This document shows positions 1-64,000 of a stretch of DNA of 64,000 nt, one piece after another; within the stretch, counting starts at the first letter, position 1, and every line of letters starts with the position of its first letter. Position numbers and translations under genes: made by a program. The notes below the pieces were generated by a model, which worked only from the letters and a program-made list of their open reading frames with translations, was not told where the DNA came from and did not search any database. Origin of the DNA: an uncultured Allomuricauda sp. (GTDB taxonomy: Bacteria > Bacteroidota > Bacteroidia > Flavobacteriales > Flavobacteriaceae); NCBI RefSeq assembly GCF_937884665.1, contig NZ_CAKZYF010000210.1, positions 62,001 through 126,000 of the forward strand, given 5' to 3'.

Positions 1-295
1 CGTCCTCTCTTCTAAGAACAACTTGGGTTCTCCCATCCATTAGAACTTCCATTTGGTCCACAATGACCATATTTCCGTTAAAGTTCATCCTTAAACCAAA
101 ACCAGACCGTGTATCCATGGCGTTCTCCAGAACTATCAATTGGGAGTAGGGTATTTCTATGCGAAGTCCGCTTTCCGTATTGCCTCTACTTTCTGTAAAA
201 TGCTCAAAACTGATATGCTTTAAACGTTGTTGGGCATCTATCCCAGCACAGAAAAAAAGCAAACATAAATTTAAAAGAAGTAGTCTTTTTTTCAT
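1..295 (-). CDS. Secreted protein of unknown function (N-terminal part, cut by window edge)
   Basis: Only 98 codons of the N-terminal end are visible, read leftwards from the ATG at 293-295. The protein opens with a lysine/arginine start and a long hydrophobic stretch ending near GIDAQ, a clear Sec signal peptide, followed by a soluble region containing ESRGNTESGLRIEIPYSQL. The product should therefore reach the periplasm or surface. I do not recognise the family. It diverges from the tetR gene at 447, and the 150 bp between them hold two palindromes that could control both directions. The frame stays open to base 1. Confidence 0.7.
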   Translation of the reverse strand, partial: MKKRLLLLNLCLLFFCAGIDAQQRLKHISFEHFTESRGNTESGLRIEIPYSQLIVLENAMDTRSGFGLRMNFNGNMVIVDQMEVLMDGRTQVVLRRED

Positions 296-352
296 AAGCA
301 CTTGTTTATCGTATAAAATGAATCCCATAAAGATAGTTTTATTTATAATTAA

Positions 353-411
353 AAAAGTATTACTACTGTTAATAAGTAGTTAAACTATTATATAATGATA
401 GTAATACTTTT
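353..411. promoter_or_regulatory. Tandem palindromes upstream of tetR, candidate TetR operators
   Basis: Two 19-bp palindromic sites are seen: ACTACTGTTAATAAGTAGT at 362-380 and ACTATTATATAATGATAGT at 384-402, both flanked by ACTAy/rTAGT half-sites and set 22 bp apart centre to centre (two helical turns). They sit inside a larger perfect inverted repeat with 13-bp arms (353-365 and 399-411, AAAAGTATTACTA). Spacing and symmetry fit a dimeric TetR-family repressor. The sites lie between two divergent genes, immediately before a TAnnTTTG element. Binding by the adjacent TetR protein is inference. Confidence 0.6.
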
Positions 412-418
412 ATATTTG
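411..418 (+). promoter_or_regulatory. Flavobacterial -7 element (TATATTTG) before tetR
   Basis: TATATTTG matches the Bacteroidota -7 consensus TAnnTTTG and lies 28 bp before the tetR ATG at 447, directly against the right arm of the inverted repeat ending at 411. I see no clear TTG -33 element at the expected distance. A repressor bound to the palindromes would block this promoter. Confidence 0.45.
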
Positions 419-446
419 TCCTCCAAATTAAAGAATCGTTCGTGCA

Positions 447-1133
447 ATGGAGAGATTACTGCAGTCAATTAAAATAGGAATCAATGATAAAATTTACGTG
501 AAGGACCCTGAGTCTTCCGACTTGGGCAAACGTATTATTGAACAAAGTATATTGATGATAGACGAAATGGGTTTTGAAAGCTTCACTTTTCGCAAATTGG
601 GGGAGCGAATAAAATCCAATGAAAGTTCCATCTACCGCTATTTTGAAAACAAGCACAAATTGCTGCTGTACCTTGCATCTTGGTACTGGGGTTGGTTGGA
701 GTATAAAATGGTCTTTGCGACCAACGGTATTGTCGATAAAAAGGAGAAACTAAAGAGTGCCATTGAAATATTGACCCAAACCGTGGAAGAAGATATCTCC
801 TTTTCCCATATCAACGAAGTGTTGCTCAACAAAATTGTAATCAATGAATATTCAAAATCATATCTCACCAAAGAGGTTGATAGAGAAAATAAGGATGGTT
901 ACTTTATCATCTATAAAAGGTTGGTCAACCGCTTACATGAGATGATCGTGGCGTTGGACGGCAGCTATCCTTATCCATCCAGTTTGGCCAGTACCATTTT
1001 GGAAGGCTCATTGCATCAATACTTTTTGCAGGAACATTTCCCGATGCTGACGGACTGCAACGAAACTACCACACCAACCGAATATTTTATGGACCTCGCT
1101 TTTAGAGCTTTAAAACCTAAACATCATGGCTAA
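447..1133 (+). CDS. TetR/AcrR family transcriptional regulator
   Basis: 228 residues, normal for a TetR-family repressor. The N-terminal DNA-binding domain is visible at about residues 28-75, with the helix-turn-helix around FTFRKLGERIKSNESSIYRY and the typical YFENKHKLL that follows. The C-terminal part is helical and divergent, as expected for the ligand-binding and dimer domain; the ligand cannot be told. The gene is first in an apparent operon: its last 8 bases overlap the ABC gene at 1126, and adaptor and outer-membrane channel follow. The likely role is repression of this export operon, with autoregulation through the palindromes at 362-402. Confidence 0.9.
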   Translation: MERLLQSIKIGINDKIYVKDPESSDLGKRIIEQSILMIDEMGFESFTFRKLGERIKSNESSIYRYFENKHKLLLYLASWYWGWLEYKMVFATNGIVDKKEKLKSAIEILTQTVEEDISFSHINEVLLNKIVINEYSKSYLTKEVDRENKDGYFIIYKRLVNRLHEMIVALDGSYPYPSSLASTILEGSLHQYFLQEHFPMLTDCNETTTPTEYFMDLAFRALKPKHHG

Positions 1134-2805
1134 GAACATCCTTACCGCCTGGCAGCGTCTGATGGGTCTGTTGACCCTGGACAAGAAGGATATTTTGCAG
1201 ATTTTCTACTACGCTATTTTCGCTGGGCTGGTAAACCTTTCCCTACCCCTGGGAATACAGGCGATCATTAACCTGATTCAAGGTGCCCAAGTGAGCACCT
1301 CATGGATTGTTCTGGTTGTGTTGGTGACCGTGGGCGTCGCTTTTGTGGGCATCTTGCAACTGATGCAAATACGAATTATTGAAAATGTCCAACAAAAAAT
1401 ATTCACAAGGTCCTCGTTCGAATTTGCCTACCGATTTCCCAAAATCAAAATGAGCCAGCTACGCAATTACTATCCGCCAGAATTGGCTAACCGTTTTTTT
1501 GATACCTTGACCGTTCAAAAATCCCTGTCCAAAATCCTAATTGATTTTCCTGCGGCTTTACTGCAAATTATATTCGGACTACTGCTACTTTCTTTCTATC
1601 ATCCGTTTTTCATTATTTACGGGATACTTTTGATTTTATTGATTTATGTGGTCTTTAAGTTTACGGCCCAACGCGGTTTAGAGACCAGTTTGGACGAATC
1701 TAAAAACAAGTACAAAGTAGCCCATTGGATACAGGAAGTGGCCCGGAGTCTGGTCAGTTTTAAACTATCGGGCAAAACATCCCATGCACTTAACAAAAAC
1801 GATACGTTGGTGGCCGGTTATTTGGACGCTAGGGAAAGCCATTTCAAAATTTTGATTTTACAGTTTATTCAAATGATCGGCTTTAAAGTACTGGTCACCG
1901 CGGGTCTTCTGCTAATTGGGGGATTGCTGGTACTTAATCAGGAAATGAACATAGGTCAATTTGTGGCGGCGGAGATTATAATCCTATTGGTCATAAGCTC
2001 TGTGGAGAAGTTAATATTAGGATTGGAAACCTTCTATGATTTATTGACCTCTTTGGAGAAATTGGGGCAAGTTGTAGATAAGGAGCTAGAACCTCAAGAA
2101 GGGGAAAGGCCCTTTGCCCAAGATAGCGGCTTCACAGTGGAATTGCAGGATGATACCTATCACGTCCCTGATCGCGACAAAAAAATAATTGATGAAGTTT
2201 CTTTGACGATTACCCCTTCATGTACCATACTCTTACAGGGAGAAAGCGGGTCCGGTAAGACCACTCTTTTACGGTTGATTGCCGGAATATTGGAACCGGA
2301 CCAAGGTAAGATTTTTGTGAACAACGTGGCGCTCCAAGGTGTAAATTTAAATTATTACAGGTCGCATCTAGGGCAATCCCTTTCTGAAGAATCACCGTTT
2401 GAGGGCACCATTTTGGACAATATAACCTTCGGCGGGGAGGAAATTTCCAAAGCAGATGTATACTGGGCCTTGGAAAAGACAGGACTGACCCAGTTTGTAA
2501 AAGAACAGCCGCAAGGATTGAATACGGTGCTCTACCCGGAAGGTAGGCAGATACCGTATACCATCTCCAAAAAAATTGTTCTGGCACGTAGTGTGGTCAG
2601 AAGACCCAAGCTCCTCATATTAAAAGATCCCTTAGACCAATTTGGGGAACTTGAGGCTGAGCGCATCATGGACTTTTTAACGGATTCAGAGAACGGCTGG
2701 GCCTTGGTCATAGTCAGTGAAAACCCGAAGTGGACCGAAAGGTGTGGCAGAATTATAACCATGGAAAATGGCAAAATTATAAACGAAAAAAAACGTAATG
2801 CTTAA
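1126..2805 (+). CDS. ABC transporter permease fused to a degenerate ATPase domain (type I export-like)
   Basis: 559 residues: an exporter-type membrane domain (hydrophobic segments at roughly 28-50, 60-82, 143-180, 243-298) followed by a nucleotide-binding domain from about 340. Walker A is intact (GESGSGKT, 372-379). Other catalytic motifs are not: the LSGGQ signature position reads IPYTIS (476-481), the Walker B stretch is LLILKDP with Lys500 and Asp501 where Asp-Glu is expected, and the switch histidine position is Glu532 (VIVSEN). With HlyD-like and TolC-like genes following by 8- and 17-bp overlaps, it looks like the inner-membrane part of a tripartite exporter, but with weak or altered ATP hydrolysis. 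The substrate is unknown. Confidence 0.85.
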   Translation: MAKNILTAWQRLMGLLTLDKKDILQIFYYAIFAGLVNLSLPLGIQAIINLIQGAQVSTSWIVLVVLVTVGVAFVGILQLMQIRIIENVQQKIFTRSSFEFAYRFPKIKMSQLRNYYPPELANRFFDTLTVQKSLSKILIDFPAALLQIIFGLLLLSFYHPFFIIYGILLILLIYVVFKFTAQRGLETSLDESKNKYKVAHWIQEVARSLVSFKLSGKTSHALNKNDTLVAGYLDARESHFKILILQFIQMIGFKVLVTAGLLLIGGLLVLNQEMNIGQFVAAEIIILLVISSVEKLILGLETFYDLLTSLEKLGQVVDKELEPQEGERPFAQDSGFTVELQDDTYHVPDRDKKIIDEVSLTITPSCTILLQGESGSGKTTLLRLIAGILEPDQGKIFVNNVALQGVNLNYYRSHLGQSLSEESPFEGTILDNITFGGEEISKADVYWALEKTGLTQFVKEQPQGLNTVLYPEGRQIPYTISKKIVLARSVVRRPKLLILKDPLDQFGELEAERIMDFLTDSENGWALVIVSENPKWTERCGRIITMENGKIINEKKRNA

Positions 2806-4150
2806 TATATCCAACAACAAATTAAATCGTAAGGTTGATCTTTCGGGATATAAGGCCGGTATCAAAGTGTTCCACAGAAGGCACTATAAGCACTTTAACC
2901 GATTCTTGGCAGTGTTTTTCATTATTGCCCTATTTGTTATGTTCCTTCCCTGGACACAGAACATTTCCGGTGAAGGTTTCCTGACCACCCTTAAACCGGA
3001 CCAAAGGCCCCAAACCATACAATCACCGATACCGGGCCGTATTGAAAAATGGTTTGTACAGGAAGGGGATTATGTTCAAAAAGGGGATACCATACTACAT
3101 ATTTCAGAAGTAAAAAGTGAATACTTCGATCCCAATCTAGTGAGAAGGACGGGACAGCAAATTCGGGCAAAGTCGATGGCGGTCACCTCCTATCAAGAAA
3201 AGGTGAAGGCACTGGGTACACAAATCAGTGCATTGACCACGGAAAGGGTATTAAAACTAGAGCAGGCCAACAACAAATTGCTTCAGTCCAGACTGAAGGT
3301 AGAAAGTGATAGTATTGATCTGGAAGCGGCGAATACCAATATTACCATCGCACAACGACAATATGACCGAACAGTTCAATTGGAATCCGAAGGCCTCAAA
3401 GCGATTACCGATGTGGAAGAAAAGCGGCTAAAACTTCAGGAAACCCAAGCCAAATTGATTTCCCAGGAAAACAAATTGTTGGCCAGTAAGAATGAAGTGA
3501 TCAATGCCCAAGTGGAAATAAATAGGGTACAAGCGGAATATACGGACAAAATTTCCAAGGCGAGAAGTGATATGTTCACCGCGCAATCCAACCAATTTGA
3601 TTCTGAGGCACAGGTTACCAAGTTGGAGAACGAATATACCAATTACGAAATTCGAAATGACCTTCTTTACATACGGGCACCACAAAGTGGTTTTATCAAT
3701 AAAGCACTGCAATCAGGAATTGGGGAAACCTTTAAAGAAGGCGATCGTTTAGTAGGTATAATGCCATCAGATTATGAAATGGCCGTGGAAACCTTTGTAG
3801 CGCCTATTGACCTGCCTTTGGTGCATCTTGGAGAAAAAGTACGTATCGTATTCGATGGGTGGCCCGCTATCTTCTTCAGTGGATGGCCCAATGTATCCTT
3901 CGGAACATTTGGGGGTGAGGTCGTTGCGATTGAAACGTTCATCAGCGATAATGGAAAATATAGGATTCTGTTGGCCCCGGATAAGAACGATGTGCCATGG
4001 CCCAAGGATTTGCGTGTAGGTTCTGGAGCCAGTACCATTGCTCTTTTGGAAGATGTTCCGATTTGGTTTGAACTTTGGAGGCAATTGAACGGCTTCCCCC
4101 CAAATTATTATCAACCTGAAAACAAGGTGGCAGATGCACAAAAAAAGTAG
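2798..4150 (+). CDS. HlyD-family periplasmic adaptor (membrane fusion protein)
   Basis: 450 residues. One membrane anchor at about 36-55 (FFIIALFVMFLPW) is followed by a biotinyl-lipoyl-like half (IQSPIPGRIEKWFVQEGDYVQKGD), a long heptad-rich coiled coil with many Gln, Glu and Lys (about 125-285), the second lipoyl half (LYIRAPQSGFINK) and a beta-barrel part. This order is that of HlyD/AcrA adaptors, which bridge an inner-membrane exporter and a TolC-type channel. It overlaps the ABC gene before it by 8 bp and the TolC gene after it by 17 bp, so the three are surely made together. Confidence 0.93.
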   Translation: MLNISNNKLNRKVDLSGYKAGIKVFHRRHYKHFNRFLAVFFIIALFVMFLPWTQNISGEGFLTTLKPDQRPQTIQSPIPGRIEKWFVQEGDYVQKGDTILHISEVKSEYFDPNLVRRTGQQIRAKSMAVTSYQEKVKALGTQISALTTERVLKLEQANNKLLQSRLKVESDSIDLEAANTNITIAQRQYDRTVQLESEGLKAITDVEEKRLKLQETQAKLISQENKLLASKNEVINAQVEINRVQAEYTDKISKARSDMFTAQSNQFDSEAQVTKLENEYTNYEIRNDLLYIRAPQSGFINKALQSGIGETFKEGDRLVGIMPSDYEMAVETFVAPIDLPLVHLGEKVRIVFDGWPAIFFSGWPNVSFGTFGGEVVAIETFISDNGKYRILLAPDKNDVPWPKDLRVGSGASTIALLEDVPIWFELWRQLNGFPPNYYQPENKVADAQKK

Positions 4151-5549
4151 GGCATATTTTCTTGTTGCGTTTTTCTCTGTATGGATAACGACAGGCATCT
4201 ATGGCCAACAGGATACTGTGATCCTTAAATTTAAGGAGTACCTGGGCTATGTCAAAAAGTACCATCCGGTGGCCAAACAGGCGCAGTTGACCATTTCCAT
4301 TGGTCAAGCCAACCTGATGAAAGCTCGAGGGGGGTTCGACCCCAAAATCGAGGTGGACTATAGTCGAAAGGAATTTAAAGGTGATGAATACTGGGATCGA
4401 TTGAACGCCACCTTTAAAGTCCCTACCTGGTTCGGTGTAGAACTTAAAGGAAACTTTGAGCAAATTGAAGGGGACTTTATAAATCGGGATGAAACTTTAC
4501 CAAACGACGGATTATATAGTCTAGGCGTCGCTTTCTCACTTGCTGATGGATTCTGGATCAATGAACGCATGGCCACCTTGCGAAAGGCCAAATTTTTTAG
4601 GGAGCAGAGCAAGGCGGACCAAGACCTTTTAGTGAACGAAATTTTATACAAAGCCTCCTTGGCCTATTTCGATTGGCTTCGCGCGTATCAAGATGCTGAA
4701 ATTTTCAAGGATTTTTTACAGAATGCGGAAACCCGATTCCAAGGTATCAAGAAAAGTGCGTTGGCCGGTGACATTGCGGTAATAGATACTGTTGAAGCCA
4801 AAATTGCGGTACAAAATAGGGCGTTAAGTTTGGAGCAGGCACGAGTAAAACTGATGAAACGATCTTTGGAATTATCCAATTTCCTTTGGTTAAATGATCT
4901 GCCCGTGGAACTTCAGCCCAACGTGGTCCCAGATAATGAAGTTGAAAATGATATTGATGAAACCTTGGAAATTATGGGCCGTCCCTTGGATAGCTTTACT
5001 TTGGAGAACCATCCCAAAATCCAATCCCTGGAATTTAAAATTGATGGCCTTGTCGTTGATAAAAGATTGAAGGCCAATAAATTATTGCCAACGCTTGATG
5101 TGGAGTACAATTTTCTGACAGAAACACCTGGAACAATAAGTTCTTTGGAAACCAATGAATTTAAGGGAGGCGTTGTTTTTCGGGTCCCTATCTTTTTACG
5201 AAAAGAACGAGGAGATTTAAAGTTGGCGAAGTTCAAACTAAGAGACGCCGAATTTGAACGGGACAATGCATTGGTAGAGATTCAGAACAAGGTAATCGCC
5301 ATATACCGGGAGTTGGATTCGTACACCACTCAAAATCTGTTGATTGCAAATATTGTGAGGGATTACTCCACCCTTTTATCCGCAGAAGAAAGGAAATTCA
5401 GTTTTGGCGAAAGCTCTTTGTTCTTGATAAATTCCCGGGAAAGCAGCTTGATTGATGCCTATTTGAAGCAGAACGAGGTACAAAATAAGTTTTTTCTGAC
5501 CAAAGCGATGCTCTTCAAGAGTCTGGCCATTAATCCAATAGATTTGTAA
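4134..5549 (+). CDS. TolC-family outer membrane efflux protein
   Basis: 471 residues with a Sec signal peptide (hydrophobic stretch ending near GIYGQQ) and two long alpha-helical repeats typical of the outer membrane efflux protein family. The second repeat begins near LENHPKIQSLEFKIDGLVV. It would form the trimeric outer membrane duct for the exporter encoded just upstream. The first ATG is used because the signal peptide starts there, even though it overlaps the adaptor gene by 17 bp. Third structural gene of the tetR operon. Confidence 0.93.
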   Translation: MHKKSRAYFLVAFFSVWITTGIYGQQDTVILKFKEYLGYVKKYHPVAKQAQLTISIGQANLMKARGGFDPKIEVDYSRKEFKGDEYWDRLNATFKVPTWFGVELKGNFEQIEGDFINRDETLPNDGLYSLGVAFSLADGFWINERMATLRKAKFFREQSKADQDLLVNEILYKASLAYFDWLRAYQDAEIFKDFLQNAETRFQGIKKSALAGDIAVIDTVEAKIAVQNRALSLEQARVKLMKRSLELSNFLWLNDLPVELQPNVVPDNEVENDIDETLEIMGRPLDSFTLENHPKIQSLEFKIDGLVVDKRLKANKLLPTLDVEYNFLTETPGTISSLETNEFKGGVVFRVPIFLRKERGDLKLAKFKLRDAEFERDNALVEIQNKVIAIYRELDSYTTQNLLIANIVRDYSTLLSAEERKFSFGESSLFLINSRESSLIDAYLKQNEVQNKFFLTKAMLFKSLAINPIDL

Positions 5550-5560
5550 AACGAGATGTC

Positions 5561-6478
5561 ATGGCCCAAGATGAAAACTTGTCCACGTTTAAAAAGTTGC
5601 TTGGAGCCAAGGAGATACGTTTGAGATTGACCTCGGGGTTCAAGGATTTTTTTTTCATCGTTTCGGGTATTTTTGCCGCTGCCTTTGGCTTAGAAAGTTT
5701 TTTGTTGCCCAATCGTTTTATTGATGGTGGTGCCACTGGGATTTCTCTTTTGATTTCTGAAGTTGCCGATATCCCACTTTGGTTGCTTATTATTTTGGTA
5801 AACCTCCCTTTTTTGATAATGGGTTACAAGGTGATAGGGAAACAGTTTGCCATAAAGGCGGTTCTTGCCATCTTAGGTTTGGCATTGACCCTGGTATTGG
5901 TCAATTTTCCAGAAATTACCCAAGACAAATTATTGGTGGCGGTGTTCGGCGGGTTCTTTTTGGGTGCGGGGATTGGACTTTCAATTAGAGGTGGGAGCGT
6001 TTTGGACGGTACCGAAGTACTTGCAATTTTTCTGAGTAAAAAGTGGGGTGTCAAGATTGGAGATATTATTATTTTGGTCAATGTGGTCATTTTTTTGGCA
6101 GCGGCCTATCTCCTGTCCATAGAAGCCGCACTCTACTCCATGCTTACCTATTTGGCAGCATCGCGGACCCTGGATTTTGTGGTGGAAGGTATTGAAGAAT
6201 ATACCGGAGCTACCATAATTTCCCAAAAAAGCGAAGAAATCCGCCGGATGGTTATCGAAAAAATGGGCAGGGGCCTTACAATCTACAAAGCGTATGGGGG
6301 TTACGGACAAAAAGGAGAACGAATGGAATATGACGTAATCTATACCGTGATTACCCGATTGGAAATTCGAAAACTTCACCTGGAAATCGAAAAAATAGAT
6401 GAAAAGGCCTTTGTCATAATGAATAGTATCAACGATACCAAAGGGGGCATGGTCAAGAAAAGGCTCTTGGATCACTGA
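5561..6478 (+). CDS. YitT family membrane protein (DUF161 and DUF2179)
   Basis: 305 residues. An N-terminal half with five to six membrane segments contains the family stretch LPNRFIDGGATGISLLIS and the glycine-rich GGFFLGAGIGLSIRGGSVLDGTEVLAI. The soluble C-terminal domain (about residues 215-290) ends with IDEKAFVIMNSINDTKGG, the DUF2179 pattern. YitT proteins are conserved membrane proteins without a settled biochemical role. It starts 11 bp after the TolC gene, so it may be read with the export operon, but the pairing could be positional only. Confidence 0.9.
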   Translation: MAQDENLSTFKKLLGAKEIRLRLTSGFKDFFFIVSGIFAAAFGLESFLLPNRFIDGGATGISLLISEVADIPLWLLIILVNLPFLIMGYKVIGKQFAIKAVLAILGLALTLVLVNFPEITQDKLLVAVFGGFFLGAGIGLSIRGGSVLDGTEVLAIFLSKKWGVKIGDIIILVNVVIFLAAAYLLSIEAALYSMLTYLAASRTLDFVVEGIEEYTGATIISQKSEEIRRMVIEKMGRGLTIYKAYGGYGQKGERMEYDVIYTVITRLEIRKLHLEIEKIDEKAFVIMNSINDTKGGMVKKRLLDH

Positions 6479-6582
6479 GTTTTCCCTGAGATGTTTTCAA
6501 AACAATTGAATTAGAGGGTGTAAGTTTTTTTGAAATGATGCCACCAATGATATATATCAACAAACACGGATTCTTTAACCCG

Positions 6583-6590
6583 TACTTTTG
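6583..6590 (+). promoter_or_regulatory. Flavobacterial -7 element (TACTTTTG) before the thioredoxin-like gene
   Basis: TACTTTTG matches TAnnTTTG and lies 12 bp before the ATG at 6603, which would give a nearly leaderless transcript. No convincing TTG -33 element is seen upstream, so this is a weak call based on one element and its position in the 124-bp gap. Confidence 0.3.
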
Positions 6591-6602
6591 GGAAATTGAA
6601 AT

Positions 6603-7235
6603 ATGGGAACAATAGTGGACAATAAAAAGGAAGAGATATCACAACTGGTACAATCCGGAATCAAAAAAGGTATCAACTATGATTCGTATCGTAAGCTGGT
6701 TCACCATTTGGCAAAGAACCGGGGAACTACAGGGACGGAACAGTTGGAATCTCTCATAAACTACACAGAACTGAACGACAGGCGAATGTCCCGATGGGAC
6801 AAAACCTTGAAAGTTTCAGAAGAAATCCAGGAGAGAATAGCAAAACTGGATTCGAATCTGGTCTTCCTGGTATTGACCGAGAGTTGGTGTGGTGACGCGT
6901 CACCCAGTTTGCCGGTGATAAATAAGATTGCGGAGTTGAGCGATACCATGGAACTTAAAATCCTGCTCCGAGACGAAAACCTATCGTTGATGGATAAGTT
7001 TTTGACCCAAGATGCCCGTTCCATACCTAAATTGATTATCTGGGACAAAGACAAAAACGATATACTAGGGGAATGGGGTCCCAGGCCCAAAGTAGCTGCC
7101 CAAATGGTACTGGACTACAAAAAAGAGCACGGAAAATTATCAGCGCAATTCAAACAGGACCTTCAAGTCTGGTACAATAAAAACAAGGGAGTTGATGTGT
7201 TGGAGGAAGTAGTGGACCTACTTGCTCTGGAATAA
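6603..7235 (+). CDS. Thioredoxin-like fold protein with single-cysteine active site
   Basis: 210 residues. The centre reads VFLVLTESWCGDASPSLPVI, which aligns with the thioredoxin active-site turn WCGPC, but only the first cysteine is present (Cys96; Cys-Gly-Asp-Ala). The C-terminal part with SIPKLIIWDKD holds the cis-proline seen in thioredoxin folds. The family is common in Bacteroidota as a cytosolic thioredoxin family protein. Without the second cysteine a normal dithiol reductase is unlikely; a monothiol or binding role is possible. No signal peptide. Its 3' end overlaps the convergent TonB-like gene by 18 bp. Confidence 0.85.
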   Translation: MGTIVDNKKEEISQLVQSGIKKGINYDSYRKLVHHLAKNRGTTGTEQLESLINYTELNDRRMSRWDKTLKVSEEIQERIAKLDSNLVFLVLTESWCGDASPSLPVINKIAELSDTMELKILLRDENLSLMDKFLTQDARSIPKLIIWDKDKNDILGEWGPRPKVAAQMVLDYKKEHGKLSAQFKQDLQVWYNKNKGVDVLEEVVDLLALE

Positions 7236-7937
7236 ATAGGTTATTGTACCGATTTGCGAATTTTTTTTGTCTGGACTAAAACGTGCCTTAGAGGCGTATT
7301 TTATGGCATTATCTACCAGACAGCCATTGCTGGTGCCCGAACTTTGGGCGTTGAAATCGGCTTCCGTGACATATCCATTGTTATCTACCTTGATATTGAT
7401 TACCACTTTCCCTCCTTCGATACAGGTGTATATGGGGGGCGGTAAAGAGTAGGCATTTCGGTCCACCAAGGAATACGAGATTGAGGTTCTTTTATCCTTT
7501 AACGCATTGGTAAATGATTCTTTTTGTTCCTCTCTTTCGCTAAGCTGTTGTTTTTTTTCTTGTCTTTTTTCAGCAAGTTTTTTTAGGTAATCGGCATAGG
7601 CCCCATCTGCGGCAGAATATTCACTGGCGTCACTGGTAAGTTCTCTTTCTTCCATTAGTTCCTCCAATGTTTTCAGGGGCTCAGGATTACCAATTGTAGG
7701 TTTTGCTGTTTCGTTAAGTGCCATGTGACTTTTGATGGGGTCGTTATTGGCCATCTCTTCCAGTCTCTTTTCCTCCTCTTTGAGCAGTTCTTCGATATCT
7801 TCATCGGCCAAGCTCAACTCTATCACATATTCTTCTTCTTCCATACCACCCAAATGAATGTTGTACAGCAGCAGGACGACCAAGGCCATCGAAAAGAACG
7901 TGATTAGAAATGATAATTGTTCGCGGTTAAGATTCAT
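7218..7937 (-). CDS. TonB-like energy transducer protein
   Basis: 239 residues. One N-terminal membrane anchor (about 8-27, LSFLITFFSMALVVLLLY), then a long Glu/Lys-rich, probably helical periplasmic stretch, then a C-terminal domain from about 165 (GGKVVINIKVDNNGYVTEADF and AIKYASKARFSP) of the TonB C-terminal type. Such proteins transmit inner-membrane energy to outer-membrane TonB-dependent receptors. The linker is charged and coiled-coil-like rather than proline-rich as in enteric TonB. ExbB/ExbD are not next to it. Which receptor it serves cannot be told; the receptor at 34876-37692 is one candidate among others in the genome. Confidence 0.8.
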   Translation of the reverse strand: MNLNREQLSFLITFFSMALVVLLLYNIHLGGMEEEEYVIELSLADEDIEELLKEEEKRLEEMANNDPIKSHMALNETAKPTIGNPEPLKTLEELMEERELTSDASEYSAADGAYADYLKKLAEKRQEKKQQLSEREEQKESFTNALKDKRTSISYSLVDRNAYSLPPPIYTCIEGGKVVINIKVDNNGYVTEADFNAQSSGTSNGCLVDNAIKYASKARFSPDKKNSQIGTITYLFQSK

Positions 7938-8024
7938 GGTGCTATTATAACCCCTTTTTTACTAAAATATTTTATTGCAAGCTTTATACCTAAGTTCTTT
8001 TTTACAAGGAATTTAACCATAATT

Positions 8025-8711
8025 TCAAAGGTTTTGCTTAAAAACCTCGGGGGTAACCGCATTACTTACGTTAAAACTCCCTATTCTGGTTCTTCGCAAA
8101 GCGGATAGATAGGCTCCGGAGTGTAGCGCCTGTCCAAATTCGTGGGCCAAAGAGCGGATGTACGTTCCTTTACTGCAAATCACCTTGAAATCGACTTCTG
8201 GTAAATCAAATCGGGCTATTTCAAAACTATGGATTTCGATGGTTCGCGACTTTACCTCCACCTGTTTGCCTTCCCGTGCAAATTCATAAAGCCTTTTGCC
8301 TTCCTTCTTCAGCGCCGAGAACAAGGGAGGAGTCTGTTCTATCTTGCCTTTGAACAGCTCTAAAGTACGCTGCACACTGTCTTCGGTAATGTGGGATATA
8401 GGATATGTTTTGTCCAATTCGGTCTCAAGGTCGTAAGAAGGTGTTGTGGCCCCCAAAGTGAACGTTCCCGTGTATTCTTTGGTCTGTTCCTGAATTTCAG
8501 GAATTCTTTTTGTGAATTTTCCTGTACAGATAACCAGAAGTCCCGTAGCAAGGGGGTCTAGGGTTCCCGCGTGGCCGATTTTGAACTTTTTATTAAGTTC
8601 AAACTTTTTACGCAGTGCCCATTTGACTTTGTTCAATGCTTGGAACGAACTCCATTCATAGGGTTTGTCAATCAACACTATTTGCCCTTCTAAAAAGCTT
8701 TCCTTGGACAT
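8025..8711 (-). CDS. truB: tRNA pseudouridine(55) synthase TruB
   Basis: 228 residues from the ATG at 8709-8711; an in-frame TTG at 8759 would add 16 residues that do not resemble TruB. The core is unmistakable: GQIVLIDKPYEWSS, then KIGHAGTLDPLATGLL with the catalytic aspartate, then SKGTYIRSLAHEFG. The enzyme isomerises uridine 55 in the T loop of tRNAs. It lies on the same strand as uppP, DUF3098 and ftsX, a grouping I expect in flavobacteria, but here a lipoprotein gene separates it from uppP. Confidence 0.95.
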   Translation of the reverse strand: MSKESFLEGQIVLIDKPYEWSSFQALNKVKWALRKKFELNKKFKIGHAGTLDPLATGLLVICTGKFTKRIPEIQEQTKEYTGTFTLGATTPSYDLETELDKTYPISHITEDSVQRTLELFKGKIEQTPPLFSALKKEGKRLYEFAREGKQVEVKSRTIEIHSFEIARFDLPEVDFKVICSKGTYIRSLAHEFGQALHSGAYLSALRRTRIGSFNVSNAVTPEVFKQNL

Positions 8712-8786
8712 CAATTTTTTTAGATTAACCCATATCCATGTTGGTTTGAACGACTTCAAAGCAACCTTTTCGGGAATCTGGCAAAA

Positions 8787-10073
8787 TTATTGAAAACAAT
8801 CCATAGCAGCATCTTCCACCCCCATTAGTTCTGCAAGTTTACAGGATATCTCTTTGCCCTCTGCTTCCAGTTCTCTTATCTCACGCTTACAACTAATTTT
8901 TTCCTGCTCAAGGCCCCTACAGTTACTTTTACAATTATCCAAATCAGCATCAATACGATCGCATTCAGCCCTTTGCTTAACAAGTTTTTCAGCTATTTGG
9001 TTCATCGCTCGTTCAAGCCCCCTTCTTGTATTGGCAAAATCAGTACCTTCAGTACCCAGTGCATTTGGGTCCGAAGCATTAGTGGCCGCCCGTCTCTGTA
9101 TCCTATCTTGTATTTCAATCATTTTCAGTTTTATCCGCTCTTTACAGTCGATATCTTCGCTGTCACATTCCGAGAGTTCCCTGAGGAGCATACTTATTTT
9201 GTTATAATCCTGCTCCAGGGACTCAGCTGCCTCGTCACTCATAGGGTCACTTGAAAAGGCCCCAGCACCCGGGACAACTCCCATTGTGGCTTCTTTATAA
9301 AAAGCTCCGTTAAAAGTTTGGCTTACTGGTTCTATTTTTTTCAGAGTCGCTTCAAAGGTACCTTCTTGTGATTCCACTTTAGTATACACCGCAAGCCTGT
9401 TGCATTCGCCAATGGTATCGTCTTTAACCACGCCTACAAGCAGTCCAACAAGGGGTACGCCGGTTTGTATGGTTCTTCCGGTGGTATTTTCTGCAAAATG
9501 TATGGTCATTTTTGCCCTTTCACCATCGGGACTATTTACCATGGCGGTATACGCTTTAGTTTGTTGTTTTATACCACTGGGTTTTTTGTCAGCAACCTCA
9601 TTGAAATCAGCAGCCTCGTTAAAAAACTCTTCTAAAAATGCAAGGTCGTTGAACATTTTATCTTGACGGGTGCCGTCCATGGCCATGGTGAGTGCTCTTT
9701 TCTGGTTAAACTGGGCGTCATTGACATACACAACGGTTTTACCGCTGGGCATAATGATGACCCCATCAACAGAACCGAATTCATTGGTAACTTGTCCGAA
9801 ATTTACTGTCAGCATCGTTGGGGATAAAAACCTGGAACCATCAGCGGTATTAACAAAATAATCCAGATCATAGATCTCCTCGGAACCATCGACATTGGAT
9901 TTTAACTGAGATGTTATCAGATAATCGAATGCGAACCCTCCATTGATATCATCGGGATTCGCCTGAATCTTGCTCCGATTCTCAATAGGTCCGATGCAGT
10001 AAGAATCATTTTCCTTGCTTTCGCATGATAAAATCAAAAAAGCCAATAAAATAGGAAGGATAGTTTTTTTCAT
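8787..10073 (-). CDS. Lipoprotein of unknown function with cysteine-rich helical C-terminus
   Basis: 428 residues. The start MKKTILPILLAFLILSC is a lipoprotein signal with lipobox cysteine at residue 17. The middle part (about 40-270) looks like a beta-rich periplasmic domain. The C-terminal 160 residues are highly charged, strongly helical and hold about ten cysteines spaced irregularly (for example DNCKSNCRGLEQEKISCKRE and MDCFQ at the end), suggesting a disulfide-linked coiled coil in the periplasm. I do not recognise the family. It sits between uppP and truB with 167 and 75 bp gaps, and appears to interrupt the cell-envelope gene group. No base-composition oddity stands out. Confidence 0.8.
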   Translation of the reverse strand: MKKTILPILLAFLILSCESKENDSYCIGPIENRSKIQANPDDINGGFAFDYLITSQLKSNVDGSEEIYDLDYFVNTADGSRFLSPTMLTVNFGQVTNEFGSVDGVIIMPSGKTVVYVNDAQFNQKRALTMAMDGTRQDKMFNDLAFLEEFFNEAADFNEVADKKPSGIKQQTKAYTAMVNSPDGERAKMTIHFAENTTGRTIQTGVPLVGLLVGVVKDDTIGECNRLAVYTKVESQEGTFEATLKKIEPVSQTFNGAFYKEATMGVVPGAGAFSSDPMSDEAAESLEQDYNKISMLLRELSECDSEDIDCKERIKLKMIEIQDRIQRRAATNASDPNALGTEGTDFANTRRGLERAMNQIAEKLVKQRAECDRIDADLDNCKSNCRGLEQEKISCKREIRELEAEGKEISCKLAELMGVEDAAMDCFQ

Positions 10074-10240
10074 GGTCGATGATTAAGGTTATTCCCTAAG
10101 TTCAGAAGTTAGGTAATCGTCTGTACACTAAAATCTTCCGTCTTCTAAAAATAACAACTTTTATGCCGTAAACCAGGAACAAACTTTTTGCTACCGGCTA
10201 AAGTGTCTTTTTTCCTTTATAAAAGCTTGGAGGGCAATGT

Positions 10241-11035
10241 TTATCCCCAAATACTCCATGCTACGGCAAGCAGCCCCACCACAAGGCAATAGATGGCGAA
10301 ATAGGTAAGTTTACTCTGGCGCACCAGTTTTATCATCCAGGTACAAGCTGCAAGTCCGGCTAAAAATGCCGCAATAAAGCCAGCGGTTATAGCCACGGTC
10401 TGGTTTCCTTCAAAATGAATATCGCCACTAAGGAGGTCTTTCGCCATCTTTCCCAATATCAAAGGGACTACCATCAAAAATGAGAATCGTGCTGATTTTG
10501 ATTTATCCACCCCCAAAAGTACGGCAGCGGAGATCGTGGCACCACTTCTTGAGATTCCTGGTAGAATGGCGATAGCTTGAGCGACACCGATGATAAGCGC
10601 ACTTGAGTACGTGACCCCTTTAGTTGTAGTTTTGGCCATGTCTGCCAGATACAATAATATGGCGGTAATAATCAACATAATCCCAACGATGATAATTGCC
10701 CCATCAAAAAAGACCTCCAGAAAATCCTCCAGAAAGAATCCTACTAAGGCTGCGGGAATCATGGAAACAATGATTTTTAATGCGAATTGGGTCTCTTCAT
10801 TCCATTGAAATTGAAACAATCCCTTAAAGATTTCAATAACGTCTTTTCGAAAAACGATAATTGTGCTCAATGCTGTTGCAAAGTGAAGAATAACGGTGAA
10901 CAAAAGGCTTTCTTCAGGCAAGGCGTCCGCACCTAAAATAGCTTTTCCCAACTCCAGGTGCCCACTGGAAGATACCGGCAGAAACTCGGTCAATCCTTGA
11001 ATTATCCCAAGGATTATCGCGTCAATAATATCCAA
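10241..11035 (-). CDS. uppP: Undecaprenyl-diphosphatase UppP/BacA
   Basis: 264 residues, all in hydrophobic segments. Both diagnostic motifs are present: GLTEFLPVSSSGH near residue 14 and LPGISRSGATI near residue 158. The enzyme dephosphorylates undecaprenyl diphosphate at the inner membrane, recycling the lipid carrier for peptidoglycan and other envelope polymers. It begins one base after the DUF3098 gene ends, in an operon with that gene and ftsX. Confidence 0.97.
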   Translation of the reverse strand: MDIIDAIILGIIQGLTEFLPVSSSGHLELGKAILGADALPEESLLFTVILHFATALSTIIVFRKDVIEIFKGLFQFQWNEETQFALKIIVSMIPAALVGFFLEDFLEVFFDGAIIIVGIMLIITAILLYLADMAKTTTKGVTYSSALIIGVAQAIAILPGISRSGATISAAVLLGVDKSKSARFSFLMVVPLILGKMAKDLLSGDIHFEGNQTVAITAGFIAAFLAGLAACTWMIKLVRQSKLTYFAIYCLVVGLLAVAWSIWG

Positions 11036-11036
11036 G

Positions 11037-11300
11037 TTACTTTTTCTTTTTGTGAGGATTCAACAAAATGGCGTACACCTGTATGCCCAATCCGATGAGG
11101 ACCAGGGTAGGAGCCAAACGTATTCTTCTAAAACTATAAATATCCGGGTTGAAAACATTGGGGTCATTGCTTCCACCACCACTCATCAAAATAAACCCCA
11201 GTGCAATGCAGGCCAATCCAATGAAAAGAAAAAGATAGTTTCGTTTTTGAAAAACAAATTCCTTGGTTGGTCGGTTTTCCTTCGTATTTTTCTTACTCAT
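11037..11300 (-). CDS. DUF3098 small membrane protein
   Basis: 87 residues with two membrane segments (about 26-45 and 66-82) and a short loop with FNPDIYSFRRIRLAPTLVL, the hallmark of DUF3098, a Bacteroidota family always small and basic at both ends (KKKK at the C-terminus). Function unknown. It lies 9 bp after ftsX and 1 bp before uppP, a position that points to a role in division or lipid-carrier recycling, by context only. Confidence 0.9.
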   Translation of the reverse strand: MSKKNTKENRPTKEFVFQKRNYLFLFIGLACIALGFILMSGGGSNDPNVFNPDIYSFRRIRLAPTLVLIGLGIQVYAILLNPHKKKK

Positions 11301-11309
11301 GCTGTAAAG

Positions 11310-12188
11310 TTAATAATAAAGATCGTCTGTCCTCAAATTCAAGAAACGTTGCGTGGCAATATGAGTGCTCAACCAAGAAATAAGTATTCCCAGCCCAAAT
11401 ACCGAGACAAATAGTATTACAATGACCATAATGTCCTGGAAAAGATTGAGCCCCGGGAAGTTGGCGTTTACATAATACAACACAATGGCCAGGGCCATCA
11501 AGGCCAATAATCCTCCTAAGATGCCCAACTTGATGTTGGTCCAGACAAAGGGTTTTCTAATAAATTTTTTGGTCGCGCCAACCATCTGCATGGTTTTGAT
11601 GATAAAACGTTTGGAGTAAATAGAGAGACGTATCGAACTATTGATGAGCAATACAGAGATAAACGTAAAGATACCACTAGCGACCAAAATCCAAAGACTG
11701 ATTCGCTTTACATTGTCGTTCAATAAGGAAATCAGGGGTTGATCATAGCTTACTTCGTCAACATAGGTTTTGGAAGTAATATCCTCTGCAATCTCTGAAA
11801 TCTGGACAGGAGATACAAAATCAGCTTTCAAATTGACATCAATAGCGTTTTTTAGCGGGTTATATCCTAAAAATTCCACAAAATTCTCTCCTATATCTTC
11901 ACTATACTGTTCCGCGGCATCCTCTTTGGAAACGTAGTTGGCTGATTTGGTGTATTCGGCTAGTGCCAAACTTTTTTGGAGCTGTTCTATTTCAACGGTC
12001 TTGGCATTATCCTTCAAAAAAATGGAAATGGTAATCTGTTCTTTGAAATGGTCGGCCAATTTCTTGGTATTAAGCACCAGAAGACCTAAAATCCCCAGTA
12101 AGAAGAGTACCAAAGCTATACTCAACACCACGGAAAAATAGGATGAAATCAGGCGCCGGCGCTGGTATCGTTCAATATATTGGCTCAT
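11310..12188 (-). CDS. ftsX: Cell division permease-like protein FtsX
   Basis: 292 residues. Cytosolic N-terminus, a membrane segment at about 20-40, a periplasmic domain of about 120 residues, then three further membrane segments (VASGIFTFISVLLIN, LALMALAIVLYY, IMVIVILFVSVFGLGILISW). The stretch IIKTMQMVGATKKFIRKPF is the conserved FtsX cytosolic loop. With FtsE it links the divisome to peptidoglycan hydrolases; ftsE is not in the window. First gene of the ftsX-DUF3098-uppP operon; divergent from leuS. Confidence 0.95.
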   Translation of the reverse strand: MSQYIERYQRRRLISSYFSVVLSIALVLFLLGILGLLVLNTKKLADHFKEQITISIFLKDNAKTVEIEQLQKSLALAEYTKSANYVSKEDAAEQYSEDIGENFVEFLGYNPLKNAIDVNLKADFVSPVQISEIAEDITSKTYVDEVSYDQPLISLLNDNVKRISLWILVASGIFTFISVLLINSSIRLSIYSKRFIIKTMQMVGATKKFIRKPFVWTNIKLGILGGLLALMALAIVLYYVNANFPGLNLFQDIMVIVILFVSVFGLGILISWLSTHIATQRFLNLRTDDLYY

Positions 12189-12277
12189 ACGGGAAAATCA
12201 ATATGTAAAAATAGAAAAGTAAATTGTAATTAAGGGATTAAAGCTATTTTTGAGGCTGCAAAACAGATGTGAGTACC

Positions 12278-15109
12278 ATGAACTACAATTTCAGGGAAAT
12301 TGAGGCCAAATGGCAAAAATATTGGGCAGAAAATGAGACGTTCAAGTCGGCAAATGGTTTGGATATGCCAAAATTCTATGTGCTTTCCATGTTTCCTTAT
12401 CCTTCAGGTGCCGGATTGCACGTAGGCCATCCTTTAGGATACATCGCCGGGGATATCTACGCCCGCTTCAAAAGGCATAAGGGTTTCAACGTGCTTCATC
12501 CCATGGGGTACGATTCTTTTGGACTACCGGCCGAACAATATGCCATTCAAACAGGACAACATCCTGCAATAACCACTGAGACCAATATTAAAAGGTATAG
12601 GGAACAGCTGGACCAATTGGGGTTTTCGTTTGATTGGAGCAGGGAAGTGCGCACATCTGACCCTAAATACTACAAATGGACCCAGTGGGTGTTCATCCAG
12701 TTGTTCCATTCCTGGTATAACAAGTCGTCGGATAGCGCGGAGGATATCGCGACCTTGGTTTCCAATTTTGAAAAGGAAGGTAATATTGAAGTTGATGCGG
12801 CTTGTGACGACGACACACCGATTTTCAGCGCCTCAGATTGGTCCCGGTTTTCCGAAAAGACCAAACAAGAAATCCTTTTAAAATACAGACTCACGTATTT
12901 GGCAGATACTGAGGTAAACTGGTGTCCAGAACTTGGGACGGTTTTGGCGAATGACGAGATTGTAAATGGAGTTTCCGAACGCGGGGGCCATCCTGTCATC
13001 CGTAAAAAGATGACCCAATGGAGCATGCGAATCACGGCCTATGCCCAGCGCCTCTTGGACGGTCTGGATACGATTGATTGGCCGCAACCTTTAAAAGATT
13101 CGCAGATAAATTGGATAGGTCGCTCTGAGGGAGCTTCCGTAACATTTAATGTCATTTCGGATACTGAAGGCGAGCCCAATCAAATTGAAGTTTTCACTAC
13201 CAGACCCGATACCATTTTTGGGGTGAGCTTCATGACTTTGGCTCCAGAGCACGACTTGGTGGCCAAAATCACGACCTCCAGTCAAAAAGCTGCGGTGGAT
13301 GCTTATATTGAGGCTACGGCCAAACGCTCTGAAAGGGACAGAATGGCGGATGTCAAAACCATTTCCGGAGTGTTTACGGGAGCGTATGCGGAACATCCCT
13401 TTACAAAAGAACCCGTCCCGATATGGATAGGGGATTATGTTTTGGCCAGCTATGGAACTGGGGCGGTCATGGCAGTTCCTTGTGGAGATCAGCGCGATTA
13501 TGATTTCGCGAAGCACTACAATATCCCCATTCCCAATATTTTTGCAGGGATAGATATTTCTGAAGAAGCCTTTGTAGATAAAACCAATACCACCATTGCG
13601 AATTCTGATTTTTTGAATGGGTTATCTTACAAAGAAGCCACTGGGAAGGCAATTCTTGAACTGGAAAAACTGGGACAAGGTCAAGGCAAAATCAACTATC
13701 GACTCCGAGATGCGGTCTTCAGCAGACAGCGCTATTGGGGAGAACCATTTCCCGTGTATTATGTAAATGGTATGCCGCAAATGATAGATTTGGAACATTT
13801 GCCCTTAGAACTTCCCGATGTAGAAAAGTATTTGCCTACCGAGACCGGGGAACCCCCTTTGGGCAATGCGAACCATTGGGCATGGGATACCGAACAATGT
13901 AAAGTGGTCGATAATCAATTGGTAAATGACACAACAGTTTTTCCACTAGAGTTGAACACCATGCCTGGTTGGGCCGGTAGTTCCCAATATTTTAATCGTT
14001 ATATGGACCCCCATAACAACGAAGCCATTTATTCTAAGGAGGCCATCTCATATTGGCAGGATGTAGACCTTTATATCGGAGGTAGCGAGCATGCCACGGG
14101 CCACTTGTTGTACTCCCGTTTCTGGCAAAAGTTTTTGTTCGATAAAGGGATAACTCCTAAAGATGAGTTTGCCCAAAAGTTGATTAACCAGGGGATGATA
14201 ACGGGCACAAGTGCTTTTGTTTACAAGGATTTGGATTCAAATAGGATTTACTCCAAAGGCCTAACACAGAAAAAGAATGTGATTCCTGTTCATGCAGATG
14301 TTTCTTTGGTAAATGCTTCCGATGAATTGGACATTGAAGCCTTCAAAGAATGGCAACCTGATTATAAGGATACTGAGTTTGTTTTAGAGAATGGAAGATA
14401 TATTGTAGGCCGTGAGGTTGAAAAAATGTCCAAATCCAAATACAACGTAGTCAATCCGGATGCCATTTGTGAAGAATACGGAGCGGATTCTCTTCGCTTG
14501 TATGAAATGTTTCTTGGACCCTTGGAGCAATCCAAACCTTGGAACACAGCAGGGATTACCGGAGTTCATTCCTTTTTGAAAAAACTCTGGAAATTGTATA
14601 CTCCATTTATCGATGGGTCCATGGGTGTAGTTGAAGCGGAACCTACTTCCGAAAATCTCAAGACGCTTCACAAAACCATTAAAAAAGTAGAAGAGGATAT
14701 TGAAAACTTTTCGTTCAATACCTCGGTCTCCACCTTTATGATTTGCGTCAATGAGTTGACTTCACAAAAGTGTACTAGCAAATCGATTCTAAACCCCTTG
14801 GCTATTTTAGTATCTCCTTATGCGCCCCATATTGCTGAAGAACTTTGGCAGCATTTGGGTAATTCTGAATCCATGGCCAATGCCCCGTTCCCTAAGTTTG
14901 AAGCAAAATATTTGGTGGAAAGTATCAAGGAATATCCTATTTCCTTTAATGGAAAACTTCGATTCAAACTGGAATTGCCAATGGATATGGGCAAGGATGA
15001 AATAGAAGCAGCGGTAATTGCCCATGAAAAGACCAAGGCACAACTACAAGGGCGTGAACCTAAAAAGGTAATTGTAGTTCCTGGAAAAATCGTCAATATC
15101 GTGGGTTAA
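12278..15109 (+). CDS. leuS: Leucine-tRNA ligase
   Basis: 943 residues from the ATG at 12278; a GTG three codons upstream is possible but the family begins as MNYNFREIEAKWQKYWAE. Class I signatures are present: PSGAGLHVGHPLGY (HIGH type, near residue 50) and KMSKS at 716-720. The editing domain (connective peptide 1) holds TTRPDTIFG and the threonine-rich region. An insertion at about 150-200 (rich in Asp and Glu) is longer than in the Escherichia coli enzyme but usual in Bacteroidota. It charges tRNA-Leu and stands alone, divergent from ftsX. Confidence 0.97.
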   Translation: MNYNFREIEAKWQKYWAENETFKSANGLDMPKFYVLSMFPYPSGAGLHVGHPLGYIAGDIYARFKRHKGFNVLHPMGYDSFGLPAEQYAIQTGQHPAITTETNIKRYREQLDQLGFSFDWSREVRTSDPKYYKWTQWVFIQLFHSWYNKSSDSAEDIATLVSNFEKEGNIEVDAACDDDTPIFSASDWSRFSEKTKQEILLKYRLTYLADTEVNWCPELGTVLANDEIVNGVSERGGHPVIRKKMTQWSMRITAYAQRLLDGLDTIDWPQPLKDSQINWIGRSEGASVTFNVISDTEGEPNQIEVFTTRPDTIFGVSFMTLAPEHDLVAKITTSSQKAAVDAYIEATAKRSERDRMADVKTISGVFTGAYAEHPFTKEPVPIWIGDYVLASYGTGAVMAVPCGDQRDYDFAKHYNIPIPNIFAGIDISEEAFVDKTNTTIANSDFLNGLSYKEATGKAILELEKLGQGQGKINYRLRDAVFSRQRYWGEPFPVYYVNGMPQMIDLEHLPLELPDVEKYLPTETGEPPLGNANHWAWDTEQCKVVDNQLVNDTTVFPLELNTMPGWAGSSQYFNRYMDPHNNEAIYSKEAISYWQDVDLYIGGSEHATGHLLYSRFWQKFLFDKGITPKDEFAQKLINQGMITGTSAFVYKDLDSNRIYSKGLTQKKNVIPVHADVSLVNASDELDIEAFKEWQPDYKDTEFVLENGRYIVGREVEKMSKSKYNVVNPDAICEEYGADSLRLYEMFLGPLEQSKPWNTAGITGVHSFLKKLWKLYTPFIDGSMGVVEAEPTSENLKTLHKTIKKVEEDIENFSFNTSVSTFMICVNELTSQKCTSKSILNPLAILVSPYAPHIAEELWQHLGNSESMANAPFPKFEAKYLVESIKEYPISFNGKLRFKLELPMDMGKDEIEAAVIAHEKTKAQLQGREPKKVIVVPGKIVNIVG

Positions 15110-15185
15110 CAACGCCGGTTGCATAACATCAGGGCAGTTTTTTGCCTGAGGGAGATACACCTTTTGAATATATAAATAGTACGCG

Positions 15186-15440
15186 ATGGAAAGTATTGAA
15201 ATTGTTGGGCTGGTCGCGGCCACCCTAACTACCTCTTCATTTGTGCCTCAAGTGTACAAGGCTTTCAAAAACAAATCAACGAAAGACGTATCATTGACCA
15301 TGTACACCGTTTTACTAGTTGGTACCCTGCTTTGGTTGGTCTATGGTATCAACATTCAGAGTATGTCCGTCATACTGGCCAATAGTATCACATCTCTTTT
15401 GGCAGTGTTGATGTTGATATTGAAACTAAAGTATCAATGA
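15186..15440 (+). CDS. SemiSWEET / PQ-loop family sugar transporter
   Basis: 84 residues in three membrane helices, the full size of a bacterial SemiSWEET half-transporter. The PQ motif is visible in TTSSFVPQVYKAFKNKSTKDVSLTM-like sequence near residues 17-40, followed by LLWLVYGI and the third helix. SemiSWEETs dimerise to move sugars such as sucrose or glucose down their gradient; the true substrate here is unknown. The gene is 76 bp after leuS and 184 bp before ald, without clear partners. Confidence 0.92.
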   Translation: MESIEIVGLVAATLTTSSFVPQVYKAFKNKSTKDVSLTMYTVLLVGTLLWLVYGINIQSMSVILANSITSLLAVLMLILKLKYQ

Positions 15441-15441
15441 C

Positions 15442-15565
15442 CCCTTAAAAATATAGTGTAACTTGTTGTTTTTAGTATTTTTTGGAAATACACCCCCTCA
15501 ATTTTTAAGGGTATATTTAAAAAATTAGTATTTTTTATCGATATACCCCTGTATTTCATCGATAT
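15442..15565 (+). promoter_or_regulatory. AT-rich leader of ald with nested inverted and direct repeats
   Basis: In the 184-bp gap before ald I see three repeats. CCCTTAAAAAT (15442-15452) is the exact reverse complement of ATTTTTAAGGG (15501-15511). GGGTATAT (15509-15516) is the reverse complement of ATATACCC (15541-15548). ATCGATAT occurs twice, at 15537 and 15558, 21 bp apart. The two dyads share GGG at 15509-15511, so their hairpins exclude each other. This could be a regulator platform or an RNA switch; nothing decides between them. Confidence 0.35.
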
Positions 15566-15624
15566 TTCCTTTTTTAAATCTTTTTTTTATAACACCTTTG
15601 AAACGTCATCGTAAAAACATAAAA

Positions 15625-16725
15625 ATGATTGTAGGTGTACCCAAGGAAATCAAGAATAACGAAAGTCGAGTAGGAATGACCCCTGCTGGCGTTTTTGAAT
15701 TGGTTAAAAACAAACATACCGTTTATGTGCAGTCCGGGGCTGGTGAAGGAAGTGGATTTTTTGATAAAGACTACCAAGAAGTGGGTGCTACTATTCTGGA
15801 AACCATTCAGGAAGTGTATGAGATCAGTGAAATGATCGTTAAGGTGAAAGAACCGATTGCTGAAGAATATCCCCTGGTACGAAAAGGGCAAATCGTATTT
15901 ACCTATTTTCATTTTGCATCAAGCGAGTCACTTACTAAGGCCATGATGGACAGTGGGGCAACCTGTATCGCGTATGAAACTGTGGAAGATAAAGATGGCA
16001 CACTGCCGCTGCTGACCCCAATGTCTGAGGTAGCAGGACGAATGGCCATTCAGCAAGGAGCCAAATATCTAGAAAAACCTAAAAAAGGTAGGGGAGTACT
16101 TTTAGGAGGGGTCCCTGGCGTAGCTCCTGGTAAAGTCTTGGTACTTGGCGCGGGTACCGTCGGTATACAAGCTGCTAAAATGGCAGCTGGTTTAGGAGCG
16201 CATGTTACCATTTTAGATGTGAACATGAAGCGGCTCCGGTACGTAAATGATGTCATGCCAAGTCATGTAGTTACTGAATTTTCCAATGAGTTCAATATCA
16301 GAAAACACATAAAAACACACGACCTGATTATCGGTGGCGTTTTGATAAAAGGGGCAAAAGCTCCGAAACTGGTCTCAAAGGACATGCTTCGGGAAATGCG
16401 CCCGGGAACGGTCATTGTAGATGTGGCCGTAGATCAAGGTGGTTGTATGGAAACCACCAAGCCCACTACACATGAGGACCCCGTTTACATCATAGATGAT
16501 GTGGTACATTACTGTGTGGCCAACATGCCCGGGGCAGTTCCTTATACGTCTACTGTTGCCTTGACCAACGTAACATTGCCCTACGTGCTCAAACTGGCCA
16601 ATATGGGGTGGCGCAGCGCATGCAATTTGGATATGTCTTTATCCAAAGGCCTCAATATTGTAGATGGAGAAATAGTGTACAAAGAAATTACTGAAGCTTT
16701 CAACTTCCAAACCGCTTTGGTCTAG
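15625..16725 (+). CDS. ald: Alanine dehydrogenase
   Basis: 366 residues from the ATG at 15625; a TTG at 15598 would add nine residues that are not part of the family. The start MIVGVPKEIKNNESRVGMTP is diagnostic, with the catalytic lysine in KVKEPIAEEYPL and the histidine in YFHFASS. The NAD-binding fold reads VLGAGTVGIQAAKMAAGLGA. The enzyme interconverts alanine and pyruvate plus ammonia using NAD. It is followed by a good terminator at 16750-16775 and stands alone, so its regulation must come from the repeat-rich leader before it. Confidence 0.95.
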   Translation: MIVGVPKEIKNNESRVGMTPAGVFELVKNKHTVYVQSGAGEGSGFFDKDYQEVGATILETIQEVYEISEMIVKVKEPIAEEYPLVRKGQIVFTYFHFASSESLTKAMMDSGATCIAYETVEDKDGTLPLLTPMSEVAGRMAIQQGAKYLEKPKKGRGVLLGGVPGVAPGKVLVLGAGTVGIQAAKMAAGLGAHVTILDVNMKRLRYVNDVMPSHVVTEFSNEFNIRKHIKTHDLIIGGVLIKGAKAPKLVSKDMLREMRPGTVIVDVAVDQGGCMETTKPTTHEDPVYIIDDVVHYCVANMPGAVPYTSTVALTNVTLPYVLKLANMGWRSACNLDMSLSKGLNIVDGEIVYKEITEAFNFQTALV

Positions 16726-16749
16726 AACACATTTTGTCAGTAAAATAAT

Positions 16750-16775
16750 CCCTGTCATAGCTTGGCGGGGTTTTT
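16750..16775 (+). terminator. Rho-independent terminator after ald
   Basis: CCCTGTCA (16750-16757) pairs with TGGCGGGG (16763-16770), an 8-bp stem with two G-T wobbles and a 5-base loop, directly followed by five Ts. It ends 50 bp after the ald stop codon. Confidence 0.65.
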
Positions 16776-16818
16776 GCGTTTAAGTTGGTATCTTTAAGAC
16801 AATAAAAACGTAAAAGCC

Positions 16819-17517
16819 ATGATGACGTATTATATATTAATTGGAGGAATTGCGCTGGTCAGCTGGTTCGTGAGCAACCAATTAAAAAGTAAGTTCAAGA
16901 AATATTCCAAAGTGCATTTGCGCAATGGTATGAGTGGTGCGGAAATTGCCCAAAAAATGTTGGATGACCATGGGATTCGTGATGTAAAGGTGATTTCCAC
17001 TGCTGGAATGTTGACCGACCACTATAATCCAAAAAACAAAACCGTAAATTTAAGTGAAGCTGTTTACAGCCAACGTAATGCAGCCGCTGCGGCCGTTGCA
17101 GCACACGAGGTGGGCCATGCCGTACAACATGCTCAGGCCTACGAATGGTTGACCATGCGTTCAAAATTGGTACCAGTAGTGAGTGTTACTTCAGGAATGT
17201 CCACGTGGATTGTTTTCGGGGGAATTGCACTGATGGCCACCAACGCTCTGGGAGGTATCGGATTCTATGTGGCAATTGCAGGTTTGATTATGATGGGTTT
17301 CGCAACCCTGTTCAGTTTTGTAACCTTGCCGGTTGAGTATGATGCGAGCAAAAGGGCCTTGGTATGGTTGCAGCAAAAAAATATGGTGACCCAGCAAGAA
17401 TATTCAGGGGCCGAAGATGCTTTGAAATGGGCCGCCAGGACCTACTTGGTAGCCGCTTTGGGGGCCTTGGCTTCCTTGCTCTATTGGGCGTGGGCGGTCT
17501 TTGGAGGACGGGATTAA
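16819..17517 (+). CDS. Membrane zinc metallopeptidase (YugP-like, neutral zinc metallopeptidase family)
   Basis: 232 residues. An N-terminal membrane segment, then a domain with VAAHEVGHAVQHAQ (HExxH-type zinc site, residues about 94-107), two further membrane segments (about 130-175) containing FSFVTLPVEYDASKRAL, where the glutamate is the probable third zinc ligand, and a last membrane segment. This is the pattern of PF04298 proteins such as Bacillus YugP. Substrates are unknown. A strong terminator follows at 17543-17577, and the crp-like gene comes after it. Confidence 0.9.
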   Translation: MMTYYILIGGIALVSWFVSNQLKSKFKKYSKVHLRNGMSGAEIAQKMLDDHGIRDVKVISTAGMLTDHYNPKNKTVNLSEAVYSQRNAAAAAVAAHEVGHAVQHAQAYEWLTMRSKLVPVVSVTSGMSTWIVFGGIALMATNALGGIGFYVAIAGLIMMGFATLFSFVTLPVEYDASKRALVWLQQKNMVTQQEYSGAEDALKWAARTYLVAALGALASLLYWAWAVFGGRD

Positions 17518-17542
17518 GTCTTCCTAAATTCGTACAACGCAT

Positions 17543-17577
17543 AAAAACCTGTTCCGAAAGATCTGAACAGGTTTTTT
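17543..17577 (+). terminator. Rho-independent terminator after the zinc peptidase gene
   Basis: AAAAACCTGTTC (17543-17554) and GAACAGGTTTTT (17565-17576) form a 12-bp perfect stem around a 10-base loop and end in a run of six Ts. A clear intrinsic terminator. Confidence 0.9.
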
Positions 17578-17607
17578 ATTGTATTTTTCGAAAGAGAGAG
17601 TCAGCGT

Positions 17608-18201
17608 ATGGCAGTCGAAGAATACCAAGGTCTATTAGATAACATTGAGCGCTACGTTTCGTTGACCGCAGCCGAAAAACAACAGCTTACTGCCGTGATT
17701 CGCCCAGTTCGAATCAAGAAACGCCAATTCATTGATCAGCCTGGATATGTCAGTCTTTATAGAAATTATATTGTCAAAGGGGCGTTTCAATCCTTTCTTC
17801 TGGACAAGGATGGAAAAGAGCATACCGTTCAAATTGCCGTAGAGGACTGGTTTGTGAGTGATTTCTATAGCTACATCACGCGAACTCCAGCAACCCTTTT
17901 CGTAGAAGCGCTGGAAGATGCTATGATACTTCAATTAAAGTATGAGGATATAGAGCCTCTTTGTTCCGAAATTCACGCCTTGAGCGAATACTTTAGGGTC
18001 ACCACGGAAAAAGCATTTGCCTATTCCAGAAACCGGGCCCTGTCCAGCTTGAGCATGACCGCTGAAGAGCGTTATTTGGAGTTTATGGGAATGTATCCGG
18101 GAATTGCCTGCCGGGTGCCCCAACGTATTATTGCCTCTTACTTGGGCATGACCCCCGAGTTTTTGAGTAAAATACGTAAAGGAATTCGAATGGAATCTTA
18201 A
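17608..18201 (+). CDS. Crp/Fnr family transcriptional regulator
   Basis: 197 residues. The N-terminal 130 residues are a cyclic-nucleotide-binding type beta-roll (FLLDKDGKEHTVQIAVEDWFVSDFYS), lacking the arginine-serine cAMP signature of E. coli Crp, and the C-terminal part carries a winged helix-turn-helix with RIIASYLGMTPEFLSKIRK as recognition region. Proteins of this kind in Bacteroidota often regulate a neighbouring small operon; here the DoxX/SDR pair begins 90 bp downstream on the same strand. The effector is unknown, and no terminator separates the regulator from the pair. Confidence 0.9.
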   Translation: MAVEEYQGLLDNIERYVSLTAAEKQQLTAVIRPVRIKKRQFIDQPGYVSLYRNYIVKGAFQSFLLDKDGKEHTVQIAVEDWFVSDFYSYITRTPATLFVEALEDAMILQLKYEDIEPLCSEIHALSEYFRVTTEKAFAYSRNRALSSLSMTAEERYLEFMGMYPGIACRVPQRIIASYLGMTPEFLSKIRKGIRMES

Positions 18202-18291
18202 ACCAGTTCAAGAAGATTTCCTAATATAGTTCATTTTAAAAACACCTTTTTGTACTGAATTTTGGTCTGTCAATTTTAAATTAACAACAAA

Positions 18292-18669
18292 ATGAAAAGT
18301 GTATTTCAAAAGGTTTCCTTTGGCGTATTGGCTCTGGTAATGGTGGTTTTTGGACTTAACAAGTTTTTGGGATTTATTCCTGTGGAACCTCCCATGGACC
18401 CTACAGCGCAGCGTTTTCTTGGAAGCATGTTCACCACCTATCTATTTAAGGTTGTCGCTATGGCTGAAATTATTGGCGGTGTTTTACTGATGTTTCCCAA
18501 GGTACGTTTGCTGGGATGGCTGATTCTGTCGCCTGTGGTGTTCAACATAGTTTCGTTTCATATAGCACATGATTTTATCGGCAACGGTATCTGGATTATA
18601 CCGAGCACAGTATTTTTGATTATCGGTTTTTGGCTTAAAAACGACCTTTTCAAACTTGTAAAAGTATAA
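18292..18669 (+). CDS. DoxX-like small membrane protein
   Basis: 125 residues in four hydrophobic segments, beginning MKSVFQKVSFGVLALVMVVFGLNKF and containing MAEIIGGVLLMFPKVRLLGWLIL, typical of the DoxX/DoxD superfamily. The biochemical role is not settled for most members; several are linked to redox or membrane quinone chemistry. It ends 2 bp before the SDR gene, so both form one transcript, probably under the Crp-type regulator just upstream. Confidence 0.85.
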   Translation: MKSVFQKVSFGVLALVMVVFGLNKFLGFIPVEPPMDPTAQRFLGSMFTTYLFKVVAMAEIIGGVLLMFPKVRLLGWLILSPVVFNIVSFHIAHDFIGNGIWIIPSTVFLIIGFWLKNDLFKLVKV

Positions 18670-18671
18670 AG

Positions 18672-19511
18672 ATGGAGAAAAGAATTTGGTTGATAACGGG
18701 AATATCCAGCGGTCTGGGAAAAGCGCTGGCGGAAATGGTAATCGAATCTGGAGATTTTGTGATCGGTACGTTTCGAAAAGCGCAACAAGTAACAAAATTT
18801 AACCTATCCTATTCTGGAAAAGGTTTCGCCTACCTATTGGATATAAAGGACCACAGGGCCATCGAGAACATGACGCAAAGTATCAGGCGGGATTTTACTG
18901 GGGTTGATGTTTTGGTAAACAATGCCGGGGTCGGATTTATAGGGGCTGTTGAAGAGAGTAGCATGGAGGAAGTACGACAAGTTTTCGAAGCTAACTTTTT
19001 TGGTGCGTTAAAGCTTACCCAAGAGGTCTTGCCTATGCTTAGGGAGAAATCCAGCGGTCATATTGTCCAAATCTCCTCGCATGGTGGATTAAAAGCGTTC
19101 GCCGGATTTGGTATTTACAACGCCAGCAAGTTTGCTCTGGAAGGATTCAGTGAAGCTTTGGAACAGGAGGTGCGTCCATTGGGAATACGGGTTTCCTTGG
19201 TGGAACCTGGTCCGTTCCGAACCAAATTTGCGGCTTCTGGTTTACAGGAAGCCAAAAAAACCATTCCAGATTATGCGGAGACAGCGGGTGCCTTTAGAAC
19301 GAAACTAAAATCAGTTGATGGAAAACAGGAAGGTGACCCCAAAAAAGCGGCACACGCGATTGTGAATTTGGTCAACTCAAATAATCCCTCAATCCGATTA
19401 CCTCTCGGAAGAGTTGCACTTTCCACGATAGCGATGAAACTTGACAGTGTTAAAAACGATTTGGAAAACAATCGGGAAATTGCTTCCAATGCGGTATACG
19501 AAAAAACCTAA
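18672..19511 (+). CDS. Short-chain dehydrogenase/reductase (SDR family)
   Basis: 279 residues. The classical SDR elements are all seen: TGISSGLGKALA (cofactor glycine motif at residues 8-19), NNAGVGFIG, the serine in VQISSHGG and the catalytic YNASKFAL. An arginine-bearing end of beta-2 (GTFRKAQQ) suggests NADP rather than NAD. The substrate is unknown. It follows the DoxX-like gene by 2 bp and its last 4 bases overlap the convergent lrp gene. Confidence 0.93.
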   Translation: MEKRIWLITGISSGLGKALAEMVIESGDFVIGTFRKAQQVTKFNLSYSGKGFAYLLDIKDHRAIENMTQSIRRDFTGVDVLVNNAGVGFIGAVEESSMEEVRQVFEANFFGALKLTQEVLPMLREKSSGHIVQISSHGGLKAFAGFGIYNASKFALEGFSEALEQEVRPLGIRVSLVEPGPFRTKFAASGLQEAKKTIPDYAETAGAFRTKLKSVDGKQEGDPKKAAHAIVNLVNSNNPSIRLPLGRVALSTIAMKLDSVKNDLENNREIASNAVYEKT

Positions 19512-19978
19512 ATCGAGATTTGACGGTCTATTTGCTGGTTCAATGAAATAAAGGTCTCCGTTCGGGACACGCCTTCAATTTGCTGTATTTTTTTATTGAG
19601 GACCATCATGAGATGTTCGTTATCCTTACAGAGTACTTTGATTAAAATGGACCAATTCCCAGTAGTGTAATGGCACTCCAGTACTTCAGGAATTTTTTCA
19701 AGCTCCTTAACGGCTCTGGGATTGGCCATGGCCTTGTCCAAAAAAATACCAATGTAAGCCATCGTGGTGTACCCTAGGGCTTTGGGGTTTATTATGAATT
19801 TAGACCCGGACAGCAATTTTGAACTTTCCAATTTGCGAAGTCGTTGGTGAATCGCTGCACCTGATATTCCGATATTTCTGGCAATTTCCAAAATCGGTTT
19901 ACGCGCATCCTCCATTAGGTACCTTAGGATTTTTTTATCAATCCCATCAATTTTAACTGAATTGTTACTGGATTTCAT
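19508..19978 (-). CDS. Lrp/AsnC family transcriptional regulator
   Basis: 156 residues: N-terminal helix-turn-helix (IDGIDKKILRYLMEDARKPILE-like region at 10-32, recognition helix in GISGAAIHQRLRKLESS), then the ligand-binding alpha-beta sandwich (YTTMAYIGIFLDKAMANP, CHYTTGNWSILIKVLCKDNEHL). Lrp-type regulators sense amino acids and form octamers. It lies 47 bp downstream of a saccharopine dehydrogenase-type gene on the same strand; the gap holds overlapping dyads that could be its own operator. Control of amino-acid breakdown, perhaps lysine, is a reasonable inference from the neighbour. Confidence 0.93.
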   Translation of the reverse strand: MKSSNNSVKIDGIDKKILRYLMEDARKPILEIARNIGISGAAIHQRLRKLESSKLLSGSKFIINPKALGYTTMAYIGIFLDKAMANPRAVKELEKIPEVLECHYTTGNWSILIKVLCKDNEHLMMVLNKKIQQIEGVSRTETFISLNQQIDRQISI

Positions 19979-19991
19979 ATAAATGACTCAA

Positions 19992-20020
19992 TTTGTAGCT
20001 AAAGATACCTACAAAAGGTA
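19992..20020 (-). promoter_or_regulatory. Overlapping dyads upstream of lrp, candidate autoregulatory site
   Basis: TTTGTAG (19992-19998) and CTACAAA (20009-20015) form one inverted repeat; TACCT (20006-20010) and AGGTA (20016-20020) form a second 15-bp one overlapping it. They lie 14-42 bp before the lrp start codon. Lrp proteins commonly bind degenerate 15-bp palindromes and regulate themselves, which fits, but no binding is shown. Confidence 0.4.
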
Positions 20021-20025
20021 AATAT

Positions 20026-21399
20026 TTAAATCGCGATGGAGTCGGGATTGTATCCCAAATAGGGTACCTCGTAGGTGTTGAAAACAATCCCATGATGTTT
20101 TAGTTCGTTGAGAATAGGTTCATATACTTCTTTCTGTATAGGTATTTGTACCCCGGGTGTTTTGATTTTTCCATTCAAAATGAGGAGAGTCGCCATCGCC
20201 ACGGGCAATCCAACAGTCTTTGCCATTGCGGTATGACTTTTATTTTCACCGATAACCACCATGTTGGCATCAATTTGTTGCTTTTTTCCATTTTGCTCAA
20301 ACCCGAATTTATGGTACATCACAATCATATCCTGTTCATCGGCCTCAAGTGTCCAACTATCTTCAAGGATGTATTGCAGGATTTGCGCAGGAGAGGCATT
20401 TTTCAAAGGAATTTTTTTGGTAGCGTTGAATAAATCGAGTTCCAGTAGCTTGCCCCACCGAATGTCGTCTTGATCAATTTTAAGATAATGCCGGAGTTTC
20501 AGTTCCACAGCGTCCGTTGGCGAATAAGGCAAAAAGGAGTTGACAAATTCCCTGTAGGACATTCCTTGGGAATTTTTGATAGTGTAACTGTCATCCGTCA
20601 TACCGAGCATGACGAACATCTGCCAAGCTTTTGAGAAACCCACCCTTCTCATGGTACCCCTGTAAAGTGTCAGTGCATCCTGTAGACCATAGGCTTCTCG
20701 ATATTTTAAGGAATCCCGGTTGGCGTATGCCTCAAAAGTTCCATGCCCCTCCACCTCTAAAAACTCTGTCCTGCGAAATAACTTTTGGTAGGGAATATAT
20801 TTGTACGTGCCCTCTTGAATGAATTTGGCAGCGCCCCCCTGCCCTGCAAGGACCACATTTCTTGGATTCCAGGTAAATTTGTAATTCCAGAGATTGGAAT
20901 CGTTTTTTGGTGCTACAAGCCCCCCGGTAAACGACTCAAAAAGGAGCATTTTGCCACCATCACCCCGGATTTTATCTATAATCTCCATTGCACTCATATG
21001 ATCTATGCCCGGGTCAAGGCCCATCTCGTTCATAAAGACCAATCCACTATTCTTTACCTCTTTTTCCAATTTCTGGATGGTATCATTGCTGTAGGATGCG
21101 GTAACCAAATGCTTTTTTAACTTTAAGCAATCCATTGCAATTTTAGTATGGAGTTTGGGAGGTAACATGGAAACGACAATAGATGCTTCCCGTATGGCAC
21201 TTTCCCTTTTTTTATCTTCAAAAATGTCCATGTGGACAAGACTACAATTCGGATGGGAAGCAATCCTTGGCGCCACCCCATCTGGATTGATATCAGCAAG
21301 TATCAAATGCAGTTGTTCTGCTTTGGATTTTTCTAAAATATGGTCCAACAAATAGGCAGTGGATTTTCCTGCTCCAAAAACCAAAATCTTTCGGGACAT
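20026..21399 (-). CDS. Saccharopine dehydrogenase family protein
   Basis: 457 residues. Rossmann start KILVFGAGKSTAYLLDHIL, then ASIVVSMLPPKLHTKIAMDCL, NEMGLDPGIDHMSAMEIID and FESFTGGLVAPKNDSNLWNYKFTW-like segments that are hallmarks of the saccharopine dehydrogenase (glutamate-forming, Lys9-like) family. The eukaryotic enzyme makes or breaks saccharopine in lysine metabolism. The adjacent lrp gene on the same strand suggests an amino-acid catabolic role. The companion lysine-2-oxoglutarate reductase is not in the window. Divergent from the DUF423 gene over 78 bp. Confidence 0.92.
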   Translation of the reverse strand: MSRKILVFGAGKSTAYLLDHILEKSKAEQLHLILADINPDGVAPRIASHPNCSLVHMDIFEDKKRESAIREASIVVSMLPPKLHTKIAMDCLKLKKHLVTASYSNDTIQKLEKEVKNSGLVFMNEMGLDPGIDHMSAMEIIDKIRGDGGKMLLFESFTGGLVAPKNDSNLWNYKFTWNPRNVVLAGQGGAAKFIQEGTYKYIPYQKLFRRTEFLEVEGHGTFEAYANRDSLKYREAYGLQDALTLYRGTMRRVGFSKAWQMFVMLGMTDDSYTIKNSQGMSYREFVNSFLPYSPTDAVELKLRHYLKIDQDDIRWGKLLELDLFNATKKIPLKNASPAQILQYILEDSWTLEADEQDMIVMYHKFGFEQNGKKQQIDANMVVIGENKSHTAMAKTVGLPVAMATLLILNGKIKTPGVQIPIQKEVYEPILNELKHHGIVFNTYEVPYLGYNPDSIAI

Positions 21400-21477
21400 A
21401 GCTTTTAATTATTTTTGCTTTGACAAGAACGAAGGTATCAAAATGTTGTATTTATAAAATATGATGATTAAAAAGTT

Positions 21478-21870
21478 ATGAAAAGAACATTTTTAATGAG
21501 CGGAGCGCTACTGGGCCTCCTTGGGATAATCTTGGGTGCTTATGCTGCCCATGGTTTGGAAAAAATTGCTGATTTGGACGCGGTGGATTCTTTTGAAACA
21601 GGTGTATGTTACCAAATGTACCATGCTTTTTTCTTTCTTTTTATGGGGATATGGGATGGATTGGCAAGAACCGCGCAAAAAATATTGTTTTGGATTATCT
21701 GGGTCGGATTGATTTTTTTCTCGGGCACCATTTATCTATTGGTGATGGGAAAGGTATGGTCCATGAACCTCAGTTTTCTGGGTCCAGTGACTCCGCTAGG
21801 CGGTCTTTTGCTAATTTCAGGCTGGGTTTTTTTAGGATACCATATTTTGACCCAAAAATCAGTAAAATAA
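21478..21870 (+). CDS. DUF423 membrane protein (YgdD-like)
   Basis: 130 residues in four membrane helices. The start MSGALLGLLGIILGAYAAHGLEKI and CYQMYHAFFFLF are the conserved DUF423 signatures, and the C-terminal GPVTPLGGLLLISGWVFLGYH completes the family pattern. These are small conserved inner-membrane proteins of unknown function. It lies 65 bp before pckA, which has its own promoter-like element in the gap. Confidence 0.92.
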   Translation: MKRTFLMSGALLGLLGIILGAYAAHGLEKIADLDAVDSFETGVCYQMYHAFFFLFMGIWDGLARTAQKILFWIIWVGLIFFSGTIYLLVMGKVWSMNLSFLGPVTPLGGLLLISGWVFLGYHILTQKSVK

Positions 21871-21905
21871 CGGTTGGAATATAGCGACTACCGTATAGAA
21901 TTTTC

Positions 21906-21913
21906 TAGTTTTG
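21906..21913 (+). promoter_or_regulatory. Flavobacterial -7 element (TAGTTTTG) before pckA
   Basis: TAGTTTTG matches TAnnTTTG and lies 22 bp before the pckA ATG. The nearest upstream TTG (21874-21876) is 29 bp away, longer than the usual 17-23, so only the -7 element is supported. Confidence 0.4.
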
Positions 21914-21935
21914 TCCCAACTTAAAAAACAAAACA

Positions 21936-23552
21936 ATGGCTTCTGACAACTCGATAACGAAATCGATTTCGTTAAAAGAGCATGGCATTCACCAAAGCAA
22001 ATTGAACTATCAACTCTCGCCTGAATCGCTTCATTCGATTACCTTGGACAAAGCACTTGGAAAACAAGCTTCCTCCGGAGCGTTGGCCGTAAATACCGGG
22101 GAGTTTACGGGCAGATCCCCTATGGACCGATTTATTGTTAAAGACAAGATAACCCAAGATAAAATTTGGTGGGGCGATATTAACATGCCTTTTACTGGCG
22201 ATGCTTTTGATAAGCTCTACGGCAAAGTTGTGGATTATTTGGACCAGCGGGAACTTTTTGTCAGGGACTGTTATGCCTGCGCCGAAAGTTCCTACCGATT
22301 GAACATTAGGGTAATCAATGAGTACCCTTGGTCCAATATGTTCGCTTACAATATGTTCTTGCGCCCCACCGCGGTGGAGTTACAAACCTTTGAACCTGAG
22401 TGGACCATATTGAACGCTCCGGGTTTTCTCGCGGATGCCAAGGAAGATGGTACGAGGCAGCACAATTTTGCCATCTTGAATTTTACCAAAAAAATTGCAC
22501 TTATAGGCGGTACAGGGTATACGGGTGAAATAAAAAAGGGGATATTTTCTGCCCTCAACTTTATTCTACCTGTCTACAAGAATACTTTGCCCATGCACTG
22601 TTCCGCCAACATTGGGAAGGACGGCGATACAGCGCTTTTCTTCGGTCTTTCGGGAACGGGGAAAACTACGCTCTCCACAGACCCAAACAGAAAATTGATA
22701 GGTGACGATGAGCATGGATGGACCGCGGACAATACCGTCTTCAATTTTGAAGGTGGTTGCTATGCCAAGGTCATTGATTTATCCAAAGAAAATGAACCAG
22801 AAATATATGGGGCCATCAAAAAGGGGGCTATTTTGGAAAATGTGATTATGGACGGAAATGGCGTTGTGGATTATGCAGATACGTCCATTACCCAGAATAC
22901 ACGGGTCAGCTATCCCATCCATCATATTGAGAACATACAACAACCTTCCATAGGACAGAATGTAAAGAACATTTTCTTTTTAACGGCAGATGCTTTTGGG
23001 GTTATTCCTCCCATATCAAAATTGACCCCTGCCCAAGCTGCGTACCATTTTATATCGGGCTACACGGCGAAAGTTGCCGGTACGGAAGCGGGGGTAGTGG
23101 AACCACAACCTTCTTTTTCTGCATGTTTTGGAGCGCCTTTTATGCCCTTGCATCCCGCCAAATATGCAGAAATGTTGAGTAAGAAAATGATTGCTTCCGG
23201 TGTAGATGTCTGGTTGATAAATACCGGTTGGACTGGTGGCCCCTATGGTGTGGGAACACGTATGAAATTGAAGTATACCCGCGCCATGATAAGCGCTGCG
23301 ATAAGCGGGGAATTGGGGCTGTATTCCTATGATAAATATCATATACATTCTGTTTTTGGAGTCGCGCAACCACGAGAATGTCCCGGAGTACCTACGGATG
23401 TTTTAAGCCCAAGGACAACATGGAACAATGATGATGCGTATTATAAAATGGCATTTAAACTGACCAATGCCTTTCGGGAGAATTTCAAGAAATTTGAATC
23501 CTATGCCAATGAAGAGATACGTAGGGGAGGCCCCCAGCGCTATGCGCTCTAA
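21936..23552 (+). CDS. pckA: Phosphoenolpyruvate carboxykinase (ATP)
   Basis: 538 residues, full length. The ATP-binding P-loop is GLSGTGKT (237-244), with NTGEFTGRSPMDRFIV (substrate loop), HCSANIGKDG and FNFEGGCYAK metal and nucleotide motifs. It converts oxaloacetate and ATP to phosphoenolpyruvate, CO2 and ADP, the first committed step of gluconeogenesis. Stands alone with its own promoter-like element and a strong terminator shared with the convergent hemD operon. Confidence 0.97.
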   Translation: MASDNSITKSISLKEHGIHQSKLNYQLSPESLHSITLDKALGKQASSGALAVNTGEFTGRSPMDRFIVKDKITQDKIWWGDINMPFTGDAFDKLYGKVVDYLDQRELFVRDCYACAESSYRLNIRVINEYPWSNMFAYNMFLRPTAVELQTFEPEWTILNAPGFLADAKEDGTRQHNFAILNFTKKIALIGGTGYTGEIKKGIFSALNFILPVYKNTLPMHCSANIGKDGDTALFFGLSGTGKTTLSTDPNRKLIGDDEHGWTADNTVFNFEGGCYAKVIDLSKENEPEIYGAIKKGAILENVIMDGNGVVDYADTSITQNTRVSYPIHHIENIQQPSIGQNVKNIFFLTADAFGVIPPISKLTPAQAAYHFISGYTAKVAGTEAGVVEPQPSFSACFGAPFMPLHPAKYAEMLSKKMIASGVDVWLINTGWTGGPYGVGTRMKLKYTRAMISAAISGELGLYSYDKYHIHSVFGVAQPRECPGVPTDVLSPRTTWNNDDAYYKMAFKLTNAFRENFKKFESYANEEIRRGGPQRYAL

Positions 23553-23554
23553 GC

Positions 23555-23585
23555 AAAAAGGCCCGCTTTATAGCGGGCCTTTTTT
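23555..23585. terminator. Bidirectional terminator between pckA and hemD
   Basis: AAAAAGGCCCGCT and AGCGGGCCTTTTT form a 13-bp stem with a 4-base loop. The A-run on the left and T-run on the right let it stop transcription from pckA (plus) and from the hemD operon (minus). Confidence 0.9.
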
Positions 23586-23605
23586 ATTCAAATCCTGTAT
23601 TTGGA

Positions 23606-24349
23606 TTACTTGTTCACGCTGGTGATATATTTCTGAAGTGCCATGGTCATTGAAGGCGTTTCAGGGGTAGGCGCTTTAATGTCTATGCGAAGGCCCGCAT
23701 CAGTGGCCGCTTTGACGGTACTATTTCCAAAAACGGCAATTCGCGTGTTGTTTTGTTCGAAGTCTGGGAAGTTCTTTAACAAAGATTCGATTCCAGAAGG
23801 ACTAAAGAATACCAAGACATCGTAATATACATTTCGAAGGTCGGATAAATCACTGATTACCGTTTTGTAAAACACACCACGTTTCCAATCTACTTTAAGC
23901 TCGTCCAAAGCTTCAGGTATTGCTGATTTTAAGGTGTCGGAAGAAGGAAGAAGGAATTTTTCATCCTTGTATTTTTTTATCAGCGGGACCAACTCGTTAA
24001 AAGTCCTTTTACCTACATAAATCTTTCGTTTTCTGTAAACCACATATTTTTGAAGATAATAGGCAACCGCCTCGGATTGGCAAAAATACTTCATTGAATC
24101 CGGGACCTTAAAACGCATTTCTTCAGCGATTCGGAAGAAATGATCTACAGAATTTCTACTGGTAAGAATGATAGCGGTAAAATTGTTCAAATCAATTTTC
24201 TGCTGTCTTACTATTTTGGCCTGCACACCTTCAACATGTATAAAAGGCCTAAAGTCTACCTTTACTTTTTCTTTTTCAATTAATCGCGAGTAAGGGGAAT
24301 TTTCGATTTTGGGTTCTGGTTGGGAAACCAAAATTGTTTTTACTTTCAT
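23606..24349 (-). CDS. hemD: Uroporphyrinogen-III synthase
   Basis: 247 residues with the two-domain HemD pattern: start KTILVSQPEPKIENSPYSRLIEKE, the hinge IILTSRNSVDHFFR and the second half with LPSSDTLKSAIPEAL, VFFSPSGIESLL and IAVFGNSTVKAATDAG. HemD closes and inverts ring D of hydroxymethylbilane to give uroporphyrinogen III for haem, sirohaem and cobalamin. Sequence conservation is low in this family but these elements agree. It follows DUF4271 by 7 bp, a Bacteroidota gene order I recognise. Confidence 0.9.
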   Translation of the reverse strand: MKVKTILVSQPEPKIENSPYSRLIEKEKVKVDFRPFIHVEGVQAKIVRQQKIDLNNFTAIILTSRNSVDHFFRIAEEMRFKVPDSMKYFCQSEAVAYYLQKYVVYRKRKIYVGKRTFNELVPLIKKYKDEKFLLPSSDTLKSAIPEALDELKVDWKRGVFYKTVISDLSDLRNVYYDVLVFFSPSGIESLLKNFPDFEQNNTRIAVFGNSTVKAATDAGLRIDIKAPTPETPSMTMALQKYITSVNK

Positions 24350-24356
24350 AAGATCA

Positions 24357-25013
24357 TCAACCTTTTAGATAGCTTCCAATTACGACTAAGGGAGCAATTT
24401 CGAGTGTGCAAAGGTACAAAATAAAATAAAACAAATAATAAACCACCGCTTTTTGATGGTTCTTCAGCAGTTTGCCCAGTCCGATGGCATTTATAAAAAT
24501 AATTAAGGAGATTACTATGTAAATTACAGTCTTTGAATCCTTTAACACATATATCAAAAGTACGTTTCCCAAAAACACGACCAAGCTGCTGTAGTTAAGA
24601 TAGGTGGTTTTGCTATATATCATATCAAGGACCAATTCTTGAGTATTGAAGGTAAACCCCTTTAAAAATTGGAGCAATATTTTTAGTAACTGAAAGAAAA
24701 GAACGCCGGCATATATGAAAAGGAATGGATATCTGATATGCTGTGTGCTTAAATCACCCCATGTTCCCTGGATTAAGAAGAGAAACAATGAGAAATTGAT
24801 AATCTGAAACTGTGTTATCAAAATATGGAACCAGTTCAACAAGCGCCCCTTTTTACTGGATAGGACCATATACTTATTGTTGAAGGGCAAAATCAAAAAA
24901 ATAAAGAACTTGTTTTCAAACAGGTACTTGCCCAAAGTGAGTATGAAAAGGCTTATGACCAAAGCCAAGGTCATCCAATCCAAAGAATCCACTGTTTTGG
25001 ATATTGGGTTCAT
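24357..25013 (-). CDS. DUF4271 membrane protein
   Basis: 218 residues, six or so membrane segments with short loops, including LNWFHILITQFQIINFSLFLF and FNTQELVLDMIYSKTTYLNYSSLVVF. This matches DUF4271, a Bacteroidota family that usually sits before hemD. No biochemical role is known. It overlaps the GT39 gene before it by 4 bp (ATGA) and precedes hemD by 7 bp, so the three are co-transcribed. Confidence 0.85.
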   Translation of the reverse strand: MNPISKTVDSLDWMTLALVISLFILTLGKYLFENKFFIFLILPFNNKYMVLSSKKGRLLNWFHILITQFQIINFSLFLFLIQGTWGDLSTQHIRYPFLFIYAGVLFFQLLKILLQFLKGFTFNTQELVLDMIYSKTTYLNYSSLVVFLGNVLLIYVLKDSKTVIYIVISLIIFINAIGLGKLLKNHQKAVVYYLFYFILYLCTLEIAPLVVIGSYLKG

Positions 25014-26671
25014 AAATTGAGTTTAAAGGGGTTTCCATTCAATCCTGGCAGCAGTCCATTTTCGGAAATCCCCACCCTGAAAAAAATCGGATTTTCCATA
25101 TTGGATTTGGGCAATTCAAAACGAAAACGGACCGTATCCTTGGCAGAAATTACTTGTTTTTCCGGTCGTATCGCTTCTACCTGAATGGGTTTTAAATCTT
25201 TCACCTGTTTATAAGCATTGGAAAACGCAACATAAAAAGAAAGTTTTTGTAAGGGAATTTCAAAATCATAAGGATTGTAGATTTTAAGTTGATAATGATT
25301 ATCCCTCCCGGTCGTGTCCACAATACCTTTTAATTTTCTAAAGGATTCGAAATCGTCAATGAATGATCCGTAAATACGGGTCTTTCCGTCAGGATGTAGG
25401 TATTCTATATCGCCACTTTTGGTATACTTGGTGACGTACAGGATTTTCTTATTTCGCATCCTTTCCTCGGATTGGTCGATGGAATATTGATTTTTTCGGT
25501 ACATGTGGTTATTGAGTGTAAAACTAGGGTTTCCCGAGTAAAAGGCATACATGGCGGCTCTGCGGTATGAATTTTCAAAAACGACAGGCACTCCATTGGC
25601 TTTTTTGCTCAAATCATTTACCCAAGCGGTATTTCCATGGGCTTCAAACAAGATGGGAATCAACGGTTGATGTACCAACCATATCCTAGCGTACAGCAGT
25701 ATAACAAGACTGACCAATCCTGCGCGATAGGCCCATTTTCTCGAATGGGCGTGTTCCAACAGGTAATTGAAGGTTATTATGGCCATGGGAACAGAAATGA
25801 TTATGATCCACTGGGTCTGTACCCTCCGGTTAAAACTCGAAATAAAGAAAAAGAGAAGAACACCATAGGACAAAAATTTGAGCGCTTTGCTGAAAAGTCC
25901 TGTCGTTTTTGTCCGGAACAATGCCTTGTACACCCAAAAGAACAACAATCCAAAAATGGCGACCAAGTTTACCAAGTACCCCAAGGTAAATTTGGAAAAA
26001 GAGTAGGCCTGATTGGGGCGTTCGGAAATATGGAACTTAATGGAGACGAAGTCCTGTTCGTACAACCATATCAAATGAGGCGAATAAGACAGCAAGGCAA
26101 TTCCAACGGCCAACCAGGCCCTAGGGTCACGAACTAGGTTTACATTTGACAAAAAGACGAATAGAATTACCAAGAATGCATGGTATTTACTGTACATCAA
26201 CGCGGCCATTGCCAATCCAATCCCTACGGCCAGGCCATAAGATGGTGTTTTTAAGAAGCGTTTGTAGAGCCATAAAAAGAGAGCCGTAAAAAATAAAAGC
26301 GGAGTATCAGGAAGTGTAAAAAAACCATAGGCGTTCATTAAGGTCATGGAAAACAACAACAAAAAGAAAAGTCCAACAGATTCGTTTTTTTTTGGATGGT
26401 CAACCATCAACCAAATTATGCAATAGGTACCTATAGAAAGTAGGCAGCTCATAAAACGAACGCCCAATTCAGCTGGAAACAAATAACTGCCGATTTTAAT
26501 CAGAAATGCGACCATAGGCGGATGATCAAAATAGCCCCAACTTAGGTTTTGGGCATAATACCAATAGTAGGCCTCGTCATAGATAAGTTCCGTGAAGTAG
26601 CTTTGAACAAGATTAAGGACAAAAAGCAGGGAAAGTAAGAGAAGAAAGCGGGGAGGAAACCGTAGGGTCAT
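25010..26671 (-). CDS. Glycosyltransferase family 39 (ArnT/PMT-like) membrane protein
   Basis: 553 residues from the ATG at 26669-26671; a TTG at 26746 would add 25 residues without family match. Eight or more membrane segments; the first periplasmic loop reads ELIYDEAYYWYYAQNLSWGY followed by FDHPPMVAFLI, with the Asp-Glu pair that is catalytic in GT39/ArnT enzymes. These transfer a sugar from a polyprenyl-phosphate donor to lipid A, protein or polymer on the outer face. The C-terminal 150 residues are soluble and beta-rich. A Dpm1-like synthase, which makes such donors, diverges just upstream. The acceptor is unknown. Confidence 0.9.
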   Translation of the reverse strand: MTLRFPPRFLLLLSLLFVLNLVQSYFTELIYDEAYYWYYAQNLSWGYFDHPPMVAFLIKIGSYLFPAELGVRFMSCLLSIGTYCIIWLMVDHPKKNESVGLFFLLLFSMTLMNAYGFFTLPDTPLLFFTALFLWLYKRFLKTPSYGLAVGIGLAMAALMYSKYHAFLVILFVFLSNVNLVRDPRAWLAVGIALLSYSPHLIWLYEQDFVSIKFHISERPNQAYSFSKFTLGYLVNLVAIFGLLFFWVYKALFRTKTTGLFSKALKFLSYGVLLFFFISSFNRRVQTQWIIIISVPMAIITFNYLLEHAHSRKWAYRAGLVSLVILLYARIWLVHQPLIPILFEAHGNTAWVNDLSKKANGVPVVFENSYRRAAMYAFYSGNPSFTLNNHMYRKNQYSIDQSEERMRNKKILYVTKYTKSGDIEYLHPDGKTRIYGSFIDDFESFRKLKGIVDTTGRDNHYQLKIYNPYDFEIPLQKLSFYVAFSNAYKQVKDLKPIQVEAIRPEKQVISAKDTVRFRFELPKSNMENPIFFRVGISENGLLPGLNGNPFKLNL

Positions 26672-26785
26672 CAAAATCTTTTTAAGCCGCTCAAAGGTAC
26701 AAATATTGAAGCATTGCATTGGATGATCAATTCCAAGGAACGACAAAATTCAAAGTATTATTTTTGGGGCTTAAGCTGAAAAGTA

Positions 26786-27514
26786 ATGGCAGACGGATTG
26801 GTCATCATACCTACTTTTAACGAAATTGAAAACATAGAGGCCATTATTAGAACGGTTTTTGACCTGAAAAAAGAATTCCATGTTTTGGTTGTTGACGATA
26901 ATTCCCCGGATGGAACCGCCGAAAATGTAAAAACTTTAAAAACCGAATTCCCGGACCGCCTTTTTTTGGAAGTACGCAAAGAGAAATCGGGATTGGGTAC
27001 GGCGTACATTCATGGATTTACCTGGGCTTTGGAAAGGGATTATGATTATATTTTTGAAATGGATGCAGACTTTTCGCATCGACCTGCTGATCTGTTGCGA
27101 TTGCATCGGGCCTGTTTGAATGAAGCTGATGTTGCCGTGGGTTCGCGATACAAAAAAGGGGTCAATGTGGTGAATTGGCCCTTGTTCAGGATTCTACTTT
27201 CGTATGGAGCGTCTTTTTATGTTAAGGTAATAACAGGTATGAAAGTGCATGATCCCACAGCCGGGTTTATCTGCTACCGTCGCAAGGTGTTGGAAGCAAT
27301 AGATTTAGACCGCATTCGGTTTATTGGATACGCCTTTCAAATTGAAATGAAGTATAGAGCGTACCTGAAAGGATTTAAAATCGAGGAAGTATCCATTATT
27401 TTTACGGATAGAATTCATGGAAAATCCAAAATGAACTCCAAAATCATCCGAGAAGCTATTTTTGGAGTCATAACCATGAAGCTTAGAAGTAGTTTTCTTG
27501 GAAAAAGTTTTTAA
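26786..27514 (+). CDS. Polyprenol monophosphomannose synthase-like glycosyltransferase (GT2, Dpm1-like)
   Basis: 242 residues, GT-A fold. VIIPTFNEIENIEAII, VLVVDDNSPDGTAENV, the metal-binding EMDADFSH and VAVGSRYKKGVNVVNWPL are the standard Dpm1 pattern; there is no C-terminal membrane domain. The enzyme loads mannose or a related sugar from a nucleotide donor onto a polyprenyl phosphate. It diverges from the GT39 gene, which would use that lipid-linked donor, and precedes dihydroorotase by 2 bp. Confidence 0.92.
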   Translation: MADGLVIIPTFNEIENIEAIIRTVFDLKKEFHVLVVDDNSPDGTAENVKTLKTEFPDRLFLEVRKEKSGLGTAYIHGFTWALERDYDYIFEMDADFSHRPADLLRLHRACLNEADVAVGSRYKKGVNVVNWPLFRILLSYGASFYVKVITGMKVHDPTAGFICYRRKVLEAIDLDRIRFIGYAFQIEMKYRAYLKGFKIEEVSIIFTDRIHGKSKMNSKIIREAIFGVITMKLRSSFLGKSF

Positions 27515-27516
27515 AT

Positions 27517-28851
27517 ATGCAGAAAACCTTACTTAAAAATGCAACGGTAATCAATGAAGGGAAGCGTTTTGAGGCCGATGTACTTATAAAAGGTGATTTT
27601 ATAGAACGGATAGACGGTGATATTTCAGAAACTACTGCCAAGGTAATCGAATGTGGTGGAGATTATCTTCTGCCCGGTATTATCGACGACCAAGTACACT
27701 TTAGGGAACCCGGCCTTACCCATAAAGGTACCATTGCCACTGAAAGTAGAGCTGCCATTGCAGGTGGTATCACCAGTTTTATGGAGCAGCCCAATACCGA
27801 CCCGCAAACCACTACGATTGAAAAGCTGGAAGCTAAATTTGCCGTGGCCCGAAACGATGCTTGGGCAAATTATTCATTTCTTTTCGGGGGAACCAATACC
27901 AATCTCGAAGAATTAAAGCGGCTGGACAAAAACGCGTGTTCCGGGGTTAAGCTGTTCCTAGGTTCATCCACGGGAAATATGTTGGTCGATGATGAAAAGG
28001 TCTTGGAGCAAATCTTTAGCAATACCGAAATGGTGATTTCCACCCATTGTGAAGATGAGGGTACCATCAAAGCAAATTTAGAAAAGTATAGACTAGAGTA
28101 TGGAGAGCGGATTCCCATGCGCCTTCATCCTGTTATAAGGAGTGAGGAAGCCTGTTATTTATCCTCTTCAAAAGCGATTGCTCTAGCAAAAAAAACGGGC
28201 GCCAGATTACATGTCTTCCATTTGTCGACAGGGATAGAGACCGATTTGTTTACCAATAGTATACCTCTGGAAGAAAAGAAAATTACCGCTGAGGTTTGCA
28301 TTCACCATCTCTGGTTTTCAGACGAGGATTACAAAAAAAAAGGTGCATTCATAAAATGGAATCCAGCAGTAAAGTCAGTTAAGGACAGAGACTTGCTCTG
28401 GGAGGCCCTTCTGGATGACCGAATTGATGTTATTGCCACGGACCACGCCCCTCATACCCGTGAAGAGAAGGAAAATCCATACACAAGATGTCCTTCGGGA
28501 GGACCTTTAGTACAACATGCCTTATTGGCCATGTTGGAAAAGGAAAAGGAAGGGAAAATCACCAAAGAAAAAATGGTGGAAAAAATGTGCCATAACCCTG
28601 CGAAACTATTTGATTTGGACCGAAGGGGCTTTATTCGCGAAGGGTATTATGCCGATTTGGTACAAATACGTTCCAATGTTCCCCAAAAAGTTGAACGTTC
28701 CAATATTCTTTACAAGTGCCAATGGTCCCCGTTTGAGGGGCTCACTTTTAGTTCAAAGGTAATGCGAACATTTATCAACGGGCATTTAGCTTATGAAAAC
28801 GGTATTTTTTCTGAAAAGAAAAACGCCAAAAGACTGACATTTGATCGATGA
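27517..28851 (+). CDS. pyrC: Dihydroorotase (Bacteroidota type)
   Basis: 444 residues, amidohydrolase barrel. The metal motif reads DDQVHFREPG, so the first histidine of the usual HxH is Gln59 with His61 kept, a change I recall in Bacteroidota dihydroorotases. Other ligands are present: GVKLFLGSSTGN (carboxylated lysine), STHCEDEG, RLHVFHLST and VIATDHAPH. It cyclises carbamoyl aspartate in pyrimidine synthesis. It lies 2 bp after the Dpm1-like gene and overlaps the following lipoprotein gene by 4 bp. Confidence 0.93.
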   Translation: MQKTLLKNATVINEGKRFEADVLIKGDFIERIDGDISETTAKVIECGGDYLLPGIIDDQVHFREPGLTHKGTIATESRAAIAGGITSFMEQPNTDPQTTTIEKLEAKFAVARNDAWANYSFLFGGTNTNLEELKRLDKNACSGVKLFLGSSTGNMLVDDEKVLEQIFSNTEMVISTHCEDEGTIKANLEKYRLEYGERIPMRLHPVIRSEEACYLSSSKAIALAKKTGARLHVFHLSTGIETDLFTNSIPLEEKKITAEVCIHHLWFSDEDYKKKGAFIKWNPAVKSVKDRDLLWEALLDDRIDVIATDHAPHTREEKENPYTRCPSGGPLVQHALLAMLEKEKEGKITKEKMVEKMCHNPAKLFDLDRRGFIREGYYADLVQIRSNVPQKVERSNILYKCQWSPFEGLTFSSKVMRTFINGHLAYENGIFSEKKNAKRLTFDR

Positions 28852-29282
28852 AGAAAACACGAATTTCGCTTTTTTTATTTTTGTTCGTTATCGCCTTGAG
28901 CTGCGGGGAAAAGGTGGTTGAGCCCCCCCGAAATTTGATTTCCAAGGAAAAAATGACAGATATATTACACGACCTAGCGCTTCTGAATGCGGCTAAAACC
29001 TCATACTCCGATGTCTTGGAACAAAAAAATGTAGAGATTATGGACTTTCTTTTCCGAAAATATCAAATTGACAGTACCCAATTTGTGGAAAGTGATAGGT
29101 ATTATGCATCGTTACCCTTGGAATACCAAGCCATTTATGAGGAAGTTGAAGCCCGTATTGAAAAGAAAAGAAAATTTATTGAAGAAGATAACCAAAAGCG
29201 AAACGATAGTGTTCGAAAAGCACAAGAAGCAAAGACAGATTCTTTAAAAAAACTCAGAAAAGATATTAAAGAGGCTTCTTAG
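28848..29282 (+). CDS. DUF4296 lipoprotein
   Basis: 144 residues. MKKTRISLFLFLFVIALSC is a lipoprotein signal (Cys19). The body begins with LISKEKMTDILHDLALLNAAK, the DUF4296 signature, and ends in a charged coiled coil of Lys, Glu, Arg and Asp. Function unknown; found in Bacteroidota, often beside the Dpm1 and dihydroorotase genes as here. ATGA overlap with pyrC; its end overlaps the convergent epimerase gene by 17 bp. Confidence 0.88.
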   Translation: MKKTRISLFLFLFVIALSCGEKVVEPPRNLISKEKMTDILHDLALLNAAKTSYSDVLEQKNVEIMDFLFRKYQIDSTQFVESDRYYASLPLEYQAIYEEVEARIEKKRKFIEEDNQKRNDSVRKAQEAKTDSLKKLRKDIKEAS

Positions 29283-30276
29283 TTTTCAATAAGGAACAGC
29301 AAAAGGTTATAACATTTTCCAAAACTTCATACGAAAAGCCCGGGATTGTTTTGGATTTCGAATTTTCGTACTGATTAAAATGATAGAGCCCTTTTACAAG
29401 GTTTCGGGTCAGTTTCCTTCGTGTACCACCTAAATTACGTTTTATATAGTCTATTCGCCAAAGCATTTCCAATAGCCAAAACGGAACTTGTTCTGTAGGA
29501 GGGGAAACCCCTAAAGCTTCTGCCATATTTTTAAAAACAGACGCGTATGTCAAGTTTTGATTTACCAGGATAAAACGCTCATTCCTTGTATGGAACTTCA
29601 TGGATTTGAGCATCGCATGGACAACATCATTGACGGTCACAAAACCTGTGCCGCCCGGAAAAAAATAGCGTCCGCCTTTGCGCGCCCTTTTGAACAGCAG
29701 CCCACTGCCGGAGTTCCAAAATCCAGGCCCCAAAACAATTCCGGGATTAACAATTACAACATCCAAACCTTCCTGGGAACCCCGCCACACTTCCAATTCG
29801 GACTCAAACTTAGAGATTCCATAAACAGAAACATCGGTATCGTTCCATTCGGTATCCTCATCTATCTTTTGTCCCTTTTTGCCAGACCCCAGCGCAGCAA
29901 TGGAACTCACATGGCAAAACTTGGACACTTGATGTGCAATACTAAGGTTGACCAGATTGGCCGTACCTTCGACATTTGTCTTTAATAGTTGGTTCAAATC
30001 CTTGGGATCAAAAGATATAAGTGCTGCACAATGGTACACTTCGCGTATTCCTTTAAAAACAGTTTCTAAAGAAAGCAGGTCGGTAATATCTGCTTTTACC
30101 CACTCAATCTTGTCGAAATATTGGTCTGGCACATCAGTGTAAAATCCAAAAACCTCCAATACCTTGGATTGCTTTTTTTCGTTGCGGTAAAGGGCCCTGA
30201 CCTGGTTTTCCTGTTGTACCAATTGGAAAAGCAAATGGGAACCTATCAGTCCGGTTCCTCCTGTGACTAATATCAT
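29266..30276 (-). CDS. NAD-dependent epimerase/dehydratase (extended SDR)
   Basis: 336 residues. Extended SDR start [19 protein letters not shown], then [16 protein letters not shown] and the catalytic pattern YGISKFESE, followed by [13 protein letters not shown]. This resembles the dihydroflavonol reductase/3-beta-HSD side of the family rather than sugar epimerases. The substrate is not known. Divergent from tyrS over 85 bp. Confidence 0.9.
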
Positions 30277-30331
30277 ACAACTAAAGTACCTCTTTGCGGT
30301 GTATTTACGTAATGAACTGGGAACTTCATTT

Positions 30332-30339
30332 TATATTTG
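30332..30339 (+). promoter_or_regulatory. Flavobacterial -7 element (TATATTTG) before tyrS
   Basis: TATATTTG is a full match to TAnnTTTG, 22 bp before the tyrS ATG at 30362. No TTG is present at 17-23 bp upstream. It also shows that the tyrS transcript starts inside the open frame upstream of 30362, supporting that start codon. Confidence 0.5.
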
Positions 30340-30361
30340 CAGCGATTCAAATCAATTGAAA

Positions 30362-31657
30362 ATGAAAACAAACTTTGTTCAGGAACTGCAATGGCGGGGA
30401 ATGGTACATGATGCTATGCCGGGTACGGAGGAACATTTAATGGATAAAATGCAGGCGGCCTATGTTGGAATTGACCCAACGGCGGATTCATTGCATATTG
30501 GACATTTGGTGGGCGTAATGATGCTGAAACATTTTCAGTTGGCGGGTCACAAGCCTGTTGCACTAGTAGGCGGTGCTACGGGAATGATAGGAGATCCTTC
30601 AGGTAAGTCTGCAGAACGCAATCTATTGGATGAAAAAACCCTGCGCCGCAATCAAGAAGCGATAAAGGCGCAATTGTCCCGTTTTTTGGATTTTGACAGC
30701 GATGCACCCAATGCAGCAGTTCTTGTGAACAATTACGACTGGATGAAGGACTTCTCTTTTCTGGATTTTATCAGGGACGTGGGCAAACATATTACGGTCA
30801 ACTATATGATGGCCAAGGATTCGGTCAAAAAACGGCTTTCCGCTGATGCAAAGGAAGGGATGTCCTTCACCGAGTTTACCTACCAGCTGGTGCAGGGGTA
30901 CGATTTTCTTTATCTATTCCAAAACCACAACTGTAGTCTACAAATGGGGGGAAGTGACCAATGGGGCAACATCACCACAGGTACGGAGCTGATTCGAAGA
31001 ATTGGGGGCGGAAAGGGGTTTGCGTTGACATGTCCTCTGATAACCAAGGCAGATGGCACTAAATTTGGGAAAACAGAAGGGGGTAATGTCTGGCTGGATT
31101 CGCACCGAACTTCCCCGTATCGATTTTATCAGTATTGGTTGAACACTTCGGATGAGGATGCGGAGAAGTACATAAAGATTTTTACGTTCTTGGGGCAGGA
31201 ATATATTGAGCAATTGGTAGCGCAGCATAAGGAAGCACCCCATATGCGCTCACTTCAAAAAAAATTGGCAGAGGAGGTCACCACAATGGTCCACTCGCCA
31301 GCCGATTTGGAGCGTGCGGTCACCGCAAGTGCTATTCTATACGGCAAGTCAACTTCCGAAGACCTTAAAAAATTGGACGAACAGACCTTTCTGGATGTCT
31401 TTGAAGGAGTTCCGCAAGCTGAGGTTCCCAAGACCGATTTGGAAAATGGTTTGGATATGATCGGTGCCCTGGCGGCCAAAACCGCTTTCCTAAGCTCAAA
31501 TGGGGAGGCGCGCCGGGAGTTAAAACAAAACTCCATTTCGGTAAACAAGGAAAAAGTGAGAGAAGGGTACAAGATTACCATCAGCGATTTGATCAATGAT
31601 AAGTTTGTATTGTTGCAACGCGGTAAGAAAAACTATTTTCTAATTGTTGTTGACTGA
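30362..31657 (+). CDS. tyrS: Tyrosine-tRNA ligase
   Basis: 431 residues from the ATG at 30362; earlier in-frame starts lie upstream of the promoter element and add unrelated residues. The HIGH motif is HIGH at 45-48 ([14 protein letters not shown]) and the KMSKS equivalent is KFGKT at 234-238. The C-terminal S4-like RNA-binding domain follows from about 360. It charges tRNA-Tyr. Single gene, convergent with the LuxE-like gene after a 3-bp gap. Confidence 0.96.
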
Positions 31658-31660
31658 TGT

Positions 31661-32647
31661 CTAGAGTGCCATCAAATTGCAGCCCCGGATATCGGAATGG
31701 TCAAAGCGGCCCAGGATTTCAAAGGTACCATCTTCATATACTTTTCCCAAATCTTGCGTGGCGATAAAAGAACAGGAGTCTATATTGGCCAGGTCAATAA
31801 TGTTTATTCCCCCTGTTTTTCCATATTCTTGTCCTGAAAGTGGGTCCTCTGTGTCCCGTGTGGCCACTTTCATCCAAGGGGGACAGGCAAATATCCCGTT
31901 ACCGAGCGAATAGGCCTGGGAAAGCAGTTCTGTCATTCCATATTCTGAGTATATTTCGGAGACGTCAAAGGCATTTTTCAGCTGTGCATGAAGTGCTTCC
32001 CGGATAAGTTCCTTCCTTTTTCCCTTCATCCCGCCTGTTTCCATAATTTGCGTATACCTTAATTGCGTAGGGTATTTTTCGGCCATATCCAAAAGGGCAA
32101 AGGAGACTCCTATCAGCAAGGTTTTTGTTTCGTTCTTTTCAAGTTGAACAAGCTTGCTTTGAAGTTCATCGAAATTGTATAAATAAAAACCGCTGTCAGG
32201 ATGTTTTGACCGCTTTACCATATCATTTACCATATATACCAAAGAGGAGCCCTCGCGTTCCAAGTAGGCGGGTAAAAGGGCCAAGATACAATAGTCTTCC
32301 ATCGGACCAAAAAAATGGGTGAAAGCCTTGGTATAGCTCTTGTGATAAATTTCTACGTTCGAAACATAGTGTCTGCTGGTAACACTGCCCGTTGTGCCGC
32401 TACTCTCAAAAACAATCTCCACGTCTTTTTCCGAAACCATCACTTTTTTGGATTTGAAGAACGTAATGGGCAAAAAAGGAATATCTGCACAGCAAGAGAC
32501 CTCCGAAGGGGATTTTCGCAACCTTTGGCAATAGGACCGATAGACCGGGTTATTTGTGAATTGATAGCGAAAAATGTCGAGGCTCAACTCTTCAAATTCC
32601 TCTGAAGTTGAAATAGAAAAAAGCCTTGAATTTGGAGGTCTGTCCAT
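31661..32647 (-). CDS. LuxE-like acyl-protein synthetase / acyl transferase
   Basis: 328 residues from the ATG at 32645-32647; a TTG at 32656 is less likely. FKSKKVMVSEKDVEIVFESSGTTGS carries the serine/threonine-glycine rich ATP loop of acyl-activating enzymes, followed by MGGMKGKRKEL-like METGGMKGKRKELIREAL and SEYGMTELLSQAYS, matching LuxE-type acyl-protein synthetases. In flavobacteria this is a stand-alone cytosolic protein of unknown substrate, not luminescence. A minus-strand terminator from the neighbouring gene lies before its start. Confidence 0.85.
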   Translation of the reverse strand: MDRPPNSRLFSISTSEEFEELSLDIFRYQFTNNPVYRSYCQRLRKSPSEVSCCADIPFLPITFFKSKKVMVSEKDVEIVFESSGTTGSVTSRHYVSNVEIYHKSYTKAFTHFFGPMEDYCILALLPAYLEREGSSLVYMVNDMVKRSKHPDSGFYLYNFDELQSKLVQLEKNETKTLLIGVSFALLDMAEKYPTQLRYTQIMETGGMKGKRKELIREALHAQLKNAFDVSEIYSEYGMTELLSQAYSLGNGIFACPPWMKVATRDTEDPLSGQEYGKTGGINIIDLANIDSCSFIATQDLGKVYEDGTFEILGRFDHSDIRGCNLMAL

Positions 32648-32663
32648 TACGGACAAAAATAGC

Positions 32664-32690
32664 TGAAAAAAAAGCCCTTTGAAAGGGCTT
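32664..32690 (-). terminator. Terminator after the first mini sorting-domain gene
   Basis: On the minus strand AAGCCCTTT and AAAGGGCTT (32672-32690) form a hairpin followed by eight Ts (32664-32671). It ends transcription 12 bp past the stop codon of the gene at 32703-33026. Confidence 0.85.
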
Positions 32691-32702
32691 GGTTTATGGG
32701 GG

Positions 32703-33026
32703 TTATTTGATGACCAGTTTTCGGGTCATGGTCTTTTTCTGTTCGGTAACTTGGAGCACATAGACGCCAGGTAATAGACGAGATACATTGAGGGTATTGG
32801 TAGACACCCTATCGGTCAAAACAATCTCACCAAAAACATCGAATACCTTGATTTGTTTTGTTCCATTGGATGAAGTGGTTATGTAGACTTCATCACCATA
32901 TACCGGATTGGGATACATCTTAAATCCCTGTAGTTCACTCACCTGTTGCGTATTGACGCTAACAAGCTCTTGTCCAAAAGAAATTAGGGGAAATGCCATA
33001 ATGATAACTAAGTAGAGGTTTTTCAT
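32703..33026 (-). CDS. Mini secreted protein consisting of signal peptide and type IX sorting domain
   Basis: 107 residues. MKNLYLVIIMAFPLISFGQ is a Sec signal peptide; after some 15 residues the chain enters a type A T9SS C-terminal sorting domain: LQGFKMYPNPVYGDEVYI, IKVFDVFGEIVLTDRV, LPGVYVLQV and the closing MTRKLVIK. Normally this domain trails a large cargo; here there is almost no cargo. A close relative lies at 33170-33481, so the pair is a tandem duplication. The mature product is likely a surface-exported peptide or a T9SS-associated factor; its role is unknown. Has its own terminator. Confidence 0.88.
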   Translation of the reverse strand: MKNLYLVIIMAFPLISFGQELVSVNTQQVSELQGFKMYPNPVYGDEVYITTSSNGTKQIKVFDVFGEIVLTDRVSTNTLNVSRLLPGVYVLQVTEQKKTMTRKLVIK

Positions 33027-33169
33027 AAATGCCGATTTGGGGTAAATCCATACTAAAAGTAATCAAAGGGTTCCTTTGAAACTATAAAATGTTGTGAAAC
33101 AAAGAATTATGTAGGTTTACATCAGAAAATACCTGGGAATACGAAGTACCGGACTGGCTTTATCAGGTC

Positions 33170-33481
33170 CTATTTAATGATGAGCTTGCGGGTAGCTACT
33201 TTGTTGTTTTCTAAAATCCGGATTATGTACATGCCTTTATCCAAGCGGGAAAGATTCAACTCCCTACCTATAATCGTCGTCTGTAGTACTTGGGTGCCCA
33301 ATACATCAAAGATGGCGATTTCCTTGGGCGCATTGGTAGTGGTTTCTATAAACACTTTACTTTGGGTAACCGGGTTGGGGAAGAGTTTTAAGCCGTCGAT
33401 ATCTGCATTGGATTTTACACTTTCTTGTGAATATCCTATGGTACAATATGCAAAAAGAAAAACCAAGTAAAGGTATTTCAT
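33170..33481 (-). CDS. Second mini secreted protein with type IX sorting domain
   Basis: 103 residues from the ATG at 33479-33481, chosen because the signal peptide MKYLYLVFLFAYCTIGYSQ starts there; a longer open frame upstream adds cysteine-rich nonsense. The body is a type A sorting domain: GLKLFPNPVTQSKVFIE, IAIFDVLGTQVLQT, LDKGMYIIRI and ending ATRKLIIK. Similar in length and layout to the gene at 32703, with about half of the positions shared by eye. It lies downstream of the terminator of the receptor/lipoprotein operon, so it should have its own promoter. Confidence 0.88.
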   Translation of the reverse strand: MKYLYLVFLFAYCTIGYSQESVKSNADIDGLKLFPNPVTQSKVFIETTTNAPKEIAIFDVLGTQVLQTTIIGRELNLSRLDKGMYIIRILENNKVATRKLIIK

Positions 33482-33582
33482 ACAAAGTAGGTTACAACGG
33501 CTATGCCACAAATATATAGAATTACATCGCTGAAATTGAGCCTTTTGTCGAAAAAAGGCCAGCATTTTCGATGAAGTGCAAC

Positions 33583-33606
33583 AAAAAGCCCCGAATTACG
33601 GGGCTT
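33583..33606 (-). terminator. Terminator after the receptor/lipoprotein operon
   Basis: AAGCCCCG (33586-33593) and CGGGGCTT (33599-33606) form an 8-bp GC-rich stem; read on the minus strand it runs into five Ts. It lies 25 bp past the stop of the lipoprotein gene. Confidence 0.88.
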
Positions 33607-33630
33607 ATAAGTTAGTACTGAAATTGAATT

Positions 33631-34842
33631 TTAGTTGATGCCCAAGGTCCACCCGGCACCCCAAGTATCGATATCGGTTCCCGTAGCATTGCCAGCATCA
33701 CCGCCAATTACATCCGCTTGAGATGGTGGAGATGCATTTGCAAAATCATCTTCATACAGAAATTCCTCGCTCACACCAGTAAAGGAGACATCCGTGAACT
33801 GCAGATCTGTAGGGATATTGTCAGAAGTAATATCTCCCGCTGTGTCATCTTCTACTACAACTCCGCGTCCAAAGTCTTGGATTACAACATTGTTGAAGAT
33901 TCCTCCTGTGCCTGCACGCAAACGAAATGCACGGCTATTGTCACCACTACCAATGACTGTTGCGTTATTTATTGTTGGGATGGATACAAAGCCGCCAGAG
34001 TTCTGAAAGTCCGTATTGAACCCATCCATTTCGAAGCCACTATCACCATCTAAAGTCTGTAAAACATATACATCTGTAATGGTTCCGGTGTAACCTTCCG
34101 TCCAGTCCACTGAATCATCTTCTGCGTCAACAATCGCAAGGTTGTTCACATTTACAGTGCCGCCAAAGAACTCAATGCCGTCATCTGAGCATTGATAGAC
34201 CTGCACATGATTTATTGTAGTTCCACTTCCAACAGCATACAATGAAAGTCCATTTAATTCTTGGGTTCCATTAAGTGCACCTCCTACATATTCCAATCTA
34301 AGGTAGCTTATGGTTCCTGAATTATCTGCGGGGATGGAACCTCCGTAGGGAAGCTGGCCTACTTCACTTGTGGGCAGGTCGTCAGGGGTGCCAGGATCAA
34401 TCAAGTTTGTGGTAGATTGGCCTAAAATAACCAAACCACCCCAATCCCCGGGTGCAGGAGTTGTTGCGGCAGAAGTCATGACAACCGGGTTTGATGCAGT
34501 TCCATTGATTTGTATTTGTGAACCGCGAAGCACCGCAATGTAGTTTTGAACCCCATTCGGCTCGGCTTCGATAACAGTACCAGCCGGAATGGTCAGCGTT
34601 GCTCCTTCGTCAACAAAGGTTGCCGCAGCCAAACGATAGGTGATGTTAGGGTCTAAGGTCCTGTCCTCCGTGATAAAACCAAAAAGGTCCTCGGTGCCAT
34701 TGCCATTTCCGTTGCTACCTCCACCTCCAGTATTGTTTACGACACTGTTATCATTGATGACAATATCTGGCGTGTTGTCCTCCTCACAGCCCACGGTAAA
34801 GAGCGCTAATATGAGTAAGCTTGAAAGAAATTTGATTTTCAT
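33631..34842 (-). CDS. Surface lipoprotein with beta-helix-like repeats, partner of the TonB receptor
   Basis: 403 residues from the ATG at 34840-34842, where a lipoprotein signal begins (MKIKFLSSLLILALFTVGC, Cys19); an ATG nine codons upstream lacks this logic. A Gly/Asn-rich flexible linker (about 30-52) precedes a long body with irregular repeats such as GTTINHVQVYQCSDDGIEFFG, NNLAIVDAEDDSVDWTEGYTG and FNNVVIQDFGRGVVVEDD that look like a right-handed beta-helix rich in acidic residues. Probably outer-membrane anchored. It lies 33 bp after the receptor gene and before a strong terminator, so both form an operon, as in SusC/SusD-like pairs, though this is not SusD. Ligand unknown. Confidence 0.8.
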   Translation of the reverse strand: MKIKFLSSLLILALFTVGCEEDNTPDIVINDNSVVNNTGGGGSNGNGNGTEDLFGFITEDRTLDPNITYRLAAATFVDEGATLTIPAGTVIEAEPNGVQNYIAVLRGSQIQINGTASNPVVMTSAATTPAPGDWGGLVILGQSTTNLIDPGTPDDLPTSEVGQLPYGGSIPADNSGTISYLRLEYVGGALNGTQELNGLSLYAVGSGTTINHVQVYQCSDDGIEFFGGTVNVNNLAIVDAEDDSVDWTEGYTGTITDVYVLQTLDGDSGFEMDGFNTDFQNSGGFVSIPTINNATVIGSGDNSRAFRLRAGTGGIFNNVVIQDFGRGVVVEDDTAGDITSDNIPTDLQFTDVSFTGVSEEFLYEDDFANASPPSQADVIGGDAGNATGTDIDTWGAGWTLGIN

Positions 34843-34875
34843 TTTTAAAGGGTTTAAAATAGTTATCATCTGTAG

Positions 34876-37692
34876 TTAAAATTTGTATTTAAGCGACAAG
34901 CCTACATCAATACCATCTTTGAATTCGGTAATGATCAATCGGTTGCCAAGCTGATCTGTTTGTGAAAGGGTTATATCTGGATTCAGTAGGTTTCTGGCGG
35001 TCAATCCGATTTCAAAATTATCTGTGATTGGATTTATGACCACCAAGTTTAGGGTTGTAACAGATTCTTCTGTGATGTCCCCAACGGTTCCGGCGCCCAA
35101 CGCAAATATCCTATCAGAAAAATAGGAACCAATAAGTGTTGCCTTTGGCTTAAACTTGCCGATCGTGGGAGTGAAACTGAGGTCTGTATTGAAAATGATG
35201 TCCGAAGCACCTTCCAATTCACTTTCAGTTTTGTTGAAACTGGTTGTAAAAGTTCCTCCTACTGATTGCAAGTCCTGATTCGTATCGGTCCATGCTAGAT
35301 TAAACCCTAGATTAAGCAAGGGTTCCTCTTCAGCATTTTTCAAGAGGTTTTTTCGAAGTTCTAATTCAACTCCGAAAACATCAGCTTGGTCACCTGTTCT
35401 AAAATAGCGTTGATCTCCCGTAGCGTCTCGTGCAGTAACCCTATTCACCGGATCTTTGATTTGTTTATAAAACACTCCCAGCGAAATGATCTCTCTTGGG
35501 GAAAGGAACCATTCGTACTTTAAATCATAATTGAATATTTCTGAGAAATTGGGTCCATCTCCGTCGATACCGCCAAGAAGATCGGGATTACCGCCGTAGC
35601 GGATAACAACGTCTTCATATACAAAAGGGGCGACCTCTTTGAATTCAGGGAATGATGCCGTCATGCTAAATGAACCTCGTAAATTCATGTCTTCATTCAA
35701 GGCATATCTCGCATTCACGCTGGGCAAAAACAGATTATCGCTGGCATTGACCGTTGTGGATGTACCAGGAGGGATAATATCTCCTTGGACATCGTACGTG
35801 ATTTCTTGCTGGAAGTTTTCAAATCTAATTCCTGGTATTACCAGTAATTTTTTGTCAAGTAGTTGAATCTCGGCATTTACATGACCAGCATAAACGTTCA
35901 ATTCACCTCGGTACTGACTATCTGGAAGTCCGGGTCTATTTACTGTACTTTGTCCTGGTATGGGATTTAAAGTGACCACGTCCCAAAGACCGCTTCCATT
36001 GGGAATGTCAATATTGGAAACATTGAATATTTCGTCCAGATTGTTTACGTCCGCAATCTCCAGGTTATTGTCGGTAAACTCGTATCCGTATCGGATGGCG
36101 TTGAAATTACGTACTTTACGTCTCCCAGCATAACCCACATTTAAAGCAAAATTTTCGGAAAATTGCTTCTTTACATTGATGAAGCCGTTGAACTCATCAT
36201 CTTCTATTTCTTGGAAAAAGCGTTGATTATCAAATGCTACGTTATCAAAAAAGATGGGATTTGTATTTGGGTCATTGTCCAGTGCGAACTGGTAATTCTG
36301 AAGTGTAAAACGTTTACGGTCAGGTTCATCTGAAAGTACCTTGTTGTACCCAAACCCCAAGTTTACTTCTAAACCTTTTTCTTCATCTATGAACTCACCC
36401 AAAAGTTGGTTCACAAATATCTGGTCTTGATTGAAACGACCATTATAGACAAAAAATCCTTCATCGGTATCTCCGATATCGTCACGAATGGTACCTTCGC
36501 CATTAATGCCAAAAAACTCAGTTTGGTCCTGGGCACTGTTGATGTACAAGGAACGGTATTGCAATTTGAATTTATCAGAAATTTTGTAATCGATATTCGC
36601 CAGTGCCGTAGTGGTGGCGTTATACACATATTGGTCCACATTGGGATACGAGGAGTTCAATGCATTGGTAAAATCACTCGCTTCACCTTGCCTAAATCTC
36701 CATCCATTCGTGAATGATGCCGTTCCGAAGAAGCTTAATCTGGACTCATCACTAAAAATGAGGGAAAATCCACCCTCAAGACCTACATTTACATTTACGG
36801 GAGTGCTTGCATCAACAGGGTCCACAGGTTGCCCCAGTACAATGGCAAATGGATTGTTGTCATATCTATTATATCTGCCAAAGTAACTTATCCCTTCGTT
36901 CAGCAGAAAATCTTCTCCTATGGCCGCAGAGTTGATACCTGAACCCAAATTGACACTGAGGTAGGCTTGACCAGTATGGGCTTTTGAAACAATATTCACA
37001 TTGCCCGCTGAAAAATCGCCATAGAAATTCGTTGAGTATGCCTTGCTTACCCCGATGCTTTGAATCACATCTGATGCAAACAGGTCTAAATCGATGTTCT
37101 TTTTATTTACATCTGTCGAAGGCAATGATAATCCATTAAGCGTCGTATTTTGATAGCGATCGCCCAAACCGCGCACATAGACATTACTCGACCCTTGCTG
37201 TTTTGAGATTCCAGCAATTTGCGCAACGGCGGCAGCGGCATCTCCAATACCTTTTCTGGTCAGCACTTCGGCGCCAATGGATTCTTGAATAACCAACGCC
37301 TTTTTTTGTTGCAAAAGCAACGCAATTTCAGAGTCTTGCCTGGCTGTGGTGGTTACCACCACTTCATCCAATCCTACGGTACTAGCTCCCAAACCTGCAT
37401 TGATCTCAGTAACCTTATCGGACTCGACCACAACATTTGGAACTTCTAAAGTCTCATACCCCAAAAAACTGATTACAAGCGTATAGGTGCCAGGTGCAAC
37501 ATCTGTAATTTCGAAAAGACCATCAAAATCTGAAGTGGTCCCCTGGGTTGAACCCTTGATAAGAACGTTTGCAAAGGCGAGTGGTTCATTGTTCAATTCC
37601 TTATCCGTCAATTTACCCACAATACTACCGTTCGTCTGGGCAAGGCCCACAGTGCTCATAATGGTAAATAAGAGTAGAAAGTATGTTTTCAT
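34876..37692 (-). CDS. TonB-dependent outer membrane receptor with carboxypeptidase-regulatory domain
   Basis: 938 residues. Signal peptide MKTYFLLLFTIMSTVGLAQ; a carboxypeptidase D regulatory-like domain at about 22-105 (GKLTDKELNNEPLAFANVLI, ITDVAPGTYTLVISFLGYE); a plug with TRKGIGDAAAAVAQIAGISKQQG and YVRGLGDRYQNTTLNGLSLPS; then a 22-strand type barrel ending GIDVGLSLKYKF with terminal Phe. It imports a ligand across the outer membrane using TonB energy. It is first in an operon with the lipoprotein gene and diverges from a PhoB-type regulator; 11-bp-spaced repeats lie upstream. Ligand not predictable from sequence. Confidence 0.93.
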   Translation of the reverse strand: MKTYFLLLFTIMSTVGLAQTNGSIVGKLTDKELNNEPLAFANVLIKGSTQGTTSDFDGLFEITDVAPGTYTLVISFLGYETLEVPNVVVESDKVTEINAGLGASTVGLDEVVVTTTARQDSEIALLLQQKKALVIQESIGAEVLTRKGIGDAAAAVAQIAGISKQQGSSNVYVRGLGDRYQNTTLNGLSLPSTDVNKKNIDLDLFASDVIQSIGVSKAYSTNFYGDFSAGNVNIVSKAHTGQAYLSVNLGSGINSAAIGEDFLLNEGISYFGRYNRYDNNPFAIVLGQPVDPVDASTPVNVNVGLEGGFSLIFSDESRLSFFGTASFTNGWRFRQGEASDFTNALNSSYPNVDQYVYNATTTALANIDYKISDKFKLQYRSLYINSAQDQTEFFGINGEGTIRDDIGDTDEGFFVYNGRFNQDQIFVNQLLGEFIDEEKGLEVNLGFGYNKVLSDEPDRKRFTLQNYQFALDNDPNTNPIFFDNVAFDNQRFFQEIEDDEFNGFINVKKQFSENFALNVGYAGRRKVRNFNAIRYGYEFTDNNLEIADVNNLDEIFNVSNIDIPNGSGLWDVVTLNPIPGQSTVNRPGLPDSQYRGELNVYAGHVNAEIQLLDKKLLVIPGIRFENFQQEITYDVQGDIIPPGTSTTVNASDNLFLPSVNARYALNEDMNLRGSFSMTASFPEFKEVAPFVYEDVVIRYGGNPDLLGGIDGDGPNFSEIFNYDLKYEWFLSPREIISLGVFYKQIKDPVNRVTARDATGDQRYFRTGDQADVFGVELELRKNLLKNAEEEPLLNLGFNLAWTDTNQDLQSVGGTFTTSFNKTESELEGASDIIFNTDLSFTPTIGKFKPKATLIGSYFSDRIFALGAGTVGDITEESVTTLNLVVINPITDNFEIGLTARNLLNPDITLSQTDQLGNRLIITEFKDGIDVGLSLKYKF

Positions 37693-37746
37693 TAGTAGTT
37701 GTTGGATTATAATTTGGGCAAAGAACGCTACGTGCTGTAAAAGCTA

Positions 37747-37801
37747 TGTTAGTCACTTGTTAAGTGTTTATTTGAAAAGTGTTACAATAAGGTTATGACA
37801 T
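37747..37801. promoter_or_regulatory. Five 11-bp-spaced TGTTA-like repeats, candidate PhoB-family operator
   Basis: Units starting at 37747 (TGTTAGTCACT), 37758 (TGTTAAGTGTT), 37769 (TATTTGAAAAG, weak), 37780 (TGTTACAATAA) and 37791 (GGTTATGACAT) repeat at exactly 11 bp, one helical turn, the head-to-tail geometry that PhoB/OmpR-family dimers bind. The array ends about 21 bp from a TTCTTTG element on the minus strand (37719-37725) before the receptor gene, where an activator would contact polymerase. Ownership by the adjacent regulator is inferred. Confidence 0.5.
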
Positions 37802-37822
37802 TAAATGAATGTTAAGCATTTA

Positions 37823-37850
37823 TTGAGTAATCGTATTATATTTACATTTG
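37823..37850 (+). promoter_or_regulatory. Promoter of the two-component operon
   Basis: TTG at 37823-37825 and TACATTTG at 37843-37850, 17 bp apart, match the flavobacterial TTG-N17-23-TAnnTTTG consensus. It lies 27 bp before the likely ATG at 37877 of the response regulator gene. This is the best complete promoter match in the window. Confidence 0.6.
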
Positions 37851-37876
37851 GATGATTAACGCTAATGCAACATCCC

Positions 37877-38563
37877 ATGAAAACAAAGGATATCAAGATT
37901 CTATTGGTTGATGATGAACCGGACATTCTGGAAATTGTCAGTTACAATCTTTCTGCAGAGGGTTATGAAGTCTACACCGCAAAAAACGGGGCAGAGGGTG
38001 TGGCCAAGGCCAAAAAAAAGAATCCACACCTTATTATTCTAGATGTCATGATGCCTGAAATGGATGGGATTGAGGCTTGCGAACTCTTGCGGAACACCCC
38101 GGGCCTGGAAAATACAATAATTACTTTTTTAACGGCACGTGGGGAAGACTATTCGCAAGTGGCCGGGTTTGATGCCGGTGCGGATGATTATATCACCAAA
38201 CCCATAAAGCCAAAGGTTTTGGTAAGCAAGGTAAAAGCCCTTTTGCGGCGTTTAAAAGATGAAAAGCCCGAAGTTGAGGATATTGTCAAAGTAGGCAATA
38301 TTGTGATCAACAGGGAAGAATATAAAATTGTGAATGATGGGCAAGAAATCGTATTGCCACGAAAGGAGTTTGAGCTTCTTTCCTTGTTGACTTCAAAACC
38401 AAGCAAAGTCTTCAAACGCGAGGTCATATTGGATAAGGTATGGGGCAACGAAGTGGTCGTAGGGGGAAGGACCATAGATGTACACATTAGAAAACTTCGT
38501 GAAAAAATTGGGGACCATCATTTTAAAACCGTGAAAGGCGTAGGCTATAAGTTTGTCTTGTAA
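37877..38563 (+). CDS. PhoB-type response regulator
   Basis: 228 residues from the ATG at 37877; an ATG at 37865 would add four residues and sits only 15 bp after the -7 element. The receiver domain has acidic pocket DDEPD, phosphorylation site Asp56 (LIILDVMMPEMDG), the threonine in FLTARGED and lysine in ADDYITKPIKP. A C-terminal winged helix of the OmpR/PhoB type follows (PRKEFELLSLLTSKPSKVF, VVGGRTIDVHIRKLREKIG). It pairs with the kinase gene, overlapping by one base (TAATG), and probably binds the 11-bp repeats upstream. Whether it senses phosphate is unproven. Confidence 0.93.
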   Translation: MKTKDIKILLVDDEPDILEIVSYNLSAEGYEVYTAKNGAEGVAKAKKKNPHLIILDVMMPEMDGIEACELLRNTPGLENTIITFLTARGEDYSQVAGFDAGADDYITKPIKPKVLVSKVKALLRRLKDEKPEVEDIVKVGNIVINREEYKIVNDGQEIVLPRKEFELLSLLTSKPSKVFKREVILDKVWGNEVVVGGRTIDVHIRKLREKIGDHHFKTVKGVGYKFVL

Positions 38564-39618
38564 TGGCCATTCAAACCCGTAAATCCTACAAATTTGCCTT
38601 ACGCTCCTCCCTACTGATTTCCTTAATTCTTCTACTGCTTTTCTCGGCCTATATGATGTTTTCCAACACTTGGAATATTGTTGCACTGGCCCTTATTTCT
38701 CTTGGTTCCTTTATCGCTTCGTTCATCGTGCTCCAGGTACGTGTGGAACGTTTTATTTACCGACGGATAAAAAAAATCTATGATGATGTTTCTTTATTGG
38801 AATCTTCTACTTTTTCCTCAAAACCTGTAACCACAGATATGAAGACCCTTACTGAAGAGATTGAAAAGTTTGCCGAAGACAAAAAAATAGAAATTGATAC
38901 ACTTAAAATCCGCGAAGAATATCGAAAAGATTTTCTCGGAAACGTATCCCATGAATTAAAAACACCACTGTTTACCGTACAAGGGTATATTTTGACCTTA
39001 TTGGATGGAGCTATAAATGACAAGAAAGTACGGCAGAAATATCTCACGCGAGCCAACAAGGGCGTAGAACGACTCATCTATATTGTTCGTGATCTGGATT
39101 TGATAACCAAATTGGAAGTTGGAGGACTTAAATTGGAAAAAGAAGATTTTGATATCATAGAGTTGATACAAAATGTTTTTGACCTCTTGGAAATGAAGGC
39201 GACGGATAAAGAAATCACTTTGACTTTTGATATGGAGTATCCCCAACCTGTTTTTGTTAAAGCCGATAGAGAGAAAATTCAACAGGTCATCAGTAATCTG
39301 TTGGTGAATTCCATTAAGTACGGCTATCCCAAAGGAACAACTGAAGTAAGCGTGGAGAACCTCATTAAGAACAAGGTAATAATTCGCGTAACGGACAACG
39401 GGGAGGGCATCCCCAAAAAACACATCCCGCGCTTGTTTGAACGTTTTTATCGTGTAGACCAAAGCGGCAGCCGTAAAGAAGGTGGCTCAGGTTTGGGACT
39501 TTCCATCGTGAAGCATATTATCGAAGCGCACGATGAAAAAATCTATGTAGAGAGCGAAGAGGACGTAGGCTCTGAGTTTTCTTTCACTTTGGAAAAAGCC
39601 TTGAACAAAATTGAATAG
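38563..39618 (+). CDS. PhoR-like membrane sensor histidine kinase
   Basis: 351 residues. Two membrane helices (about 14-33 and 36-58) separated by only two or three residues, so there is no periplasmic sensor domain; a HAMP-like or linker region follows. The dimerisation helix holds His130 (NVSHELKTPLFTVQGY), and the ATPase domain shows N-box VISNLLVNSIKYG, G1 DNGEGIP, F-box RLFERFYRVD and G2 GGSGLGLSIVKH. The signal is perhaps received in the membrane or from a partner protein, as for PhoR with the Pst system. Its last 76 bases overlap the convergent glycosyltransferase gene. Confidence 0.93.
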   Translation: MAIQTRKSYKFALRSSLLISLILLLLFSAYMMFSNTWNIVALALISLGSFIASFIVLQVRVERFIYRRIKKIYDDVSLLESSTFSSKPVTTDMKTLTEEIEKFAEDKKIEIDTLKIREEYRKDFLGNVSHELKTPLFTVQGYILTLLDGAINDKKVRQKYLTRANKGVERLIYIVRDLDLITKLEVGGLKLEKEDFDIIELIQNVFDLLEMKATDKEITLTFDMEYPQPVFVKADREKIQQVISNLLVNSIKYGYPKGTTEVSVENLIKNKVIIRVTDNGEGIPKKHIPRLFERFYRVDQSGSRKEGGSGLGLSIVKHIIEAHDEKIYVESEEDVGSEFSFTLEKALNKIE

Positions 39619-40655
39619 TCTACATCAGTATCAAATTGGGTCAAACCCAGGTAGGAATCCACTCGATTTAATTGGTCAATGGTAAAATCATCCTGTTGGC
39701 AAAAGGGGACCAGCTGTTGTTTCTGTAATTTTTTTGCCAGATACTCCTGTTCATACTGGCCTGGGGTGGGAATAAAAAAGGCTCTCTTTTCCAATTTGGC
39801 CAAGTCCATTACCGTTGTATAGCCCGATCTACAAAGTATCAAGTGGCTTTGATTTATGGTACTTTCCAGCTCCTTGGATTGCATAAAGTTGAAAATATCT
39901 AGAGAACCTTTTTCGCGATGTATGGTGTCATGGGTTTGTTGTTCCTCAATCTTACCCTTTACAAAAACTACCCGACCCTTATATTTTTTAAGTTCCTCAA
40001 GTAGTTTTTCCTCAAGGAGGCTACGTTGCGGTTCCGGTCCGGAGAGCAGGACCATCAAATCAAAGACCCGTGTATTTTCTTTTTTCTCAAAACGGCTCAG
40101 TGGCCCTATGTATTTAATGTTCTTTTTTTTCTTTTTTAAATGCCCCAATTTTCCGGTGAGATTGGGCTTTCCTTCCACATCCGGCACCCAGCAGGCATCG
40201 AATTTTCTGATGATTTTTTGATGGGCTTTGGAACTCATCCAAGTAGTATTTCCAGAAAGTACGTTCAATTGATGCGTGATGAACACACAGGGGACTCTCT
40301 TATAAAAAACGCCTAGGCGATTGTCAGAAATTATTCCCTTTAGCTCATGTTTCCTTACCAATTTTTTGACCGCTTTTTTCTCCTTGGCAATGGCCTTGAT
40401 GACTTTTGGAGAATCCCATATCATTTTGATTTTAAAGTTTCGGGCCTTTTCGGCATAGGTGATTTTGTAGGAAGGTAATTCAAAAGCGGGAAGGTCTGGA
40501 AACTCTTTCTGTAACAAAGCAAGGGCTACTCCGTCTGATGCAATATAGGGATAATATCCATGGGCCAAAAGTGCGTGTATTATGGGGATACAACGGGTGG
40601 CATGGCCTAAGCCCCAATTTAAGGGTGCTACCAGAATACGTTTGGAATCCTGCAT
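39543..40655 (-). CDS. Glycosyltransferase, MurG/GT28-like
   Basis: 370 residues from the ATG at 40653-40655 (a TTG five codons upstream is less likely). The N-terminal LVAPLNWGLGHATRCIPIIHAL is the glycine-rich donor/acceptor loop of GT-B enzymes, and the C-terminal domain has HLILCRSGYTTVMDLAKLEKRAFFIPTPGQYEQEYLA, the nucleotide-sugar binding pattern of MurG-type enzymes. It is a cytosolic or peripheral enzyme with unknown sugar and acceptor. Its 3' end overlaps the kinase gene by 76 bases antisense; the overlapped tail (ENSEPTSSSLST) is low-complexity and may be a recent extension. Confidence 0.85.
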   Translation of the reverse strand: MQDSKRILVAPLNWGLGHATRCIPIIHALLAHGYYPYIASDGVALALLQKEFPDLPAFELPSYKITYAEKARNFKIKMIWDSPKVIKAIAKEKKAVKKLVRKHELKGIISDNRLGVFYKRVPCVFITHQLNVLSGNTTWMSSKAHQKIIRKFDACWVPDVEGKPNLTGKLGHLKKKKKNIKYIGPLSRFEKKENTRVFDLMVLLSGPEPQRSLLEEKLLEELKKYKGRVVFVKGKIEEQQTHDTIHREKGSLDIFNFMQSKELESTINQSHLILCRSGYTTVMDLAKLEKRAFFIPTPGQYEQEYLAKKLQKQQLVPFCQQDDFTIDQLNRVDSYLGLTQFDTDVDYSILFKAFSKVKENSEPTSSSLST

Positions 40656-40725
40656 GGAACAAAGAAACAAAAAGCGTAGCTAATAATTCGAAATCCTTAG
40701 TTTTGCCAGATGTTAAATAATCGCC

Positions 40726-41394
40726 TTGGGAAGTAAGAACAAATTAAAGCGGTTTCAGGAAAATGAATCCTTTTCCAACGTCATACAACCTACACGGGAA
40801 GAGGTTTTGGATGGCTTTGCTTGGAAGGGAAAATGGCATGATTTTTTTAAAAATAGCAATCCCATTGTTCTGGAACTGGGTTGTGGCAAGGGAGAATATT
40901 CCTTGGGCTTGGCACAAAGGAATCCCAATACAAACTACATCGGAATCGATATAAAAGGAGCGCGGTTTTGGAAGGGAGCCAAATCGGCACTTGAGATAAA
41001 TCTACCTAATGTGGCTTTTTTACGAACCCAGATTGAGTTGATAGATTATGTATTTGCCAAAGATGAGGTAGATGAAATCTGGATTACCTTCCCTGATCCC
41101 CAAATTAAATTCAAAAGAACCAAACACAGGCTTACCAATCTCTTTTTTCTGGAAAAGTACCGCTGGATTTTGAAACCGAACGGCTGTGTTCATCTCAAGA
41201 CCGATAGCGAGTTTTTACACGGATATACGCTCGGGCTTTTGCAGGGACTTGGGCATGACATCTGTTACGCCAACCATAATATATATACCAATGAAGGCAG
41301 TCCAGACGAAGCGTTGGGGATACAGACGTTCTATGAAAATCAGTATCTTGAAAAGGGGAAACCCATAACCTACTTACAGTTTAGGCTCCGCTGA
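40726..41394 (+). CDS. trmB: tRNA (guanine-N7-)-methyltransferase
   Basis: 222 residues starting at a TTG at 40726. That start is supported because MGSKNKLKRFQENESFSNV is the conserved N-terminus of Bacteroidota TrmB and no ATG lies near. SAM motif VLELGCGKGEYSLGLA, then ITFPDPQIKFKRTKHRLT and LKTDSEFLHGY, the catalytic and tRNA-binding elements. It methylates G46 of tRNA. Two bases separate it from the LysE gene. Confidence 0.95.
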   Translation: MGSKNKLKRFQENESFSNVIQPTREEVLDGFAWKGKWHDFFKNSNPIVLELGCGKGEYSLGLAQRNPNTNYIGIDIKGARFWKGAKSALEINLPNVAFLRTQIELIDYVFAKDEVDEIWITFPDPQIKFKRTKHRLTNLFFLEKYRWILKPNGCVHLKTDSEFLHGYTLGLLQGLGHDICYANHNIYTNEGSPDEALGIQTFYENQYLEKGKPITYLQFRLR

Positions 41395-41396
41395 CC

Positions 41397-42026
41397 ATGA
41401 CACACTTGCTCATTTTGTTTTTCGCTACGTTTTCCGCAGCTTTTATGGCAACTGTTCCCCCAGGACTTCTCAATATGAACGCCGCCAAAACCAGTGTGGA
41501 AAAAGGTAAGCTGAACGGGATAATATTCAGCTTGGGCGTATCCTCCATGATAATGGTACAATCCTATATTGCCGTGCTGATCTCCAAATTTCTTTACAGA
41601 AATCCAGAGGTAATTGATGTGCTTTTGAAAATTGCCTTGGTGATTTTTGCCTTTTTTGCTGTTTACTTTTTTGGTACTGCCAAAAAGAAGAACAAGGGAG
41701 GTTTGGAACCAGTAAAAGTGAGCAAAAAAAACAGTTTTTTCAAGGGAATGCTGCTTGCAGCGCTCAACTTATTGACCATCCCCTATTACAGTGGGCTCAA
41801 TGCCATGTGGAACAAAGCGGGATGGATAAAGTTTGAACCTACTGATACCTTTACCTTTATTTTGGCGGCAGGAATGGGAACTTTTTCGGTACTTTATCTG
41901 TACACCTTTTATTTTAATAAATTGGAGACCAAAACAAATCGGTTTTCCAAAAATTCCAACTACATTTTAGGTGTTTTAATGTTGATTCTATTGATGATAA
42001 CCGTGATTCGGATTTTTTATAGATAA
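41397..42026 (+). CDS. LysE family translocator
   Basis: 209 residues in six membrane segments. The start FFATFSAAFMATVPPGLLNMNAAK holds the PPG-type motif of LysE/RhtB exporters, and LAALNLLTIPYYSG lies in the second repeat. Members export amino acids such as lysine, threonine or homoserine; the substrate is unknown. It lies two bases after trmB, and the ATL gene begins one base after it, so the three are co-transcribed. Confidence 0.9.
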   Translation: MTHLLILFFATFSAAFMATVPPGLLNMNAAKTSVEKGKLNGIIFSLGVSSMIMVQSYIAVLISKFLYRNPEVIDVLLKIALVIFAFFAVYFFGTAKKKNKGGLEPVKVSKKNSFFKGMLLAALNLLTIPYYSGLNAMWNKAGWIKFEPTDTFTFILAAGMGTFSVLYLYTFYFNKLETKTNRFSKNSNYILGVLMLILLMITVIRIFYR

Positions 42027-42350
42027 ATGGAAGAGCAAAATTTTTTTGACAAAGTTTACGAGGTGGCCCAGCAGATTCCTTACGGAAGGGTGACTTCCTA
42101 TGGGGCGATTGCCAAATATCTCGGTGCGGCGCGTAGTGCCCGTATGGTGGGGTGGGCCATGAACTACGTCTTTGGTAAAGATATTCCGGCCCATCGCGTG
42201 GTCAACAGAGTGGGAGTATTGACGGGAAAGCATCATTTTGAAGGGACGAACCTGATGCAACAACTTTTGGAAAACGAAGGATTGACCATAAAGGACAACC
42301 AAATTGTGGATTTTCAAAAGTATTTTTGGGATCCCGTTCAGGAACTCTAA
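42027..42350 (+). CDS. Alkyltransferase-like DNA repair protein (ATL)
   Basis: 107 residues, the single DNA-binding domain of the MGMT family. IPYGRVTSYGAIAKYLG is the winged-helix start, Arg39 in SARMVGWAM is the arginine finger that flips the base, and the active-site loop reads IPAHRVVNR: Ala55 stands where the methyl-accepting cysteine (PCHRV) is found. ATL proteins therefore bind O6-alkylguanine and pass it to nucleotide excision repair instead of reversing it. Starts right after the LysE gene. Confidence 0.93.
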   Translation: MEEQNFFDKVYEVAQQIPYGRVTSYGAIAKYLGAARSARMVGWAMNYVFGKDIPAHRVVNRVGVLTGKHHFEGTNLMQQLLENEGLTIKDNQIVDFQKYFWDPVQEL

Positions 42351-42417
42351 ATAACCCGTATTGATTGTACCATCTTCATTTTTAATTCTGAGACTTCCCA
42401 AAATCCTGCCATTGACG

Positions 42418-42425
42418 TATCTTTG
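42418..42425 (+). promoter_or_regulatory. Flavobacterial -7 element (TATCTTTG) before the Mrp gene
   Basis: TATCTTTG is a full match to TAnnTTTG, 38 bp before the ATG at 42464, in the 113-bp gap after the ATL gene. No -33 TTG at the usual distance is seen. Confidence 0.4.
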
Positions 42426-42463
42426 TATTCTGAAATGCAGGTAACCACAGGATAGAAAAAGAC

Positions 42464-43606
42464 ATGGTGAAGTTGAGCAAAAGTGACATAGTAAAGGCCC
42501 TTGAGAAGATTTCCGCTCCGGGGGAGGGGCAAAATATCGTGGAAAGCGGTGCGGTGACCAATGTTCAGGTTTTTGGTGATGAGGTAGAGGTAGATGTTAC
42601 CATAAAAAATCCAAGCCTTCAGGCGAAAAAGAAAACGGAAGTGGAAATTTTGAAAATAATCCATCAAGACGTTTATCAAAAAGCAAAAATAAAGGTAAAT
42701 CTCAAAGTAGACGCCCCCGCCAAACCGGAAGTAAATCAAATCAAAGGAAATCCTATTCCCGGTATCCAAAATATTATTGCTATCGCTTCAGGAAAGGGAG
42801 GCGTTGGAAAATCCACGGTCACTGCGAATATCGCTGTTACCTTGGCAAAAATGGGATTCCAAGTTGGATTGTTGGATACAGATATATATGGTCCGTCAAT
42901 GCCCATAATGTTCGATGTTGCCATGGAAAAGCCCCTTTCCGTGAACATTGACGGGAAGGCCAAAATGAGACCAGTAGAAAACTACGGGGTCAAAATGCTA
43001 TCAATAGGGTTTTTTACACAACCCAACCAAGCGGTAATTTGGAGGGGACCCATGGCCTCCAAGGCACTCAACCAGATGATTTTTGACGCCCACTGGGGAA
43101 AGCTGGACTTTCTTTTATTGGACCTGCCCCCAGGTACTGGGGATATTCATTTAAGTATAATGCAATCCCTTCCTGTTACCGGTGCGGTAGTGGTAAGCAC
43201 ACCACAAGAAATTGCTCTGGCAGATGCCCGAAAAGGAGTGGCGATGTTCCAGCAGGAGGCAATAAATGTCCCTGTTCTGGGCATTGTGGAGAATATGGCA
43301 TATTTCACCCCAAAGGAACTTCCCAACAACAAATATCATATCTTTGGAAAAGATGGTGCCAAAAATCTGGCGGAGGACTTACAAGTACCCTTTTTGGGAG
43401 AAGTGCCCTTAGTGCAAAGTATTCGAGAAGCAGGTGATGTGGGCAGGCCGGCAGCACTCCAGACCGCGACTCCCACAGAAGAGGCGTTTGAAGACTTAAC
43501 TAGAAAGGTGGTCAGCGAATTGGTAAAACGAAATAAGGACCTACCTCCTACGGAAGCAATTAAAATTACGACAATGGCCGGCTGTGCCGCTGTTAAAAAG
43601 AAATAG
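42464..43606 (+). CDS. Mrp/NBP35 family Fe-S cluster carrier ATPase
   Basis: 380 residues. An N-terminal DUF59/MIP18 domain (ALEKISAPGEGQNIVESGAVTNV-like, first 95 residues), then a P-loop ATPase with GKGGVGKST (110-118), LLDTDIYGPSMP, LLLDLPPGTGD and VENMAYF. Mrp proteins hold and transfer Fe-S clusters. The C-terminal end (MAGCAAVKKK) has one cysteine and no obvious CXXC that I can see, so the cluster site may differ from the standard. NifU and a ferredoxin follow, which supports an Fe-S function. Confidence 0.92.
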   Translation: MVKLSKSDIVKALEKISAPGEGQNIVESGAVTNVQVFGDEVEVDVTIKNPSLQAKKKTEVEILKIIHQDVYQKAKIKVNLKVDAPAKPEVNQIKGNPIPGIQNIIAIASGKGGVGKSTVTANIAVTLAKMGFQVGLLDTDIYGPSMPIMFDVAMEKPLSVNIDGKAKMRPVENYGVKMLSIGFFTQPNQAVIWRGPMASKALNQMIFDAHWGKLDFLLLDLPPGTGDIHLSIMQSLPVTGAVVVSTPQEIALADARKGVAMFQQEAINVPVLGIVENMAYFTPKELPNNKYHIFGKDGAKNLAEDLQVPFLGEVPLVQSIREAGDVGRPAALQTATPTEEAFEDLTRKVVSELVKRNKDLPPTEAIKITTMAGCAAVKKK

Positions 43607-43609
43607 ATT

Positions 43610-43858
43610 ATGATGACATCAGAGGAGATTCGAATTAATGTAGAAAAAGCTTTGGAAGAAATTAGACCTTTTCTTCAAAGTGACGGTGGTGATATATCTT
43701 TAATCTCCATCGATAATGATAGTTCTGTTAAAGTAAAGTTGGAAGGGAATTGTATTGATTGCAGTGTGAATCAGATGACCTTGAAAAGCGGTGTTGAGAT
43801 GACCATTAAAAAATATGCTCCACAAATTGAAGAAGTGGTCAATTTAAGCGACGACTAA
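43610..43858 (+). CDS. NifU C-terminal domain protein (Fe-S scaffold)
   Basis: 82 residues, all NifU-like: ALEEIRPFLQSDGGDISLI, then LEGNCIDCSVNQMTLKSGVE with the CXXC at 48-51 that binds a cluster between two monomers. It would act as scaffold or carrier for Fe-S assembly and lies 3 bp after the Mrp gene. Confidence 0.94.
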   Translation: MMTSEEIRINVEKALEEIRPFLQSDGGDISLISIDNDSSVKVKLEGNCIDCSVNQMTLKSGVEMTIKKYAPQIEEVVNLSDD

Positions 43859-44288
43859 TTCGAAAACAATCGTATACTTCCTTTGGAAAATGTGATAGGC
43901 ACATTTCAAAACCAACGTATTGATGATTTTAACCGATAATTTAATTATTGGATTGGGTTTCTCAGATATTCCTTTTGCTTTTGAGGCTTACATTATATTT
44001 AGACGACCTATTGGTATTGGCCCAGTATCCCAACCTTGTAGACGATTCATTCACTTGAATCTCAAAAAATGGCCCTATATCGGTCTTAGATTTCCCGATT
44101 TTTTAACCTGTCCTATTTCAGCACCCTTTGGAAAAAAGTATTCTGGTCTCTCCTTTTTTACATGCGAACCGCGACACGGAAATGAATATCAACACCTATT
44201 CCCCGGTGCAATAGGTTGTCCATTACAATGATTCAAGTGGAGCAATGGGATTTAGTTTTGGATAACTATTTAGCGTCAAAAGAAAAAC
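43859..44288. other. 430-bp stretch without a convincing gene
   Basis: Between nifU and the ferredoxin gene. A small hairpin AAATGTG-ATAGG-CACATTT (43888-43906) lies 30 bp after nifU but has no T-run. An open frame of 103 codons (43920-44231) is rich in Phe, Pro and Ile, with no recognised domain or family composition. A 26-codon frame at 44228-44308 reads MIQVEQWDLVLDNYLASKEK onwards and overlaps the ferredoxin start; its composition looks protein-like. The region may be decayed coding DNA or an untranslated leader. Confidence 0.5.
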
Positions 44289-44621
44289 ATGAGCGACGTA
44301 AAGATTAAGATCACGGATAGGGAAGGGGTGCTCCATGAGGTAGATGCGCCTACGGATATGAACATGAACTTGATGGAGGTGGTCCGTGCTTATGAGCTTG
44401 CCCCGGAAGGGACCATAGGAATTTGTGGTGGAATGGCCATGTGCGCTTCCTGTCAATGTTACGTGAATTCGAACCATGACCTTCCGGAAAAAACGGATGA
44501 CGAGGAAGCTATGTTGGCTGAAGCCTTCAATGTAGAGGACAATTCGCGGTTAGGATGCCAAATCCATATTACCTCAGAGTTAGAGGGTCTGGAGGTAGAA
44601 CTGGCCCCAGAAGATTCTTAG
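44289..44621 (+). CDS. [2Fe-2S] ferredoxin, adrenodoxin type
   Basis: 110 residues. Cluster ligands are Cys46, Cys52, Cys55 and Cys90 (CX5CX2C then GCQI), the spacing of adrenodoxin-like ferredoxins of the Fe-S assembly or electron-transfer kind; Cys57 is extra. An acidic interaction helix precedes Cys90 (DDEEAMLAEAF). Placed near Mrp and NifU, a role in Fe-S biosynthesis or in supplying electrons for it is likely. Its last 4 bases overlap the convergent ABC gene. Confidence 0.94.
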   Translation: MSDVKIKITDREGVLHEVDAPTDMNMNLMEVVRAYELAPEGTIGICGGMAMCASCQCYVNSNHDLPEKTDDEEAMLAEAFNVEDNSRLGCQIHITSELEGLEVELAPEDS

Positions 44622-46354
44622 ATTCTTGTTTGATACGTGAACAGATTGTAATACCTACCTTCAGACGCGATCAGTTCTTCATGTGTTCCCCGTTCAAGGA
44701 TACTTCCGTTTTCAATCACCAATATTTGGTCTGCTTTGCGGATGGTGCTCAGACGGTGCGCAATGACAAAGGTGGTCCTTCCTTTTGTCAATTCTGCCAA
44801 ACTTTTTTGTATCAATGCTTCTGATTCCGTGTCCAGACTTGAAGTGGCCTCATCCAGAACCAAGATTCTTGGATTCGCCAAAACAGCTCGGGCAATGGCG
44901 ATACGTTGCCGTTGACCTCCCGATAGCTTAACACCTCGTTCGCCAATAAGCGTGTCAAGGCCTTCCTCAAACCTATCCGTAAATTCATCCACATAAGCAG
45001 CTTTGACCGCCTGGACAAGTTGTCCCTCGGAGGCATCCGGTCTTGGAAATAGAATATTCTCCCGAATGGTTCCTTCGAACAAAAAGTCATCCTGAAGTAC
45101 TACGCCCAAATGCCGTCGAAAACTGTTCAGGTCAACTTGGGAAAGATCTTTGCCATCGATGGTTATGAGACCGGATATCGGTTTCAAAAAACTGGCGGCC
45201 AATCCAGCGATAGTCGATTTACCGGAACCCGAGCTTCCTACAAGGGCCACTACTTGCCCAGACTTTACCTTAAAGTTGATTTGGTGCAACACTTCCTTAT
45301 CCTCTTCATAGGAGAAGGAGACATTGATAAATTCCATATTCCCGTGAACTGAATCCAAAAGTATCGTTCGTTCACCCTGCCCCCCTTCTTCTTGCATGTT
45401 CATCAACTCTTCCGTTCTATCCAAGCCGGCCAGAGCTTCCGTTAACTGACTACCAATGTTGCTCATCTGCACAATAGGGGCTATCATGAGCCCCAGTAGA
45501 ATGGTAAATTGTACAAATTCGCCAACGGTAAGACTGCCCTCGATGATTTGGAAACCTCCGTATCCCATAACACTGGTTGTGGCCACTCCCAATAAAAAAA
45601 TGGAAGAACTGGACATGAAAGCGGTGGTTGTAAGGCTTTTCTTGACATTTTGGTACAAACGGTCCACCCCACTTTCAAATACAATTTCCTCCTGCTTTTC
45701 AGCATTGAATCCCTTTATTACACGGATTCCGCCCAAAGTTTCCGTAAGTCTTCCTTTTACTTCGGCATTTATCTTTCCCCTATCCCGAAAGATGGGCCGG
45801 ATGATTTTAAAGGCTTTTAGTGCAATTAAGGAGAAAACAATAAGGGGTACGAATGTTATCAAGGTCAGCGGAACGCTAATATCCAATAACAAGACCAGTG
45901 AGACCAATGCGGTAATTGTACCGCCCACGAGTTGCACTAACCCAGTTCCAATGAGGTTTCGGACACCCTCCACATCGGACATGATACGGGACACTAAAGC
46001 CCCGGACTTTTCATTATCGAAGAAACTGATGGGTAAGGCCAATACTTTCTTTTGTACCTGCCCCCTCAACTCAGAAATAAGATATTGGGCCTGCACACTG
46101 ACTACGCGGGTCAACAAAAACGAGGTGATGGCCTGCACCAGAATTGCCAACATAACCCCGGAAACCAGGTATTTGAGCATGGTGAAGTCTTTCTTAACAA
46201 TTACATCGTCTATCAAGTATTTGGACGCAATGGGAGCAACAAAACTTGCTGCCTTACTGATGGCAATTAAGAGTAGGCCAATAAGAACCAATTTTCGTCT
46301 GGGCCAAATGATAGTTTTGAACGCCTTGAGAATACTAACCTTTTTTTCCGCCAT
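44618..46354 (-). CDS. ABC transporter, fused permease and ATPase (MsbA/LmrA-like exporter)
   Basis: 578 residues. Six membrane segments in the first 310 residues (ABC transmembrane region), then a canonical ATPase: Walker A GSSGSGKST, Q-loop VLQDDFLF, signature KLSGGQRQR, Walker B ILVLDEATSSLD and the switch histidine in VIAHRLSTI. It would act as a homodimer or heterodimer exporting a lipid, drug or peptide from the cytosol. All motifs are intact, in contrast with the degenerate ATPase at 1126-2805. No obvious partner gene. Confidence 0.94.
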   Translation of the reverse strand: MAEKKVSILKAFKTIIWPRRKLVLIGLLLIAISKAASFVAPIASKYLIDDVIVKKDFTMLKYLVSGVMLAILVQAITSFLLTRVVSVQAQYLISELRGQVQKKVLALPISFFDNEKSGALVSRIMSDVEGVRNLIGTGLVQLVGGTITALVSLVLLLDISVPLTLITFVPLIVFSLIALKAFKIIRPIFRDRGKINAEVKGRLTETLGGIRVIKGFNAEKQEEIVFESGVDRLYQNVKKSLTTTAFMSSSSIFLLGVATTSVMGYGGFQIIEGSLTVGEFVQFTILLGLMIAPIVQMSNIGSQLTEALAGLDRTEELMNMQEEGGQGERTILLDSVHGNMEFINVSFSYEEDKEVLHQINFKVKSGQVVALVGSSGSGKSTIAGLAASFLKPISGLITIDGKDLSQVDLNSFRRHLGVVLQDDFLFEGTIRENILFPRPDASEGQLVQAVKAAYVDEFTDRFEEGLDTLIGERGVKLSGGQRQRIAIARAVLANPRILVLDEATSSLDTESEALIQKSLAELTKGRTTFVIAHRLSTIRKADQILVIENGSILERGTHEELIASEGRYYNLFTYQTRI

Positions 46355-46480
46355 TTGGATTTCAAAAGAATGTGCAAGTTAGTTCAAAATTTAGGTCGGT
46401 AAAATCAGAAACGGAATTCATCAACCTATGATACCTACACCGGTGGTCTTGGACTATCTTTGGGAAGCCAACAGCAAAGC

Positions 46481-47521
46481 ATGTTTAAAAAACCGTTTCT
46501 CTATTTGCAGTGGTTTATGGTGTTATCCACCTGGGCACAAAGCAAGTATCCGCAATTGCAAGAAATTGTAACCGACCACGCCCAGATATTCTCTTCCGAA
46601 CAATTGAGCGGGTTGAAAAACAAACTTGGTCAATTTGAGCAGCAAACTACAAATCAACTGGTGGTACTTACGATTGAGCAGTTGGGGAATGAGACTATAG
46701 AACAATATGCCTATGGAACTTTTAATAAGAACAAATTGGGTCAAGTTGAAAAGGATAACGGTATCTTGGTCCTTTTTGCAAAAGATGACCGTGAAGTAAG
46801 GATAGAAGTGGGATATGGCCTAGAACCTTACATTACCGACGCTGTAGCCTCCAGAATAATAAGAAATACCATGCTGCCCCGATTTAAAGCGGGGGAATAT
46901 TTTCTCGGAATTGATTTGGCAACAGACCAAATCATTCAATTTTTGAGTGATCCGGAGGCTTTGGAAGAGTTCAAAAAGGAAACGGATTCAGATTCTGGAA
47001 TGGGTGTTGGTTTTAAGATTTTCATACTGTTGTTCTTATCGATATTTGTGATGGCCGGAGCCTTTATTTCCTATAGATCGTTTGGCAATATGATCGAGGT
47101 CTTCCGGGGAATGTTCATAGGGAAACTCGGGATTTTACCCGGTATTTTCATGGCATTGTTCAGCTTGGTTCCTTTATTGTTTTCGCTGGTGTTCGTGGTG
47201 ATGCCCTTGGTCTTCGTGGTTCTTATTTGGGGAATCGATGTTACCGGGTATTCATATCTGTTGGATAACATGCTCTGGATTTTCTATGTATTTGGGAGTA
47301 TCTTTTTGCTGGCCATGCTTTTGGCTGTTATAAAAATTCGCGTGAAGGGAAAAGAGGATTTTAAGCTCTCTTTTTTTAAAAGTGATCGCAAATACGTTAC
47401 AAAAACCTTTTCTTCGGGCGGAACCCATTCCTTTAGTTCTAGCGCTGGAAGTGGAAGTTCCAGTAGCTTTTCGGGAGGAGGTGGAAGTTCAGGTGGCGGA
47501 GGTGCCAGTGGTAGTTGGTGA
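46481..47521 (+). CDS. TPM domain protein (YgcG-like)
   Basis: 346 residues from the ATG at 46481; a TTG at 46460 is in frame but the hydrophobic start begins at MFKKPFLYLQWFMVLSTWAQ. The TPM domain (about 22-150) has VTDHAQIFSSEQLSGLKNKL and DNGILVLFAKDDREVRIEVGYGLEPYITDAVASRI. Two membrane segments follow around 195 and 235-285, and the C-terminus is the low-complexity Ser/Gly tail ending GGGGASGSW, typical for the family. TPM domains (formerly thought phosphatases) work in membrane complexes of unclear function. Confidence 0.92.
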   Translation: MFKKPFLYLQWFMVLSTWAQSKYPQLQEIVTDHAQIFSSEQLSGLKNKLGQFEQQTTNQLVVLTIEQLGNETIEQYAYGTFNKNKLGQVEKDNGILVLFAKDDREVRIEVGYGLEPYITDAVASRIIRNTMLPRFKAGEYFLGIDLATDQIIQFLSDPEALEEFKKETDSDSGMGVGFKIFILLFLSIFVMAGAFISYRSFGNMIEVFRGMFIGKLGILPGIFMALFSLVPLLFSLVFVVMPLVFVVLIWGIDVTGYSYLLDNMLWIFYVFGSIFLLAMLLAVIKIRVKGKEDFKLSFFKSDRKYVTKTFSSGGTHSFSSSAGSGSSSSFSGGGGSSGGGGASGSW

Positions 47522-47590
47522 TTTCCAATCCTTCAATCGCTATTTCCCATAAGTTTTCTTTTTATCTTCATTCCCAAATCAAAAAAGCCG

Positions 47591-49753
47591 ATGAAAATTA
47601 TTGCTCCGTTACTTCTTCTGTTCCTGTTATCCTGTTCTCAACAAGAATCAACCGAAATCGAAAAATGGAAAGCCCAGGCAGAAAACGTTACCATTATCCG
47701 GGATGACTTTGGGGTGCCGCATATTTATGGTACCACCGATGCAGATGCTGTTTTTGGATTGTTATATGCCCAATGTGAAGATGATTTTAACCGTGTGGAA
47801 CAAAACTATATCTGGGCGATAGGGCGTTTAGCTGAGGTTGAAGGCGAAAAAGCCCTATATAGTGATTTACGTGCCAGACTCTTTATGACAAAAACGGAAG
47901 CCATCGCCAATTACGAAAAGAGCCCAGATTGGTTGAAAGAGCTCTGCAATGCCTTTGCCGATGGAATCAATTACTATTTACATACCCACCCAGAGGTAAA
48001 GCCCAAGTTGCTCGACCGATTTGAACCATGGATGCCATTTTATTTTAGTGAAGGCAGTATTGGAGGCGATATTGAACGGATTTCCACGCGAGAAATTGAG
48101 TCGTTCTATACTGGGGACATGGAAATTCCCAAGATGGAAGAATTTGAGATTCAAAAAAGAGAGGGGACAAAAGAGCCGCAAGGTTCAAACGGAATCGCAA
48201 TATCAGGCAAATTGACCCAATCCGGCAATACAATGCTTCTGATAAATCCCCATACCTCATTTTATATTCGGGGGGAAGTGCACATGGTCAGAGAAGAAGG
48301 ACTAAATGCTTATGGGGCGGTAACCTGGGGGCAGTTCTTTGTATACCAGGGATTCAACGAGAGAACCGGTTGGATGCATACTTCCACGTATACGGACGTA
48401 ATGGACGAGTTCAGGGAAACCATGGTTGAGAAAGAGGGTACTTTATTATATCAGTACGGGGAAGAATTGCGTCAGGTAGAAATTAGTGAGGTCAGCTTAA
48501 AATACAAGGATGGAACTGAACTTAAGGAGAAGACCTTTCCCATGTACCATACCCATCATGGACCCATAACCCATTTGGAAGATGGGCAATGGACCGCTTC
48601 TGCTATGATGTGGGAACCCGTAAAAGCTTTGGAGCAATCCTACATACGCACCAAACAAAGTGGATATGATGGATTCCGAAAGATGATGGATATTCGGACC
48701 AACTCTTCCAATAATACGGTATACGCTGATGCTGAGGGCAACATCGCGTATTTCCATGGCAATTTTATCCCGAAGCGGGATACCATTTTTGATTTTACAC
48801 AGCCCGTGGACGGCAGTAATCCAGCGACCGATTGGAAAGGACTGCACACCGTTGATGAAAACATATTGGTATTGAATCCTGATAATGGGTGGATTCAAAA
48901 CTGTAATTCAACACCCTATACCGCAGCCCTGGATAATAGTCCGAAACGGGGTGATTATCCCAAGTATATGTCTAGGGATCAAGAGAATTTTAGAGGGGTA
49001 CATGCTATAGAATTATTGACCGATCGCGATGGATACACTCTGGACAGTTTGATTGCCTTGGCACATGACCCGTATTTACCTGCTCTTGACATATTGGTAG
49101 AAGGCCTCCTCGACTCGTTTCGTGAAACGGGGACCTATGATATTTTTGATGTGGTGAGAACGCTGGATGAATGGGATTATAGGACCTCTACCGATGAAGT
49201 GGCAATGACTTTGGCCCATTATTATGGCATGGAAGTCTTAAAGTCCAGAAAACCAGGTTCACGCCGAAGTCTGATGGAGCTTGTTCATTATTGGGGCACG
49301 GATGCCCCTTTTGAGGCAAGACAGAAATTGTTCAATAATGTGCTACAACGGTTGGATAACGATTTTGGCACTTGGGAGGTTCCTTGGGGCGAGGTCAATC
49401 GGTACCAAAGGTTAAACGGGGATATCCGTCAAGCCTTTGATGATGCCCAACCCAGTATTCCCATCAGTTTTGCAAGTGGCAGGTGGGGTGCTTTGGCAGC
49501 ATATGGAGCAAGATATCACAACAACACGAAAAAAATTTATGGGACCCGGGGCAATAGTTTTGTTGCTGTTGTGGAGTTTGGGGATAAGGTAAAAGCCAAG
49601 ACTATTTTAGCAGGTGGACAAAGTGGAGATTCCAGCTCCCCCCATTTTGACGATCAAATTGATAGATATGCCCATCAGAACTGGAAAGATGCAGCATACT
49701 ACAAGGAAGATGTTTTGAAAAGGGCCCAAAAAACCTACACCCCAGGGAAATGA
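47591..49753 (+). CDS. Penicillin acylase family lipoprotein (Ntn hydrolase)
   Basis: 720 residues. MKIIAPLLLLFLLSC is a lipoprotein signal (Cys15), so the enzyme is membrane-anchored in the periplasm or at the surface. Around residue 199 the chain has the self-cleavage point, EPQGSNGIAISG, where Ser199 becomes the N-terminal nucleophile of the large subunit. Later pieces (GAVTWGQFFVYQGFNERTGW, MHTSTYTDVMDEF, HHGPIT) fit the beta-subunit. The family hydrolyses amides such as beta-lactams or acyl-homoserine lactones; the natural substrate here is unknown. It overlaps the next gene by 4 bp (ATGA). Confidence 0.92.
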   Translation: MKIIAPLLLLFLLSCSQQESTEIEKWKAQAENVTIIRDDFGVPHIYGTTDADAVFGLLYAQCEDDFNRVEQNYIWAIGRLAEVEGEKALYSDLRARLFMTKTEAIANYEKSPDWLKELCNAFADGINYYLHTHPEVKPKLLDRFEPWMPFYFSEGSIGGDIERISTREIESFYTGDMEIPKMEEFEIQKREGTKEPQGSNGIAISGKLTQSGNTMLLINPHTSFYIRGEVHMVREEGLNAYGAVTWGQFFVYQGFNERTGWMHTSTYTDVMDEFRETMVEKEGTLLYQYGEELRQVEISEVSLKYKDGTELKEKTFPMYHTHHGPITHLEDGQWTASAMMWEPVKALEQSYIRTKQSGYDGFRKMMDIRTNSSNNTVYADAEGNIAYFHGNFIPKRDTIFDFTQPVDGSNPATDWKGLHTVDENILVLNPDNGWIQNCNSTPYTAALDNSPKRGDYPKYMSRDQENFRGVHAIELLTDRDGYTLDSLIALAHDPYLPALDILVEGLLDSFRETGTYDIFDVVRTLDEWDYRTSTDEVAMTLAHYYGMEVLKSRKPGSRRSLMELVHYWGTDAPFEARQKLFNNVLQRLDNDFGTWEVPWGEVNRYQRLNGDIRQAFDDAQPSIPISFASGRWGALAAYGARYHNNTKKIYGTRGNSFVAVVEFGDKVKAKTILAGGQSGDSSSPHFDDQIDRYAHQNWKDAAYYKEDVLKRAQKTYTPGK

Positions 49754-50262
49754 TAAGAACTCCCAAAATTTGGAACGGATTCTTTGTTCTTTTTGGTTTT
49801 CTCTGTATTTCATGCGGAAAAAAATTCAAATCCATTGACCCGAAAGATGTTGATGCCGTTCTACTGAGACATGTCAGCACAATTACCAACGATTTTATTG
49901 AGCTAGTGCCCAATGATGATATGTGGACCTTTAAAAAGAAAGGCTATGTTACCCCAATGGTACATGTAGGTATGACTTCCCCAAACGGAATTTACTCCCT
50001 TGCACCCCAACAACTCAAAGAAGAGTTGGGAACGGACCTAAAGTTGAGGTTGATCAAGGTAATGGATAGGAAACTGCTTTATTCCTTTAGCTATGAGGTC
50101 GAATCCAGTCTGGTAAAAGATGGAAGCAAGAAATTGATGTTCGATATCAATAAAGACTACGGTTTGGCCAAAATTCATTTTTTCGTTAAAAATGAAGGTC
50201 GGTTTAAAACGAACAAAGATTGGGTAAATCTATTTTCGGATGATATTTTTTTGCGAAACTGA
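49750..50262 (+). CDS. Small lipoprotein of unknown function
   Basis: 170 residues. MIRTPKIWNGFFVLFGFLCISC is a lipoprotein signal with Cys22. The body, starting DPKDVDAVLLRHVSTITNDF, looks mixed alpha/beta and ends in a beta-rich part (GLAKIHFFVKNEGRF). I do not recognise the family. It overlaps the penicillin acylase gene by 4 bp, so the two are translated together and the lipoprotein may assist or accompany that enzyme. Its end is immediately next to the convergent gene at 50263. Confidence 0.8.
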   Translation: MIRTPKIWNGFFVLFGFLCISCGKKFKSIDPKDVDAVLLRHVSTITNDFIELVPNDDMWTFKKKGYVTPMVHVGMTSPNGIYSLAPQQLKEELGTDLKLRLIKVMDRKLLYSFSYEVESSLVKDGSKKLMFDINKDYGLAKIHFFVKNEGRFKTNKDWVNLFSDDIFLRN

Positions 50263-50904
50263 TTATTCGTCTTCCTTAACGACAATCAGACTTGCTTTGG
50301 ACCCGGTGGACAAGTTCCACCGATTGTTATGTATGATTTCACCTTTTTCATCGGCAACCACAACTTGGGCGGTATTGGGCCCTGAGGAACCTTGGTTTAG
50401 GGCTTCGAAATCCAATCGATTGAACCCTTTGACCAAATCAATATTGACCCCCTTGAAATTACCTGTGAGCAAAATGTTGGGTTCAATCACCTCTCCGTTC
50501 AAATAGATTTTCACCCGATCACCATCAACATACTCGTGGTCCCTACATACAATCCCAACAAATTTGGAAGTTGTTTTTACATCGCCAAGGTATTGGTCTC
50601 CATAATGTTTTTTGGACCCCTTTTTTTCTCTCTCCCCTACCTTTGGGTCGATTACGAGGTCATAACCCGCTTGGAGCAACTCCTTGTCAGGTAGCATCTT
50701 TACTCCATTGTCGTCATTGTTGGAAGTCAAGCTTTCGTTAATGACCGAAGGCATACGGAGCAAGGTGCCCTGGTTACTACTTTTAATATCCAAATTGTTT
50801 CGCTCCCCTATTTTAAGGGGCCTGGTTGTTGGAATATCTCCCTGGGCTTGCCCTAAGAAGACACAACAGCTAGATAAGGAAAATAAAAAAATCAGTTTTT
50901 TCAT
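50263..50904 (-). CDS. Secreted protein of unknown function
   Basis: 213 residues from the ATG at 50902-50904, where the signal peptide MKKLIFLFSLSSCCVFLGQAQ begins. The mature protein is polar and beta-rich, with GDRVKIYLNGEVIEPNILLTG and GFNRLDFEALNQGSSGPNTAQ resembling a small jelly-roll or beta-sandwich domain. I cannot name the family; there is no T9SS domain. Its stop codon follows the end of the convergent lipoprotein gene directly. Confidence 0.75.
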   Translation of the reverse strand: MKKLIFLFSLSSCCVFLGQAQGDIPTTRPLKIGERNNLDIKSSNQGTLLRMPSVINESLTSNNDDNGVKMLPDKELLQAGYDLVIDPKVGEREKKGSKKHYGDQYLGDVKTTSKFVGIVCRDHEYVDGDRVKIYLNGEVIEPNILLTGNFKGVNIDLVKGFNRLDFEALNQGSSGPNTAQVVVADEKGEIIHNNRWNLSTGSKASLIVVKEDE

Positions 50905-51084
50905 AGCAAATAGGTCGATATAACCACCTAAAGTTAACAATTACCTTGCCATACGCATGGTAAAGAGACGTTAAATCGTTCTACAAAATTTGGGCGTCGT
51001 TAAATTCATCACAAAACCAATAGTGCATCCCTGATGGGAACAAAGCTTGATATGGTCATGACTTAACTTATAAATCAAAACAAA

Positions 51085-51759
51085 ATGAAAAGAGTTTTAT
51101 TATGTACTATGCTGTTTTCGGCAACCATCATTTCGGCACAAGAACAAGGAGATGATAAACTGACCATTGAAAAAGGTACTTGGGTTGCAGCGGGCAGTCT
51201 ATCGCTAAGAAATGAAGCGGGCGAGTCAAGTTTTAGTGATGAAAATTTTACCCAGAATTCGGATAGGGATGTATTCTCCATCGCTTTTTTTCCCAGGGTT
51301 GGCTATGCTTTTGGAGAAAATTGGATTGTAGGAGCACTTGTGTCATATAGTTTAACAAGGTCCGATAATGAAAGCGTGAACAATACACAAGGGGTTATCA
51401 ACAATGAGAGCAAATTTGAACGGGTTTCGCTTTCTCCGTATGTAAGAAGGTATTTTGGAATTACCAAAAACCTGGCTCTTTACGCACAAGGCGAAGCTGG
51501 CGTATCTAGAGGTTGGACCGAGGATACCAGAGATAATGAAGACCGTCGGACTTCCACTCAAAATGGTTTCTTTGTCAATCTCAGGCCTGGGATTTCTTTT
51601 TTTGCGTCCAAAAATTTGGCCTTTGAATCTTCTATAGGAGTATTGGGCTATTCTTTTGAAGATTCGGAAAATAGCTTTGGTAATGAAGTGGAAAGCGGCG
51701 TTTTTAATTTAAATGTCAATTCGACAAATTTACTTTTTGGTTTGTCCTATTTCTTTTAG
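51085..51759 (+). CDS. Outer membrane beta-barrel protein (OmpA/OprH-like porin family)
   Basis: 224 residues. Signal peptide ending near IISAQEQ; then eight or so amphipathic beta-strands with turns, such as WVAAGSLSLRNEAGE, RVGYAFGENWIVGALVSYSL, VRRYFGITKNLALYAQGEAGV and the terminal LLFGLSYFF with C-terminal Phe, the barrel assembly signal. A small eight-stranded outer-membrane barrel of unknown ligand. Single gene with a strong terminator. Confidence 0.88.
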   Translation: MKRVLLCTMLFSATIISAQEQGDDKLTIEKGTWVAAGSLSLRNEAGESSFSDENFTQNSDRDVFSIAFFPRVGYAFGENWIVGALVSYSLTRSDNESVNNTQGVINNESKFERVSLSPYVRRYFGITKNLALYAQGEAGVSRGWTEDTRDNEDRRTSTQNGFFVNLRPGISFFASKNLAFESSIGVLGYSFEDSENSFGNEVESGVFNLNVNSTNLLFGLSYFF

Positions 51760-51768
51760 AAAAACAGA

Positions 51769-51794
51769 GAGCCCGCTAGAGAGCGGGCTCTTTT
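51769..51794. terminator. Terminator between the barrel gene and the acyltransferase gene
   Basis: GAGCCCGCT (51769-51777) and AGCGGGCTC (51782-51790) form a 9-bp stem with a 4-base loop followed by four Ts. An A-rich left flank allows some function on the minus strand for the convergent gene at 51812. Confidence 0.88.
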
Positions 51795-51811
51795 ATTTTA
51801 CTGAGAATCAA

Positions 51812-52948
51812 TCATCTTTCCCTGGGGACCACCTTTTTAAGACCAAATAGCGGGTGTAAAAGGGGTATGGGCAGAATTATAAAATGATATATTACCCAAC
51901 TCAGTCCAAAAGTGCCCAATATTAGAATCAGCGCCTTTGGCCAGAATCCCATTTTCAGGTTTATCAAGTAATACGCTATGGCCACTGTCACAGTTTGATG
52001 CAAAATATAAAACGGATATACTGCACGATTGGCGTAGGACAAAAACGTACTGGAGGTATTTAGAAGATTTGCCGCATATCCGAAGAGCACCAGAATCCAG
52101 GACCAGAGGTTAACCACTTTGAAAAAGCCTTCAATAAAGTGGATAAGAAGACTATCTTCAAAAAATAACCAGATACAACTAAGAACAACAAACGCGAATA
52201 GGCCGGTGTACAGTGCCTTTATTCTGATTTTTTCTAAATTATTCCAGAAGGACCGCCCACAAGCAACAAGGACAAAGCCCGTAAAGAAAAGCACAATGTA
52301 AAAAGAAATAGCGAACCAATCTCCGACAAGAGCATGATTTATAGGGAAGAAGGGTTCCATAAAAACTTCCAAAAAGTAAAGGGGTACTATGAAGAGGTAC
52401 ATACCCCATGGCTTAGCTATTATCTTCTGTACAGTTTGTACGAAAGTGTTGGAATTTCGTTGTAAAAACACTAAAAGCGGTGCCAAAACCAAGGAAAACA
52501 AGAACAAGTAAGGCAAGAACCACAAATGGTGCCAACTCACGTTGCCTTTGGGATAGATACCTTTGAACGCAACCGTTGAATAAAATTCCAAATAAGACCC
52601 TTGAAACTCCCCATCTGCCAAACGCTCAAAATATACTTGGGGAGGAACGATAAGAAGCATACCCACTGCGAGGGGAATTCCCAAACGCAAGTAACGCTCC
52701 AAGATAAATTTTCCAACAGACCTTTTCCCAAGTGCATAGTAGGTGCCCATTCCGGAGATGACGAAAAGAATGGGCAAACGCCACTGGTTCAAAAATAGCA
52801 TAGGCCAGCGAAGCCAATCATAAATAATGTTGTTCTTGATGTGCCAATCCCAAGGAACAAAGAACATGCCCACATGATAAAATATGAGCAAACCAAACAC
52901 GATTACCCTTAACCAATCGATGTCATAACGACGTTCGGTATTTTCCAT
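51812..52948 (-). CDS. Acyltransferase family 3 membrane protein
   Basis: 378 residues in about ten membrane helices. The start RYDIDWLRVIVFGLLIFYHVGMFF has the conserved histidine of acyltransferase-3 proteins, and WHHLWFLPYLFLFSLVL follows in the middle. These enzymes O-acylate sugars or lipids of the cell surface using acyl-CoA. The substrate is unknown and no polysaccharide locus is nearby. Confidence 0.9.
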   Translation of the reverse strand: MENTERRYDIDWLRVIVFGLLIFYHVGMFFVPWDWHIKNNIIYDWLRWPMLFLNQWRLPILFVISGMGTYYALGKRSVGKFILERYLRLGIPLAVGMLLIVPPQVYFERLADGEFQGSYLEFYSTVAFKGIYPKGNVSWHHLWFLPYLFLFSLVLAPLLVFLQRNSNTFVQTVQKIIAKPWGMYLFIVPLYFLEVFMEPFFPINHALVGDWFAISFYIVLFFTGFVLVACGRSFWNNLEKIRIKALYTGLFAFVVLSCIWLFFEDSLLIHFIEGFFKVVNLWSWILVLFGYAANLLNTSSTFLSYANRAVYPFYILHQTVTVAIAYYLINLKMGFWPKALILILGTFGLSWVIYHFIILPIPLLHPLFGLKKVVPRER

Positions 52949-53050
52949 AGACTATTGCTTTGCTCCAAAGATGTAGGGCATCAATTGAAAATTTCACTTT
53001 TTTGGGCCGGAAAATGTATCGAATTATAATTCGGGAGAAAAAAGACTGAT

Positions 53051-54217
53051 TTAAGAGGTACTTTGCTTTATAAAATACGATGGGGAAGTATCCGTATGCT
53101 TTTTGAAGGCATTGTAGAAGGCAGATTTTGATTTAAAACCTACCGATTCTCCTATAGCTTCAATGGTCAGGTGTGCGTACTGGGCGTCCAATAATCGCAA
53201 TTTTGCTTCCTTGACTCTTTTTTTGTTGATGTAATCATTAAAATTCATCCCAAATTCAGAATTTATCGCTTTGGAAAGTGCATTGGTACTGATTCGCAAT
53301 TCGCTTGAAAGTGCCTTAAGCGATAACTGGGAAGACAGATAGTAAGCGTCTTGATTCAAGAATGTCTCTATATCTTCGGCCTTTATGGTCTCTGAGGCAA
53401 GGGTCTCATATTTGTCCGCTATCCAGGAATTGTCAAAAAATCGAGATTCGGAAAGAATAAAGTACAAGATGATTAGATTTGTAACCGTCTGGGCCATAAC
53501 GATATAATGGTCTCCGCCATCATCATCATAGTTGGAATAAATGATGTATAAGAACAGTAAAAAGAAGCTAAAGAAAAATATGGTATTCTTGGTGAAAAGA
53601 TATTTATCAATTCTGATGTTCTTCGCTGCGGAGCCCACCCATCCTTTATGTTTTAAAATCAACCGAACGGATAACAGCAAATAAAATAAAAGACTGAAAA
53701 GGATGAGCCATCTGAATTCATCCTTTATCCACATGTAGTTGTAATGGAAGTTTTCTGGTGTGCTGGCCTTGGGCAAACCATCATAATAAGCTCCTAAGTA
53801 AGCATTGAGTTTCACGGATATGGGACTTGTATAAAATCCAAGCTGGGAAATGGTATATGCCAAGGGCAAAATGAAATGCCACCCCTGTTTTTTAAAGGAT
53901 ATAGGCTTTCTTTCCAACAGACCATATATAAGAAAATAGAGACTGGCGGGTATCAGCAGGACGAAAGGTTCCGTTGAATCATTAAAGTGGAGAATATTTT
54001 TTATGAGCCCAGTATAACAAAGATAGGTATCCAAACACACGATGGATTGGATGAGCACGGACCAGGCGAACAATACGATCGGGGAATCTTTTTTGACCCT
54101 TACAAAAATGACAAAACTGATAAAAAACCCCAGTATTACCCCCATGAGCATTAAACTCGAGATTATGTTGTGCCTAATGGGAATCTGGTCTATAATATGT
54201 TGTATCGGATAGGACAT
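53051..54217 (-). CDS. Membrane-anchored AraC-family regulator
   Basis: 388 residues. Seven hydrophobic segments occupy the first 245 residues (for example LMLMGVILGFFISFVIFV and FFSFFLLFLYIIY), then a cytosolic C-terminal domain of about 95 residues with two helix-turn-helix units: LSSQLSLKALSSELRISTNALSKAIN and LTIEAIGESVGFKSKSAFYNAFKK ending TSPSYFIKQ. It is a 7TM-AraC regulator that would read a membrane or external signal while bound to DNA. It starts at TGATG, overlapping the phosphoesterase gene by one base, so they are translationally coupled. Confidence 0.9.
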   Translation of the reverse strand: MSYPIQHIIDQIPIRHNIISSLMLMGVILGFFISFVIFVRVKKDSPIVLFAWSVLIQSIVCLDTYLCYTGLIKNILHFNDSTEPFVLLIPASLYFLIYGLLERKPISFKKQGWHFILPLAYTISQLGFYTSPISVKLNAYLGAYYDGLPKASTPENFHYNYMWIKDEFRWLILFSLLFYLLLSVRLILKHKGWVGSAAKNIRIDKYLFTKNTIFFFSFFLLFLYIIYSNYDDDGGDHYIVMAQTVTNLIILYFILSESRFFDNSWIADKYETLASETIKAEDIETFLNQDAYYLSSQLSLKALSSELRISTNALSKAINSEFGMNFNDYINKKRVKEAKLRLLDAQYAHLTIEAIGESVGFKSKSAFYNAFKKHTDTSPSYFIKQSTS

Positions 54218-55113
54218 CAGGGGGTCAAGTAATCTTCCAACTTTTCGGGTCCCTCTAAAAGTAATCGTACAATTTGCAAGGTGCCATCGGTCTTAGTGGC
54301 TATTTGCCATTTGATCAAGGTGATTTCCCCATTCTCAATTTCGATACCCGTAATGCTGCGTGGATGGACACAGCTACCGTCATTAAAAAAGGGAATTTGT
54401 CCAGGTTCTGGGAATCGAGGTCTATGGGTATGTCCTGCAATCGTAATCTTCAGGTCGTTTTTTAGAATCCAACGTTTGATTCGTTTTTCAATCCGAATAA
54501 GCTCCTTGTAGTTTTTGGCAGGACTAGTAGGGTCTGCAATACCCAATACTTGGAGGGGTTTCCAAAGTATCCTGACCAAAAATCGGCCAATGCGCCAACA
54601 AACATAGTTCCACCAGTCCGCTTGATGGCCATGGGCACAAAAAATTTCCTGCCCCGTTTCCCTATGCTTTAATATAAGGGCTTCGTGATATTCAATACCT
54701 TCAAACAAGGTTTTGTCGGACCCGTCCATGGGTTCAAAATATTGGGTGAGGTGTTTTTTTACATACTCCGGATTCCGATACACCATATCATGATTTCCCC
54801 ACACCATACTTAGTCGTTGCTCGATGTGAAATCTCTTCAATAGCTGAAATACGTTCTTATGTGCTTCAAAGATGGAGTCAAAGCTGAGGTTTTCCCATAA
54901 CTCGTCACCGTCACCCAGTTCACAATAGTGGAAACCCTCTCTGTGATAATGGCTCAGCGCATGAAAATAAATATTTCTATTGTTGGCAAAATCGTCCGCA
55001 AAACTGTTGTCGCCGCGATGGCAATCACTCAATAAGATAAACTTGGATGTATCATCAAATGGAATGATTTTGGCGTTTTTATAGGCTTTATCAAGTCTTT
55101 TAAATGAAGACAT
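54217..55113 (-). CDS. Metallophosphoesterase, LpxH-like
   Basis: 298 residues from the ATG at 55111-55113 (a TTG at 55140 is less likely). Calcineurin-type metal sites are complete: LLSDCHRGD, ELGDGDELWE, MVWGNHDMVY, FCAHGHQADW and IAGHTHRPRF. Overall layout, with a membrane-facing insertion (WRIGRFLVRILWKPLQVLG), is that of UDP-diacylglucosamine hydrolase relatives that act at the inner-membrane surface. The true substrate may not be lipid A precursor. Coupled by TGATG to the 7TM-AraC gene and divergent from the GAF gene. Confidence 0.9.
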   Translation of the reverse strand: MSSFKRLDKAYKNAKIIPFDDTSKFILLSDCHRGDNSFADDFANNRNIYFHALSHYHREGFHYCELGDGDELWENLSFDSIFEAHKNVFQLLKRFHIEQRLSMVWGNHDMVYRNPEYVKKHLTQYFEPMDGSDKTLFEGIEYHEALILKHRETGQEIFCAHGHQADWWNYVCWRIGRFLVRILWKPLQVLGIADPTSPAKNYKELIRIEKRIKRWILKNDLKITIAGHTHRPRFPEPGQIPFFNDGSCVHPRSITGIEIENGEITLIKWQIATKTDGTLQIVRLLLEGPEKLEDYLTP

Positions 55114-55231
55114 GGGCAGAAAATTTTTTAAATATCCCAAAAAAATGTATTTGAACCCATAAATATTTCATTAACACATGTGCATTTCTCGATTTTGTAA
55201 CTTTACCAGTTAAACAACGACTAATTTGAAT

Positions 55232-57604
55232 ATGGAGCAAGACCAGAATATGGAGAGTCCCATGCTTCAGTTGGTAAGTTTCAATAAATTGTTGGAACAT
55301 TACGAGGAACAACTAAAAAGCAAGGACAAGCATTTGTCGGAACGGGCCAAAGCGGTTTTGGAAGCTCAAGCGCCCTACCCTGTGCTGCGGGAAGGATTCG
55401 ATGACCTCAGTCTGTTGACCAAGTATAGGGATGTGATCCGTGTTCTCTTGGCGGACACGTTTACCCCAGTTTTGGCAAAAAATGAAATCAAGACAGTTTC
55501 CTCTCCCTTCGAGAAATTTGTTTTTAATTCCTCCGAACGTTTTCAGGAAATATTAAAAGATGCTGGTGAGGATTTCGAGCTGGAAATCCGTAATCTTCCC
55601 AAAGACATCAACTATATCTTAAAATGTATCGTAGTGTTGAACTTTTACTACGGTTTCAAAATGGATTTCAAAAGACCCTTGTTCTATGATATTCCGGACA
55701 AGGACGGAATTATGAGGCATTATCGGGTTTTGTACAATGCTGATTTCATGGAAATCCATCCGACAGAGAAATCCAAGGATTTGAAACAAGAAGATGTAGA
55801 GGAATTGCTCGATAATTTTGAAAATATAGAATTGTGGAAGGAAAAGATTCCACCAAATAGCTTTATTTCAAAAGGTTTTGTCATTGCCAATATGTTCGAC
55901 GTAACTGCGGAGCATTCTATTTCGGAAATAAAATCAACGCTGATCGGAAGCAATAAACGGGGCAATGAAAATTTCATGGAGAGCTTTCAGGATACCTTTA
56001 GGTCGCTCTTTAACTTAAAGGAGATACGGGTCGGTTTTGCAGGCTATGATAGCAATACCAACCGCTTTCTTAAGATTTACGGCAAGGGTATAGAAAGTTT
56101 TTTATTAAATGGAAAAGAAACCGGGGCCTGTAGCGATATGCTCTGTGAGGGGTCCTATGGTAAGTTACTGGATGAAAACACCTACTTTACCATCTCGAAT
56201 GTGGAGAAGTATGTGGAGAAATCCAAGGGTGGCGAGCCCTACAAAAGCCTTTATGAACAGGGGATCAAAAGCGCTATTCTGGCGCCTATCGCGGATAACG
56301 GGAATCTTTTGGGCGTTTTGGAACTGGTGTCCGAAACCGTCAACGAACTGAACAGTGTCAACGCCAATAAGTTAGATGATGTCATGCCTTTCATTGTTTC
56401 AGCGGTTTTACGGTCCATTGAAGAAGAAGAAAATCTGGTGGATGCCATAATCCAACATGAGTGTACCACGGTGCACTCTTCCGTGTATTGGAAATTTCAG
56501 GAAGAGGCAAAGAAGTTTATGGCTGACGAACTCATTGGCGACCAACCGGTTTTTCGAGAGATTGTCTTTAAAAACGTTTACCCGCTATATGGCCAAATTG
56601 ATATCAAAGAATCTTCCAAACAGCGGAATGTTTCCATTCAGCGAGATTTGATGATTCAACTTTCTGAAATCAATGACGTCCTAGCTGATGCCGTCAAAAA
56701 ATATAAACTCCCGATTTACGAGGAGTTAATGTTCCGCGTGGATACCTATTTGAATGAACTCAAAGAAGCTTTGTACACTCATACGGAGCAGGCTATTTTT
56801 GATTTTGTGAAGCAAGAGGTCAATCCGGTTTTTAAGCATTTGAAAAAATTGGATAAAGGGCTTACGGAATCTATTGAGCGATATGAAGTCCAAATTGATC
56901 CTTCTACGGAATCCTACTATGACCACCGTCGTAATTATGATATCAGTGTAATGGAAGCCAATATGCAGCTGGCAGCGTTGTTGGACAAAAAACAGTCAGA
57001 AGCCCAAGAGATGTTTCCCCATTATTTTGAAAGGTATAAAACCGATGGGGTCGAGCACAATATGTACATTGGCAGTTCCATAGCCAACGACCGTATTTTT
57101 GATGAACTGTATTTGAGCAACCTCAGACTGTGGCAACTTCAGGTAATGTGCGATATGGAAAACCGATATTACGCACTAAAACCGAAATTGCCCGTAAAAT
57201 TGGATGTCGCCTCCCTCGTCTTGGTCTATAGTACTCCGCTTGCGATTCGTTTTAGAATGGATGAGAAACGATTCGATGTGGACGGCACGTATAATGCCAG
57301 ATATGAAATCATTAAAAAACGAATCGATAAATCTTATATAAAAGGGACCAACGAGCGCTTGACACAAAAAGGAAAGTTATCCATTGTCTACTCGCAGCGC
57401 AAGGATGAAAAAGAGTATATGCGCTACATCACCTTTTTGAAGGCAAAAGGCTATTTTACCAATAATATTGAAATTGTTGAGCTTGAGGGATTACAAGGGG
57501 TCACAGGACTCAAGGCAATACGCGCCGAGATTTTATACCGAAAGGATAAAAAATCTGAAAAGACCTATACTTACGATGATTTAATGGAAGAGTTGAAGGC
57601 TTAG
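55232..57604 (+). CDS. GAF domain protein of unknown function
   Basis: 790 residues from the ATG at 55232 (a TTG two codons earlier is possible). No signal peptide or membrane segment, so cytosolic. A GAF domain lies at about 245-400 (VGFAGYDSNTNRFLKIYG, YTTFTISNV-like, GIKSAILAPIADNGNLLGVLELVSE), flanked by long helical regions; the last 140 residues (LPVKLDVASLVLVYSTPLAIR, then FLKAKGYFTNN) form an alpha/beta module I do not recognise. There is no kinase, cyclase or phosphodiesterase domain. Convergent with the HD-PycTM gene, one base apart. Confidence 0.85.
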   Translation: MEQDQNMESPMLQLVSFNKLLEHYEEQLKSKDKHLSERAKAVLEAQAPYPVLREGFDDLSLLTKYRDVIRVLLADTFTPVLAKNEIKTVSSPFEKFVFNSSERFQEILKDAGEDFELEIRNLPKDINYILKCIVVLNFYYGFKMDFKRPLFYDIPDKDGIMRHYRVLYNADFMEIHPTEKSKDLKQEDVEELLDNFENIELWKEKIPPNSFISKGFVIANMFDVTAEHSISEIKSTLIGSNKRGNENFMESFQDTFRSLFNLKEIRVGFAGYDSNTNRFLKIYGKGIESFLLNGKETGACSDMLCEGSYGKLLDENTYFTISNVEKYVEKSKGGEPYKSLYEQGIKSAILAPIADNGNLLGVLELVSETVNELNSVNANKLDDVMPFIVSAVLRSIEEEENLVDAIIQHECTTVHSSVYWKFQEEAKKFMADELIGDQPVFREIVFKNVYPLYGQIDIKESSKQRNVSIQRDLMIQLSEINDVLADAVKKYKLPIYEELMFRVDTYLNELKEALYTHTEQAIFDFVKQEVNPVFKHLKKLDKGLTESIERYEVQIDPSTESYYDHRRNYDISVMEANMQLAALLDKKQSEAQEMFPHYFERYKTDGVEHNMYIGSSIANDRIFDELYLSNLRLWQLQVMCDMENRYYALKPKLPVKLDVASLVLVYSTPLAIRFRMDEKRFDVDGTYNARYEIIKKRIDKSYIKGTNERLTQKGKLSIVYSQRKDEKEYMRYITFLKAKGYFTNNIEIVELEGLQGVTGLKAIRAEILYRKDKKSEKTYTYDDLMEELKA

Positions 57605-57605
57605 C

Positions 57606-58799
57606 TTAAAACTGCATCCTATCAGGTCCAAAATAGCGGAAGGCGATACCGAAAGCGATAACGGAAATAATCATGCCTATCATGAAAATGTTGTAGGTCA
57701 ATCGTAGTATTTTGTATTTTTTGTTCAGCACCAAGCCTAAAAAATAAAGGTCTTTGGTTAGTGAAGAATACACGTAATCCTTATCCTTGACCAGTTCTTG
57801 CAAGGCCCATTCATAATCGTTCAAACTCATCTTGTGGAAATTGCCAAAAAAGAGCAGATTTACCTTTTGTTCCGTTACGTCCTGCTTAGTAAATTTTCCG
57901 CTGGTTACATTAGGTCTTGTGGCCAAAATGGAAAGAACCATGGAAACCACGCTGAATACAATAAAAATGAGCGTGGGATATATCAGATAGGTATTGGACG
58001 GGTTGTCCAATTTGGGTATCAAATTGGCTAGGACAAGAGAGATGATGATTGCGTTTACAGATAAGAGTATGTTTGCTTTTGTATCCGCTATATCGCTAAG
58101 TTTCAAATGATTTTTTAAGGTGACACGGTATAGAGTCTGTACGCTTCTATCCGGACTTTCACTTTTATATTTGGCTTTGAGCGCCTCCTTTTTCGCAATT
58201 TCCTTTTCAGCCTTTTTTTCCTTGACGAGTTGTTTCAAGTTTTTTTCTTTGCCCTCCTGCCAGTTTTCAAGGGCGTACTCCGTGTAAAACCGATGTTCGT
58301 TTCGGAACATTTTTATATTCTCATCCCGCCATTCCTTAGGGGAATAATGCGCTATTCCAAGCGCATCCAACTCATCTTTTAAAAAATCAGTGGTCTCCCA
58401 ATAACTCCGTTGCGCAAAATGGGAGGAGTCGGCGTCCCGAATAATCTCTTCTGTTATTGTATCGGGTTCGTGATACCTTTTGGTAGCCATGATATCTTGG
58501 CAAATGGCTTCAATTCCAGATGAATCATAATGGTGCTCCGCTAGGAATTCCTTGGCAATGGCACAACTGTTTTCCTCATGATCGGTGACCCCTTGTGTAT
58601 AGCCTGTATCGTGAAACCAGGCGGCAAGAACCAACCTTTCTTTGGCTGAATTGTCCAAGGTGTAGTTGTTGAGCAATTCTTTAGTACTTTTAACTACACG
58701 TTGGGTATGTCTTAAATTATGGTATAGGAACTTCGGGTCCAATTTATTTTGTAAAAGTCCTGAGACAAAAGTCTCCGCTTTTTCAATAATTTCCGACAT
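57606..58799 (-). CDS. HD-domain phosphohydrolase fused to a Pycsar-type transmembrane effector domain
   Basis: 397 residues. N-terminal HD domain with His31 (NLRHTQRV), His63-Asp64 (AAWFHDTGY), and Asp122/Asp124 (IIRDADSSHF), complete for a metal-dependent nucleotide phosphohydrolase. A Lys/Glu coiled linker (about 180-212) leads to the C-terminal PycTM-like domain: LSDIADTKANILLSVNAI (234-251) running into the first helices, a soluble insertion LFFGNFHKMSLNDYEWAL and a final membrane helix. PycTM effectors respond to cyclic CMP or UMP in phage defence by depolarising the membrane. Here no pyrimidine cyclase is adjacent, and the HD part could hydrolyse the signal instead. Divergent from the giant phosphoesterase gene. 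Confidence 0.88.
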   Translation of the reverse strand: MSEIIEKAETFVSGLLQNKLDPKFLYHNLRHTQRVVKSTKELLNNYTLDNSAKERLVLAAWFHDTGYTQGVTDHEENSCAIAKEFLAEHHYDSSGIEAICQDIMATKRYHEPDTITEEIIRDADSSHFAQRSYWETTDFLKDELDALGIAHYSPKEWRDENIKMFRNEHRFYTEYALENWQEGKEKNLKQLVKEKKAEKEIAKKEALKAKYKSESPDRSVQTLYRVTLKNHLKLSDIADTKANILLSVNAIIISLVLANLIPKLDNPSNTYLIYPTLIFIVFSVVSMVLSILATRPNVTSGKFTKQDVTEQKVNLLFFGNFHKMSLNDYEWALQELVKDKDYVYSSLTKDLYFLGLVLNKKYKILRLTYNIFMIGMIISVIAFGIAFRYFGPDRMQF

Positions 58800-58806
58800 A
58801 GCCTTG

Positions 58807-58836
58807 TTTTGGAAACTCCAAAATACAAAATTTTGG
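58807..58836. promoter_or_regulatory. Overlapping palindromes in the divergent promoter
   Basis: Within the 53 bp between two divergent start codons, TTTTGG-N5-CCAAAA (58807-58823) and CCAAAAT-N5-ATTTTGG (58818-58836) overlap, giving three half-sites (TTTTGG, CCAAAA, TTTTGG) at regular 11-12 bp steps. Candidate operator for a dimeric regulator that would control both genes; no regulator is identified. Confidence 0.45.
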
Positions 58837-58852
58837 TATCAACCTCATTATT

Positions 58853-61800
58853 ATGAAACCACGAGTACTATCACTGCTTTTACTTGTATTGGTCGCTAGT
58901 TGCGCAACGTATCAAGAAAAGTACGGGGAACCCTTTCAAAAAGGGCCCCTTTCCGATGAAAAAGAAATTGAACACACGTTTTACTTAATCGGAGACGCAG
59001 GCAAGTCGCCCATCGGTGGATTGAATTCCACCTTGGAGCTGTTCCGGTCCAAATTGGAAAAAGCATCTGAAAACAGTACGGCCCTTTTTTTGGGAGACAA
59101 TATCTACCCCGCTGGTCTACCCGATGAAAGTGAGGACGCAGAGGGATATAAAAAAGCCAAAAACCATATCGATGCCCAATTGACAACATTAAAGGATTTT
59201 AGAGGGAATCCTCTCTTTATTGCCGGAAACCACGATTGGTACAGCGATGGTCTAAAAGGACTGGAGCGGCAAGAAAAATATATTCAAAAGGCTTTGGATA
59301 GCAAAAGCGTTTTCCAACCAAAAAATGGATGTCCCATCGAGAAAATAGAGGTTACTGAAAATGTTATCGTGATTGCCATTGACACCGAATGGTACTTAGT
59401 GGATTGGGACAAACATCCCACGATAAATGACGATTGCGAGATTAAAGACAGAGGGCGTTTTTTTGAGGAATACGAAAGCTTGATCAAAAAGAATCTGGAC
59501 AAAACCATCATTGTCGCACTACACCATCCTATGTTTACCTACGGTTCGCATGGAGGACATTATTCCTTTAAACAACATTTGTTTCCAACAGGCGGAAAAA
59601 TTCCGTTACCTGTATTAGGTTCTTTGGCAAATCTTTTACGAAAGACCACGGGAGTTTCCATAGAAGATCAGCAAAATAAAATGTACAATCGACTCAAAAA
59701 ACGCATTGTAACCTTATCTCAATTTTCAAATAAAGTGATTTTTGTTTCAGGCCATGAACACTCCCTTCAGTATATTGAAGAGGAGGGCATTCCCCAGATC
59801 GTGAGTGGTTCTGGTGCCAAAAAAGGTGCTACAAAATTGCTCAATGGCAGTAAATTTTCCACAGGTAGAATGGGCTATGCCGTACTAAATGTTTACTCAG
59901 ATGGTTCATCAAAGGTGGAATACTACGGACCTCGAGAAAATGGTTCTGAAGAATTTCTTTTCAGCTCGCCGGTATTGTCCCCTGACCCCAAAAAAACCGG
60001 AGCGGTGTATGCGGAGGACTTTCCAGAGTACCTAGAGGCTTCGGTGTATTCAGAAGAGGAAATACAGAAAACAGGTTTTCACAAATGGCTCTGGGGCGAA
60101 AGGTACAGGAAGTATTACGGAACAAAAGTAAAGGCTCCCACCGTTCTGCTGGATACCCTTTATGGAGGATTGACGGTTGTTCGAAAAGGTGGGGGCAATC
60201 AATCCAATTCACTTCGCTTAAAGCACAGTGATGGTAGACAATTTGTAATGCGAGACCTTAGAAAAAGTGCCGAACGTTATCTGCAGGCCATTGCATTCCA
60301 GGAGCAATATATCATTGGGCAGTTTGACGAGTCCTACACCGAAGAACTGCTACTTTCCCTGTACACTGCGGCACATCCGTATGCGCCCTTTACCGTAGGG
60401 ACACTTTCAGATGCCGTTGGTATCTACCATACCAATCCCAAACTTTTCTACATACCCAAACAATCCACTTTGGGGGAATTCAACAAAGAATTTGGGGATG
60501 GTCTCTACATGATCGAAGAACACGTATCGGATGGTCATGGTAATCTTGCGAGTTTTGGGTACGCCAATAAAATTGAAAGTACGTATGACCTTATCAATAA
60601 ACTGAGAAAGGATGAAAAGTACAAATTGGATGAAAGAGCCTACGTTAAGGCGAGATTGTTCGATATTTTGATAGGGGACTGGGATAGGCACATTGATCAA
60701 TGGCGCTGGGCTGAAGTGGACGATCCCAATGGGGGCAAGATGTTCAAACCTATACCTAGGGATAGGGACCAAGCGTACTCACTTTGGGGAGATGGTTTTA
60801 TTCTCGGCCTTGGGTCAAGGACAGTGCCGAGCTTAAAAATCTTTGAAGGATTTGGCGAAGAAGTACGAAATGTGAAAGGATTCACCTCTTCCCCAAGGAC
60901 TTTTGCTCTGGACATGGCAATCCTCTCTGAACCAGACAGGGAGATGTGGATCGCTGAGGCAGAATACATCCAAAAACAGGTTAATGCGGAGGTGATTGAT
61001 AGGGCCATGCAACATTTCCCTGAAGAGGTAAGGGACGGAACCATTGAAAAAATCAAGGAAAACCTACTTTCCCGTAAGAAAGGTTTAGTGGAAATTGCAA
61101 AAGAATACTATAGTATTTTAAATAAGTTCAGCGTGGTCACGGGTACCGATAAAGATGACTATTTCAGCATCCGCTCTTTACCAAATGGAAGTTTGGAAGT
61201 ATTGGTATATCGGATAAAAGGAGGAGAGAAGAAAGATCTGTTCTTCAACAAAACGTATCAGCCGGAACATACCAAGGAAGTTTGGATATATGGATTGGAT
61301 GACAAAGACATCTTTGATGTGAACACTCCAGATTCCAAGATAAAAGTTAGGGTTGTAGGAGGTCAAAACAATGATACCTATAACATTGATGAGAAATCGA
61401 GAAAAGTACATACCTATGATTTCAGGGCCAAGAAAAACACCTACGACCAAGCTTATGGAGGTACTGTTCATAAACTTAATGACTATGATACCAACACCTA
61501 TGTTTTTGAAAAAGTGAAGGCGAGCAACAATCAATTGTTGCCGGCTTTTGGCTTTAATCCGGATGATGGCGTCATTATCGGATTGACCAATACCTACATT
61601 TACAATGGTTTCCGCCAAAATCCATTTACTCAAAAGCATACGCTTAATGCGGGTTTTTATTTCGCTACCAGTGGTTTTGATTTAGGATATAATGGTGAAT
61701 TTGCCCATCTATTTGAAAATGTCAACTTGGAGATTGATGCCCGTTTCACAAGTCCCAATTTTAGCATCAACTTTTTTGGCTTCGGAAATGAGACCGAGAA

Positions 61801-62569
61801 CAATGATGATACAGAAGCTTTGGAGCTCGATTTCAATCGGGTCAGGATACAGACCATAAAATTTAAACCTTCCTTGGTCTGGCGTGGAAGGTTAGGCGCT
61901 AAGTTGCGTTTGGGGGTTTCTTACGAAAACTATGATGTGGAGGAAACCGAAGGACGCTTTATTGAAGGCTTTTTTACCGATGCCGGAAGGGATGCCCAGC
62001 AAGACTTTTTTGGAGTGGATGCAGAATACGATTATTCCAATACGGACAATGAAGCATTTTCAACTTTAGGGATGAACTTTAACCTACGGGGGGGTTACAC
62101 GATGAATGCAAGCGATACGGATAGGGCTTTTGCCTACATCATACCCAGTTTGTCCGTTGATCATAAATTGACCGCCAACGGAAGGTTGGTTTTAGCCACC
62201 AAAATTAAAGGGCATGTCAATTTTGGGGATGATTTTGAGTTTTACCAAGGCGCAAGTATTGGGGCCAACAATGGATTACGGGGGTTTCGATTTCAGCGGT
62301 TTACCGGAAAATCCGCCTTTTTTCAAAACACAGACCTAAGATTCAGTTTTCGCCGTTCACAGACCGGTCTCTTACCCGTTACGCCAGGAATTTTTGGTGG
62401 TTTTGATTATGGTAGGGTTTGGTTTCCCAATGACTCCTCGGATAAATGGAACAATTCATACGGGGGTGGTTTTTTTATAAATGGAGCGGATATTTTATCC
62501 GCAAACATTGGATTGTTCAATAGCGCTGACGGCCTTCGCTTCGCATTCGGATTTGGTTTTGGGTTTTAA
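58853..62569 (+). CDS. Lipoprotein fusing a metallophosphoesterase, a kinase-like domain and an outer membrane beta-barrel
   Basis: 1238 residues. Lipoprotein signal MKPRVLSLLLLVLVASC (Cys17). Residues about 40-330 are a calcineurin-type phosphoesterase: GDAGKS (Asp48), GDN (81-83), GNHD (125-128), LHHPMF and SGHEHSLQY. A middle domain (about 430-780) has FVMRDLRK (464-471), MIEEHV, LIGDWDRHIDQWRW (Asp609-His613 core) and PRDRDQAYS (Asp637-Asp639), resembling the catalytic and metal-binding loops of atypical kinases (HipA, CotH or Fam20C style). From about 870 on come beta-strands and turns ending FAFGFGFGF, a BamA/TamA-like barrel. Such three-part proteins exist in Bacteroidota, but I know of no described function. 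Confidence 0.85.
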   Translation: MKPRVLSLLLLVLVASCATYQEKYGEPFQKGPLSDEKEIEHTFYLIGDAGKSPIGGLNSTLELFRSKLEKASENSTALFLGDNIYPAGLPDESEDAEGYKKAKNHIDAQLTTLKDFRGNPLFIAGNHDWYSDGLKGLERQEKYIQKALDSKSVFQPKNGCPIEKIEVTENVIVIAIDTEWYLVDWDKHPTINDDCEIKDRGRFFEEYESLIKKNLDKTIIVALHHPMFTYGSHGGHYSFKQHLFPTGGKIPLPVLGSLANLLRKTTGVSIEDQQNKMYNRLKKRIVTLSQFSNKVIFVSGHEHSLQYIEEEGIPQIVSGSGAKKGATKLLNGSKFSTGRMGYAVLNVYSDGSSKVEYYGPRENGSEEFLFSSPVLSPDPKKTGAVYAEDFPEYLEASVYSEEEIQKTGFHKWLWGERYRKYYGTKVKAPTVLLDTLYGGLTVVRKGGGNQSNSLRLKHSDGRQFVMRDLRKSAERYLQAIAFQEQYIIGQFDESYTEELLLSLYTAAHPYAPFTVGTLSDAVGIYHTNPKLFYIPKQSTLGEFNKEFGDGLYMIEEHVSDGHGNLASFGYANKIESTYDLINKLRKDEKYKLDERAYVKARLFDILIGDWDRHIDQWRWAEVDDPNGGKMFKPIPRDRDQAYSLWGDGFILGLGSRTVPSLKIFEGFGEEVRNVKGFTSSPRTFALDMAILSEPDREMWIAEAEYIQKQVNAEVIDRAMQHFPEEVRDGTIEKIKENLLSRKKGLVEIAKEYYSILNKFSVVTGTDKDDYFSIRSLPNGSLEVLVYRIKGGEKKDLFFNKTYQPEHTKEVWIYGLDDKDIFDVNTPDSKIKVRVVGGQNNDTYNIDEKSRKVHTYDFRAKKNTYDQAYGGTVHKLNDYDTNTYVFEKVKASNNQLLPAFGFNPDDGVIIGLTNTYIYNGFRQNPFTQKHTLNAGFYFATSGFDLGYNGEFAHLFENVNLEIDARFTSPNFSINFFGFGNETENNDDTEALELDFNRVRIQTIKFKPSLVWRGRLGAKLRLGVSYENYDVEETEGRFIEGFFTDAGRDAQQDFFGVDAEYDYSNTDNEAFSTLGMNFNLRGGYTMNASDTDRAFAYIIPSLSVDHKLTANGRLVLATKIKGHVNFGDDFEFYQGASIGANNGLRGFRFQRFTGKSAFFQNTDLRFSFRRSQTGLLPVTPGIFGGFDYGRVWFPNDSSDKWNNSYGGGFFINGADILSANIGLFNSADGLRFAFGFGFGF

Positions 62570-62612
62570 CGGTCCAATGTAGGCACGGATTTGTATGTAG
62601 CCCTTAGGATGC

Positions 62613-63524
62613 CTACAACTTTGGTAAATCAATATACCGGAGAGAAGCAGGTTTTCCGTTGCCATTCTGTGATACGTACAACCTTCTTCGCTTTTCGTCA
62701 ACATCAATTCCGTTGGGTGTTATAAAGCCCGCTTCAAAACTGTTTCCATCCTTTTCCATGTATTTCCCGGAACCCGCTAATACATCAACATCACCTTTCA
62801 TGGAAATACGATAAATCTGGTTGGCCCCATATCCCGTGGCATAGATATATTCTTCAAAATAAGTGATGTATCCAATTACATATCCCGGGTATACAATGGG
62901 CAACGTGGCCAATTCGCGAATTGTACGGTCCTGGTCGATTTTAAAAATTTTCCCGGTCGTAAAATTGCTCACAAAGATGGTCTTCTCCGCGCCGTAGGTA
63001 ATTCCTGTGACTCCTTTAAGTCGGTCATCTTTTATATAATCTTCCACTGTACCGTCCAAGGATACTTTTCGCAGAACGGGATGAGTATAGCTCGGGATGT
63101 AAACGAACGCATTTTCGGAATCCATAAGAATATCACCTGAAAACCCTTCAAGGGTAGCTATTTTCTTTATTTTACCATCCTTAAGGGACATAAAATCGCT
63201 TTTGTAAAACGAATTTCCATTATTGAAGTAATAGGTTCCATCTTTTCCTTTAAGGTTTCCCACAGCACCGCTCACTTTTTTGGAAATCGTGCTGACATTT
63301 CCTTCTGGACTTACCAAAAAGATGCGCTTGCCTGTTCCTGAGATATCCGAATTTGGGGTTCCGTACTCATTGATGTAGATATTACCATCTTCACCGACAA
63401 AGATTGAACCATTTCCAGCAAAATTTTTGACCAAGGTTTTCACAACAACCGGTGTTTTTTGACAAAGACCGTCGTGGTTTAAAAGCAGGATGAGCAGGAC
63501 GAATAAAAAACTGATTTTTTTCAT
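62613..63524 (-). CDS. Secreted NHL/SMP-30-like beta-propeller protein
   Basis: 303 residues from the ATG at 63522-63524, chosen for its signal peptide MKKISFLFVLLILLLNHDGLC (an upstream in-frame ATG at 63551 would add nine residues without one). Repeats such as GNGSIFVGEDGNIYINEYGTPN, AFVYIPSYTHPVLRKVSLDG, TIFVSNFTTGKIFKIDQD and YIYATGYGANQIYRISMKG are NHL/gluconolactonase-type blades; a six-bladed propeller is likely. No catalytic metal residues are sure. It is probably periplasmic or exported; function unknown. Confidence 0.82.
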   Translation of the reverse strand: MKKISFLFVLLILLLNHDGLCQKTPVVVKTLVKNFAGNGSIFVGEDGNIYINEYGTPNSDISGTGKRIFLVSPEGNVSTISKKVSGAVGNLKGKDGTYYFNNGNSFYKSDFMSLKDGKIKKIATLEGFSGDILMDSENAFVYIPSYTHPVLRKVSLDGTVEDYIKDDRLKGVTGITYGAEKTIFVSNFTTGKIFKIDQDRTIRELATLPIVYPGYVIGYITYFEEYIYATGYGANQIYRISMKGDVDVLAGSGKYMEKDGNSFEAGFITPNGIDVDEKRRRLYVSQNGNGKPASLRYIDLPKL

Positions 63525-63654
63525 TGAAATTAGGTTGAAGTTTAAAAACACGAACCGAAACTACCTTTGAAAAAAAACCAAGTCGACCGTTTGGATACGT
63601 TAGTACGAATTTATGTGTATGGTAAATGCATTTATTTCGGGGAGTAGGTGCGCT

Positions 63655-64000
63655 TTAGGGCAGTTGATAACGATACAGGTTACGTCCCTTGGTCTTTGAT
63701 TGCTCGTCAGCAATTAAAAGTGTGTTGTTGTCCATAAAGCAAATGGATTCTTGTTGGGTTCTATGTAAAACATCGATGACTTCAACCTTGCCCTTGGAGA
63801 AATCATCAAAGGTAAAATCTGTATAGAGCCAGATATAACCTGATGCCAGAAGCGCAATTTTTTTACCGTCCGGAGATATATCTGCTCCGGTAATCGAACA
63901 AAACTGGCTGTCCGTACAAGTAGTCAATTCTCCTACTAGTTCGGCCTTATAGGAGCCCGGGGTATCTGGAATTTTATAGATAAACGCCTTTCCTGTGTAC
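63655..64000 (-). CDS. Beta-propeller protein, C-terminal part (cut by window edge)
   Basis: The last 115 residues are visible; the frame is open to base 64000, so the start lies outside. The part reads AFIYKIPDTPGSYKAELVGEL, ITGADISPDGKKIALLASGYIWLY and NTLLIADEQSKTKGRNLYRYQLP at the end, with the ISPDGKKIA pattern of TolB/WD40-like propeller blades. The true N-terminus and any signal peptide are not seen. Followed by a 130-bp gap before the neighbouring propeller gene. Confidence 0.7.
   Translation of the reverse strand, partial: YTGKAFIYKIPDTPGSYKAELVGELTTCTDSQFCSITGADISPDGKKIALLASGYIWLYTDFTFDDFSKGKVEVIDVLHRTQQESICFMDNNTLLIADEQSKTKGRNLYRYQLP

Follow-up and report, generated by a model that had tools for sequence, protein, structure and literature searches.

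A Bacteroidota outer-membrane lipoprotein that joins a phosphatase-type domain, an atypical kinase-fold domain and an Omp85-like barrel in one chain

A lipoprotein that joins an intact metallophosphoesterase, a kinase-fold middle domain marked by GDWDRHxDQW and by PRDRD, and a barrel of 16 strands in one chain is encoded in the analysed window, a stretch of 64,000 nucleotides from an uncultured Allomuricauda sp. We consider it somewhat probable that this protein is a periplasmic phosphotransferase, anchored in the outer membrane, with an atypical-kinase fold of the CotH / PI4KII / HipA-CtkA / Fam20 kind. The chain of 1238 amino acids is the product of a single open reading frame (58853..62569, + strand) with an ATG start. 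It begins with a lipoprotein signal peptide (58853..58903, +), seen in the sequence with the lipobox VASC and Cys17, and it ends in phenylalanine. Relatives were compared in an aligned set of 127 rows that includes the window's protein; 126 rows are distinct (L004 and L069 are identical). The set takes only the first open piece of L002 and leaves out L051 (a duplicate of L002), L032 (a stand-alone domain) and the broken L088 and L089; the relatives are weighted to Flavobacteriaceae. The lipobox cysteine is kept in 123 of the 126 distinct sequences, the window's protein counted, and the terminal phenylalanine in 122. The lipobox and the motifs GDAGKS, GDN, GNHD, LHHPMF and SGHEH, which an earlier note on this DNA had reported, are all found in the translation. 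FVMRDLRK occupies residues 464-471 and MIEEHV residues 553-558. The position given earlier for LIGDWDRHIDQWRW, residues 606-619, is correct, while PRDRDQAYS lies at residues 635-643 and not at 636-643.

The middle domain (residues 396-765; 60038..61147, +) is assigned as an atypical kinase-fold domain from its AlphaFold model, its fold matches and a profile match to CtkA. The model of residues 385-775 (pLDDT 85.9, pTM 0.87) shows the two lobes of a kinase, and atypical kinases head the fold comparison, with structural Z-scores of 15.6 for PI4KII, 14.1 for CotH, 12.4 for CtkA, 11.2 for HipA and 10.6 for Fam20A. The earlier note had suggested a kinase-like domain and named HipA, CotH and Fam20 as structures for comparison; the predicted fold does match kinases. 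The Foldseek TM-scores of the matches are modest, about 0.3-0.5. The top Foldseek match is CtkA, a HipA-family kinase of H. pylori (3akj; E 8.0e-6, identity 9-11%), which is also the best PDB match in the profile sequence comparison (E 8.3e-4), aligned at the catalytic loop. Further matches to the HipA-type kinase fold are 2wiu (Z 11.2) and 4pu3 (Foldseek E 1.1e-4). When the domain was compared with a CotH profile, hhalign gave a score of 39.9, while none of 40 column shuffles exceeded 22.1 (nominal probability 45%), and the alignment covers the catalytic loop and the metal loop. The HipA profile (PF07804) scored 23.1, hardly above the 22.3 reached by the best of 30 shuffles, with a probability of 1%; HipA is therefore no more than a candidate for the nearest relative in sequence.

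No Pfam or NCBIfam family matches the middle domain of the window's protein. For the CotH family PF08757, no Pfam match up to E 1 was obtained in this protein; the family is absent among the Pfam matches listed for 45 relatives (the best 25 of 38 families) and from all 24 Pfam families found in 41 relatives. PF07804 has no Pfam match in the window's protein either. The Fam20C family (PF06702) has candidate matches in two of 45 relatives (best E 7.4e-4) and none in the window's protein, and a Fam20C search over 118 genomes, which gave no signal in the genomes or in the controls, is uninformative. The same fold may perform a different chemistry, such as AMPylation, or may belong to a lipid or sugar kinase instead of a protein kinase. 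The kinase folds of SelO and SidJ catalyze AMPylation and glutamylation, and the highest structural score in the present comparison is that of a lipid kinase, PI4KII (Z 15.6 and 15.2, identity 10-11%). However, the fold by itself is silent on the substrate, and CotH, with its Z of 14.1, is a protein kinase. Either alternative is regarded as unlikely.

The kinase-like site comprises a glycine-rich loop, GGGNQ (residues 446-450), and the next strand with FVMRDLRK (R467, K471), together at 60170..60265 (+), which were located by conservation and by the strands of the model. The catalytic-loop-like LIGDWDRHIDQWRW (60668..60709, +; D611, R612, H613, Q616) is conserved and aligns with GNFDRHNGNW of CtkA. 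The metal-loop-like PRDRDQAYS (60755..60781, +; D637, D639) is also conserved and aligns with IPyDxDntFG of a CotH profile. From these loop alignments, D611 is likely to be the catalytic aspartate and D637 and D639 are likely to bind metal. Among 192 distinct domains, R467 is kept in 191, K471 in 190, D611 in 185, R612 in 191, H613 in 185, Q616 in 189, D637 in 191 and D639 in 190. This shows that the DWDRH and DRD residues pointed out in the earlier note are conserved across homologs, in support of its kinase-like assignment. In the 126 distinct aligned relatives, D611 is present in 124, and R467 and K471 in all rows. In the selection test dS was saturated and dN alone was usable.

By motif order and the model, rather than by residue-level superposition, Arg467 takes the place of the ATP-binding lysine of the third N-lobe strand (arginine in 191 of the 192 domains, lysine only in L279), and glutamine is found in 189 where a metal-binding asparagine is usual. 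A relative from Parabacteroides reads LLKP at the place of Arg467. Since an almost invariant arginine stands for the usual lysine, the domain may be a pseudokinase, which would bind a ligand (nucleotide, phosphate, polyphosphate or phosphorylated lipid) without transferring phosphate and would gate the phosphatase or the barrel. The glutamine at the asparagine position speaks for it as well, as do the periplasmic setting, where ATP is not expected, and the seven domains that lack D611, which is replaced by serine in L234, L165 and L166. On the other side, D611, R612, H613, Q616, D637 and D639 are each found in at least 185 of the 192 domains, while phosphatase sites are decaying in some lineages. 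An arginine for the lysine has also been proposed by its authors for Lani_1194, whose active site they call otherwise conserved (PMC9758233); this is itself a prediction. We regard a pseudokinase as conceivable but doubtful.

The phosphatase domain (residues 40-379; 58970..59989, +) is recognized as purple-acid-phosphatase-like from Pfam PF00149 (32.9 bits, cut-off 21.5) and from its fold, which matches human purple acid phosphatase (PAP; 2bq8) with Z 28.3 over 267 residues at 3.0 A and 21% identity. We take D48, D82, Y85, N126, H225, H301 and H303 to be the ligand positions, according to their roles in PAP, and add H127. All seven ligand positions, Tyr85 included, are occupied in the window's protein, which bears out the phosphatase-type domain described in the earlier note. 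The intact set of eight positions, here and in 115 of the 126 distinct relatives with the window's protein counted, would suit a protein that works solely as a scavenging purple acid phosphatase, carried by the barrel and set apart from it by the middle domain. This is highly improbable, since the middle domain exists without the phosphatase, in forms of about 860-960 and about 430 amino acids, and relatives whose phosphatase site has decayed retain the kinase-like one. In eight of the 126 relatives at least four of the eight phosphatase positions are changed and the tested kinase-like residues are intact, a loss rate that is not an unbiased frequency because second copies were deliberately added to the set. 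The opposite pattern, a changed kinase-like site with an intact phosphatase, occurs in one relative, and both sites are changed in another one. In L232 and L233 the three parts are separate adjacent genes. The kinase-fold domain is the constant part, and the phosphatase of the relatives is absent, encoded by a separate gene or degenerate. These arrangements, in which the kinase-like site is kept without a ligand-complete phosphatase on the chain, argue against an obligate pairing of the two. On a tree of 89 domains the three-part label changes seven times, of which four are forced, so that at least four changes took place; this count takes the stop-split L002 as three-part, and labelling it as barrel-less gives eight changes, five of them forced.

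Within the genus, 39 of 40 genomes encode the protein, and 35 of 35 do so when only genomes with at least 90% completeness and at most 5% contamination are considered. In the order, 87 of 296 genomes gave a match, which in three cases is weak and covers only part of the protein (E 8e-6 to 3.8e-4). Across the phylum, 143 of 395 sampled genomes contain the middle domain at E <= 0.001. A chance open reading frame or an artefact is ruled out by the conservation across the genomes of genus and order. A relative from Parabacteroides distasonis contains the barrel, the linker and the kinase fold and bears no annotation beyond ‘hypothetical protein’. With tblastn, middle-domain matches were found in five plasmid records from three genera and none in phage records; viral contigs gave no middle-domain relative with a one-protein query, which finds close relatives only.

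The kinase-fold domain is connected to the barrel by a beta-rich linker (residues 766-880; 61148..61492, +), defined by the secondary structure of the full model; the linker stays with this domain in most of the other arrangements, the 430-aa form being an exception. The barrel (residues 890-1238; 61520..62566, +) has 16 strands of at least 10 residues in the full model and matches D. radiodurans BamA (8xnb; Z 24.7 over 319 residues at 3.5 A) and TamA (Z 22.9). The C-terminal barrel with a terminal phenylalanine, as noted earlier, is confirmed by sequence and model. The NCBIfam model Omp85_fam scores 54.5 bits, under its cut-off of 200. The sequence LRGF (residues 1142-1145; 62276..62287, +) stands at the place of the VRGF/Y loop motif of Omp85 proteins; in 69 aligned rows R1143 is invariant, and L1142 and G1144 are nearly so. 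Fold comparison and the full model, which alone covers the linker, show no POTRA domains before the barrel, the upstream chain consisting of the PAP-like domain, the kinase fold and the linker. Because the barrel is BamA/TamA-like without POTRA domains and the soluble domains lie on its N-terminal side, these domains are most likely periplasmic, by analogy with BamA/TamA topology, and less likely to act at or beyond the outer membrane as the earlier note had it. Display outside the cell, which would be compatible with each of the other readings, has some appeal, as many lipoproteins of Bacteroidota are exposed on the cell surface. However, the even strand number together with N-terminal domains resembles BamA and TamA, and ATYQEKY after Cys17 is unlike the known Bacteroidota export signals K-(D/E) or Q-A-(D/E). 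Surface display is distinctly unlikely.

In the phosphotransferase mechanism that we propose, the computed architecture, folds, conservation and gene association are combined with a putative periplasmic location, putative catalysis and a putative functional pairing with the phosphatase. The chain would be anchored on the periplasmic side of the outer membrane through two elements, its N-terminal lipid and the BamA-like barrel. The kinase-fold domain, through the GGG loop, R467/K471, D611, D637/D639 and metal, would bind a phosphate-rich donor, either a nucleoside triphosphate or a different compound, and phosphorylate an envelope substrate, which may be a protein, lipid or glycan. The PAP-like domain may dephosphorylate this substrate or a related one, or recycle the product. 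Phosphotransfer and the reversible phosphorylation suggested in the earlier note are both hypothetical. A SdiA-regulated propeller is often encoded directly upstream in relatives, with a 4-base overlap in 9 of 21, and would be a likely partner there. In the window the upstream neighbor is an HD-PycTM gene; HD-PycTM, polyphosphate kinase 1 and SixA-like genes are found near the gene in relatives. The neighborhoods were taken from 56 loci, hand-picked and non-random, among the middle-domain matches in the phylum, mostly one per genus with two genomes giving two each; polyphosphate kinase 1 is nearby in 11 of the 56 (five families), and a CotH gene lies within the region in four. The former is in keeping with a more speculative, rather improbable version of periplasmic phosphotransfer that is independent of ATP in that compartment. 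The arginine-for-lysine domain would use polyphosphate or another exported phosphate-rich donor to decorate a lipid, glycan or protein of the outer membrane; the phosphatase would serve as eraser, and the barrel would be an anchor or a channel for the substrate.

The phosphate source of extracytoplasmic kinases in Gram-negative bacteria is an open question. With the present protein one can ask if, and by what route, molecules are phosphorylated in a compartment thought to be free of ATP, and the residues and gene neighbors of the family make this question testable. It represents a kinase-fold family of Bacteroidota, without a Pfam or NCBIfam match here, that comes fused to an outer-membrane barrel and often has a phosphatase on the chain as well. 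A literature search by title and start of the abstract, covering sources other than preprints and most subscription papers, returned no description of an Omp85 protein with a kinase-like domain. The Omp85 ‘Metallo’ subfamily (Heinz and Lithgow 2014, PMC4104836), described there as conserved at the genus level, carries a PF00149 domain, termed a metalloprotease domain, on an Omp85 barrel, and a term search finds no occurrence of ‘kinase’ in the main text of that paper. The subfamily probably shares the same broad architecture with the present family, which may belong to it.

Among known systems, the mammalian-type purple acid phosphatase (TRAP) shares the fold and every ligand position, including the tyrosine, with the phosphatase domain, which here shares its chain with a kinase fold and a barrel. 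CtkA has DRHxxxW in common with the middle domain and differs in having neither barrel nor phosphatase. The similarity to the CotH kinase (5jd9) extends over 247 residues of the fold, whereas the clear glycine-rich loop and the arginine at the lysine position distinguish the window's protein from it. Type II phosphatidylinositol 4-kinases resemble the domain in their fold and in their DRGNDNW-like loop; unlike the present family, they have lysine in the N-lobe and asparagine in the loop. With BamA and TamA the protein shares the 16-strand barrel and LRGF at the place of VRGF, but domains with enzyme folds precede the barrel instead of POTRA domains.

The open reading frame at 58853..62569 (+) encodes a protein of 1238 residues, which begins with a lipoprotein signal (residues 1-17). 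The signal is followed by a calcineurin-type phosphoesterase domain (residues 40-379; 32.9 bits to PF00149, whose cut-off is 21.5), a middle domain that neither Pfam nor NCBIfam matches in this protein (residues 396-765), a beta-rich linker (residues 766-880) and a barrel (residues 890-1238), which matches the NCBIfam Omp85 model below its cut-off (54.5 of 200 bits). The motifs of the earlier note, which had read the protein as a lipoprotein with phosphoesterase, kinase-like and beta-barrel parts, were all recovered, with a one-residue shift of PRDRDQAYS, which starts at residue 635.

The middle domain was modelled from residues 385-775 together with 75 relatives (pLDDT 85.9, pTM 0.87). The best Foldseek match of the model was CtkA (E 8.0e-6), followed by Shewanella HipA (1.1e-4); PI4KII-alpha was matched with 2.2e-4, and the TM-scores were about 0.3 to 0.5. 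VIA-align, a re-examination of Foldseek's own match list, gave PI4KII-beta (Z 15.6, 251 residues, 4.1 A), PI4KII-alpha (Z 15.2), Bacillus cereus CotH (Z 14.1, 247 residues, 3.9 A), CtkA (12.4), VPS34 (PIK3C3; 12.0), HipA (11.2) and Fam20A (10.6). Since kinases head both comparisons, a fold unrelated to kinases is not what the model predicts, and the proposed kinase-like nature of the domain is supported at the level of predicted structure. A near-full-length model (residues 40-1238, folded with 68 relatives; pLDDT 84.4, pTM 0.85) aligned in its phosphoesterase domain with human purple acid phosphatase over 267 residues (Z 28.3, 3.0 A, 21% identity). Its barrel has sixteen strands of at least 10 residues each and aligned with BamA of D. 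radiodurans (Z 24.7, 319 residues) and with TamA (22.9).

The putative active site is conserved among the 192 distinct kinase-fold domains collected in the analysis. In the N-lobe, R467 is kept in 191 and K471 in 190 domains. The catalytic-loop region retains D609 (191/192), D611 (185/192), R612 (191/192), H613 (185/192) and Q616 (189/192), and the metal loop D637 (191/192) and D639 (190/192). The residues counted in DWDRH and DRD, the motifs singled out in the earlier note, are thus far from poorly conserved (185-191 of 192). At three loci (L234, L165 and L166) lipoprotein-like kinase-fold genes occur in back-to-back pairs, and one gene of each pair carries Ser in place of D611 (GDWSRREDQW); to judge from this substitution, one partner of a pair could be active and the other inactive.

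Profiles of the four parts revealed several arrangements. The kinase fold is found with phosphatase, linker and barrel (about 1240 aa), with linker and barrel (about 860-960 aa), with the linker after a lipobox-like start (530-590 aa), or alone after a hydrophobic stretch at the N-terminus (about 430 aa). At loci L232 and L233 the parts are divided among three consecutive genes, one for the kinase fold and linker, one for the phosphatase and one for the barrel. The combination of phosphatase, kinase fold and barrel on one chain needs 7 changes on a tree built from 89 domains, one of them involving the long branch of relative L279, and well-supported branches force at least 4. All 8 positions of the phosphatase site are intact in 115 of 126 distinct relatives. 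In eight others at least 4 of them are changed while the tested kinase-like residues are intact; two (L016, L053) have one changed phosphatase position, one (L049) has changes in both sites, and in one (L012) the kinase-like site alone is changed and the phosphatase is intact. The varied arrangements and the decay of the phosphatase site indicate that what stays constant is the kinase-fold domain, and that the phosphatase is an accessory that is often present. A matched writer and eraser on a single chain is possible, though not general, the phosphatase being absent, separate or degenerate in relatives. The genome of the window harbors a second copy (L002, L051; G000:C216:66450-70106; 48% identity) in which the phosphatase ligands are degenerate and the kinase-like site is intact; a single in-frame stop separates its kinase-fold domain from the barrel. 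A further genome of the genus, G644, has a similarly distant copy without a stop.

The gene neighborhood was compared across regions of about 10-20 kb at 56 domain-bearing loci: the window, six named and two more Flavobacteriaceae, and 47 from other families of the phylum. Neighbor clusters were named by Pfam and NCBIfam scans of single members. A gene for an SdiA-regulated propeller lies in the region of 24 loci and is adjacent in 21, where it always lies upstream in the same orientation; in nine of these the two genes overlap by 4 bases. HD-PycTM genes occur at 34 loci, SixA-like genes (under their NCBIfam cut-off) at 13, and polyphosphate kinase 1 genes (far over theirs) at 11 loci of five families (f31, f49, f44, f61, f17); class III cyclase-TPR, PAP2 and CotH genes were found at 10, 8 and 4 loci. 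By a rough estimate, about 0.4% of genomes of 4 Mb would have a given gene within a 16-kb region; the counts are not independent, because the loci share descent and the genes for polyphosphate kinase, SixA-like and HD-PycTM proteins often occur together. At four loci (L235, L236, L237, L263) two kinase-fold families share a neighborhood, a CotH-family gene lying with porin-like and PAP2 phosphatase genes in the region of the kinase-fold-barrel gene.

In the window this picture is partial. The immediate upstream neighbor (57606-58799, -) encodes an HD domain and PycTM (Pycsar effector-like) protein, present at 53 of 81 close-relative loci; the final 14 kb of the window yielded no polyphosphate kinase gene and no propeller gene upstream. 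An opposite-strand downstream gene is seen at 58 of the 81 loci, and two examples match SdiA-regulated or phytase-like models weakly, under the cut-offs. The gene downstream in the window (62613-63551, -) weakly matches other propeller-like families and does not cluster with those of the close relatives. A protein of 792 aa (55226-57604, +), whose sole match is to GAF and falls below the cut-off, recurs at 53 of the 81 and 13 of the 56 loci, and a second metallophosphoesterase gene (54217-55140, -; PF00149, 26.9 bits) at 31 of the 81.

Beyond the observed architecture, folds, conservation and gene association, we propose that the protein is most likely a phosphotransferase anchored at the inner face of the outer membrane, which would act on an envelope molecule; the phosphatase, where present, would work in the same phosphate economy. 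The barrel topology and lipid anchor suggest a periplasmic location, catalysis would be carried out by the kinase-fold domain, and the link to polyphosphate is a lead only.

An Omp85 subfamily with PF00149, "Metallo", has been described, in which PF00149 is called a metalloprotease domain; the term "kinase" does not occur in the main text of that article (Heinz and Lithgow 2014, PMC4104836). A literature search of titles and abstract starts returned no description of the kinase-fold domain. Relatives on a Parabacteroides distasonis plasmid and in three Hymenobacter records are annotated as hypothetical proteins, and a Persicobacter record carries no annotation at the position of the relative. 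Among known kinases, a profile of 41 diverse domains matched CtkA in the PDB (E 8.3e-4; 0.02 with a narrower profile), with GDWDRHxDQW opposite GNFDRHNGNW. Against a 30-protein CotH profile, hhalign scored 39.9 (at most 22.1 in 40 column-shuffled versions) across the catalytic and metal loops, at a nominal probability of only 45% (22% with a narrower profile). The score against 20 HipA proteins was 23.1, just above the best of 30 shuffles (22.3), and Pfam Fam20C matched two of 45 relatives weakly (best E 7.4e-4). Unlike ordinary kinases, the domain appears to have Arg at the expected ATP-binding Lys and Gln at the expected metal-binding Asn. The Lys position is suggested by the order of strands in the model and by two diverged relatives, L279 and a Parabacteroides protein, which have LLKP there, with Lys where R467 stands, and Asn instead of D611. 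The Parabacteroides protein is the hypothetical protein of the P. distasonis plasmid (L289, 5911-8370) and consists of kinase fold, linker and barrel. For Lani_1194, Arg in place of Lys has likewise been proposed by its authors (PMC9758233).
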